Positions 1-35,270 of a DNA stretch of 35,270 nucleotides are shown here, in pieces. Below the pieces are notes generated by a model, which was not told the origin of the DNA, did not search any database, and saw only the letters and a list, made by a program, of their open reading frames with translations. Made by a program: the position numbers and the translations under genes. Where the stretch lies: positions 1 to 35,270 of the IMG/VR virus record IMGVR_UViG_3300023180_000186. The stretch is one strand, 5' to 3'. The DNA is from a virus. The stretch's first letter is position 1; each line of letters starts with the position of its first letter.

Positions 1-1789
1 TGTCATAGGTAGTTTCAGATGATGCGTTACTGTTGATGTTGTTAGCAGTCCAGTTGTTCTTGTTACCACTTGCATCAAAGTTAAACTGTGCATCACGAGT
101 ATCAGCAAATGCCATGTAGATATGATTGCTACCATTCTCATTAATAGCAACAGAAGACCCTTTAATTTCAAACCCAGTATCTGTAAAATCTATAACAGAA
201 GTGCTTGCTGTTACTTCTGCACCACTGCTGTTAGGTTTTAAAAACTTATTTCTTGTATTGTTTGGAGTTCTAGCATCATCATATATTAACCAATCTTGTG
301 CTGTTGTTGTGTTTTTAATCAACACAAATGCAGGTCTGAATCCAGTGGTGACTGTTGGTCCAGTTGTTGAACCATTACCAGTATATGAACCAAATTTAGA
401 GAAACCTGCTACTTCAGAGAAACAGTAGGCGACAAGATTGCTTCCACTATTATTTACAAAACCAGTAGAACCTAGTGTAAAGACATTATTTGTTGGAGAT
501 GTGTTATTCCAAAATGTTGCAGATGTTGCGGAAGCATCTGTTCTGTTTAAGAATATGTATTTAGTATTGCCTATTCCACTATGATAAACTGACCAATCAA
601 AAGTAGCACTTCTGTCTTTGATAATTATCATGCTTGGAGCAACACCAAGTCCATGTCCTACAGTAGCACCTGCTGTTCCATTAGCAGTATAAGTAACAAC
701 AGAGAATCCAGTAGCAGGATTAGCACGAACACTAGAAGTAATAGAACCATCTGTATTAGAGACTGTAGATGAACCTGCATCCCAACACCATGCTACATAA
801 TTTCTTCCTGCGTAGTTTACCCATCCACCTGTGGTTGCAGTTGTTCCATCATTTAAACTAAATCCATTAGAATCTAATGATGAAATATAACCATAAGCAC
901 TATCAGTATATCCACCATTCATAGTGCCTTCAGCATAAGTTTCTGCTGTAGACAATCCTTTTCCTGCTCCTGCTCCACGCACAGAATCATACACTTGAGC
1001 AACCTGTGTAGTGGTATCTCTTAATTTAATCCACACCAAATCAGGTGAGAATCCTACATTATCTATGCTTGTTGTTTGAGCACCATTACCTTGCCACAAC
1101 ACTGTATTAAATCCAGTTGCTTGTTGTGTTTCTTTCATAGGTAGATAGAAACCATTAGTGCCGTATGTGCCTGCGTATTCTTTAGGTTTCCATACACCAG
1201 TTGTAGAATCTGTTTCACCGAAGTCGTCAGCAGTAAGTGCTTGTCCGTCTACGAGATTAAATTCTGTTATGTATCCGTCAAAATAACTACTTGAAGCATA
1301 AGAACTACCAATGTAAAATGTTCCAGTAGAATTAATAGCAGTATCGCTGTTTTGTGGAGGATATCCTGTTGCAGAAAATGATGTAACTTGCTCACCATTA
1401 ACCCATATTTTTACTCGATTTGAAGAAGTTGCTTGAGTTGTATCTATAGCAACAACAATGTGATACCATGATGATGAGTCTCTATAAGAAGCAGAAGTTT
1501 GAACTTGATAATTTGTTCCACCAATTCTTGTAAATACATTTAATGCTTCAGAAGATGACGCATTAAAATATAAAATACTTCTTGTATTAGCGTCATAATA
1601 TTGCTCAAACACATATGGTGAAGTTCCTATTGCTCCTCTTTTTAACCATAAACTATATGTATATGTTCTACGATTACCTGCACTTGACGGTGTTCTTGTT
1701 AAGTTTTGACCACCACGAAAGCGTAGACTAGATTCTAGGTTATAACCACCACCTGTAGATATGGCATTACTGTTTTGTAATAGACTCAA
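1..1789 (-). CDS. LamG-domain tail fibre/adhesin, 3' partial
   Basis: About 596 codons are visible and the frame stays open to the window edge, so the C-terminus is missing. I chose the TTG start at 1789 because GGAG sits 7 nt upstream and no in-frame ATG lies nearby. Residues about 20-190 look like a concanavalin A/LamG fold, with WYHIVVAID (108-116) and VKIWVNGEQV (126-135). A repeated module follows, of the form GF-x-P-x-x-V-x-I-K ... DW-x-x-Y-D, seen at least three times and typical of the DUF7483 phage proteins. It is probably a surface-exposed receptor-binding or decoration fibre. It is the last visible gene of the left late block, 14 nt after another fibre-like gene. The fold is supported by motifs only, and receptor binding is inferred. 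Confidence 0.75.
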   Translation of the reverse strand, partial: MSLLQNSNAISTGGGYNLESSLRFRGGQNLTRTPSSAGNRRTYTYSLWLKRGAIGTSPYVFEQYYDANTRSILYFNASSSEALNVFTRIGGTNYQVQTSASYRDSSSWYHIVVAIDTTQATSSNRVKIWVNGEQVTSFSATGYPPQNSDTAINSTGTFYIGSSYASSSYFDGYITEFNLVDGQALTADDFGETDSTTGVWKPKEYAGTYGTNGFYLPMKETQQATGFNTVLWQGNGAQTTSIDNVGFSPDLVWIKLRDTTTQVAQVYDSVRGAGAGKGLSTAETYAEGTMNGGYTDSAYGYISSLDSNGFSLNDGTTATTGGWVNYAGRNYVAWCWDAGSSTVSNTDGSITSSVRANPATGFSVVTYTANGTAGATVGHGLGVAPSMIIIKDRSATFDWSVYHSGIGNTKYIFLNRTDASATSATFWNNTSPTNNVFTLGSTGFVNNSGSNLVAYCFSEVAGFSKFGSYTGNGSTTGPTVTTGFRPAFVLIKNTTTAQDWLIYDDARTPNNTRNKFLKPNSSGAEVTASTSVIDFTDTGFEIKGSSVAINENGSNHIYMAFADTRDAQFNFDASGNKNNWTANNINSNASSETTYD

Positions 1790-1803
1790 GGTAAATCTCC
1801 GTA

Positions 1804-2466
1804 TTAAGCATAAGATGCACTAACTGTGCAATATGCGTTTGTTCCGTTATCAAAGTAAGATATTAAGTATACACCTGCTGTTGAGATAGTTGTTAAATCA
1901 GTTGCAGTAATTTTGGTTGTAGCATGAGCAGTAATAGCAACACCTGCACTATTATCTAATAACACATAACCTGACTGACCTGCTGTGTGGTTAGTAAAGG
2001 TTAATGTTCCACCTGAACTTGGTGTGCATGAGAAGTTATTAGTTACATCTTGATCGAATGATAAATCGTTGTCTGTAGTTACTGTTCCTCTAAATGGAGC
2101 AGTAAGTGTTTTTGCTGTATCACCCACTAATGTGTCTGCATCGTATGCTTGAACATCTACACCAACTTCAACATCCATTGCTTGTTGAGCATCTGCTACT
2201 GTTGATGCTTGGAATACTGATGCACCTGTTGTTCCTGCACCTAATGCAGTTCTTGCACCACCTGCTGTAGTAGAACCTGTTCCGCCTGATGCGATTGGTA
2301 ATGTATCACCTGATAGACCTGCTTGGAAGTCTTTTAGATGTGCCATTACCTCACGAATAGCATTGTTTATACCACTAGGAGCGCAACCCTCGTCAATATT
2401 AATACTGTCTATATCAGTATTCGCACTAGCGGTTGAATCATATTCTGAAATTTTAGTTTTTGCCAT
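1804..2466 (-). CDS. Tail fibre-like protein
   Basis: A 220-aa protein whose N-terminus (MAKTKISEYDSTASANTDID, then INNAIREVMAHLKDFQAG) is characteristic of a common family of phage tail fibre or tail-associated proteins. The middle has a Gly/Thr/Ala-rich GGTGSTT stretch often found in fibre shafts, and the C-terminal half is beta-rich. The ATG at 2466 has GAGG 6 nt upstream. It lies between a repeat protein and the LamG fibre in the virion block, which suggests the adhesion apparatus. The N-terminus probably anchors it to the tail or to a partner fibre; that part is inference. Confidence 0.72.
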   Translation of the reverse strand: MAKTKISEYDSTASANTDIDSINIDEGCAPSGINNAIREVMAHLKDFQAGLSGDTLPIASGGTGSTTAGGARTALGAGTTGASVFQASTVADAQQAMDVEVGVDVQAYDADTLVGDTAKTLTAPFRGTVTTDNDLSFDQDVTNNFSCTPSSGGTLTFTNHTAGQSGYVLLDNSAGVAITAHATTKITATDLTTISTAGVYLISYFDNGTNAYCTVSASYA

Positions 2467-2478
2467 AATTTACCTCGT

Positions 2479-3006
2479 TTATCCTATTTGTGTCCATGTT
2501 TCACTACCTGTAGATACAGGAGTCCATTCTTGTCCGTAGATGTATAAGTCTGCACTCATATCTGCTCTACTTGAAATTGTTCCTGTAAATTCAAATATCG
2601 CATTTGGATAGACATATAAGTTTGCTTGCGCACCCATAAATGCGTATCCAGTCCATTGACCACCACCTAGTGCTTGCACACTTGCATCACAAGTAATATC
2701 ACCACTAAAGAATATAATTTTAGTAGGATATGCACTTGCACTAGCAGATGTATCTATATCAGCAGTTCTAGTAACAATTAATCCTGCACTAGCACTTGCA
2801 TCAGCATTACCTGTGATTGTTCCACTAAATGATATGGTTACTGTAGGTGAAGCAACAACAACACCATCATTGGTAATTGTTCCGTCACCATAATGTAAAC
2901 ACGCAGTAGCGTAAGCACCATCATCTAATGACAATGTTAAATCGTCTATGCTACCTAAAGCATCTAATGACTCTAAGGTAGTAAAACCACAAACATCAGC
3001 AGGCAT
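2479..3006 (-). CDS. Repeat-containing putative tail fibre/structural protein
   Basis: A 175-aa protein with no family I can name. It contains three copies of a motif spaced exactly 40 residues apart: TISFSGTITGNADASASAG at 57-75, IIFFSGDITCDASVQALGG at 97-115 and IFEFTGTISSRADMSADLY at 137-155. Each is a beta strand, a Gly turn and an Ala/Ser-rich segment, which suggests a beta-solenoid or trimeric fibre shaft. It ends in a WTP...ETWTQI motif common at the ends of small phage structural proteins. It lies between a gp80-like tail protein and a tail fibre gene, so a virion role is likely. Function is inferred from context and repeat pattern. Confidence 0.62.
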   Translation of the reverse strand: MPADVCGFTTLESLDALGSIDDLTLSLDDGAYATACLHYGDGTITNDGVVVASPTVTISFSGTITGNADASASAGLIVTRTADIDTSASASAYPTKIIFFSGDITCDASVQALGGGQWTGYAFMGAQANLYVYPNAIFEFTGTISSRADMSADLYIYGQEWTPVSTGSETWTQIG

Positions 3007-3008
3007 GA

Positions 3009-3395
3009 TTAAGCAAATGTAACAGTTAGTGAACCACTAGCAATTTTAAATACATCGCCTGTTGTAATGTTTTTACTTGTATCCAATGGTGTGTGGAATA
3101 GCATATTTCCTGATGTAGAAGCATCCCAAATACCAATGTGAGTTACTGTTCCCCAGTCAGCAGTTGCTTGTGGGAATTGAACATCAGCAGAGTTAGTGCC
3201 TGAACCATTGGTAGGCGCACCCATAGTGACTGCTGTTCTAGCATAAGAACCACCTGATACCTCTGTGCCTGTTCCTGCATCTGTTGGGTCTGCTGTGTGT
3301 AATGATACATAAATGTTTGATGGTGAAGTGTATGATGCGTTTCTTAACACATGGTCATACAGTTCGTTTTCTAAAAAATTAGACATTTCTGCCAT
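3009..3395 (-). CDS. Putative phage tail protein (gp80-like)
   Basis: A 128-aa protein with the pattern of a widespread phage structural family: N-terminal NFLENELYDHVLRN, then YVSLHTADPTDAGTG, GGSYAR, WGTVTHIGIWDA and a C-terminal DVFKIASGSLTVTF strand. Members are usually annotated as tail fibre or minor structural proteins and encoded near the adaptor and fibres, as here. The first ATG at 3395 is used; a second in-frame ATG at 3386 is an alternative. The gene starts 4 nt after the stop of the adaptor gene, so the two are probably translated together. The exact virion position is unknown. Confidence 0.7.
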   Translation of the reverse strand: MAEMSNFLENELYDHVLRNASYTSPSNIYVSLHTADPTDAGTGTEVSGGSYARTAVTMGAPTNGSGTNSADVQFPQATADWGTVTHIGIWDASTSGNMLFHTPLDTSKNITTGDVFKIASGSLTVTFA

Positions 3396-3399
3396 AGTA

Positions 3400-4023
3400 T
3401 TACCCCTTTGAAGATAAAGTTATCGTTAATGGTGATGATGGATATTCACTATCATCATCACTTGTTCGTAATGCTTCTAGACCTCTTTGATATAAAGATG
3501 CCCAAGTATTTATTCTTTCGTCATTCATTAGATATGGTTCTGCTTCAGCAAGTGATCCATATAGTAATAAATCAGGACAGTTTGCTAAGAATAAATTAGA
3601 TGTGTTCGAGTCACTTAAATAATCAGGTTTATAGTAGTAGATCATATTAAGTGTGTATGCTGTGTCAGGAACTGGTGCAAACTGAAATTCAGCACCTATC
3701 ATAGTGTAATTTACAGGTTTGCCAGAATCAGTCACTCTAGCGTTAGCAAAAAATGCACTGGGAGTTTGAAATGTCATTGTTGATACAGGAGTTGTATTTA
3801 AATACATTTCTTTCATTGCGAGAAAATCGCTTGGTAAACCTACAGTTGAATCACCAGCAGTTGTAGTTGCAGTTGAATGTTTCAACATTTGTCTTATTCG
3901 TAACTCTCTACGTAATCTATCTTCTGACAAACGAATAAATGTAGGTATTTGTGATGTTAAATCATCACGACCAAGATAATTTGCTATCTCAGTTTTTAAA
4001 TCAGAATAAGAACTAAATGCCAT
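3400..4023 (-). CDS. Head-tail adaptor (SU10 adaptor-like)
   Basis: A 207-aa protein beginning MAFSSYSDLKTEIANYLGR, followed by IPTFIRLSEDRLRRELRIR, a helical signature of the adaptor proteins that sit under the portal in phage SU10 and relatives. Further support comes from DFLAMKEMYLN, an YYYKPDYLSD segment and the central Pro/Tyr-rich beta region. The adaptor joins the portal ring to the tail nozzle. Its ATG overlaps the stop of the preceding gene (TAATG), as expected for translational coupling. Position three genes after the major capsid protein fits. Assignment is by remembered family pattern and gene order. Confidence 0.75.
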   Translation of the reverse strand: MAFSSYSDLKTEIANYLGRDDLTSQIPTFIRLSEDRLRRELRIRQMLKHSTATTTAGDSTVGLPSDFLAMKEMYLNTTPVSTMTFQTPSAFFANARVTDSGKPVNYTMIGAEFQFAPVPDTAYTLNMIYYYKPDYLSDSNTSNLFLANCPDLLLYGSLAEAEPYLMNDERINTWASLYQRGLEALRTSDDDSEYPSSPLTITLSSKG

Positions 4024-4340
4024 TATACTCTACCTTGTTTTGTTCTAAAGAACCTGTTGTCTGGGTTATTTAACCATGCTTTAAATTTCTTTTGATCTAC
4101 CACTGCAAATCCACGCATGATGCCTGCTTTATTTAAATCATCTATTACTGTTAATGGGATTGATGCAATTTTATTATCAAATATATCTCCACCCCAAGTG
4201 GTTGATGATTGGTTATATTCTTTTTTGTTTTGCTCAACGATGTCTGTTACATCTTGAGTTGTTGCAATCACAATGTCTCCGTTATCTGCATTGTGTGCTG
4301 TTTGTGTTCTTATGTTATCTTTTGAAATAATTTTTGCCAT
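4023..4340 (-). CDS. Conserved head-module protein of unknown function
   Basis: A 105-aa protein between the major capsid protein and the adaptor. It has a polar N-terminal half and a conserved-looking C-terminal half (IASIPLTVIDDLNKAGIMRG, DQKKFKAWLNNPDN, RFFRTKQG). I have seen similar small proteins at this position in marine phage genomes but know no function. It shares one nucleotide with the adaptor start and follows a strong hairpin after the capsid gene, so its level may be set separately from that of the capsid protein. It could be a head completion or decoration factor; that is a guess. Confidence 0.65.
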   Translation of the reverse strand: MAKIISKDNIRTQTAHNADNGDIVIATTQDVTDIVEQNKKEYNQSSTTWGGDIFDNKIASIPLTVIDDLNKAGIMRGFAVVDQKKFKAWLNNPDNRFFRTKQGRV

Positions 4341-4359
4341 AACAATCCTAAAAGGGTAA

Positions 4360-4377
4360 TCCCCTCCGAAGAGGGGA
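4360..4377 (-). terminator. UUCG-tetraloop hairpin after the capsid gene
   Basis: Read on the minus strand this is TCCCCTC-TTCG-GAGGGGA, a perfect 7-bp stem closed by the very stable C(UUCG)G tetraloop. It lies 11 nt beyond the stop of the major capsid gene. It is followed by TTACCCTTTTAGG rather than a clean U tract, so it is more likely a leaky terminator or a 3' stabilising/processing hairpin than a full stop. Confidence 0.6.
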
Positions 4378-4387
4378 GTTATCCATA

Positions 4388-5371
4388 TTACTCAGCGATG
4401 TCAGCAATAATGCCATGTGCTGATTCGTTTTTAACTTCTAGTGTGTATTCAACTAAAAGTTGTGTTTTCTCACTGTCGCCAGTTTTCGCTAATTCGTTTG
4501 TAGCGAAAGGACGTAAATATGCAACTGATGCATATTCTGGATCAAGAACAAATGCCACTTCACCATCGTCTTGACCAGCACCACCTGTGCCTACGTTACC
4601 AGCAACGTCAGCAGTCATGAATCTGTTAGGAACAACATTCAATGTGCCGAAATCTGATAAGTAAACGTCAGCAGAACCAATAATAGTTGTTGCACTATTA
4701 GACGGTGCCATGTAACGTTGACCAGCAATACCAGCAAATGTAGATACTGTTTGTTTAGCACTTGGTGTCACCATTAAGATTGATGGATCGCCACCTGCTT
4801 CATAAACTGATTTTACGTTTGCTTTTAAGATTGCTTCTGTAAATGTTCTATCTGTTCCAGAAACACGAGCAGTTGTGCCGTTATTACCAGCAGTTCCTGA
4901 TGTGCCTAAAGAAGCATTAGAGTTTAACCATGCTTGTAAACCACCTAAAGTTCTTGCTGTAGATGATGAACCTGCACTTGCTGTTTTGTTTGATAACAAG
5001 ATTTTTTCCATATCTCGTTTAAGTTCAGCAGATGCTTTACTTAATTGATATGCTTTTTCAGATTTTCTACCTGCTTTATCAACTGACTCTAGTGTGCCAG
5101 CAACTTTGATAGTTTTTTGTGAAATCTGAGTGTAGTTACCAACACGAACTGTTGGAGTAAGTGTTGCATCTGAAGCATCAGCACCCTCGACTACTGCGTT
5201 AGTTATATCAGCAGAAGCAAGAGAGTCTTTTTGCCATTCATGATAAACACCAGTTGCCTTAGATTTAGCAACTGTAGACATAAATGGTGTTTCAGTTGGA
5301 GAGATGTTATAAATTACATCAGTTAGGTCTTCTCTCTGACCTACTGCCTGATGGGTTTGATATGTTGCCAT
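4388..5371 (-). CDS. Major capsid protein (SU10-type)
   Basis: A 327-aa protein forming the icosahedral head lattice. The N-terminus is diagnostic: REDLTDVIYNISPTETPFMS followed by HEWQKDSLA and VGNYTQISQKTIKVAGT matches the SU10 major head protein family (DUF5309-like, HK97 fold). The C-terminal half has the usual order of QRYMAP, DVYLSDFGTLNVVPNRFM and the DPEYASVAYLRPFATNELAKTGD end. Length is normal for the family. It follows the scaffold gene by 16 nt and precedes a UUCG hairpin that may protect or limit its mRNA. This is one of the surest calls in the window. Confidence 0.92.
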   Translation of the reverse strand: MATYQTHQAVGQREDLTDVIYNISPTETPFMSTVAKSKATGVYHEWQKDSLASADITNAVVEGADASDATLTPTVRVGNYTQISQKTIKVAGTLESVDKAGRKSEKAYQLSKASAELKRDMEKILLSNKTASAGSSSTARTLGGLQAWLNSNASLGTSGTAGNNGTTARVSGTDRTFTEAILKANVKSVYEAGGDPSILMVTPSAKQTVSTFAGIAGQRYMAPSNSATTIIGSADVYLSDFGTLNVVPNRFMTADVAGNVGTGGAGQDDGEVAFVLDPEYASVAYLRPFATNELAKTGDSEKTQLLVEYTLEVKNESAHGIIADIAE

Positions 5372-5387
5372 GTTTTCACTTCCTTAA

Positions 5388-6404
5388 TTAAATAAAGTTT
5401 TCAAATAAGGCGACAGCATCTCTGACTTTTCCAGATTGCTTTAATTTCGCCATGTTTCTTTTTCGCACATCACGATTACTTGGATCAACCTTATTGCCAG
5501 ACTTCACCATTTTAGGTGCGCTGTTTACCTTTTTGGTTACATTAGGTTTATTCTTTTGTAACTGATCATATAATTGTGCTTTACGTAGCATTAATACGTG
5601 ACGATGATCGATGACATTACTCATCTCTGCATCTGTAAAACCTACGCTTTTTCCATAGGCACGAATCTCATTTCTGAGTTGTTCGCCCTTATTTGGGTCT
5701 GAAAACTCTGGTAGGATTTGTGAAAGTTTTTGTGCTTCTTCAACTACTTTTTGTTGTAAGAAACGTTTTTGATCAAGTTGTTGCTGTTGAGCAATCTTGG
5801 CACGTTCCTGTTGAACAGCACTTAGATTTTCTTTCTTTTCTGTAATTTCTGCAATTTTAACTGCATATCCTACTGGGTCATTTTCCTTCAACTCTGCAAG
5901 ATCTTGTGGAGTTGCATCTGTTACTTGCTTTTGCAAAAACTCTTCCACTGCTTGCAGTCTTTGTGAATATAAGTCTCTAACTTGTTTAGACTCTTGAACT
6001 TCTCTCATACCTTCTTCAATCGCTTTGCGTTGCTCAGCAATCTCTTGAGTCTTTTTCGTATAGTCTGCACCAAGTTGATAGTTTTTTATTAGTTCATCAA
6101 TGGTAACCTCTTTTTCTTCACCAGATGCTTTTACTTTATAAGTAGCAACATCCTCGTAAGATTCTTCTTCAGGTTCATCTTCACTAAAATCAACTTCTTC
6201 TTGGGATTCAGTATCTTCAGTTACAACTTCCTCTTCACCTTCTGATACTTCCTCTTCTACAGATTCTTCAACCTCTTGGTCAACAGTTTCTGGTTGCTCT
6301 GGAGAGTCCTCGCCTGCTGATAAGATGCCTTCAAATGCTGAGACTGCACCTCTTACAGTTAGATCTCCACTTCCTTGTTCAGGAGTCATGGTTTCTTCAC
6401 TCAT
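5388..6404 (-). CDS. Scaffolding protein
   Basis: A 338-aa protein immediately upstream of the major capsid gene. Residues about 35-90 are extremely acidic (runs of E and D), followed by a long charged coiled-coil region (about 100-245) with KKTQEIAEQRKAIEEGMREV and QERAKIAQQQQLDQKRF. The C-terminal tail is basic (NKPNVTKKVNSAPKMVKSGN and RKRNMAKLKQSGKVRDAV). Scaffolds of this type drive procapsid assembly and bind capsid protein through a basic helical C-terminus. I see no protease domain, so it is a scaffold without a fused protease. Family is inferred from composition, coiled coil and position. Confidence 0.82.
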   Translation of the reverse strand: MSEETMTPEQGSGDLTVRGAVSAFEGILSAGEDSPEQPETVDQEVEESVEEEVSEGEEEVVTEDTESQEEVDFSEDEPEEESYEDVATYKVKASGEEKEVTIDELIKNYQLGADYTKKTQEIAEQRKAIEEGMREVQESKQVRDLYSQRLQAVEEFLQKQVTDATPQDLAELKENDPVGYAVKIAEITEKKENLSAVQQERAKIAQQQQLDQKRFLQQKVVEEAQKLSQILPEFSDPNKGEQLRNEIRAYGKSVGFTDAEMSNVIDHRHVLMLRKAQLYDQLQKNKPNVTKKVNSAPKMVKSGNKVDPSNRDVRKRNMAKLKQSGKVRDAVALFENFI

Positions 6405-6427
6405 TGTATTTCCTTAATGTTCCCTTT

Positions 6428-6461
6428 TGGCAAGGGTTGCCATTATAGAAAAGTCTATAAT
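6428..6461 (-). repeat. Two tandem hairpins before the scaffold gene
   Basis: Two adjacent perfect inverted repeats lie between the small 76-aa gene and the scaffold gene. The first on the minus strand is ATTATAGA-CTTT-TCTATAAT (6442-6461), which contains the stop codon of the 76-aa gene. The second is TGGCAA-CCC-TTGCCA (6428-6442). Neither is followed by a U tract, so RNA processing, stability or translational tuning is more likely than termination. Confidence 0.5.
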
Positions 6462-6685
6462 ATCTTCCATGATTTATCTTTTATCTCGCTATCTTTAGCA
6501 ATAGATTCTAGATAGTTCATGAGTTCGTCTATCGTCTTAACACGAAGATATGCTTGCTCTCTGACTTTTGCATCATCCTCGCTAGAGTAGATAATTCTGT
6601 TTAATTGGTTATCTCTAAGTTCTTTAACTACCTCTTGAAACTCAGGTGTCATTAAAATATTTTTTATTATTTGTTGTTTATCCAT
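6455..6685 (-). CDS. Small conserved head-module protein
   Basis: A 76-aa, mostly helical charged protein (DKQQIIKNILMTPEFQEVVK, REQAYLRVKTIDELMNYLES). I chose the ATG at 6685: it overlaps the preceding stop as ATGGATAA, and an upstream in-frame TTG at 6712 would force a longer overlap. The REQAYLRVKTIDEL segment looks conserved in phage proteins found between portal and scaffold, but I know no function. It could be a head assembly chaperone or minor head component. Tandem hairpins begin at its stop codon. Confidence 0.6.
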   Translation of the reverse strand: MDKQQIIKNILMTPEFQEVVKELRDNQLNRIIYSSEDDAKVREQAYLRVKTIDELMNYLESIAKDSEIKDKSWKIL

Positions 6686-7334
6686 TGTCTGATTCACCAC
6701 TAGGCAATCCAAAATTTAATGGCATTGATCCTAGCAGTCCGTCCGTTCCTCCAAGAAATCTTCCTGCACCATAGTTGCCTGTTGGTGTTGACATAGATGT
6801 TGGAGAAGATAATAAGTTACCGATTGCTGGTTGATATAATCCTGTGCTTGCTGGTTGATATAATCCTGTTCCTTGTGATAATCCCAATGCTGGGTTATAT
6901 CCCATAGATTGCAACGGTGCTTGTTGTGTTGCATATTGCTGAAATGGTGTTCTATTTAATGTAGACAAATATGCTTGAGATGGTGAATAAATGCCAGTCT
7001 CACCTGCTCTATTAAATCCTTTAATATCTTCTTCATAAGGTGAATATTGATTTCCAGATTTTGTATAAAACTTTTCACCAGAAAAATATTTATCAGCAGT
7101 TGGATAGTAATACATTCCTTCACCAACATCTTGTAATCCATAACCAGATACAATATTAGATGCAACTGGTGTTGTGTTAGGTGGAGTATATCCTCCTCCT
7201 CCTCCAGCAAATTGCCATCCACCACTCCATCCAAATATAGGACTATAAGATGCACTTGGAGGTGTTGACTCATAAAATGGACCAGATGGTTGATAATACT
7301 GTGGACCAAATGGCGTATTTTGATAAAATGCCAT
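6678..7334 (-). CDS. Pro/Tyr/Gly/Gln-rich low-complexity virion protein
   Basis: A 218-aa protein with strongly biased composition: Y, G, P, S, Q and T dominate and there is almost no hydrophobic core. It starts MAFYQNTPFGPQYYQPSGPF, has a short Gly run (residues about 43-47) and contains a tandem 8-residue repeat, STGLYQPA. Its ATG overlaps the portal stop (TAATG). Such disordered proteins are common between portal and scaffold genes in marine podoviruses. They may be packaged in the head or act as linkers, but no function is established. It is certainly a gene by position and coupling. Confidence 0.6.
   Translation of the reverse strand: MAFYQNTPFGPQYYQPSGPFYESTPPSASYSPIFGWSGGWQFAGGGGGYTPPNTTPVASNIVSGYGLQDVGEGMYYYPTADKYFSGEKFYTKSGNQYSPYEEDIKGFNRAGETGIYSPSQAYLSTLNRTPFQQYATQQAPLQSMGYNPALGLSQGTGLYQPASTGLYQPAIGNLLSSPTSMSTPTGNYGAGRFLGGTDGLLGSMPLNFGLPSGESDNG
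6824..6870 (-). repeat. 24-bp tandem duplication in the Tyr/Pro-rich gene
   Basis: Two direct copies of TTGCTGGTTGATATAATCCT (plus strand), beginning at 6824 and 6848, exactly 24 bp apart. They encode two copies of the octapeptide STGLYQPA. The near identity suggests a recent slippage duplication that keeps the reading frame. Confidence 0.7.
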
Positions 7335-9421
7335 TATCGCATACCTCTATTAGCAATGTTACTTATTTTTTCTAACGCTTCCATAATAACTTTAGTGCTT
7401 TGTGTATCAGCATTTTTGTTTTTACTCATTGCATCTAATTTAATTTGCAATTCTTTTAACGCTAACTCAGTTGTTTGTTTTACTTCTTGTTGTTTTAACT
7501 CTAGCGCATCTTTTTGTGCTTCGAGTTCCATTTGCTCACGATCTAACTGTAGTTTTGCTTGGTCAGACTGTGCTTTTAATTGTGCTTTTTCACGTTCAAC
7601 TTGAGCAAGTATTTGTGTTTGCTGAGTAATTGGATCTTCTTTACCTGCTTGCTGTGCTTGTTGCGCTAGCATTTGTGATTGCTCATCAGTAATTTCATTT
7701 AAGAACTGACTGTCATCCTTAAATCCTGCCATTTGCACAAACTTAGCAAGAGTATCTCTATAGTGTTTAAGATTAACTAAAGGATTTGCTAGTCCATACT
7801 GTTGAATAATTTGCTCTTGTTTTTGTAAGATCATTTGCATCACTGCTAATTGTTCTTGTTTAGATCCAGTTCCTAAACCAACGTTGACTGTTACGTCATA
7901 TAGGTTGCTCCACTCACGAGGATCAAACGGAACGTATTTATTATTGATTCTAATGATGCGTTCTTTTTGTTGGTATTTACATACGAGTTGTAAGATACCT
8001 CTAAATAAAGATGAGACACCAGTATCAGCAAAGATACGAGCAATCAATTCAATCTTACCTTGACCAGCATTTGTCATTGCAGAAATTGCAGTTGCTGTTA
8101 CGTTTTGTAAAATGTTTGCATCTAAACCTTGTGATGCTTCTGTTAAACCAGTTCTTTTTGCTTGCACTTGGTCTAAGTATTCAAGCATTGGGAATGATTG
8201 TTGAGCATTACTTTGCACTGCAAGTGGCACGATAGCATTTGGGTTCTTCATGCGAACCACACCACCAGCAGTAGATGTTAGTAAGTCGTCTAAGTTTACT
8301 TGACCTTCAACTGCACCAACTCGATAGTTGTTAGTGAGATATAAGTTGTCTAGCATTTGTCTAGTGATAGTAGACTTAATTAACTGCAAGTCCATTGCAC
8401 GATCTGCTAATGACTGACCGTAAAATTTATGAGGAATTGGAATTGGACATACGCTATGGAATGGCACGTAGTCACATTCTTCGTTATGTAAGATCTGATT
8501 GCCTGCGTAGCAAATACGTCTTAGTTCTGCAATTCCGTCTTCATCGTAATCTGTCTTAATATAACATTCGTAATACTCTACGATTTCCATAGTCTCATCA
8601 CCAGACTCGTTATCGTATGGCATTTCACCACGAGTATGTCTTGCAATTCTTTCAGGTGAGAATTCTAATGTATCACCACTGCCTAATGCATCAATTGTAT
8701 CTGCATCGTAACCCATTGCTGTTAACTCACTACGAGTAACCATTCTTCGATGTGCAACGAATGGTGCATCTTCAATAGATCTAGCACGTTTAGATATTAA
8801 GAACTCTTCTGGTGGCACGTTTTCTACGACCACTTTACCTTTGTCTTTAAACTTTTTAACTTTTAAGTTTGTTACTTGTTCTTTTTGCATCATGCCAGCA
8901 TATTCAACTTCACGTTCAATTACTTCTTGTGACACAATTTCCATATCACCAGACTCTAAAACCATAATGACTTCATCGTCTGATAGGTTTTCGTATTTCT
9001 CTACAGTGACATCAATCTTTTCGTCCCAGTATGCTTTTACTACACCAACTTTTTGTAGCAATGCATCTTTAAACCAGTTATGAAATATTTCAAAACCTTT
9101 GTTATCTTTATTGATAATGTGGTTAACGTATAAGGTTGCTTGCTCTGCTTTTTCTTCATCACCTTCATTGACTGGAGCAAACTCTACAAAGTCGTCAGAT
9201 GCGGAAAATATTTTCATTAGTTGTGGTAATACACCGTCAACTGCTTCTGCAACCTCACCAGTAACAATTTGAGACTTACCTTCTACCTCGTTACCGTATG
9301 GTTCACGTAGATAGTATTCAAGTGCCTGTTGTCTTTCGTCAGTCGTCTCAGTTTCTAAGAAACCAATCGCATCATCAATTTCAGCATCCAGAATACTCTT
9401 TAATTTATTTTCATCTGCCAT
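7334..9421 (-). CDS. Portal protein (SU10/P22-like)
   Basis: A 695-aa protein at the normal place after terminase. The N-terminal region with EAVDGVLPQLMKIFSASDDF, VEFAPVNEGDEEKAEQATLY and HNWFKDALLQKVGVVKAYWD is typical of large podoviral portals. PPEEFLISKRARSIEDAPFV and CPIPIPHKFYGQSLADRAMD are further conserved wing and stem segments. Residues about 590-680 form a long Gln/Lys/Glu-rich coiled coil, comparable to the barrel of P22-type portals. The portal is the DNA entry channel and packaging-motor dock. Its stop overlaps the next start, and one base separates it from terminase, so expression is coupled. Confidence 0.9.
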   Translation of the reverse strand: MADENKLKSILDAEIDDAIGFLETETTDERQQALEYYLREPYGNEVEGKSQIVTGEVAEAVDGVLPQLMKIFSASDDFVEFAPVNEGDEEKAEQATLYVNHIINKDNKGFEIFHNWFKDALLQKVGVVKAYWDEKIDVTVEKYENLSDDEVIMVLESGDMEIVSQEVIEREVEYAGMMQKEQVTNLKVKKFKDKGKVVVENVPPEEFLISKRARSIEDAPFVAHRRMVTRSELTAMGYDADTIDALGSGDTLEFSPERIARHTRGEMPYDNESGDETMEIVEYYECYIKTDYDEDGIAELRRICYAGNQILHNEECDYVPFHSVCPIPIPHKFYGQSLADRAMDLQLIKSTITRQMLDNLYLTNNYRVGAVEGQVNLDDLLTSTAGGVVRMKNPNAIVPLAVQSNAQQSFPMLEYLDQVQAKRTGLTEASQGLDANILQNVTATAISAMTNAGQGKIELIARIFADTGVSSLFRGILQLVCKYQQKERIIRINNKYVPFDPREWSNLYDVTVNVGLGTGSKQEQLAVMQMILQKQEQIIQQYGLANPLVNLKHYRDTLAKFVQMAGFKDDSQFLNEITDEQSQMLAQQAQQAGKEDPITQQTQILAQVEREKAQLKAQSDQAKLQLDREQMELEAQKDALELKQQEVKQTTELALKELQIKLDAMSKNKNADTQSTKVIMEALEKISNIANRGMR

Positions 9422-10732
9422 TTAAACGATCCATGTGTTATTAATATCTAATGGTTTATCCCAACCCTCAGTGCCTTCATCGATACCTACTGCTAAATAT
9501 CTAAATGCATCTGATGCATGAGATGACCAATCATGTAACGGTTTGTCAAAAAAGACATCACGTTTCTCATTGTATTCACGTCTATAGTTGCGTAATGCAT
9601 TGATCCCATCTCGTGTTTTAGGATCAAACCAACAACGTGGTAATAACCTACGAACTGACTGAATACCATCATCAATTGTAAGTTTTGGAACTACCTGTAT
9701 TGTTAAACCAGCATCATCAAGCATTTCTTTTCTTGACCTGCCAGTGCCTAATTCTCTTACTTCAACATCATGCGGTAATAAGTGTGTGGCATTCTCATAA
9801 CCACGATCTCTTATCCATGTCACATAATGTCCTAGACCTTCTCCATGATTTTCCATGTAGTCGATCAGTCTTACTTCTTTGTTTACTAACTGTGCTACCC
9901 AGATTGCTGTGCTATCACCAACACCTAAATCCCACGCAGTAAATGTTCTTGCTACATCATCGTATGGAATATCTACAAAACGATTCAGTAGTTCTAATTC
10001 GTTAATCTGTTTACCGTAATATGCACCTTCAACTGGAGCATGAAATGAACATTCAAACTCCTGCATATACTTTTCTTCACCCATCTCTCGAAGTGCTGAC
10101 TCTAATTCAGACTTTTCTAATAGGTTTGTTTGACTTGCTTTAAACTCTAACAACCTCCAGTTATCGATACCTTGATCAGCACGATCACGTAAAGTTTTAA
10201 AGTGGTTAGTTCCTTTTGGTGTTCCAATAAACATACACCAACCTAGTCGATCTGCTAGTGCTGGTCTAATTACTTCACTAAATAATGCTGGAGATACGTC
10301 AGCGATCTCATCGATTACCACTCCGTCCAGATATATCCCACGTAAACTATCAGGATTATCAGCACCGTATAAACTAATTCTTCGTCCATCTAAAAAATCT
10401 ACTCTTAATTCTGCAATGTTTGCTTTAGCGCCAAGTGGTCTTGTGTAATCAACAATATACTGCCACGCTACTCTCTTTGCCTGAGAATACGTAGGTGCTA
10501 TATAACCAAATCTAGGGTTAGGTTTGTCGCACAATAGTGCTGAGTTAATCAATTGCATACACGCTGATACAGTTTTACCCATCCTACGATGAGCAACCAC
10601 CACGCTAAACCGATGGTTCTTTACTGCATTATGTATTTCTTTTTGAGGTTCTCTAGGTCTATAACCTAGATCAGTTGTTTCCCAACCATCATCCTCTTCG
10701 ATAAACTCTTCTTCTAATACTAGATCAGTCAT
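9422..10732 (-). CDS. terL: Terminase large subunit
   Basis: A 436-aa DNA-packaging motor. The ATPase domain has a Walker A variant AHRRMGKT (47-54), Walker B GVVIDEI (137-143, catalytic E142) and the coupling motif FIGTPKG (168-174). The C-terminal RNase H-like nuclease has acidic residues at D268 (TAWDLGVGD), D322 (LPHDVEVRE) and D408 (DWSSHASDAFRYLA). Length is normal and both domains are intact. It overlaps the upstream small gene by 8 nt (ATGACTGA). It cuts concatemers and pumps DNA through the portal. I cannot assign the packaging strategy (headful or cohesive) from the motifs. Confidence 0.95.
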   Translation of the reverse strand: MTDLVLEEEFIEEDDGWETTDLGYRPREPQKEIHNAVKNHRFSVVVAHRRMGKTVSACMQLINSALLCDKPNPRFGYIAPTYSQAKRVAWQYIVDYTRPLGAKANIAELRVDFLDGRRISLYGADNPDSLRGIYLDGVVIDEIADVSPALFSEVIRPALADRLGWCMFIGTPKGTNHFKTLRDRADQGIDNWRLLEFKASQTNLLEKSELESALREMGEEKYMQEFECSFHAPVEGAYYGKQINELELLNRFVDIPYDDVARTFTAWDLGVGDSTAIWVAQLVNKEVRLIDYMENHGEGLGHYVTWIRDRGYENATHLLPHDVEVRELGTGRSRKEMLDDAGLTIQVVPKLTIDDGIQSVRRLLPRCWFDPKTRDGINALRNYRREYNEKRDVFFDKPLHDWSSHASDAFRYLAVGIDEGTEGWDKPLDINNTWIV

Positions 10733-10967
10733 TATCTATTCCAGTAATCACCTTGATGCCAATCGGTGCATCTCCATCACCAGAGATCTCAGTTGCTGAG
10801 AGATCAGGCAATGCTTTTCTCAACAGTATCTCGATTGCTTTCATTCGAGTTGGTTTCATTTCCTCGATAGTTCCAAAAGCGTGATCGTGTAATACGTTAA
10901 TCAGTTGTGATACTTGGATCTTTGTTCTAACTTCTTCTTGATGTTTTTTTCTTAATCGTTCTGCCAT
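10725..10967 (-). CDS. terS: Putative terminase small subunit
   Basis: An 80-aa protein overlapping terL by 8 nt. The ATG at 10967 is preceded by GGAG with 6 nt spacing; an in-frame TTG 12 nt upstream overlaps that Shine-Dalgarno and is unlikely. The sequence MAERLRKKHQEEVRTKIQVS, then INVLHDHAFG, MKPTRMKAIEILLRKALPDL and SGDGDAPI resembles short DNA-binding proteins encoded before terL in many metagenomic phages. Small subunits recognise packaging sites and load the large subunit. It is shorter than classical small subunits, so the role is supported mainly by position. Confidence 0.62.
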   Translation of the reverse strand: MAERLRKKHQEEVRTKIQVSQLINVLHDHAFGTIEEMKPTRMKAIEILLRKALPDLSATEISGDGDAPIGIKVITGIDND

Positions 10968-10988
10968 GTGTAACTCCAAAATGGGTCA

Positions 10989-11174
10989 TTACTTTTTCCT
11001 ATTATATTGATGTTTTTCTCGTTTGAGTTGGTTCATTCGTTCTTGACGTGTTTCATTAGTCATGTAAAACCACTGCTCAATATCGGAGAAAGTTCTAAAA
11101 CAAGACGTGCATCTTATTTCGTCTTCTGCTTTTTGCATACGGCATACACCGTTACATGGTGTTAACTCTTCCAT
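10989..11174 (-). CDS. DUF1289 family protein, putative Fe-S or Zn binding
   Basis: A 61-aa protein with the DUF1289 pattern: TPCNGVCRM (C7, C11), then CTSCFRTFSDIEQWFYMT (C22, C25) and an RQERMNQLKRE tail. In bacteria DUF1289 proteins are small four-Cys proteins predicted to bind an iron-sulphur cluster or zinc; their role is unclear. All four cysteines are present, so the site looks intact. It lies between a basic peptide gene and the small terminase. Its place in the late operon suggests a role during assembly or a late host effect, but nothing in the sequence decides this. Confidence 0.75.
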   Translation of the reverse strand: MEELTPCNGVCRMQKAEDEIRCTSCFRTFSDIEQWFYMTNETRQERMNQLKREKHQYNRKK

Positions 11175-11177
11175 GTA

Positions 11178-11321
11178 TTATTTTTTCTTTTTAGTTTTCT
11201 TTTTAAATCCAGACTTCATATTGGCATATGCTTCTTTAGATATAGTGGAGTTCTTCTTGCTACGACTAATGCCTTTTTTCTTACGAGCATTAATGTTTGC
11301 ATACAATCCACGTCTTGCCAT
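11178..11321 (-). CDS. Small basic phage protein
   Basis: A 47-aa, Lys/Arg-rich protein beginning MARRGLYANINARKKKG and ending in a run of lysines (FKKKTKKKK). The start is fixed by AAGG upstream of the ATG at 11321 and the stop is TAA at 11178. Closely similar small proteins starting MARRGLYANI are common next to terminase genes in marine phages. The charge suggests nucleic-acid binding, perhaps a DNA-condensing or packaged peptide; no function is established. Confidence 0.68.
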   Translation of the reverse strand: MARRGLYANINARKKKGISRSKKNSTISKEAYANMKSGFKKKTKKKK

Positions 11322-11332
11322 TATCTTTCCTT

Positions 11333-13969
11333 TTATTTTATAAAATCATCAAAGATACTTATTACCTTGCTATCGAACTGACCAGATTTTTTTAATCGAT
11401 CAATTCTTTTTGCTCTAGCAGGATCAATAAATAATCCTACGTTTTTATGTCCAGTGTGAATAATATTCTGTGCTTCATCTGGTGTAACTTTATTACTATA
11501 AACTTTATTAGGATCGATAGAGTAATCTACTTTACCTCTCATAATGTCATTAATCATGTCATCACCAGCAACTTCAATCAATGGTGCATTCATATCTAAA
11601 GTAAATCTATTTTCAGTAGCACCAGTGTTAGCAACTTTATAAGTTCTATGATTGTCTCCCATGTCTTTTCTAAACATTGCGTAGACTTCATCTAAAACTT
11701 TATTTTGTTCTGGTGATCTTGCTTTTCTTGCTTCTTTAGACTGACTTAGGTCAGTGATCTTAGCATCGTTTAACATATCATCAGCACGTTGTAGTAATGC
11801 AGTATCCATCTCTACCAACGTATCACCAATCATGTTTTTACCAACACCAACTAAACGATCAGATCGAACTGCGTTGTAAAGATCTTCTGCGTTGTAACCA
11901 AGATTCTCTTGTGCAGATTTAGTTCTTAATCTTTCCATTGCAAGTTTACGCAAGTTACCATGATTTAATATCTCGGTAGTTCCTGCTGGTGTATTTAATC
12001 CAGAGAACTCAGGATAGATCTGTCTTATTTCATTATTAACTTTTGCAATTGCTTCTGGTTTTGCTTTAGCAAGTATTGGCATTAAGTTCTCAAATGGCAT
12101 TGTAGAGAATGACTCACTATAACTACCCATCGTTGATGGAGTAAACATCATTCGACCAGTTCCACCTTGTGCTTTGTTTTCTCTAAACGCTTGGATCATT
12201 CTTCTGGTATCAACATCTACTTGCTCACGACCAGAACCGTAATACTTACCCTGTTTAATATTCTTTTTACTACGTGCAAAGTCAAAACCACCTTCAGTTG
12301 TTGGAGGTTGTTGCTCAAAGAACTCATCAGAGATTGATGTAATCTTGTCACCTCGACTAGTTGCATCACTAGGTTTGGTTATAATTGTTGATCCTTCTAA
12401 CTCTTTACCTGTAATATTTTTAGGTGTTACTAAGTCACCTACATATTCTTTTGTGTATCGAGTTCCAACTCTAGGATCTGGTTTCTTTGGTGTAGATCTA
12501 ATATAACTGTCTGACTTTACTGGATTAAACATACCAGTATCTGCTGAAGACCAACCATAATTAATAGGAACATCCATTTGCATATTTTGGTTTGGGTTAT
12601 TTAATTCCATTTGCCTGTTAAATCTATAAGGATATATTTGCCTTCTTTCATCAGCAGACAAATCTCTTCTTTTGCCAACAGTCCTTGCTTCTATTTCTCC
12701 AGATTTAGTCCAATATGGATTAGGCAGTTTGGTGTAAAAATCACCTTTTGCTTGGTCTGTAAACTTATCATAAATATCATCAACAATAGATGTAACTTTA
12801 TCTGTATTTTCTCCATACATTCCCATTGTTGCTTTTGATTTAACTTCTTTTACACGTTTTAAAACATCTCCATAAGATAGTGTGCTGTTAGCACCAATAT
12901 CAAAACCTTCTATGTTTTGAACTTTATGCTGTAACTCATGTAAAACAATATCTTTAGGATCAACTGACTTTAAAGTATTTGTGTTTATGTAAACTGTGTT
13001 AGTTGTATGATCAAAAAATCCACCAGTTTTTCTTTCGCCAATCATTGGCAATGAAGTAATCTTGGTTTCAGCATTTAACTGTGGATATGCTTCGTATAAA
13101 TCTTTGTAATAAAATGCATCTTTTAAAGGAATTGCATTTTGATCAGCAAGTCCTTTTAACATTCTCATGTTAACGTGGTTTTTATATTGTTCTTTTGGAA
13201 CTTTCTTTAAATCAAAAGGTAACAATGATCTATCATCGTAACCCATTTTATATGCTTTATATCTTGCCATTTGGTCATCATTAAACTTAGGAATTTTATC
13301 CATGTCTAAAAATGATTGACTGTCGTCTAACTCTTGCCTTAGTTTTTTATCAAAAGGTTGTCTTCCAGTTCCTGTTTGTTGCCATGCTTGAGTTTTTGTA
13401 TAAGGTGCTTCTGGATTGCTCGAAGATTGGAAACCTTCTTTTTCCATTTCCAAAAATCTATCAACATCTCCACCACGTTTATTCCATAATGCAGATTTTT
13501 CTCCCATCATGATCTCTGGTTGTAAATCAACACCAGTAAATCTTTGGTTTAATCTGTTTACTGCATTAGGAACGTTTGCATAAATGTCTTTAGCAAATGG
13601 TGATGTTAATGCTTTACCTGTTAACTTAACTGCACCTCTTGCTGGAAAGAATGCATCAGCACCAAGCAATCCAAGATCAAGAAAGTCTTCTGGGTTTGGT
13701 GGTCTGTATTGACTAATGTCTAATAATGCTCTGTCTGCATTGCCTACTAAGAAATCACCAACATTAATATTAGTTGATGGTAAGTTTCTATAATACTCTG
13801 GAGTTTCTACAACATTAGATCCACTAGGTGAAACTGATGTAATTTCATTTAGTGAATTCTTTACTTTCGATACGATTGGTTCTAACAATCCAGCAACGTT
13901 TGCAACACCTTCTGGACGTATTTGATTACGAAACCGTAAGATATTTGCATTTGCTATCGTAGGTCTCAT
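11333..13969 (-). CDS. Large virion-associated protein with HExxH metallopeptidase-like domain
   Basis: An 878-aa protein. At 344-348 it has HELQH preceded by DIVL, the HExxH zinc motif, and SGEIEART at 423-430 could give the third glutamate ligand. This pair matches the zincin-like domains found in large polyvalent phage proteins. Upstream, TTNTVYINTNTL is the strand expected before the active helix. Flanking regions of about 300 and 430 residues are not recognised. It lies among late genes, so it may be carried in the virion and cut a host or phage protein after entry or during maturation. Motifs are clear; substrate and location are inferred. Confidence 0.68.
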   Translation of the reverse strand: MRPTIANANILRFRNQIRPEGVANVAGLLEPIVSKVKNSLNEITSVSPSGSNVVETPEYYRNLPSTNINVGDFLVGNADRALLDISQYRPPNPEDFLDLGLLGADAFFPARGAVKLTGKALTSPFAKDIYANVPNAVNRLNQRFTGVDLQPEIMMGEKSALWNKRGGDVDRFLEMEKEGFQSSSNPEAPYTKTQAWQQTGTGRQPFDKKLRQELDDSQSFLDMDKIPKFNDDQMARYKAYKMGYDDRSLLPFDLKKVPKEQYKNHVNMRMLKGLADQNAIPLKDAFYYKDLYEAYPQLNAETKITSLPMIGERKTGGFFDHTTNTVYINTNTLKSVDPKDIVLHELQHKVQNIEGFDIGANSTLSYGDVLKRVKEVKSKATMGMYGENTDKVTSIVDDIYDKFTDQAKGDFYTKLPNPYWTKSGEIEARTVGKRRDLSADERRQIYPYRFNRQMELNNPNQNMQMDVPINYGWSSADTGMFNPVKSDSYIRSTPKKPDPRVGTRYTKEYVGDLVTPKNITGKELEGSTIITKPSDATSRGDKITSISDEFFEQQPPTTEGGFDFARSKKNIKQGKYYGSGREQVDVDTRRMIQAFRENKAQGGTGRMMFTPSTMGSYSESFSTMPFENLMPILAKAKPEAIAKVNNEIRQIYPEFSGLNTPAGTTEILNHGNLRKLAMERLRTKSAQENLGYNAEDLYNAVRSDRLVGVGKNMIGDTLVEMDTALLQRADDMLNDAKITDLSQSKEARKARSPEQNKVLDEVYAMFRKDMGDNHRTYKVANTGATENRFTLDMNAPLIEVAGDDMINDIMRGKVDYSIDPNKVYSNKVTPDEAQNIIHTGHKNVGLFIDPARAKRIDRLKKSGQFDSKVISIFDDFIK

Positions 13970-14005
13970 AACTTATTGATTTTCCTAATTAAAAGTGAAC
14001 TGACT

Positions 14006-14437
14006 CTATCGCTTGTAAAACTGTAAATAATCTAATATTCCACCGATATTGTAGTTATCTGGATTAACTTGTTCTAATGCTTCTCTTTGTTGATTTTGAT
14101 AATCTTGCCATAAATAGTTATATGTATCTCTGTCTATTGGATTACCAGCAGGATCAATATAAAACTGACCACTAGGGTCTAAATCAAATCCATATGGGTT
14201 AGACTCAAAAGCATCTGCGCCAGATCCTGATGATCGACCTTGTAGCATTTCAAGATCTCTATTTGATGGATTTAACCCTACTGAACTATCTAAAACATTT
14301 TTGCCACCAAAATTGGAATTCTTTGAATCCATCATCATCTTATATGCTGACTTACCAAACTCAGATAAGATCTTATTCGAGTCGGCAGTGCCATAACCTT
14401 GTTGTTGACCATACATTTGAATTGGTAGTAGTAACAT
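14006..14437 (-). CDS. Hypothetical late protein
   Basis: A 143-aa protein of unknown function near the start of the late operon. It is rich in Asn, Gln, Gly, Ser and Asp and looks partly disordered, with SGQFYIDPAGNPIDRDTYNY and a hydrophilic helical end (QDYQNQQREALEQ). It begins one nucleotide after the stop of a lysine-rich peptide gene. The ATG at 14437 is used, although MYGQQQ eight residues in is a possible alternative start. It may be a small virion component, judging only from operon membership. Confidence 0.55.
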   Translation of the reverse strand: MLLLPIQMYGQQQGYGTADSNKILSEFGKSAYKMMMDSKNSNFGGKNVLDSSVGLNPSNRDLEMLQGRSSGSGADAFESNPYGFDLDPSGQFYIDPAGNPIDRDTYNYLWQDYQNQQREALEQVNPDNYNIGGILDYLQFYKR

Positions 14438-14438
14438 A

Positions 14439-14543
14439 TTATTTCTTCTTTTTCTTTTTCTTATCGGTTGCTGGACGATTAACCTTTAACTTCTTTTTAA
14501 AGTATTTAATCATCGAGTCTACATTGTGTTCTGTGATTGCCAT
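14439..14543 (-). CDS. 34-aa lysine-rich peptide
   Basis: A 34-codon gene starting MAITEHNVDSMIKYFKKKLK and ending in seven lysines. The ATG overlaps the stop of the preceding 18-codon gene (TAATG) and GGTAAGTA precedes it. The chain of tightly coupled basic micro-genes at the beginning of the late operon supports it as real. It probably binds nucleic acid or an acidic protein, judging from charge only. Confidence 0.6.
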   Translation of the reverse strand: MAITEHNVDSMIKYFKKKLKVNRPATDKKKKKKK

Positions 14544-14599
14544 TACTTACCCTTTTTGCCGTAACCTTTACGACCTTTACTTTTGCATTTACCTGCCAT
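14543..14599 (-). CDS. 18-aa basic peptide, first late gene
   Basis: The product is MAGKCKSKGRKGYGKKGK, almost entirely Gly, Lys and Arg. The start is well supported by AAGGA 8 nt upstream of the ATG. The stop is shared with the next start (TAATG). It is the first gene after the terminator and promoter-like palindrome at 14.61-14.69 kb. Similar Gly/Lys-rich mini-proteins occur in marine phages; alternatively it is a leader peptide controlling translation of the downstream genes. Confidence 0.55.
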   Translation of the reverse strand: MAGKCKSKGRKGYGKKGK

Positions 14600-14611
14600 G
14601 ATAAGTTCCTT

Positions 14612-14650
14612 TATAAAATAAAAAAGGCAAAGTCGTTAAACCTTGCCTTT
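14612..14650 (-). terminator. Rho-independent terminator between early minus operon and late genes
   Basis: Minus-strand reading: stem AAAGGCAA, 12-nt loop, TTGCCTTT, followed by TTTTATTTT. The 8-bp stem and U-rich tail fit an intrinsic terminator. It stands after the Q-like gene and just ahead of the first late gene, so late transcription from upstream must read through it or start beyond it. Confidence 0.78.
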
Positions 14651-14664
14651 GAGGGAGGAGATCA

Positions 14665-14688
14665 TTGATCGAATTATAATTCTATCAA
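14665..14688. promoter_or_regulatory. 24-bp near-perfect palindrome with central -10-like element
   Basis: Arms TTGATCGAATTA and TAATTCTATCAA differ from perfect dyad symmetry at one base pair (C/T). The centre, GAATTATAATTC, reads TATAAT on both strands. It lies 15 nt upstream of the terminator hairpin and 66 nt before the first late gene. A regulator-binding site covering the late promoter is the simplest reading; no good -35 box is visible, so activation may be needed. The rest of the 155-nt gap (14689-14754) holds only another TATAAT on the minus strand (14726-14731). Confidence 0.5.
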
Positions 14689-14754
14689 AGAGTAGAAAAA
14701 TTGGACGCAACTTTCCTACCCACTAATTATATCAATTTAAAAACCGTTTGATTA

Positions 14755-15087
14755 CTATATAACGTTTTTTTCTTCAAGTTTTTTTAATATATTTGTATAC
14801 GCTAAAGTTAACTTTAATTCGTAATAAAAGGGTTTAGGTTGCTGTTTAAATAACCGATAAAATATTGCTTCACGCTCACCTCTATCCAGATCGTTAATAA
14901 TCGAGTTCATGATCTCACAGTTCTTTTCGTCTACAGCATCACACATCTCATCAAACGCTTCAGAGTTAACAGATCCACCACTAGAAAACATCAACGACTT
15001 CTTTGGATAACCCAGTTGGTCGTTGTCACGTCTCATCCATTTAATCCAATCATCTAATATGCATAGCATTCGATCATAGGTAATCAT
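14755..15087 (-). CDS. Putative late transcription regulator, Q-antiterminator-like
   Basis: A 110-aa protein with the layout of phage Q-type or related late activators: an N-terminal helix with LDDWIKWMRRD (11-21), a central SLMFSSGG-x-NSEAFDEM segment, and a helix-turn-helix-like C-terminal half with DLDRGEREAIFYRLF (67-80) and YELKLTLAYTNILKKLEEKN (89-108). Small proteins of this type sit immediately before late operons. Here it is the last gene of the early minus operon (overlap ATGA with DUF1376) and is followed by a palindrome, a terminator and then the late genes. Family assignment is by pattern; direct activation rather than antitermination is possible. Confidence 0.5.
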   Translation of the reverse strand: MITYDRMLCILDDWIKWMRRDNDQLGYPKKSLMFSSGGSVNSEAFDEMCDAVDEKNCEIMNSIINDLDRGEREAIFYRLFKQQPKPFYYELKLTLAYTNILKKLEEKNVI

Positions 15088-15728
15088 ATAACCTTCCTCT
15101 CTCTTGGTGCTTCTACAGGATCTAGATACACCTTCTGGTTAAGATAAGTAGATGGATGCTCGATATATCCATCCTTCCATTTCTTACAGTTCTTATAAAC
15201 ATTTAAATGCTTCATAACCACATCAAGTTTATTATCCAGTTGTTGCTTCTTCCAGATCTTCCAGCAATATTCTTTTTTTACTTTGTTTGGATATGACTTC
15301 CAGAACTCTTCAAAGTTATCTGAGTATTCGACCAATATATTATTATGGGTATTGGGTAATGGGTTATGGGTAATGGGTAGCATACCATTCGCATTGCGTT
15401 CGGATTGCGTTCGCATAGAACCCTTATTCCACCTTGCTTCTGCACTCTTCCTTGCTGACTCAGATTTACGATAAACTGCCTGTAGTTCTTCATCGATCCT
15501 ATAGTGATGCCACTCATCCTCGATCTTAGTAAAAAATAAACTAAGCAACAAACTAATTTCTTTTTCAGTCGCTTGGACTTTCATTGCCAGTAATGGAATA
15601 TCATCTGGCAGTGGTTTTTCTTGGTCGTAATATAACCACATCAATTCGAGATATTGTGATCTCGCTTTGTGGTCTAGAAAACTGGTGTCCTTTTTAAAGT
15701 CACCAATATGGTGTTGATAGAATTGCAT
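15084..15728 (-). CDS. DUF1376 replication-associated protein
   Basis: A 214-aa protein whose first 90 residues are a DUF1376 domain: MQFYQHHIGDFKKDTSFLDH, then YLELMWLYYDQEKPLPDD. These winged-helix-like domains are found in phage replication initiators and helicase-loading proteins. The C-terminal part (FEEFWKSYPNKVKKEYCWKI, HPSTYLNQKVY) matches the end often seen in such proteins. The middle linker is low complexity (PITHNPLPNTHN) because the DNA there is a tandem heptamer array. A GGAG 5 nt upstream supports the ATG at 15728. With a phage helicase but no polymerase nearby, it probably helps load replication at the origin. Confidence 0.72.
   Translation of the reverse strand: MQFYQHHIGDFKKDTSFLDHKARSQYLELMWLYYDQEKPLPDDIPLLAMKVQATEKEISLLLSLFFTKIEDEWHHYRIDEELQAVYRKSESARKSAEARWNKGSMRTQSERNANGMLPITHNPLPNTHNNILVEYSDNFEEFWKSYPNKVKKEYCWKIWKKQQLDNKLDVVMKHLNVYKNCKKWKDGYIEHPSTYLNQKVYLDPVEAPRERKVI
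15346..15380. repeat. Five tandem TGGGTAA-type heptamers (candidate origin iterons)
   Basis: Five consecutive 7-bp units, TGGGTAT, TGGGTAA, TGGGTTA, TGGGTAA, TGGGTAG, begin at 15346, 15353, 15360, 15367 and 15374. The 7-bp period is out of phase with codons, so the DNA rather than the protein repeat seems to be conserved. They lie inside the DUF1376 replication gene, as lambda ori lies inside gene O. Confidence 0.62.
15393..15413. repeat. Direct repeat ATTGCGTTCG next to the heptamers
   Basis: Two copies of ATTGCGTTCG (15393-15402 and 15404-15413) one base apart, 13 bp after the heptamer array. This is a GC-rich island within an AT-rich gene and may be part of the same origin-like structure. 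Confidence 0.5.
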
Positions 15729-15736
15729 TTGATCTC

Positions 15737-15904
15737 CTAAAATAATGCTTCACCAACCTTATCCAGTAAGTTCTGGAATGTCGGTGGTTTTATTTTTACC
15801 AGTCTGGTGTTTGGTCTACAGGTCATAAACTGAACTGCGTTATCTTTATCATAGAATCTAAATAATAGATCTCCATCCTCCCAGACCTCATACTTAAATA
15901 GCAT
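15737..15904 (-). CDS. 55-aa hypothetical early protein
   Basis: A 55-codon gene overlapping the end of the Cro-like gene by 11 nt (start at 15904) and ending 8 nt before the DUF1376 start. The product begins MLFKYEVWEDGDLLFRFYDK and continues with DNAVQFMTCRPNTRLVKIK, a small alpha/beta protein I do not recognise. GGAGATCGATG at the start is a usable Shine-Dalgarno, though short-spaced. Its place between a repressor and a replication gene suggests an early regulatory or replication accessory role. Confidence 0.55.
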   Translation of the reverse strand: MLFKYEVWEDGDLLFRFYDKDNAVQFMTCRPNTRLVKIKPPTFQNLLDKVGEALF

Positions 15905-16058
15905 CGATCTTCTCTTTGATCTGATACTGCCTTAGTGCTGGTATAGCACCTCCCTTACTGCGCCAAAGACTGACTGCCTGCTGAGATATGCCAAGCGTAT
16001 CAGCAACCTCGTAGTCGTTCTTTAGATTCAGTTTTTTCTTCACGTCATCTAACGTCAT
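15894..16058 (-). CDS. Cro-like helix-turn-helix repressor
   Basis: A 54-aa protein: MTLDDVKKKLNLKNDYEVAD followed by TLGISQQAVSLWRSKGGAIP. The DTLGISQQAVSLWRS segment is a clear helix-turn-helix in the Cro/YdaS manner, and ALRQYQIKEKI forms the last helix. GGAGGAG precedes the ATG at 16058. It is the first gene of the early minus operon, and its leader carries a good sigma70 promoter overlapped by an inverted repeat (16100-16113) that recurs at the divergent plus promoter. It probably autorepresses and controls the early operon. No CI-type partner or integrase is seen. Confidence 0.8.
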   Translation of the reverse strand: MTLDDVKKKLNLKNDYEVADTLGISQQAVSLWRSKGGAIPALRQYQIKEKIDAI

Positions 16059-16087
16059 AACTCCTCCATAAAATTACACATTCTGAC

Positions 16088-16117
16088 ATCATATCAAAAA
16101 CAAGTTAAATTGTGCAA
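16088..16117 (-). promoter_or_regulatory. Sigma70-type promoter for the Cro-like operon
   Basis: Minus-strand -35 TTGCAC (16112-16117) and -10 TATGAT (16088-16093) with an 18-bp spacer, and a 5' leader of about 24 nt to the Cro-like ATG. An operator-like repeat fills the spacer and the -35 edge. Confidence 0.68.
16100..16113. promoter_or_regulatory. Operator-like site 1
   Basis: ACAAGTTAAATTGT is an imperfect palindrome (two mismatched positions). It overlaps the spacer and the -35 box of the Cro-like gene's promoter and shares its ACAAGTT half with site 2. Confidence 0.5.
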
Positions 16118-16141
16118 GATAAAAATAAATAAAAATAATTA

Positions 16142-16155
16142 ACAAGTTTGCTTGT
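16142..16155. promoter_or_regulatory. Operator-like site 2
   Basis: ACAAG-TTTG-CTTGT has 5-bp perfect arms, the same 14-bp length and the same ACAAGTT half as site 1. It overlaps the probable -35 of the divergent plus-strand promoter, so one regulator could control both directions. Confidence 0.5.
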
Positions 16156-16179
16156 ATTTTATAAAAAAGAGAGTATAGT
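16152..16179 (+). promoter_or_regulatory. Early plus-strand promoter
   Basis: -35-like TTGTAT (16152-16157), 16-bp spacer, -10 TATAGT (16174-16179). The -35 is weak and overlaps operator-like site 2. A start near 16186 would give a leader of about 170 nt before the first early gene. Confidence 0.5.
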
Positions 16180-16185
16180 TCTATA

Positions 16186-16331
16186 TATGGATGTTGTAGT
16201 TAGATCCTAATGTTGGTTCAAGTGTCAACTAAAAATCACTTGAGGGACTCAAAGACCCTGCGAAGGCGAGACGGAAACCCAAACACCAACCAGACTGGGA
16301 ACATGGACAAGGTCTGGACACAGTTTTTTTT
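16186..16331 (+). ncRNA. Structured leader RNA ending in terminator-like hairpin
   Basis: This gene-free stretch before the early operon can fold into a multi-stem RNA. GTTGGT (16212-16217) pairs with ACCAAC (16285-16290). TCAAGTG (16218-16224) pairs with CACTTGA (16237-16243) directly inside it. A GGG/CCC hairpin (16244-16246/16256-16258) or, alternatively, CCT-GCGA-AGG (16257-16266) follows. CCAGAC (16290-16295) pairs with GTCTGG (16312-16317), then ACACAG and eight Ts (16324-16331). The stem plus U tract looks like an attenuator or the 3' end of a small RNA. It matches no riboswitch I know. Confidence 0.5.
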
Positions 16332-16354
16332 AATATAAATTTGAGGAGATTATT

Positions 16355-16948
16355 ATGAAAGCAACACACTTTGGAGAATGCCAAATTTGTGGCAGAAAAA
16401 TGAAAGCACCACATGGTAAATTATCTAATCATGGGTATCAAATTCACAATGGTTATTTTCATGGGTCATGTCATGGTTCACATGAGTTACCTTTTGAAAA
16501 AGATAGATCAGTTCTTGGTAATGTTATTAAAGACTTTTCAAAATTTATCGATAACAAACAACAATATATGCAAGACGTAGCAAGTGGCAAACAAAAATAC
16601 AAAGTTCCAGTTCATGTTCAAGTAGGTTACAGTAGTCCTAAAAAAATGTGGGTTGATTTTGTATCAGTTAGAAATGAACCTTACGCTTGGGACGAAGATA
16701 AAACTTTTGAAGTTTTTTTAATCGACCCAAAAGAAATACAAGGTGAACTTTGGAGATTCAACAGGAAGTATAGTTTAAATGACGATGGACTTATTCAGTG
16801 GGTAAATGACGAGGATGATTACTATACTGGACAAGAAAGATACCGACTAAAGTTAAGTTATGAAATCAACAACTACATAAATTTGTTGACTGAGTTACGT
16901 AACAGATACAATAGTTGGGAAATTAAAGAGTTAGACCCTGTTGCTTAG
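16355..16948 (+). CDS. First early gene; putative zinc-binding protein
   Basis: A 197-aa protein. The N-terminus, CQICGRKM (C9, C12) with HGY...HGSCHGS (about residues 25-42), has the spacing of a small zinc finger that I have seen on phage and plasmid proteins. The rest is charged with many aromatic residues (EPYAWDEDKTFEVFLID, WRFNRKYSLN, ELRNRYNSWEIKEL). GAGGAG precedes the ATG. As the first gene after the early promoter and structured leader it is probably made early and in quantity, so a host-takeover or DNA-binding role is plausible but unproven. Confidence 0.65.
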   Translation: MKATHFGECQICGRKMKAPHGKLSNHGYQIHNGYFHGSCHGSHELPFEKDRSVLGNVIKDFSKFIDNKQQYMQDVASGKQKYKVPVHVQVGYSSPKKMWVDFVSVRNEPYAWDEDKTFEVFLIDPKEIQGELWRFNRKYSLNDDGLIQWVNDEDDYYTGQERYRLKLSYEINNYINLLTELRNRYNSWEIKELDPVA

Positions 16949-16955
16949 GGTCTAA
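16931..16955 (+). repeat. 8-bp perfect inverted repeat at the end of the first early gene
   Basis: TTAGACCC (16931-16938) and GGGTCTAA (16948-16955) form a perfect stem around the stop codon. No U tract follows on either strand, so it is more likely an RNA stability or processing element than a terminator. Confidence 0.5.
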
Positions 16956-16977
16956 CATTAACTTGAGGAGATTAAGT

Positions 16978-17169
16978 ATGGCAACAAAACTAACTAAACC
17001 AGTTACACGAGAGACTGACGTAACTGTTTTTGATCGAGGTAACAGAGAAATCATCGTAACTTTACAAGGTGATTGCATTGTGTTTAAATTAAAAGGTCTG
17101 CGATCCACATACGAGTTGGAGTTGGGGGAAGCGTTCTGGATTGCATTTAAAAAACGTAGTAAGTTATAA
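16978..17169 (+). CDS. Conserved small early phage protein
   Basis: A 63-aa protein starting MATKLTKPVTRETDVTVFDR, with REIIVTLQGDCIVFKLKGLR and a C-terminal FWIAFKKRSK. GAGGAG 7 nt upstream fixes the ATG at 16978. This family (KPVTRET...DRG...I) recurs in phage early regions and is mostly beta with a basic end, but has no known function that I can name. It lies between two other short early genes with similar ribosome binding sites. Confidence 0.68.
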   Translation: MATKLTKPVTRETDVTVFDRGNREIIVTLQGDCIVFKLKGLRSTYELELGEAFWIAFKKRSKL

Positions 17170-17179
17170 GGAGATCATT

Positions 17180-17491
17180 ATGAAAACAAACTACATTCTA
17201 AAGAAGAGTGGAGAAGTCACTCAAACAATTAAAAATACTGAGGGTCGTGTAGCAATGCACGACCTCATCAAATACATACTATCATCTGCGGTTCACTGCC
17301 CAGATCTGCTTAAAGGTCTCACAGTTTATAAGCAAGAGGTTGATTCCAACGGTGAAGAAGTTTGGTGCGAACCATTTATGCAGTTTAGTTCACCAGATAT
17401 TATTCAGTTCTTAAAAGTATTTAAGGACTTTAACAAATCACCATCGCCACAGGAGATAATTTATGACAATCAATACCCTAAAGCGATTTAA
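17180..17491 (+). CDS. Hypothetical early protein
   Basis: A 103-aa protein starting MKTNYILKKSGEVTQTIKNT, with AAGGAG 7 nt before the ATG at 17180; a longer frame upstream overlaps the previous gene and lacks a ribosome site. The sequence is a plain alpha/beta mix with two cysteines (AVHCPDL, VWCEP). I recognise no domain. The end overlaps the next gene by 29 nt. Confidence 0.6.
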   Translation: MKTNYILKKSGEVTQTIKNTEGRVAMHDLIKYILSSAVHCPDLLKGLTVYKQEVDSNGEEVWCEPFMQFSSPDIIQFLKVFKDFNKSPSPQEIIYDNQYPKAI

Positions 17492-17639
17492 CGAACTTTA
17501 CAAAGTTTACGATAGCAATCATAATCTAACAGGTTATATGTGTTGGATTAATGGTTACAAATTTATTAACAAGGTTGACTGGGACACACTCCCAGTTGAC
17601 CAACTTTATTCAAAATATAAGGGAGAAGATAATGGATAG
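17463..17639 (+). CDS. 58-aa hypothetical early protein
   Basis: A 58-codon gene starting MTINTLKRFNELYKVYDSNH and ending KYKGEDNG. It has AGGAGA 6 nt before the ATG and overlaps its neighbours by 29 and 8 nt. It contains a Tyr/Trp-rich core (GYMCWINGYKFINKVDWDTL). No family recognised. Strong ribosome site and tight coupling support it as real. Confidence 0.58.
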   Translation: MTINTLKRFNELYKVYDSNHNLTGYMCWINGYKFINKVDWDTLPVDQLYSKYKGEDNG

Positions 17640-17772
17640 AGATAGTTGGTTGCAAGATTACGATCAATACTTAGATGAGCAACATCAGTTGCAAGATCAA
17701 CAAGAGCGTGAGCAATATGAAGCAGAGCAAGCGATAGAAAAACATAAGATGGAGAAGCACAATGGCAGATGA
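17632..17772 (+). CDS. 46-aa Gln/Glu-rich coiled-coil peptide
   Basis: A 46-codon gene starting MDRDSWLQDYDQYLDEQHQL; over half the residues are Q, E, D, K or H, so it should be one long charged helix. GGGAGA precedes the ATG, which overlaps the previous stop as ATGGATAG. It runs 11 nt into the next gene. It may be an adaptor peptide or be translated mainly for coupling; no function is known. Confidence 0.55.
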   Translation: MDRDSWLQDYDQYLDEQHQLQDQQEREQYEAEQAIEKHKMEKHNGR

Positions 17773-18142
17773 TATGAAAAGTAAATTAATTAAAGATATG
17801 CTAAAGCGTTTTGAGTTTGATTGGAAAGATGCACTTTGGCAACATAAACAAAGTGGTGAATGGTTAATGAAACACCGATACGTAGAAATTGTTGGTGCTA
17901 AGTTAGGTGTTCAATATTCTTTTCAGGTAGTCGAGTGTGACTCAGACAAAGGCAACATGGTTGTGATCTGCACTGCTAAGAGTGATGACAAAACTGTTCA
18001 AACATTTGGTGAAGCAAATATTAAGAACAATAAAACCAGTTACCCTATGGCAATGGCAGAAAAGCGTGCTTACGACCGAGCAGTTCTAAAAGTCGTAGGT
18101 TTACATGGGTTTATCTATTCAGAGACTGAGTTCGATGATTGA
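17762..18142 (+). CDS. Putative Rad52-like annealing/recombination protein
   Basis: A 126-aa protein in the early replication and recombination block. The C-terminal segment TVQTFGEANIKNN, YPMAMAEKRAYDRAVLKVVG and FIYSETEFDD resembles phage proteins annotated as single-strand annealing or Rad52/DdrA-related, which carry a similar MAMAEKRA helix. The N-terminal half (FEFDWKDALWQHKQSGEWLM, HRYVEIVGAKLG) also fits that group. Together with YqaJ and an SSB-like protein it could form an exonuclease-annealase system. The assignment is tentative: such proteins are short and divergent. Confidence 0.45.
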   Translation: MADDMKSKLIKDMLKRFEFDWKDALWQHKQSGEWLMKHRYVEIVGAKLGVQYSFQVVECDSDKGNMVVICTAKSDDKTVQTFGEANIKNNKTSYPMAMAEKRAYDRAVLKVVGLHGFIYSETEFDD

Positions 18143-18545
18143 GATTAATGACCTATTAAACAGACTACAAAAGGTTCGGAAGATTGGAACAGATGAGTGG
18201 GTAGCAAGTTCGCCCACTCGATCTGATCGAACACCAAGTTTATTTATTAAATACGATACAAATGGAAATATCTTATTGCATGACTTTGGTGGATCTTCTG
18301 TTGATGAAATCTGTAATGCTATTGGTATTGAATTATCTGATCTCTTTCCAGATGATGGTAAGGAATATAAACCACAACGATTTAATGCACACAATGTTTT
18401 GACTGCAATGAGACAAGAGGTTTTACTGGTTGCACTTTGTGCTGTAGATATTGTTGCTGGACGACCTATAACGGAAGAAGATAAAGATCGAGTGCTATTA
18501 GCATCACAACGTTTAAAAGAGGTATATGAGTTATGTCTAGGTTAG
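18135..18545 (+). CDS. Primase-like N-terminal domain protein lacking zinc ligands
   Basis: A 136-aa protein. Residues about 15-75 match the zinc-ribbon and following region of phage primases: ASSPTRSDRTPSLFIKYDTN, GNILLHDFGGSSVDEICNAI, GIELSDLFPDDG. In canonical forms the motif is C-P-x-H-x-x-R-x-P-S-L; here the Cys and His positions are Ser and other residues. It starts in an ATGATTGA overlap with the previous gene and its end overlaps the helicase by 13 nt, like a split T7 gp4-type primase-helicase. No catalytic primase core is present. It may assist the helicase or bind template instead of making primers. Confidence 0.55.
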   Translation: MIEINDLLNRLQKVRKIGTDEWVASSPTRSDRTPSLFIKYDTNGNILLHDFGGSSVDEICNAIGIELSDLFPDDGKEYKPQRFNAHNVLTAMRQEVLLVALCAVDIVAGRPITEEDKDRVLLASQRLKEVYELCLG

Positions 18546-19477
18546 AAAAAGGTGCTAAGGCACTGGATGATAATCGCTTAAAAAGATTAATCATTCAAGA
18601 TTCTGATTTTGACAATTACTTAAACGAGAGGGACGGAGACGAACACATTGAACTTAAATCACCAGATTATTTTATTGATGATGTCTTAGATTACTTTGCT
18701 AATGGTGGAGCATTGCAAGGTGATAAGGTTGGATTCGAGAAGATTGATAATAGGTTTCGACTTGGTGAAGGTCAGGTAACTATCTGGCAGGGTATCAATG
18801 GTCATGGTAAAAGTCTTTTTCTTGGGCAGGTATTTCAAAATCTTATGGCACAAGATAAGAAGGTTTGTATTGTGTCACCAGAAATGTCACCAGTATCTTT
18901 GATTGCTAGGATGACAAGGCAGTGTTTCAAATCTGAGTTTCCAGAACCAGAGGGTATCAAGGCATGGTGCATGAAGGCAGTTGGTAAACTTTGGATCTAC
19001 GACTTTCAGAATACTGTTACTGAGGATAGATTAATGAGTTTGTTATTGTATGCTAGCGAGAAATTAGGTATTCAGCATATTCTCATCGACTCACTTATGA
19101 AGGTGCAATCCATTGCAGAAGACGATTACAACGGACAAAAGTCTTTTGTAAATAAACTATGCATGATTGCTAGACAAACAAAATGTCATTTGCATTTAGT
19201 AGCACATAGTCGTAAGGGTTCAACTGAAGACGAAAAACCAGACAAGATGTCAGTGTTAGGTTCTAGTTCGATAACTAACCTTTGTGATAATTGTGTTGCA
19301 GTCTGGCGCAATAAACCTAAGGAGCGCATCGATCCACTTCAGATGACTGAGGAAGAAGAACGGATGTTTGATGCACATATTATTATTCAGAAAAATAGAC
19401 ATGGGGATGGTGAAGGCGAGTATGGACTATTTTTTGATTCAGCAACACAACTTTACAGGGATCGTTATGAAAGATAA
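18533..19477 (+). CDS. DnaB/Twinkle-like replicative helicase
   Basis: A 314-aa RecA-fold ATPase. Walker A GINGHGKS is at 87-94, SPEMSP (115-120) is the DnaB-type H1a region, ILIDS (183-187) is Walker B and HLVAHSRKG (about 221-229) is the sensor/H3 motif. An NRHGDGEGEYGLFFD end resembles the DnaB H4 region. It is shorter than DnaB, lacking most of the N-terminal domain. It unwinds DNA ahead of the host polymerase, with the primase-like gene overlapping its start by 13 nt. Function is firmly indicated by motifs. Confidence 0.88.
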   Translation: MSRLEKGAKALDDNRLKRLIIQDSDFDNYLNERDGDEHIELKSPDYFIDDVLDYFANGGALQGDKVGFEKIDNRFRLGEGQVTIWQGINGHGKSLFLGQVFQNLMAQDKKVCIVSPEMSPVSLIARMTRQCFKSEFPEPEGIKAWCMKAVGKLWIYDFQNTVTEDRLMSLLLYASEKLGIQHILIDSLMKVQSIAEDDYNGQKSFVNKLCMIARQTKCHLHLVAHSRKGSTEDEKPDKMSVLGSSSITNLCDNCVAVWRNKPKERIDPLQMTEEEERMFDAHIIIQKNRHGDGEGEYGLFFDSATQLYRDRYER

Positions 19478-19649
19478 AAATCTTAGTATTAAAGATATGT
19501 TAAAAATGATACAACATACATTTGGAGACGACATTAAATATAAAGTAGTATTAGATGATGGTCGTGTGTTTAAATCTAAAGACTATGATGCGGAGAATAA
19601 ATATGCTAAATTTCAAAATGAACAAGCACAATCTAGAAAACTTAATTAG
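19467..19649 (+). CDS. 60-aa hypothetical early protein
   Basis: A 60-codon gene starting MKDKNLSIKDMLKMIQHTFG with DIKYKVVLDDGRVFKSKDYD. The ATG at 19467 overlaps the helicase end by 11 nt; a longer in-frame extension lies inside the helicase gene and is unlikely. No domain recognised. Lys/Asp-rich and probably soluble; position suggests an accessory to the replication genes. Confidence 0.55.
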   Translation: MKDKNLSIKDMLKMIQHTFGDDIKYKVVLDDGRVFKSKDYDAENKYAKFQNEQAQSRKLN

Positions 19650-19962
19650 TAAATTAAGACAACTAGATCCAACGAAAGTCTGGGAGGTAATTGTGAGAAA
19701 ACCAAAAAGTGTTCGTAGTATGGATCAAAACGAGTATTACTGGGAGATGCTTACTGCTATGGGAGACTACTTTGGATATGAAAAAAATGATATGCATAAA
19801 TTGATGGCATATAAATTTTTATTTGAAATGAAAGAAATCAAAAATGAAAGTGTTGGGTTTATTCGTAGCACTTCAGATTTAAATACTAAAGAGTTTAATG
19901 AGTATTTAGACAATATTAAATTCTGGTCAGGACAATACGGATTTAATTTTGAAGAAAAGTGA
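19603..19962 (+). CDS. NinB-like recombination protein
   Basis: A 119-aa protein. KPKSVRSMDQNEYYWEML (33-50) is the R-S-x-x-Q-N-x-x-x-W pattern of the NinB/lambda Orf recombination family, and GFIRSTSDLNTKEFNEYLDN (about 84-103) is a common following segment in phage homologues. Family members bind single-stranded DNA and act as recombination mediators in place of RecFOR. The ATG at 19603 has GGAGA upstream at good spacing; another ATG at 19618 is possible. It lies next to a Ref-like nuclease, as in other phage nin-type regions. Confidence 0.7.
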   Translation: MLNFKMNKHNLENLISKLRQLDPTKVWEVIVRKPKSVRSMDQNEYYWEMLTAMGDYFGYEKNDMHKLMAYKFLFEMKEIKNESVGFIRSTSDLNTKEFNEYLDNIKFWSGQYGFNFEEK

Positions 19963-20221
19963 AAAAGAATGGATAGAGAAATTGGTGGACTTTGGTTGCG
20001 TAGTCTGTCGTAAGTTTTATGACGATGCAATCACTCCACCATGTATCCATCACATTAGGGAAGGTTTAGGCAAAAGTCAGCGTAATAGTTGGGATAATTG
20101 CTTACCTTTGTGCCACGAACATCATCAAGGTAGCGATGGTTTTCACTCAGGGAAGAAGACGTGGATTGCAAAATATGGCACAGAATATGAACTGCTAGAG
20201 TGGTTAAAAGCGAGGTTGTAA
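19949..20221 (+). CDS. HNH/Ref-type nuclease
   Basis: A 90-aa protein. CVVC (C17, C20), CIHHIREG (H34, H35), CLPLCHEHHQG (C55, H58, H59) and GFH (H66) match the RecA-dependent nuclease Ref and related HNH phage proteins. The YGTEYELLEWL end is typical. The frame starts with TTG at 19949, overlapping NinB by 14 nt; no better in-frame start is visible. Ref of phage P1 cuts DNA at RecA-made D-loops, so a role in recombination or resolving branched replication DNA is likely. Confidence 0.75.
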   Translation: MKKSEKEWIEKLVDFGCVVCRKFYDDAITPPCIHHIREGLGKSQRNSWDNCLPLCHEHHQGSDGFHSGKKTWIAKYGTEYELLEWLKARL

Positions 20222-20412
20222 TGTTTGAGTATTGCTTAATAGTTTATTTAACAATGGAAGAACCAAAATATATTGGCAACTTTGAATCATGTGCAGTAGC
20301 AAATATGTATGTTGCAGAATATTACAATGATGCACCATACACTGTGTGTCTGCATGAGGACTACATTGTATTACCAGAGAACTTTATAAAAAAAGAAGTG
20401 CATTATGATTGA
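20221..20412 (+). CDS. Conserved small phage protein
   Basis: A 63-aa protein starting MFEYCLIVYLTMEEPKYIGN, with NMYVAEYYNDAPYTVCLHED. The ATG overlaps the preceding stop (TAATG). I recognise the MFEYCLIVYL start as frequent among small early genes of marine phages, but no role is known. It has three cysteines and many aromatics and could be a small adaptor or inhibitor. Confidence 0.62.
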   Translation: MFEYCLIVYLTMEEPKYIGNFESCAVANMYVAEYYNDAPYTVCLHEDYIVLPENFIKKEVHYD

Positions 20413-21016
20413 TGTTAATAACTTAGGTTTAGATAAATTAGATATTGATAAGATAAAGTCTAATGTATTTAAATTAAAAGATTACTGGATACAAAGATCT
20501 AAAGCACCGTTTTATACATTGGGTCGCAATGCTTACATGGATGGAAAAACAGATGCATATTTTAAGGATGCAGAAGTTTTAAATCCCATTTTAGTAGAAA
20601 ATTTTTTTAATTTATATGGTGTAGTTCAGGCATATCTTACTCATCATATTGGAGAGAGTGTTTATCTAAGTCATAAATTTGCATACCCATCATTTCATAT
20701 ATTTGAATCTGATCCTGCATTTTTGGATTATCCATCAAATTGGCATAAAGATTTTCCATATGAAACGTTAGGATTAAAAAATGATACTGCTTATAGTTTT
20801 ACTTATGTTGTAGAGATTCCAAGTTCTGGAGCAGGTTTAGAATATCGAGATGGCAAAGAAAATTATCTTAAATATAAAGTTGGTGACATAATAGTTCATC
20901 GTGGTGACTTTTTGCATAACATAGCAAAGTTAAAAAAATATATTCCAAATGAATATAGAATAACTTTGCAAGGTCATGTAATAAGATATGATGGTCGTTT
21001 AATCATGTATTGGTAA
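20405..21016 (+). CDS. 2-oxoglutarate/Fe(II)-dependent oxygenase
   Basis: A 203-aa protein with the double-stranded beta-helix motif of 2OG oxygenases: WHKD (H114, D116; HxD), FLHNIAK (H171) and EYRITLQGH (R185, which binds 2-oxoglutarate). Spacing of about 55 residues between HxD and the distal His is normal. It uses iron, oxygen and 2OG to hydroxylate a substrate. Such enzymes are frequent in marine phages, but the target (protein, base or small molecule) cannot be read from sequence. It overlaps the previous gene by 8 nt and is in the middle of the early operon. Confidence 0.78.
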   Translation: MIDVNNLGLDKLDIDKIKSNVFKLKDYWIQRSKAPFYTLGRNAYMDGKTDAYFKDAEVLNPILVENFFNLYGVVQAYLTHHIGESVYLSHKFAYPSFHIFESDPAFLDYPSNWHKDFPYETLGLKNDTAYSFTYVVEIPSSGAGLEYRDGKENYLKYKVGDIIVHRGDFLHNIAKLKKYIPNEYRITLQGHVIRYDGRLIMYW

Positions 21017-21025
21017 GGAGTTTGT

Positions 21026-21172
21026 ATGGGTAAAGGTTCAGGTAGAAGGGTTGAGGATACAAAAAAAGTAGAATCTAATCCATTCTGGGAAAATACAACG
21101 TTTGCAAAAAAACAAAAGGAAAAATATGGCAACCAGTCCGACACAATTGACACTAAAAAAACTAAGAAGTGA
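21026..21172 (+). CDS. 48-aa basic phage protein (MGKGSGRR type)
   Basis: A 48-codon gene starting MGKGSGRRVEDTKKVESNPF and rich in Lys and Thr. AAGGAG precedes the ATG at 21026. Short proteins starting MGKG(S/D)-x-RR-P/V-x-D are common in phages and have no established role. It overlaps the next gene by 47 nt in another frame, so part of this DNA codes for two proteins. Confidence 0.6.
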   Translation: MGKGSGRRVEDTKKVESNPFWENTTFAKKQKEKYGNQSDTIDTKKTKK

Positions 21173-21449
21173 TGGTTATAATACGGTTCAGGTTTGTGAG
21201 TATTGGAATGCGTTTGCACGCAGGCGCATAGATCTCTTTAATATTGTAGACGTGTTAGCGATTTCTGATGATGGTGAGGTATTAGCAGTCCAATGCACAT
21301 CCAAAAGTAACGTCAGCGCTCGTATAAACAAGATAGCAAACAACGATAACATAGGTGCTATTCGTAAGGCAGGTTGGACGATACAAGTCTGGGGATGGTT
21401 TAAGAATAAAAGTAATAGATGGGAGTGTAGGATAGAAGATGTCTCATAA
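21126..21449 (+). CDS. PD-(D/E)XK-like nuclease-related protein
   Basis: A 107-aa protein resembling small Holliday-junction/VRR-type folds: RRRIDLFNIVDVLAISDDGE (R32-E51), VLAVQCTSKSNVSARINKI and AIRKAGWTIQVWGW. The D at 42 fits the first catalytic acid, but the usual ExK is VQCTSK (Q56), so the active site may be altered or use a variant motif. AAGGA 6 nt before the ATG at 21126 decides the start. It may act on DNA branches or be a binding-only relative. Confidence 0.58.
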   Translation: MATSPTQLTLKKLRSDGYNTVQVCEYWNAFARRRIDLFNIVDVLAISDDGEVLAVQCTSKSNVSARINKIANNDNIGAIRKAGWTIQVWGWFKNKSNRWECRIEDVS

Positions 21450-21846
21450 AGAAGATCATTGGTTTACTGATAAACATGGCAATCGAATTAAAAGATTAGA
21501 GTTAGTAAATAAAATTTTAAAATGTATTGGCAATCAAAGAAAATGTTGTAAGCAAATTGCTAATGAAATTGGTTTTGAGTATCAGGTAGTTCGCAATATT
21601 TTAAGACGTTTGCTTACCGCAAATTTATTAGATTCAACACCAACTAAATCATATACGTATTATCATAAGTTAGATAAAACTTGTTTACTGGCAGATTTAT
21701 TTTATAACAAAGATAAAATCTTAAAAAAATTTAAAATTAAAAATGTTAAAAGATATAGCATTGAAGACTTTAAAGGTAAAAAGTTTGATTCTAAAAAAGG
21801 AATAGTTTACAATCAATCTAGTATGACTACTTGGGAGGTAGAATAA
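21439..21846 (+). CDS. Putative winged-helix DNA-binding protein
   Basis: A 135-aa protein, overlapping the previous gene by 11 nt. Residues about 20-70 form a predicted winged helix: RLELVNKILKCIGNQRKCCK, then QIANEIGFEYQVVRNILRRL and LLDSTPTKSYTYYH as the wing. The C-terminal half is very basic (KDKILKKFKIKNVKRYSIED). Such proteins may regulate phage or host genes from within the early block. The HTH call rests on pattern only. Confidence 0.52.
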   Translation: MSHKEDHWFTDKHGNRIKRLELVNKILKCIGNQRKCCKQIANEIGFEYQVVRNILRRLLTANLLDSTPTKSYTYYHKLDKTCLLADLFYNKDKILKKFKIKNVKRYSIEDFKGKKFDSKKGIVYNQSSMTTWEVE

Positions 21847-22451
21847 TGGAACAAAGAACGGACGAATGGTTACAGGCACGAGTTGGTCACATCACAGGAT
21901 CAAGGATGGCAGATGTAATCTCAAAAATTAAAACTGGTGAATCACAAACCAGACTCAATTACAAAACACAGTTGGTTACTGAGCGATTAACTAACCAACC
22001 AGTGCAAACTTATTTTAACAACGTTATGCAACAAGGTATCGATAGAGAACCTGATGCACGTATGTTATATGAACTCGAAAACAAGATAGATGTTGAAGAA
22101 GTTGGTTTTATTAAACATCCTACTCTTGCTTGGAGTGGTGTCAGTGTTGATGGTCTTGTGGGTAAAGACGGCATTATTGAAATTAAGTCGCCACTAGAAA
22201 CTACACACACTAGCACCTTATTAAAGAAACAAGCGCCCAAAAAATACTACCCTCAGATGCAATGGGGAATGTGTGTAACACAGCGTAGTTTTTGTGACTT
22301 TGTTTCGTATAACCCTTCATTTCCAGACGATTTAAAGTTATTTGTTATTCGTGTTGAGAGGGATGATGATTACATCAAAATGCTGGAAGAAGAAGTTGTA
22401 AAGTTCAATGAGGAAATTGAGCAATTATTAAATTCTATTAAGGAGAAATAA
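21846..22451 (+). CDS. YqaJ-type exonuclease
   Basis: A 201-aa protein of the YqaJ/lambda exonuclease (PD-(D/E)XK) family. QRTDEWLQARVGHITGSRMA (3-22) is the conserved beginning. The active-site acids are E68 (REPDAR), D102 (VSVDGLV) and E112/K114 (IIEIKSP), followed by YYPQMQWGM. It digests one strand of linear DNA ends to make 3' tails. The ATG overlaps the upstream stop (TAATG). It is directly followed by an SSB-like gene and is in the same operon as the putative annealing protein. Confidence 0.9.
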   Translation: MEQRTDEWLQARVGHITGSRMADVISKIKTGESQTRLNYKTQLVTERLTNQPVQTYFNNVMQQGIDREPDARMLYELENKIDVEEVGFIKHPTLAWSGVSVDGLVGKDGIIEIKSPLETTHTSTLLKKQAPKKYYPQMQWGMCVTQRSFCDFVSYNPSFPDDLKLFVIRVERDDDYIKMLEEEVVKFNEEIEQLLNSIKEK

Positions 22452-22706
22452 ATGGCAAGATATGAAGACGTAGGTGATTTTACTTTAGGTAAAAATACTT
22501 ATAAACAAGAAGGTGATAGAACTCCAGACTATACTGGAACTATTAAATTAGCAGATGGCACTACGCAACGCATAGGTGCTTGGGTTCAAACTAATAGCAA
22601 AACTGGTGAAAAGTTTTTTAGTGGCAAAGTAACTATTGACACTGAATCAGGTTCTACAGCACCACAAGAGCAAGAGGTAAGTAATGTTGAAGACATACCG
22701 TTCTAG
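22452..22706 (+). CDS. SSB-like single-stranded DNA-binding protein with DIPF tail
   Basis: An 84-aa protein immediately after the YqaJ gene. The body (YTGTIKLADGTTQRIGAWVQ, then GEKFFSGKVTI) looks like a small OB-type beta barrel of the DUF736/phage SSB-like group. The last residues, EVSNVEDIPF, reproduce the acidic D-I-P-F tip by which bacterial SSB recruits replication and repair proteins. Its 84 residues are fewer than normal SSB (about 170), so it is a minimal version. It probably coats phage ssDNA and docks host SSB partners; the tip is seen, its use is inferred. Confidence 0.72.
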   Translation: MARYEDVGDFTLGKNTYKQEGDRTPDYTGTIKLADGTTQRIGAWVQTNSKTGEKFFSGKVTIDTESGSTAPQEQEVSNVEDIPF

Positions 22707-22872
22707 AGTTATTAGATATATTCCTGAAGATAATGTAAGGTATCTTCCAGAAGGTAAGTCAATGTTTTTAACTAAACTTACTAAAAGAAGAGGACTGGTG
22801 AAGGTAGAGTTAGACTTTCATTGGATTAGGAATAATACTGGTATGTATGAAAAATTAATGGGGAGACGATGA
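22684..22872 (+). CDS. 62-aa basic early protein
   Basis: A 62-codon gene starting MLKTYRSRVIRYIPEDNVRY and ending MYEKLMGRR, with many Arg and Lys. AGAGG precedes the ATG at 22684 and the gene overlaps the SSB-like gene by 23 nt. The stop lies inside the following terminator hairpin. No domain recognised. Basic charge fits a nucleic-acid contact. Confidence 0.58.
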   Translation: MLKTYRSRVIRYIPEDNVRYLPEGKSMFLTKLTKRRGLVKVELDFHWIRNNTGMYEKLMGRR

Positions 22873-22885
22873 TCTCCCCTTTTAA
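22860..22885. terminator. Bidirectional rho-independent terminator
   Basis: GGGGAGA-CGATGA-TCTCCCC (22860-22879) followed by TTTTAATT on the plus strand. On the minus strand the same stem follows the PqqA-like stop and is succeeded by ATTAATTTTT. It ends the early operon segment and the opposing pqqA-like gene. Confidence 0.82.
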
Positions 22886-22957
22886 TTATTTGTTCATTAC
22901 ATATAATGTAACTTCAAAACCGAAACGCATTTCAGTTGCTGATGGTGTTGTCCACAT
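22886..22957 (-). CDS. pqqA: PqqA-like PQQ precursor peptide
   Basis: A 23-codon gene on the strand opposite to its neighbours. The peptide is MWTTPSATEMRFGF followed by EVTLYVMNK. Length, MW start, P5, G13 and the E-V-T-x-Y core match bacterial PqqA; E15 and Y19 are the residues that the radical-SAM enzyme PqqE joins to make pyrroloquinoline quinone. AAGGAG 7 nt before the ATG is a strong ribosome site, a palindrome and TATAAT lie upstream and a terminator lies downstream, so it is an independent unit. No pqqB-E, D or F is present, so host enzymes would be needed. Match is by eye but over nearly every diagnostic position. Confidence 0.85.
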   Translation of the reverse strand: MWTTPSATEMRFGFEVTLYVMNK

Positions 22958-22991
22958 AGTGAATCTCCTTTCTTATAGATTTCTATGTAAT

Positions 22992-23015
22992 TATAATTTG
23001 TATTACACGTAATAC
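22992..23015. promoter_or_regulatory. Palindrome and two-way -10 element between pqqA and the next early gene
   Basis: GTATTAC-AC-GTAATAC (23000-23015) is a perfect 7-bp inverted repeat with a 2-bp centre. Beside it, AATTATAATT (22990-22999) reads TATAAT on both strands. The palindrome falls where the -35 of the minus-strand pqqA promoter would be, so it may be an operator or an activator site. A plus-strand promoter for the downstream genes could also lie here. Confidence 0.48.
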
Positions 23016-23035
23016 ACACAACGAGGGATTAGATT

Positions 23036-23260
23036 ATGATACAGAAAATACTTAAAATTATTGTTCCATTTATATTTATTGTGATTTCAATTGGTATTGG
23101 TTTGCAGTATTACATTACTACTAAACTCACTCCAGAAGATTTAATTTGCCATAAAGGAACATTGTTATCACAACTTTCAGATAAAGAACCAATTTACACT
23201 AAAGTAAAAGATATACATTGTGAAATTATTGCTGGTCGACTGGTGTTGAATTATGAATAA
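23036..23260 (+). CDS. Small inner-membrane-anchored protein
   Basis: A 74-aa protein. Residues 7-29 (KIIVPFIFIVISIGIGLQYY region) form one strong membrane helix preceded by Lys residues, so the C-terminal 45 residues would lie outside the cytoplasm. These contain two cysteines (DLICHKG, DIHCEII) that could make a disulphide. GAGG precedes the ATG at a rather long spacing of 9 nt. It is the first plus gene after the PqqA-like unit. Possible roles include superinfection exclusion or envelope change; none is shown. Confidence 0.58.
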   Translation: MIQKILKIIVPFIFIVISIGIGLQYYITTKLTPEDLICHKGTLLSQLSDKEPIYTKVKDIHCEIIAGRLVLNYE

Positions 23261-23687
23261 CTTTGATAAACGATTGCCAGAAGGCGAACAGATTGAACAA
23301 TTAGCGTTAGAGCGTATTCATAAGTATTACCCTAAAGCATATAAAAAAGAAGGTAACTTTCCTTACTACGACATTTATATTCCAGAGATTAAATCTAGTG
23401 TTGAGGTAAAGTCTTGTCCTCAGTGTCATGAGTATGGTAATGTAGTTATAGAGTTTGAAATGAATGGCAAGCAGACTGCATTGTGCGTTAGTTGTGCAGA
23501 TTTCTGGTTAATCTGGGATGGTAAAAAGTTTCACTCTTTGAGAAAAGGTGATATATTACATTGTATATTTGTTAATATTAACAAAATAAAATATTGGGAT
23601 GGTGCAATGGATGGTGATAGCAGTGCAAAGAAAGCGTGGTTAATCCCTCCTGATTTACTTTTTAATTATGGTAAGGAGTTCATATGA
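23253..23687 (+). CDS. PD-(D/E)XK endonuclease-like protein
   Basis: A 144-aa protein with FPYYDIYIPEIKSSVEVKSC: D40, E51 and K53 (EVK) form the PD-(D/E)XK catalytic core. Cysteines at 55 and 58 (CPQC) and 78 and 81 (CVSC) would hold a zinc within or beside the nuclease. This resembles small phage restriction-like or junction-resolving nucleases. It overlaps the membrane protein gene by 8 nt and the DUF3310 gene by 4 nt (ATGA). Substrate unknown; host DNA breakdown or branch cutting are possible. Confidence 0.66.
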   Translation: MNNFDKRLPEGEQIEQLALERIHKYYPKAYKKEGNFPYYDIYIPEIKSSVEVKSCPQCHEYGNVVIEFEMNGKQTALCVSCADFWLIWDGKKFHSLRKGDILHCIFVNINKIKYWDGAMDGDSSAKKAWLIPPDLLFNYGKEFI

Positions 23688-24004
23688 GTGATCCAATTAA
23701 TCCAGACCACTATAAAAAAGGTGGTATAGAAACATTTGATGTAATAAAAGCAAAGCAAACTAAAGAAGAAACTATAGGATATTGCAAAGGTAATGAAAGA
23801 AAATATCTTGATAGAAGAGGTCTTAAAAATGCTATTAAGTCAGAACGATTAGCATGGGCAAAGCAATGCAAAGAAGAATGTCGTAAACAAAGATGGTATT
23901 TAGACCAAGAAGAAAAAATTTACGATGAGATCATTGCAGAAGAGACTGCTAGTCCAGTAACACCTGACGAATGGATAGACGATCCATTACATGACGAAGA
24001 TTAA
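23684..24004 (+). CDS. DUF3310 family protein
   Basis: A 106-aa protein with the DUF3310 signature: PDHYKKGGIETFDVIKAKQT (8-27), then IGYCKGNERKYLDRRGLKNA (31-50) and a WYLD segment. This family is common in phages and is sometimes called SaV-like or nucleotide-kinase related, without proven activity. It lies at the end of the plus operon. The ATG overlaps the preceding stop as ATGA. Confidence 0.8.
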   Translation: MSDPINPDHYKKGGIETFDVIKAKQTKEETIGYCKGNERKYLDRRGLKNAIKSERLAWAKQCKEECRKQRWYLDQEEKIYDEIIAEETASPVTPDEWIDDPLHDED

Positions 24005-24143
24005 GTTACAAGGTCAAGTCTGCCATGTATGTGGCGACAAAGCAAAGTTTTATCACCGTAAACATAAGAAATGGTGGTGTGGGATAGATTTCTATAATTT
24101 AGAGGGAATATGCAAGAATGCAAAGCAGAAAACTAATAATTGA
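23991..24143 (+). CDS. 50-aa zinc-ribbon protein
   Basis: A 50-codon gene starting MTKIKLQGQVCHVCGDKAKF and continuing HRKHKKWWCGIDFYNLEGIC. C11 and C14 with C30 and C41, plus several His residues, suggest one zinc ribbon. It overlaps DUF3310 by 14 nt. No family recognised. Basic surface suggests DNA or RNA contact. Confidence 0.55.
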   Translation: MTKIKLQGQVCHVCGDKAKFYHRKHKKWWCGIDFYNLEGICKNAKQKTNN

Positions 24144-24273
24144 TGGTAGTCATTATACGGTGAATTGTTTTAAAGAGTCTGACGGATCTGTCAGGGTAGA
24201 GGTCAGTCATGACATTACTGGGAAATATTACAAGATGTTTCCTGACAACAAAATCAACCTAAGTGATGGTTGA
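24118..24273 (+). CDS. 51-aa hypothetical protein at the end of the early block
   Basis: A 51-codon gene starting MQSRKLIIDGSHYTVNCFKE and ending KINLSDG. It overlaps the zinc-ribbon gene by 26 nt, with AGAGGGA upstream. A beta-rich small protein; no family recognised. It is followed by the convergence point with the lysis-side minus genes. Confidence 0.5.
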   Translation: MQSRKLIIDGSHYTVNCFKESDGSVRVEVSHDITGKYYKMFPDNKINLSDG

Positions 24274-24290
24274 TATGAAAGGAGTCAGAT

Positions 24291-24365
24291 ATGCTGGCAG
24301 GTTTAGTTTGGTGGGAAAAGTTCTTGGTTTTGAGTTTTGCTACGCTCATAATCACGTTTCTTTAA
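24291..24365 (+). CDS. Possible 24-aa hydrophobic membrane peptide
   Basis: MLAGLVWWEKFLVLSFATLI-like peptide with a single membrane helix, followed by ITFL. AAAGGAG 6 nt before the ATG is an excellent ribosome site. However, most of it lies antisense to the end of the minus-strand 81-aa gene, so it may be fortuitous. If real it would be a toxic or holin-like micro-peptide closing the early operon. Confidence 0.33.
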   Translation: MLAGLVWWEKFLVLSFATLIITFL

Positions 24366-24548
24366 ATCCCAAATTAGTTGTAAGTAGTATTTGATTTTAT
24401 TTTTTCTCTCCTCGTCTTTGAGTTTTTCTAGGAAGTCAACTCTTTTAGAGTATGATTTTCTAGAGAGACTTAGAGATTCACAATAGCGCATCCACTCTTC
24501 ACTATAGTTATCTACTTGTTTACCGTCTGGTAATGTTTTAATCGTCAT
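24303..24548 (-). CDS. Conserved hypothetical phage protein
   Basis: An 81-aa charged protein with a recurring phage pattern: LPDGKQVDNYSEEWMRYCES, then VDFLEKLKDEERKNKIKYYL and an LIWDLKKRDYE end. It should be mostly helical. I chose the ATG at 24548, which overlaps the previous stop; a start 18 nt earlier is possible and neither has a clear ribosome site. It is the last minus gene before the convergence with the early operon. Function unknown. Confidence 0.6.
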   Translation of the reverse strand: MTIKTLPDGKQVDNYSEEWMRYCESLSLSRKSYSKRVDFLEKLKDEERKNKIKYYLQLIWDLKKRDYERSKTQNQELFPPN

Positions 24549-24699
24549 ATTCTGGTATGTCAGCATAGATAGAGTCTACTATAATTTCTACGCTTGCACC
24601 AGAGTCGAGGAAAATTGTGATCGTATCCTCCCCATAAGTTACCTGACATTCTTCGATTACACACCCTGTCATTGCTTTTGCTATGTCTATAATGTCCAC
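24538..24699 (-). CDS. 53-aa hypothetical protein, GTG start
   Basis: A 53-codon gene. The GTG at 24699 has AAGG about 8 nt upstream and begins just after the exonuclease stop; a longer in-frame version from 24789 would overlap the exonuclease by 85 nt. The product (VDIIDIAKAMTGCVIEECQV, then TITIFLDSGASVEIIVDSIY) is a small alpha/beta acidic protein. Not recognised. Start is the uncertain part. Confidence 0.5.
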   Translation of the reverse strand: MDIIDIAKAMTGCVIEECQVTYGEDTITIFLDSGASVEIIVDSIYADIPEYDD

Positions 24700-24704
24700 G
24701 ATTT

Positions 24705-25451
24705 TTACCTTATGCTGACAACGGATTCTGATTTTCTTTTGTTCTTGATCCCCTTGTTGCTTCTTGCCCACGACCCACATGACATACACCTATATTGTTG
24801 AAAAACTTGAGTATTGGTTTTTTTAAAACCACGCTTGTGAATGTGACTGCTACCACAAGTAGGACACACAGTAACTTCGCTATATTCATTATGATTTATA
24901 TATCCTCCCAACCAACCTTCTAATTTTTTATACAACAACTCTAACAACACTGTGTCTTGCTCATTGTATTCCTGCATCAACTCCCTTGCTTTAGGATCTT
25001 TTTTTTCAACATCATTCCATAGATCCATGCCAGAATGTTTTATCTTAGACCCAATACCTAGTTCTTGTGCTACGTTATCTAACTTATTAGATATAAATCT
25101 AAAGTTTCTTTTCATTACTCGAAGTAAATCAACTTGCTTGTATGGACTTGGTGGCGACATACCTAACAATAAGAACTCACGATTAATACTCTTAATATCG
25201 AATGCCATACCATTATAGTGAACACACACGTCACACTCATCTAGCAAGTTCCAGATATGTTTCACCATCCTTCGATGTGATGATGTCCACTCAGAATCAA
25301 AAATTACATTATCATCATCTTTCCACTTAGCAGACCAGCACATCATTTTGCCACGCTTAATTATTTGGTTAAGACTAGCATTAATATCATACAATCCCCA
25401 TGCTGAAATTACTGATGCTTTTGTTTCTATGTCAATAAACAGAATCTTCAA
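24705..25451 (-). CDS. DEDDy 3'-5' exonuclease with zinc-ribbon tail
   Basis: A 248-aa DnaQ-like exonuclease. Exo I is LFIDIET (D7, E9), Exo II VHYNGMAFDIKSINREF (D85) and Exo III YNEQDTVLL (Y162, D166), the DEDDy arrangement. The C-terminus carries a zinc ribbon, CPTC...CMSC (C196, C199, C222, C225). I prefer the TTG at 25451 because GGAG precedes it; another TTG at 25475 is possible. It may degrade DNA or RNA or proofread for a host enzyme. It lies oddly beyond the lysis genes rather than with replication genes. Confidence 0.8.
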   Translation of the reverse strand: MKILFIDIETKASVISAWGLYDINASLNQIIKRGKMMCWSAKWKDDDNVIFDSEWTSSHRRMVKHIWNLLDECDVCVHYNGMAFDIKSINREFLLLGMSPPSPYKQVDLLRVMKRNFRFISNKLDNVAQELGIGSKIKHSGMDLWNDVEKKDPKARELMQEYNEQDTVLLELLYKKLEGWLGGYINHNEYSEVTVCPTCGSSHIHKRGFKKTNTQVFQQYRCMSCGSWARSNKGIKNKRKSESVVSIR

Positions 25452-25878
25452 AAGGTCTTGCTCCGTATCTATCAATGATTAATGCATTGTTACGTGGATT
25501 CTCTTTGACAAATGATATATGAATCCATCTGCCAAACTCTAGTATTACTTGGTCGTAATTAATTTTTGAAGTGTGCTTAACAATTTCTTCGACCACGCTA
25601 CGAGGGTTACCAAAAGATGGCGCAATGAAGTCCACAGCGTTGCCAGTAATGTGCTGGGAAGATCTCTTACTTCCCAAATGATCATTAAGATCACAACTCC
25701 TGTAACCACTGCTAATAAGCATAGGACAGCGTAATAAATCTCTAACATTTTCTAATTCTCCTGCTAAGAATCTAAGATTATCAATAACTTCAACCGTAGG
25801 TGTATTATCGATACCTAAGCGAACTGCTGTATCGGAGTGTGTTAATTCCTCTAAACTAAAGTGTGGCGATAACTTCAT
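25432..25878 (-). CDS. Endolysin, M15 peptidase (L-Ala-D-Glu/D-Ala-D-Ala type)
   Basis: A 148-aa protein with the M15A zinc-peptidase motifs: SSQHITGNAVDF (H76, D83) and GRWIHIS (H120), after an LISSGYRS segment. FSLEELTHSDTAVRLGIDN at the N-terminus is typical of phage M15 endolysins. There is no signal peptide, so it needs the holin next door to reach peptidoglycan. The ATG overlaps the holin stop by 4 nt (ATGA) and its end overlaps the exonuclease gene. Confident call. Confidence 0.9.
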   Translation of the reverse strand: MKLSPHFSLEELTHSDTAVRLGIDNTPTVEVIDNLRFLAGELENVRDLLRCPMLISSGYRSCDLNDHLGSKRSSQHITGNAVDFIAPSFGNPRSVVEEIVKHTSKINYDQVILEFGRWIHISFVKENPRNNALIIDRYGARPFEDSVY

Positions 25879-26270
25879 TTAGTTAATCCCTTGCTTTTCT
25901 CCCAAGAACGCAACCCTGCCATACCTAAAAGGGCAAACGTTAACTCCATTAAAACATCAGTTTGGAATGTGGGCAACACTACATTGTTCCCAGCAAGGAT
26001 TAATATCCACTGCACTAACGGTTGTAATAAAAATATCCAAGCAAAAGATAAACTTGATACCCAACCTAAACATGGTCTCCAACCAGCAACAAAAATAGAT
26101 CGATGTGATGCTTCAGTCTTATTTATATCTATCTGTGCCATGTTTTGAGCGTGTGCTTGCTTTTCTGCCATAGTAGCAATCTCATGTGCCATTTTATTTT
26201 TTTGATCTTTGTCTTCTATAAACTTATCTAAGATAGATGTAACTGGTGCAATTAATGCAGTCCAAACCAT
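25875..26270 (-). CDS. Holin, 3TM superfamily
   Basis: A 131-aa membrane protein. HRSIFVAGWRPCLGWVSSLS (56-75) followed by hydrophobic helices at about 76-94 and 103-120 is the pattern of GTA-type 3TM holins, with the charged helix before it and an RSWEKSKG basic tail. It lies next to the endolysin with an ATGA overlap. Holins assemble in the inner membrane and trigger lysis at a set time. Family call is by motif and context. Confidence 0.85.
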   Translation of the reverse strand: MVWTALIAPVTSILDKFIEDKDQKNKMAHEIATMAEKQAHAQNMAQIDINKTEASHRSIFVAGWRPCLGWVSSLSFAWIFLLQPLVQWILILAGNNVVLPTFQTDVLMELTFALLGMAGLRSWEKSKGLTK

Positions 26271-26278
26271 ATAACCTC

Positions 26279-26617
26279 CTATATTTCGTTTTCATCAAAA
26301 CCTAACTCATTAGCAATATGCTTACGCAACTCTTTAAAATTCTTATCATGCTTGAGGTAGGACTTACCATATAAATGATTAGTCATATGTATAATTTCAT
26401 GCAACATTGACTTAATCACGCTTGTTAAAAATCTGTGTCTTTGAGGACATACACCAATAGTATGTGGATCTGGTGTATATGATGCCATGCAGTTTTCTTT
26501 CATATCAAGTATTTCAAACTCAATCTCAAATGATGGTGGCAACCCAACATCTCTTAACACATGAGTTGAAACTAACATATCGTATATCGACTCTAATGTT
26601 CGTATATCTAACTTCAT
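26279..26617 (-). CDS. SprT-like zincin metalloprotease-like protein
   Basis: A 112-aa protein with HEIIH (73-77) in the helix SMLHEIIHMTNHLYGKSYLK and a further His (H90) 13 residues on, followed by DKNFKELRKHIANELGF, matching SprT/WSS1-type domains. These zinc proteases act on DNA-bound proteins in cells, but phage copies are found in lysis and virion regions with unknown targets. The full zinc site appears present. It lies between the holin and a coiled-coil membrane protein, overlapping the latter by 4 nt. Confidence 0.72.
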   Translation of the reverse strand: MKLDIRTLESIYDMLVSTHVLRDVGLPPSFEIEFEILDMKENCMASYTPDPHTIGVCPQRHRFLTSVIKSMLHEIIHMTNHLYGKSYLKHDKNFKELRKHIANELGFDENEI

Positions 26618-27051
26618 CTTCTATCTAATGGGTTAGTAGTAGCACGTTTAATTATTTCGAGTTTGTCATTGAGTGCTTCTATCTTTGTATCTACTTCACT
26701 TTGAACTGCATTAGATATTGCTTCTGTTTCTCTGCTTGTTGCTTTACTAAGTGCTATTGCTTCTTTACTCAATGCGTATGCTTCACTTGCCTTTTCCTGC
26801 AATCGAATGTTTGAATTTAGTGATTCTATTTGACGTTCCTTGACAGAACCAAGTTGTATTTGTAGTTCATTAATATCTTTTTTTATACTGCTGAGACCTT
26901 TACTTGATTCTATAGTCTCATTCATCTTAATATAAAAACTGGTTGCGCTGTAACCTATCCCAAGCACTATCGGAGTGACGAGTATAATAATCCTCGCTAT
27001 CGTCTTGCTTGATAAAGTCAATGATATTGGTTTCAAGTCTTTTAAACTCAT
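26614..27051 (-). CDS. Membrane-anchored coiled-coil protein, possible i-spanin
   Basis: A 145-aa protein. Residues about 19-41 are one membrane helix (TIARIIILVTPIVLGIGYSA); the rest is a long charged helix with heptad spacing and Ala/Glu/Ser-rich runs (ASEAYALSKEAIALSKATSR). The topology is like an inner-membrane spanin (Rz) or another periplasmic strut. It overlaps the preceding exported-protein gene by 125 nt, and the membrane helix falls inside that overlap. The overlap recalls nested Rz/Rz1 genes, but the partner here is not a short lipoprotein. Function inferred. Confidence 0.5.
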   Translation of the reverse strand: MSLKDLKPISLTLSSKTIARIIILVTPIVLGIGYSATSFYIKMNETIESSKGLSSIKKDINELQIQLGSVKERQIESLNSNIRLQEKASEAYALSKEAIALSKATSRETEAISNAVQSEVDTKIEALNDKLEIIKRATTNPLDRR

Positions 27052-27997
27052 CTGAAAATTCCTGTTCTAAAGAAAATGGTTGTGGTATAGATTGCTGGTT
27101 AAACCCAAAAGGATTTTGTGATAAAGTTAAAGGTAATAACACAACTCCAAATCCAGAAAGGATCTCATGAGTATCATTTTCGACATTATCTTCGTCATTT
27201 TCAGACTCTTTGTCATCCCTATTTTGTTTGTTTGTTTTTACCTCTTCTTTGCTATCAGTTTCATCGCTGATATCATTGTCAGGTTGTGTGACCACTTCAT
27301 TGACTGGTTTAGTTAATTGTTCATTTAATGCACTCTGAATAGGGTTAGTCGTCATTGTATTAGCAACTTGTGGTGCAGTTGCATTGTCTGTTTTCGTTGT
27401 AGTAGCACTGGTAGAGATTGGACTTACTATTGATGTTGGATCGTTCATGTCTAACACGTTTTGAATGCAAGTATTGCTTTCTTCTACCCACCCTGTAAAA
27501 ACTGGTTCTGAGTATGGTGTTGGACATATATATTCTCCTACTTGTGTTATTTCTCCATTATAACCTGTAGCGCACGATATATTTTGCCGAACAGTAGAAC
27601 TATTACACGTGCTGGGTAAAGGAACGCAAGCGCCACCAGCATCAATCCAGTCTGACCAAGTTTGGGATTGACAACTGTAAGTTCTGCTCTGCGATATGCT
27701 ACCTTCATAGTATTGGGGACACATTTCTGTGCGATACTCCACAGTATCAACGCAAAACGTTTGATTAAATTGATCGCAAATTGGATCGTCTGGTTGATAA
27801 CTGACACACCAATGACTCTCAAGCGCCACAGTAGGGTCGATGCCTGTGCAATTAAGTGATCCTTCAGTGATATAACCTTCTGACGTAGGTTCGTAATAAC
27901 AGACCCAAGCATATGCATTACTCCATAGGATAGGTGACAGTAGGAGGAGTGTAGTCCTCACCAAAAACTTTTTTAAATATTTCAGGTCTTCTTTCAT
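26927..27997 (-). CDS. Exported Cys-rich protein with two related domains
   Basis: A 356-aa protein. A signal peptide (LVRTTLLLLSPILWSNAYA, about residues 12-30) precedes a region rich in cysteines and Trp/Tyr with two similar parts: residues about 104-124 (SRTYSCQSQTWSDWIDAGGA) and 151-177 (VGEYICPTPYSEPVFTGWVE). These resemble thrombospondin-like or other disulphide-rich modules. Residues about 180-285 are Thr/Asn/Asp-rich and acidic (KESENDEDNVENDTHE), a likely disordered linker. It is probably periplasmic or outer-membrane facing. It overlaps both neighbours (80 and 125 nt). No family identified. Confidence 0.58.
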   Translation of the reverse strand: MKEDLKYLKKFLVRTTLLLLSPILWSNAYAWVCYYEPTSEGYITEGSLNCTGIDPTVALESHWCVSYQPDDPICDQFNQTFCVDTVEYRTEMCPQYYEGSISQSRTYSCQSQTWSDWIDAGGACVPLPSTCNSSTVRQNISCATGYNGEITQVGEYICPTPYSEPVFTGWVEESNTCIQNVLDMNDPTSIVSPISTSATTTKTDNATAPQVANTMTTNPIQSALNEQLTKPVNEVVTQPDNDISDETDSKEEVKTNKQNRDDKESENDEDNVENDTHEILSGFGVVLLPLTLSQNPFGFNQQSIPQPFSLEQEFSDEFKRLETNIIDFIKQDDSEDYYTRHSDSAWDRLQRNQFLY

Positions 27998-28388
27998 ACC
28001 ATGCTCTTTCTGCTGATGCTCCTAAACTTCCTAAATATGGACAAGGCGCTCCAGATTGGAGCATTGCTTCAAATACTCTATCGTCCTGACATAACAATGC
28101 AATACCTGCTACTTTTAGACCAGCATCTATCATCACACGTGTTAAGCGTATGCGCTCACAATTTTCATCGACAATAGTAGCACCACCAGATATAGAAATC
28201 ATGCCTGTGTTAGCACCTCCAGACACCCCTGATCGGCACATATCAGATCCATATGCAGACACACTCGGAGCAAAAGCACTATTCACATTACCTTTATACT
28301 TAATGGTTGTTTCTCCAGCATAAGCATTATGAAACCAAATTAAAAAAACTAACAAGAATGAGACAATGACTATTGTTAGTCTACTCAT
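27918..28388 (-). CDS. Exported conserved marine-phage protein
   Basis: A 156-aa protein with a signal peptide (MSRLTIVIVSFLLVFLIWFH, cut after NAYA). The mature part has SAFAPSVSAYGSDMCRSGVS, GGANTGMISISGG and IALLCQDDRVFEAMLQSGAP, which I recognise from many uncultured marine phages, always near lysis or virion genes. Four cysteines could form disulphides in the periplasm. The start overlaps the previous stop (TAATG). Role unknown; envelope disruption or an outer-membrane component is possible. Confidence 0.66.
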   Translation of the reverse strand: MSRLTIVIVSFLLVFLIWFHNAYAGETTIKYKGNVNSAFAPSVSAYGSDMCRSGVSGGANTGMISISGGATIVDENCERIRLTRVMIDAGLKVAGIALLCQDDRVFEAMLQSGAPCPYLGSLGASAERAWYERRPEIFKKVFGEDYTPPTVTYPME

Positions 28389-28612
28389 TATTTATCCATC
28401 CAGTGACCAGCAACAAAACTTGCTAAGGCAATAAATATACCAATGACCCACATCATTGCTTTTTTTCCACCTTTAAACTCATCTAATGTAGATTTAATTT
28501 CATCGACTGATTTATCCATTTTGTCGACTTTGTTCATAATATGATCAATGTCTTTTTTCATATGCTCAATTTCTGCCGAGTGAACTGCTACTGTTTCTTG
28601 AACCTTCTCCAT
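28388..28612 (-). CDS. XhlA-like membrane coiled-coil protein
   Basis: A 74-aa protein: residues 1-45 form a charged coiled coil (EIEHMKKDIDHIMNKVDKMD) and residues about 52-70 a membrane helix (AMMWVIGIFIALASFVAG). This matches hemolysin XhlA, a phage membrane protein that assists holin in Bacillus PBSX. It is the first gene of the lysis/envelope block. AGGA precedes the ATG. The 63-nt gap upstream holds a TATAAC-like element but no convincing promoter. Confidence 0.68.
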   Translation of the reverse strand: MEKVQETVAVHSAEIEHMKKDIDHIMNKVDKMDKSVDEIKSTLDEFKGGKKAMMWVIGIFIALASFVAGHWMDK

Positions 28613-28675
28613 TAGTATCCTTTCTTTTTGGTGCGTTATATAAGTTTATCGGAGGTAAGTTTATTAGTTTCCACA

Positions 28676-31081
28676 CTAACGCATCTCTGTTCTGTTGGGC
28701 ATTGGATTAGGGAATGATCCTTGTTGGACATTAATTCCAAACTGACCAGAACCTTGACCAACAACATATGGATTTACTACAGCATTTCTAGATCTCATAA
28801 TAAGGTCAGAAATAGCGTTATATGCTTTTTGTGGATTAGAGTCATTAAGACTATTAAATATTTTTAATATTTCTCTTTTATTAAATGTAGATAGATAAGA
28901 AACGACTTCTGCATTAATTCGCTCAATTTGTCTTTCATTAACGTCTTGTGCGTTTCTGTTAAGAAAATTCATAACCTTTTGAGCAAGGTTTGTATTTGCT
29001 TCATACTGCGCTTCCATTACCTTGCGCATTGCTTCAGTTCGAGGTTGTGTTTGTGAACCTTGTAGCGCACGATAAGTGTTATACATATCAGATTCTATCT
29101 TAATGTTTTTTACAAACTCTTGAAAACCTTTTTGATTGTCACCAAAAGTTTCTCTAATTAGTCGCAATTTAGTTGGATCAGTAATAAAGTATCTGGTAAA
29201 GTCTTTGCTAGTTAATACTTCTTCACCATCTCGCATCATGCCACCAAGTTTATCTATAATGCTTCTAACTGCACCAGATCTAAATGCTTCTCTTTCTGCT
29301 TCAGACATATTTTTTATAAGCAATGCTATGTTTTCTGCGTGTTCAGGATTTCTTGTATACAACTCATCAGATCTTAATTTAAATAAATTTAAACCATCTG
29401 TGTATGCTTTTTCTGTTCCTTTTAACCCTGCGTAATAATTTCTAGCATTTTTATACTGTGGATTTGCCTTATCAAACATTTGTAAAAACATATTTTTAGA
29501 ATCTACATATGATCTAAGTATATTTCCTTTATACCCTTCAGTATTGATATATGACTCAATAGCATCGTCCATACCCATTTTCATATTGTGTAAAAACTCA
29601 CTAGGTATTGATTTTAATATCTTGCCATTCTTCATTACAGTTCCATCTTTTAATAAATTGTATTGTAAGAAGTCTTTACCAACACCATAAGATTGAGTTT
29701 GTGCTAGATAATTTGCTTTTTGGAATGCTTCTTGAAATTGTGGTGTTTTAAATAAATCTTGCATAGACACATCCATACCATTGATATTGTATTTGTAGTC
29801 TGGTTTTACATTTATTTTAAAAGCACGCTTGTAGTTTTCAGCACCAGTAACAGATTTTAATTTATTAATAGCATTTATTTCACTAAATATTTCACCAGTT
29901 CTACCAAATGCTTGTTTAACGTCTGTTTGAAGTCTTTGCATTTGACCACTACGTCTATTCTTAAACCATTTTCTAGCATTGCCCATATCTGTAGTAGGTA
30001 ATTGTCTAAATATATCTAGTAAAGATCTAGTCTCGTCATCTAAGTCTGCAATAGTAAATGGTTTTGCTGAACCTTTATCACTAAATACTTGTTTTGCTTT
30101 TTCTAATTGAGTGATGTCATATTGCTTGCCTGTTGATCTATTAATGAAATCTAATAATGCTTCATCTGTAGAACCATAACCACGTTCTAATGTTTCTTTT
30201 AAAAATTTCTTTGCTTGTGCTGTTTCAAAAAACTTTTGTGGTTTAAATGCATCTATTGTTTTTTCAATACCTGCTGAAATAACAGGACTAGCAAGACCAA
30301 AAATACCACCAGCACCAGCACCCAGTATAGATCCAGCACCAGTAGATATTGTTTGTTGGTATGGATCACCTTCACCATAACCAAAACCTGCTAATCCACC
30401 ATACAAACCACCTTTACCAAGCATCTCTTTAAATTTTGGAGCATCTTTAAATAACCCACTTGCCTTTGTTGCTTTATCCAATGCGCCAGCAGTTAAAACA
30501 CTTCCGCCAACATCTAAACCAAGCGCAGTTTTAGGATATTCTTCTTCAAACTCTTTCATTTCAGCACGCTGAATACCTGTGCTGACTGAGTAAGGTGACA
30601 TATAAATAGGTTTGCCATCGTATAGATTAGGCACGCCTTCTGCCAACATATCTACCACTTCACCATAATCTTTTGACTTAGTAAATTGTTCAACCATTGC
30701 AATCAGTTCATCAGAACCACCTAGAGTTGCACCTTGACCTACCTTTGCTATAGATGGGTCTAGGAAACCACCTTTGCGTAAATTATTTAATACACGCTTA
30801 CCTTTATCTTTTAACTTACCTTGATCGTCTAATTGAAGTAATGCAGATCCAAGATCTCTAATAATAATAGATGGTTGTTTAGGTATATCTATTTGACCAG
30901 TTGTCATCCCACTGCCTGTAGGTATACCCATTTCTGCTAATGATCTATCAACAAAACCAGTTGGTTTAGATTCTACACCTTCTGGTTTTACTTCTACTCC
31001 GCCAGATATAAGTTGTGTCATATCCTCTTGTGGAATAATAACATCACCACCTAATTCTTGATCTATATCAAATAAACCCAT
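28676..31081 (-). CDS. Large internal virion/ejection protein
   Basis: An 801-aa protein in the position of DNA-ejection proteins. It has a Gly-rich motif at 117-130 (QGATLGGSDELIAM) seen in many large phage internal proteins, and a Gly/Ala-rich hydrophobic region at about 223-275 (GKGGLYGGLAGFGYG, SILGAGAGGIFGLASPVISA) that could insert into a membrane. The rest is mostly helical. I see no lytic transglycosylase or protease motif. It may form part of the trans-envelope channel that opens when DNA is injected. Structure and position support the call; no family is certain. Confidence 0.6.
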   Translation of the reverse strand: MGLFDIDQELGGDVIIPQEDMTQLISGGVEVKPEGVESKPTGFVDRSLAEMGIPTGSGMTTGQIDIPKQPSIIIRDLGSALLQLDDQGKLKDKGKRVLNNLRKGGFLDPSIAKVGQGATLGGSDELIAMVEQFTKSKDYGEVVDMLAEGVPNLYDGKPIYMSPYSVSTGIQRAEMKEFEEEYPKTALGLDVGGSVLTAGALDKATKASGLFKDAPKFKEMLGKGGLYGGLAGFGYGEGDPYQQTISTGAGSILGAGAGGIFGLASPVISAGIEKTIDAFKPQKFFETAQAKKFLKETLERGYGSTDEALLDFINRSTGKQYDITQLEKAKQVFSDKGSAKPFTIADLDDETRSLLDIFRQLPTTDMGNARKWFKNRRSGQMQRLQTDVKQAFGRTGEIFSEINAINKLKSVTGAENYKRAFKINVKPDYKYNINGMDVSMQDLFKTPQFQEAFQKANYLAQTQSYGVGKDFLQYNLLKDGTVMKNGKILKSIPSEFLHNMKMGMDDAIESYINTEGYKGNILRSYVDSKNMFLQMFDKANPQYKNARNYYAGLKGTEKAYTDGLNLFKLRSDELYTRNPEHAENIALLIKNMSEAEREAFRSGAVRSIIDKLGGMMRDGEEVLTSKDFTRYFITDPTKLRLIRETFGDNQKGFQEFVKNIKIESDMYNTYRALQGSQTQPRTEAMRKVMEAQYEANTNLAQKVMNFLNRNAQDVNERQIERINAEVVSYLSTFNKREILKIFNSLNDSNPQKAYNAISDLIMRSRNAVVNPYVVGQGSGQFGINVQQGSFPNPMPNRTEMR

Positions 31082-31090
31082 TATTTATCC

Positions 31091-32302
31091 TTATTTGAAA
31101 AATTTACTTTCTGTTTTTGGTTTTTCATTTGTATCAACTACCGTATTAGCAAGAACCTGTTTTTGCTCTTCCATTAATAATTGAGTATATGGTTTTCTTT
31201 TATCAACAATCTCTTTAGCAACTTGATTGCGATATTGATTATATTTTGCACCAGCAACAATAGGATCATTTGTCATTATCTCTGCATTTGCAATAACCCA
31301 CTCATCCATTTTCAATGCTAACTCTTCCTGTCGAGTGTAATCTTCTTCTAATGCTTTAAGCATGAGCAAGTTACCTTGTTTAGTATTTTTTAACTGTGGT
31401 GATGATTGAACAATAAATGCCAAGTCAACGTTAGTTGGGTTGAAACCTAACTGTTTAACTTGTGGTAAAACAACTAAGTTTGATATTGCTTTAAAGTCTT
31501 CTAGTTTAGATAACTCGTCAGCATTAAATTGATCACCTAAAATTAATTTTAATGGTTGTGATATGTTCAATGAAATTTCTTTACCTAATCCAGTATCTAA
31601 ACCACTATTAAGAATGTCTTGCATACGCTTAACAGACTTCATACCAGCAACTGCTTTATTACCATTATCACGAACACCTTGAACATCTTTAAACATCGCA
31701 TCACTAGCGTTTTTGTTAGCAATACCAATCGTTGTTGTGTATTGTGGACGTTTCGCTACTGCCATTTCTTTTAAGAAATCAATAAATCCATCTGCATTTT
31801 GTGCGTATTCAAACTCTTTAATATCGTTTGTAAACATATCTTTAGCAAATTGATATTTAGCAAAAGCAGGATCTTGTTTCATAGCGCCAAAAATCTTGTA
31901 TGGTTCTGGCAATGCGTTGTAATCCATTAACTCATACTCTTTCATGTCTTTGCTGTATTTAATCATGTCAAAGATAGATTGTTTTCTTTTGTCTACAGAC
32001 TTTTGTGAACCTTCCATACCTGCAAGATAAGATTTAAATGGATCGCCAGTTAAACCATATGTTAATCCAGCAGTTACTATACCAGTTCCTGTGCCTTGAC
32101 CTAATACACGATCAGCACCTTCTTTACCAATAATTGCAGTCATAAATGGATCTCTACGAGTAAAGAATGGATTAATATTATCTAGACCAATCTTTTGCAA
32201 CAAACCAGTATCAGGTGTAGGTTGAGTTTGCACCGTATTTACATTTGGTTGATTAGGGTCAGGAGGTAATACGTCTTGAAATAGTTTTGTAAAATCTACC
32301 AT
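31091..32302 (-). CDS. Putative internal virion protein
   Basis: A 403-aa protein. The N-terminus is Pro/Thr/Gln-rich (PPDPNQPNVNTVQTQPTPDT), then a Gly-rich short segment (GADRVLGQGTGTGIVTAGLT) and a long helical region (LKALEEDYTRQEELALKMDE). Similar proteins sit beside large ejection proteins in marine podoviruses. It may be a partner in the ejection complex. No enzymatic motif seen. It ends 9 nt before the next gene. Confidence 0.55.
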   Translation of the reverse strand: MVDFTKLFQDVLPPDPNQPNVNTVQTQPTPDTGLLQKIGLDNINPFFTRRDPFMTAIIGKEGADRVLGQGTGTGIVTAGLTYGLTGDPFKSYLAGMEGSQKSVDKRKQSIFDMIKYSKDMKEYELMDYNALPEPYKIFGAMKQDPAFAKYQFAKDMFTNDIKEFEYAQNADGFIDFLKEMAVAKRPQYTTTIGIANKNASDAMFKDVQGVRDNGNKAVAGMKSVKRMQDILNSGLDTGLGKEISLNISQPLKLILGDQFNADELSKLEDFKAISNLVVLPQVKQLGFNPTNVDLAFIVQSSPQLKNTKQGNLLMLKALEEDYTRQEELALKMDEWVIANAEIMTNDPIVAGAKYNQYRNQVAKEIVDKRKPYTQLLMEEQKQVLANTVVDTNEKPKTESKFFK

Positions 32303-33001
32303 TTATGTCACCTTTACTTTTAATATTTGTGCTGGAGTTGGTTTATCTGCGCTTCTAGTAATACCACCCTTCATCATACTTGCACGTTGCATATTTAGAT
32401 AATCTTTATATTGCTGGTCTTTTTCTAATTTATTCATATACAACAAACCACCAGTTGCTACATCACCAGCATCGATGTTGCTAATCATGTCAGAACCTTT
32501 TGCATATGCCCTATCTAATAAAGACATTGGTTGTTCTGCACCACCACCAGTGTATAAATCAGAAGTTCCTCTTTGTGCTGTGTAGTCAGGATACTGTGTA
32601 TTATTCATTTGTGCCATATCGTAAGCACCTAAATCAGCAGTTTCTACTGGTGTTTGACTATATGCTGGATTTTGTTGAAATGGATACATAGATCTTGCAG
32701 TCATGTCTGGGTTCATTGGAGGAGGTGTTAACTCACCAACTCGACCTAAATTACTTTGCATCATACTAACGTCACCAGTATATCCAGCACCAGTATTTGC
32801 AGTGCTTGATAATGCAGGATTTACATATTCAGCATTCTGAACACCTTGATTTGCTAATTCACTGCCAAGTTTAAATTGATCTAAACCTTTGTTAATAGCA
32901 TTTCCAGTAAATGTTGATATACTAGCATCTTTAACTGAATTGAGAGGATCTTTTCCTGATAATAAGTTAATACCTAAGTTTGCAAAAAATTGTTCAAACA
33001 T
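32303..33001 (-). CDS. Putative tail/virion protein
   Basis: A 232-aa protein beginning MFEQFFANLGINLLSGKDPL, with Gly/Thr/Asn-rich, Met-rich and Tyr-rich central parts (MTARSMYPFQQNPAYSQTPV) that look disordered. Its ATG directly abuts the preceding gene's stop. It is encoded between two proteins that look like ejection/tail components, so a virion role is likely. Not recognised further. Confidence 0.55.
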   Translation of the reverse strand: MFEQFFANLGINLLSGKDPLNSVKDASISTFTGNAINKGLDQFKLGSELANQGVQNAEYVNPALSSTANTGAGYTGDVSMMQSNLGRVGELTPPPMNPDMTARSMYPFQQNPAYSQTPVETADLGAYDMAQMNNTQYPDYTAQRGTSDLYTGGGAEQPMSLLDRAYAKGSDMISNIDAGDVATGGLLYMNKLEKDQQYKDYLNMQRASMMKGGITRSADKPTPAQILKVKVT

Positions 33002-33816
33002 TATTTACCACCTCCTGAAGATTCAGATGTAGATACCGATCCCATAGGCGCACCATACGCTGAAGATAGGTATGTTTGTAGTTTACTGTAAGGTAGGTTT
33101 TGCTCGAACTCGTATCTTGCAATATCTGACTCTAATGCTTTTTGCTGATATGATTCGGTTGCTTGCCCTACGTTCATTAATTGTTGAATATCTTGGTAAT
33201 CTGCCTGAGCAAGTGCAGGAGCATCTCGTAGTGCTTGCTCTTGTATTGCACGCTCATTAGCATAGTTTTGATATGCCAACTCACCAGCACGATTAGTTAA
33301 TTCTTTTGCTAAATTTGTAGATGCACGAGATTGTAAATCTGACATAGCACCAGAACCATAACGACCAGCAGAAGATGCCTGAGACTGAATACCTTGCAAT
33401 GCATCATAAAATTGCTGTGTAGCAACACCTGCTGTGCCTGCTAATGCTTGTGCTAAATATGGATTCATACCTAAGTTAGCACCAGAAATAGTATTAGCAA
33501 GTTGTTGTTGAGCGCCAGTTACTAATGGAGAACCTGCTAATGCTCTATTTTGTGTTGCTTGTAATGCAGATTGTGTTTGTTGAGATGGAGATACGTATGT
33601 TTGGTATGGATAGTATTGTGGAGTATCTGATTGATAAAGTTGTTTACTTTCTTGTAAACCATATTCAACAAATGGACGAACAGTTGGATCTAGTTGTTGT
33701 TGTTGTGTTGTTGTAGACGAACCACCTCCTCCACCACCTTTAAATAGTTGTCTACCCATTTTTCCATTGTCGATGGACTGGTTACCATCTAACTCTGGGA
33801 AATAATCATGTATCAT
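33001..33816 (-). CDS. Conserved phage tail/internal virion protein
   Basis: A 271-aa protein with a GGGGGG run (28-33), TQQQQLDPTVRPFVEYGLQE, then YYPYQTYVSPSQQTQSALQA and NTISGANLGMNPYLAQALAG, a pattern shared by many phage virion proteins. The rest is a Gln/Ala-rich helix that would make a long rod. GGAG upstream and an ATGA overlap with the GNAT-like gene support the start at 33816. Probably an internal or tail component; precise place unknown. Confidence 0.6.
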   Translation of the reverse strand: MIHDYFPELDGNQSIDNGKMGRQLFKGGGGGGSSTTTQQQQLDPTVRPFVEYGLQESKQLYQSDTPQYYPYQTYVSPSQQTQSALQATQNRALAGSPLVTGAQQQLANTISGANLGMNPYLAQALAGTAGVATQQFYDALQGIQSQASSAGRYGSGAMSDLQSRASTNLAKELTNRAGELAYQNYANERAIQEQALRDAPALAQADYQDIQQLMNVGQATESYQQKALESDIARYEFEQNLPYSKLQTYLSSAYGAPMGSVSTSESSGGGK

Positions 33817-34223
33817 AATTTTAACTCCATTAACGTATATTTAGGTTCTAATCCGAATTTTTTTCGCCATAATCTGACGATACTTTGTTTAGCAGTAGAA
33901 CCTTGAACCTTAGTTCCACCATTGTTTTTTACCCATGTAAGAAATTGATCCCAACATTTTTTATTAGTTATGCCACCTATATAAGTAATATAAGCAACAC
34001 GATCATTAGGATAATTTACCCATTGGACTGTAAATGCACATTCACAAACTTTATCATTCATAACTAATAAAAGTGTCGAATTGCCTTGTGAAACAAATTG
34101 ACGTAATTGATCAATAGTAAATTCACCATTGCCTGTATCAATTGCTTTTTGTAAGTGTGATTCTGCTAAATTCCAAAATTGATGGACATGATTAGTAGGG
34201 ACTATAAATAAATTAGTATCCAT
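33813..34223 (-). CDS. GNAT-like acetyltransferase-fold protein
   Basis: A 136-aa protein resembling phage GNAT-fold proteins found among tail genes: FWNLAESHLQKAIDTGNGEF, LLLVMNDKVCECAFTVQWVN, VAYITYIGG, then WVKNNGGTKVQG and a closing LWRKKFGLEPKY. The central beta strands and a GG loop fit the acetyl-CoA binding region, though the classical Q/R-x-x-G-x-G/A motif is not clear. It may modify a virion or host protein, or have only a structural role. It overlaps the neighbours by 1 and 4 nt. Confidence 0.55.
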   Translation of the reverse strand: MDTNLFIVPTNHVHQFWNLAESHLQKAIDTGNGEFTIDQLRQFVSQGNSTLLLVMNDKVCECAFTVQWVNYPNDRVAYITYIGGITNKKCWDQFLTWVKNNGGTKVQGSTAKQSIVRLWRKKFGLEPKYTLMELKL

Positions 34224-35017
34224 TACCCTATAATAACATACCCATATGTCTTGTTCGATGTGTTGTTAGCAAAGTGTGTAATAGTTGCCTGACCTTTTTG
34301 TTGAGCAGAAACATACACATTATCCATGCTATATGGTGCAATATATTTTAAACTAACTTGTGCAGATGGTATTGCAGGTCTTGTATATGGTGTTGTTGTT
34401 GTTGCAGTAAAATGCTCTAAAGAAACATCAGTAGAGGATGTTGCACCTGCTATCTCTACATAATCACCTGCTGTTAAATCTAACACATGACTTGCTGTTC
34501 CAGTTAAGTGTGATGGGTCACCAGTAGACTTTCTTGCTGGCAAACCAAATCTTTTTCCTGAGTCTGCTTCATCAGTGCCATTGACTCTAAACCAAACATC
34601 TGCGTGTTCTGCATCATTGTTAGCATTTGCTAATTGCAATGAAAATGTTACTTCATATATGCCATCATTTCTAACATATATTCTTGATGTATTTGTTGCA
34701 TCTAAATACATACCATTGACTTCATGCTCTGTAGTCCATTCAACTACTGCCGTATTTCCTGAACTTGGTGCTAACTGGTCTGTGTTTTTACTAAACTCAC
34801 CATAAGGTGCTGTAGATGCTTCTGCACTATCACTTAATGGTGCTAATAAAATAACAGAATCAAAACCAATTCTTTCATCGTATAGTGTCGTTGTTGTTGC
34901 CCAACCTGTATCTAATGTAATTGTGCCTGTGTTGTTTGTTTTACCATTCATCGCATTGTTTACGACTTCTGATATTTCACGAGGTGTTCCACCTTGATAG
35001 GGTAAGACTCTAAACAT
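34223..35017 (-). CDS. Tail fibre-like protein with C1q/TNF-like jelly roll
   Basis: A 264-aa protein. The first 40 residues (MFRVLPYQGGTPREISEVVN, then MNGKTNNTGTITL) are a frequent phage tail N-terminus. Residues about 100-205 look like a C1q/TNF-like jelly roll: RIYVRNDGIYEVTFSLQLAN, then DVWFRVNGTDEA, LDLTAGDYVEIAGAT. Such folds trimerise at the tips of phage fibres and may bind receptors. The start overlaps the previous gene's stop by 1 nt. Role in adsorption is inferred. Confidence 0.65.
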   Translation of the reverse strand: MFRVLPYQGGTPREISEVVNNAMNGKTNNTGTITLDTGWATTTTLYDERIGFDSVILLAPLSDSAEASTAPYGEFSKNTDQLAPSSGNTAVVEWTTEHEVNGMYLDATNTSRIYVRNDGIYEVTFSLQLANANNDAEHADVWFRVNGTDEADSGKRFGLPARKSTGDPSHLTGTASHVLDLTAGDYVEIAGATSSTDVSLEHFTATTTTPYTRPAIPSAQVSLKYIAPYSMDNVYVSAQQKGQATITHFANNTSNKTYGYVIIG

Positions 35018-35270
35018 TATCGAATTCCTCTAGGAACTATATCTACATCCACTCCTATTGCGTGTGTCCAGTTACCAGTAGGGTTAACTTCTACACGATG
35101 ATAACGACCAAAACTTCTTACACCTGCTCGACCTTCAGATGAGGTTGTAACAGATGAACCAAAGGTAATAATATCATCTAGTTCTTTGCGTGATGCAATT
35201 CTCACTGTAGATGAACCATCTTGTATTTGTGGTCTGACTAAGTTAGCACAACTGTTAAATCCTACTTCTA
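35017..35270 (-). CDS. C-terminal end of a tail nozzle/tubular-like protein, 5' partial
   Basis: The frame is open to the right edge, so only the last 83 codons are visible (EVGFNSCANLVRPQIQDGSS, RSFGRYHRVEVNPTGNWTHA, VDIVPRGIR). The GRYHR...GxWxHAxGxDVD end is the conserved C-terminus of large podoviral tail proteins, probably the nozzle or stabilisation protein after the adaptor. The start must lie outside this window; an internal GTG at 35205 is unlikely to be the true start. The missing part of the gene leaves the tail module incomplete here. Confidence 0.62.
   Translation of the reverse strand, partial: EVGFNSCANLVRPQIQDGSSTVRIASRKELDDIITFGSSVTTSSEGRAGVRSFGRYHRVEVNPTGNWTHAIGVDVDIVPRGIR

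Follow-up and report, generated by a model that had tools for sequence, protein, structure and literature searches.

A short open reading frame on the minus strand of a tailed phage genome encodes PqqA, the precursor peptide of pyrroloquinoline quinone (PQQ). With a probability of about 77%, this phage gene feeds the consumed substrate of PQQ synthesis to the enzymes of a Methylophilaceae host and so sustains methanol oxidation. The gene was found in the window, which here means the whole 35,270-base stretch of viral DNA that was analysed, an IMG/VR virus record, and its features are collected in Table 1. The identity of the gene, its conservation and its recurrence among phages are read directly from nucleotide and protein sequences; from these we infer its expression, its processing by host enzymes and its benefit to the phage.

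The peptide MWTTPSATEMRFGFEVTLYVMNK has every diagnostic residue by which the initial annotation had recognised a 23-codon PqqA-like gene at exactly this position and on this strand: an MW start, P5, G13, and the stretch E15-V-T-L-Y19, in which glutamate and tyrosine have the E-x-x-x-Y spacing of PqqA. E15 and Y19 are the residues from which PQQ is formed. Both PqqA profile models were passed above their curated cut-offs. The match to Pfam PF08042 covers profile positions 1-19 of 19 (E 9e-10, 38.7 bits against a cut-off of 21.1), and that to the NCBIfam equivalog TIGR02107 covers positions 1-21 of 21 (36.6 bits against a cut-off of 20). The assignment of the reading frame to PqqA is confirmed at the level of sequence. 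The PF08042 match is the sole one in a PqqA search of the whole record, and the earlier statement that the window holds no other pqq gene stands on that search together with the window's list of open reading frames. Among solved structures, no match to the peptide was found. A paper that names PqqA as a RiPP expressed together with defence systems concerns a Pseudomonadaceae family (PMC11118758).

Table 1. The pqqA cassette and neighbouring genes in the window
Feature	Position	Strand	Remarks
pqqA, PQQ precursor peptide, 23 aa, MWTTPSATEMRFGFEVTLYVMNK	22886..22957	-	PF08042, TIGR02107
Shine-Dalgarno AAGGAG	22965..22970	-	7 nt from pqqA ATG
-10 hexamer TATAAT	22990..22995	-	perfect; 38 nt before pqqA ATG
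Operator-like palindrome TGTATTAC-AC-GTAATACA (TGTATTACACGTAATACA)	22999..23016		perfect 8+8 inverted repeat
Predicted terminator hairpin GGGGAGATCATCGTCTCCCC, then ATTAATTTTT, 3' of pqqA	22860..22879	-	RNA folding
YqaJ-type exonuclease, early recombination module, syntenic anchor	21831..22451	+	top relatives ctXG6705, Venkman
Single-strand DNA-binding protein-like (SSB-like)	22452..22706	+	phrog_7364, E 4.7e-8
Small membrane-like protein, divergent from pqqA	23036..23260	+	no confident family

The YqaJ exonuclease gene is followed by the SSB-like gene and then by pqqA, alone on the opposite strand, so that pqqA faces the early operon as had been proposed. The AAGGAG site and the terminator claimed for the gene were also found. 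A Shine-Dalgarno-like motif stands before each of 122 viral pqqA genes. As to the claim of promoter-like sequence, a simple two-hexamer (-35/-10) scan of the window did not call a pqqA promoter and gave nothing above chance, but the perfect TATAAT is retained in all 11 aligned relatives of the window lineage. This hexamer lies upstream of viral pqqA in 41/115 cases (16 expected), compared with 1/125 for host pqqA (9.6 expected). Directly upstream of the -10 element is the palindrome TGTATTACACGTAATACA, present in a single exact copy within the window. Variants of the palindrome, sometimes downstream of the -10 element, occur upstream of pqqA in 11/120 viral and 0/127 host sequences, and the palindrome resembles the operator of a phage regulator. 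On the other side of the gene, the hairpin has a folding energy of -14.8 kcal/mol (z -4.9), and its stems carry changes on both sides in aligned relatives with pairing retained; a hairpin lies within 60 nt of viral pqqA in 70 of 121 cases (58%), as against 10.5% in shuffles. The hairpin can act in both directions, being predicted to end pqqA and, on the plus strand, the converging early operon. Since TATAAT, the Shine-Dalgarno motif and the hairpin are present and are kept in relatives, the phage pqqA appears to be an independent expression cassette.

The window belongs to a genuine tailed phage in which terminase (TerL), portal, major head protein and replication genes, including a DnaB-like helicase, are recognised, and the same host-like metabolic gene occurs in cultured phage isolates. 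The best relatives are ctXG6705 and the OM43 phage Venkman for TerL (68.3% and 68.0%), for the portal protein (66.5% and 63.2%) and for YqaJ (56.9% and 52.2%); the next TerL relatives are pelagiphages of the HTVC010P type, at about 47%. Because all three proteins point to ctXG6705 and Venkman, the window phage very probably infects a methylotroph of the Methylophilaceae, OM43/LD28 type, a host assigned from its relatives. A SAR11 or SAR116 host, which the initial annotation had favoured, was rejected: the nearest phages infect OM43/LD28 methylotrophs, all of them PQQ makers, and no PqqA was detectable in the pelagiphage records, including those with a related terminase. The window also contains, at 25432-26270 and 19949-20221, lysis genes (an M15 peptidase and a GTA-type three-helix holin) and a Ref-kind RecA-dependent nuclease.

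Among the likely hosts, PqqA is present in 100 of 100 Methylophilaceae genomes, in 1-12 copies each, and PqqE scores above the cut-off in 99 of them. Methylophilaceae are reported to have 3-12 copies of pqqA but mostly single sets of pqqBCDE (PMC4109929), and one of several Methylovorus pqqA copies dominates, according to a title cited in PMC9851590. Marine OM43-type genomes have two tandem pqqA genes about 200 bases apart that encode different peptides (L234 2472-2743, L309 5826-6097, L317 2314-2583). A complete pqqABCDE operon is not what the viruses carry, since PqqE above the cut-off was found in none of 50 other pqqA-bearing viral contigs. This does not exclude their peptides from PqqA, because hosts too have stand-alone pqqA (PMC4109929, PMC9851590). 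As hosts multiply pqqA alone and the phages are without PqqE, the phages seem to mirror a host habit of raising the substrate and not the enzyme. In one pqqA-bearing virus contig (L144, G177, 47246-47494), a 385-aa frame is weakly like PqqE at 27.7 bits, far below the cut-off, and is possibly another radical-SAM enzyme.

The initial annotation had regarded a lone precursor gene on a phage as unusual, a view that the wider search overturned. A tblastn search of 50,697 phage records found PqqA in P19250A, Venkman, MEP301, MEP401, MEP402, four Melnitz isolates and ctXG6705, in each case as a lone, unannotated peptide 68-91% identical to that of the window. A lone pqqA is therefore carried by nine of nine cultured OM43/LD28 methylotroph phages of the searched collection, which are otherwise diverse; "all cultured methylophages" refers to that collection, and MEP431-434 and HIM624-A (taxonomy entries) are not among its members. 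Seven phage records tested whole each have exactly one PqqA. None of these phage records has a pqqA label in its annotation; in the Melnitz and ctXG6705 records an opposite-strand reading frame is annotated in its place. In the passages searched, the papers that describe Venkman, Melnitz, MEP301 and MEP401/402 say nothing of PqqA; the growth medium as published includes PQQ. Queries with Acinetobacter and Methylobacterium PqqA added no further phages from the 50,697 records. The sole other matches there were host-derived contigs filed as "Acinetobacter phage MD-2021a" (L008, CAKLQF020000010.1); these were rejected as a case of phage PQQ genes, being host chromosome with ppk and pqqBCDE adjoining, and would mislead searches for such genes. 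In IMG/VR, a degenerate pattern found pqqA in at least 120 contigs. Among the matches listed, 113 contigs have at least one reading frame in common with six reference phages, and 89 have at least three reading frames matching them.

The position of the gene varies among these phages. An antisense site behind the recombination genes, with YqaJ adjoining, is common to the window, Venkman, ctXG6705 and MEP301. In P19250A, MEP401 and Melnitz, pqqA has different places and orientations: in P19250A it follows the recombinase operon in the same direction (antisense in the window), in MEP401 it heads the structural operon, and in Melnitz it adjoins a tRNA gene. The simplest reading of this pattern is repeated gain or movement of pqqA among phages; at 72 bases the gene is too short for a gene tree. 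Among 17 relatives picked by terminase without reference to PqqA, on contigs of 30 kb or more, pqqA is present in 10 (MEP301-like 5/7, MEP401-like 2/6, Venkman-like 3/4). One Venkman-like contig (G240, TerL 93%) has the flanking genes separated by a gap of 47 bases, compared with 212 bases in Venkman, and so presents an empty site. pqqA occurs in only 3 of 50 contigs from the wider neighbourhood of the window's TerL, many of which are fragments or of unknown host. Because it is absent from 7 of the 17 related contigs and one site is empty, pqqA is best regarded as a dispensable, optional cassette, and in this it agrees with the accessory nature of phage auxiliary metabolic genes.

Such patchiness would also be expected of a short host gene captured by chance and carried without selection, and the many stand-alone host copies of pqqA would be open to such capture. 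This passive-cargo explanation is nevertheless very improbable. A set of 22 distinct phage genes, taken from isolates and from contigs found by their terminase (one sequence having two ambiguous codons), gives a pN/pS of about 0.19, its synonymous sites being almost saturated, and the phage pqqA is under purifying selection; promoter, Shine-Dalgarno motif and terminator are kept, and the diverse phages that carry the gene have it at different sites in their genomes. Contigs found by the pattern were left out of the conservation counts because their use would have been circular. Between the window gene and its nearest relative (L137), six codons differ, four of them silently. Twelve residues are invariant in the 22 genes: W2, P5, A7, E9, M10, R11, G13, F14, E15, V16, T17 and Y19. 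The conservation of E15 and Y19, whose lack was to count against the proposal, is thus complete in this set.

The same invariance bears on the suggestion that the phage peptide is a decoy or inhibitor that occupies host PqqD and PqqE and lowers PQQ, thereby slowing the host or redirecting carbon. Saturation of PqqD by a substrate that comes alone is conceivable, and PqqE is not carried. A decoy, however, would gain nothing from the reactive Glu15 and Tyr19, yet these and the core residues are invariant; the phage peptides match host PqqA exactly or almost exactly, and one pqqA-bearing phage itself carries a PQQ enzyme. The decoy proposal, disfavoured because of this invariance, seems unlikely to be correct. 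There is likewise little to recommend modification of the peptide to a product other than PQQ, or a second role as a signal or a different RiPP. Stand-alone RiPP precursors can serve several enzymes, and at least one Methylophilaceae genome has divergent extra pqqDE genes (PMC4109929), but the genes next to pqqA include no recognisable modifying enzyme, and the peptide has the sequence of a common host PqqA, with a score that exceeds the equivalog cut-off.

The PQQ enzyme in question is encoded by the 72,356-base contig IMGVR_UViG_3300025120_009955 (G166), in which pqqA is at 41887 (loci L640 13989-18783 and L641 1887-2789). G166 encodes a PQQ methanol/ethanol-type dehydrogenase, XoxF-like, at 33989-35863 (608 bits). 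The alpha subunit of formate dehydrogenase (885 bits) lies at 35943-38783, and a SoxYZ-like carrier of the quinoprotein-associated kind at 42070. One phage contig therefore combines several steps of methanol oxidation; it also encodes DnaK, GroEL and the two subunits of ribonucleotide reductase. Together with the Lake Baikal phage VP_266, which likewise has both genes (PMC7678222), G166 lends some weight to the idea that phage pqqA supplies PQQ to a phage-encoded quinoprotein, or that it serves a long pseudolysogenic state and not the lytic energy supply. We consider this a slight possibility for the gene in general, as the methanol dehydrogenase model was matched in G166 and in no other of the 50 pqqA-bearing contigs (1/50).

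The reading to which we return is that phage PqqA feeds the PqqD and PqqE of the host. This part of the initial annotation was upheld as the best explanation, with PqqE in 99/100 likely hosts and 0/50 virus contigs. PqqD presents PqqA and PqqE joins its glutamate to its tyrosine (Barr et al. 2016, as cited in PMC7678222 and PMC9851590), and supplied PqqA is reported to yield PQQ at 70-80% in cell-free extract (Wang et al. 2021, as cited in PMC9851590). During infection, the phage would make extra PqqA, which host PqqD would present and in which host PqqE would cross-link Glu15 to Tyr19; the remaining host enzymes would complete PQQ. The host enzymes would thus continue PQQ synthesis while host gene expression falls. 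The PQQ would load the host methanol dehydrogenase (XoxF/MxaF), and energy and carbon from methanol would keep flowing to virus production. In OM43, which relies on XoxF, no transcript is more abundant than that of this enzyme (PMC5120137). pqqA alone would suffice because each PQQ costs one peptide, whereas the enzymes can be used again. A broader proposal, that methylotroph phages repeatedly and independently take up this precursor-only gene with its own promoter and operator, and that PqqA becomes limiting after host shutdown, has odds somewhat better than even. If true, auxiliary genes would include a general "substrate-only" class, whose small size lets its members escape standard gene callers and explains their absence from the annotation of published genomes.

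Phage-encoded PqqA as such is not new, because it was reported in 2020 from Lake Baikal, where PqqA of the T4-like Methylophilaceae phage VP_266 was proposed as an auxiliary metabolic gene together with methanol dehydrogenase (Coutinho et al. 2020, PMC7678222). G166 resembles VP_266 in this pairing, whereas the pqqA of the window is unaccompanied, a conserved cassette in a small phage related to Venkman. Four features were not found in the open-access literature and appear to be new: the lone form of the gene, its presence in cultured methylophages, its cassette structure and its recurrence. They suggest that methylotroph phages steer methanol oxidation by means of the smallest possible metabolic gene, overlooked in all annotations checked. 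The cassette may also serve as a sequence marker for methylotroph phages in metagenomes, and its natural presence and absence, with cultured phage-host pairs such as Venkman on OM43 strain H5P1 and MEP401 on FZCC0133, offer a test case for a consumed substrate, not an enzyme, as useful cargo.

The PqqA of Methylophilaceae hosts is like that of the window in length, core residues, Glu15 and Tyr19, and the nearest host pqqA found differs from the phage gene at 5 of 72 bases. In contrast to host PqqA, the window copy is on a phage, without pqqBCDE, and has Leu18 in place of the usual Met; it also has a consensus -10 element, which host copies are without, and an operator-like palindrome. With psbA, whose product is a protein subunit of high turnover, cyanophages maintain an energy reaction of their host. 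Like psbA, pqqA would replace a quickly consumed part of such a reaction, a likeness of analogy only and not of family. The two products differ in kind, that of pqqA being a peptide spent as substrate in a biosynthesis.
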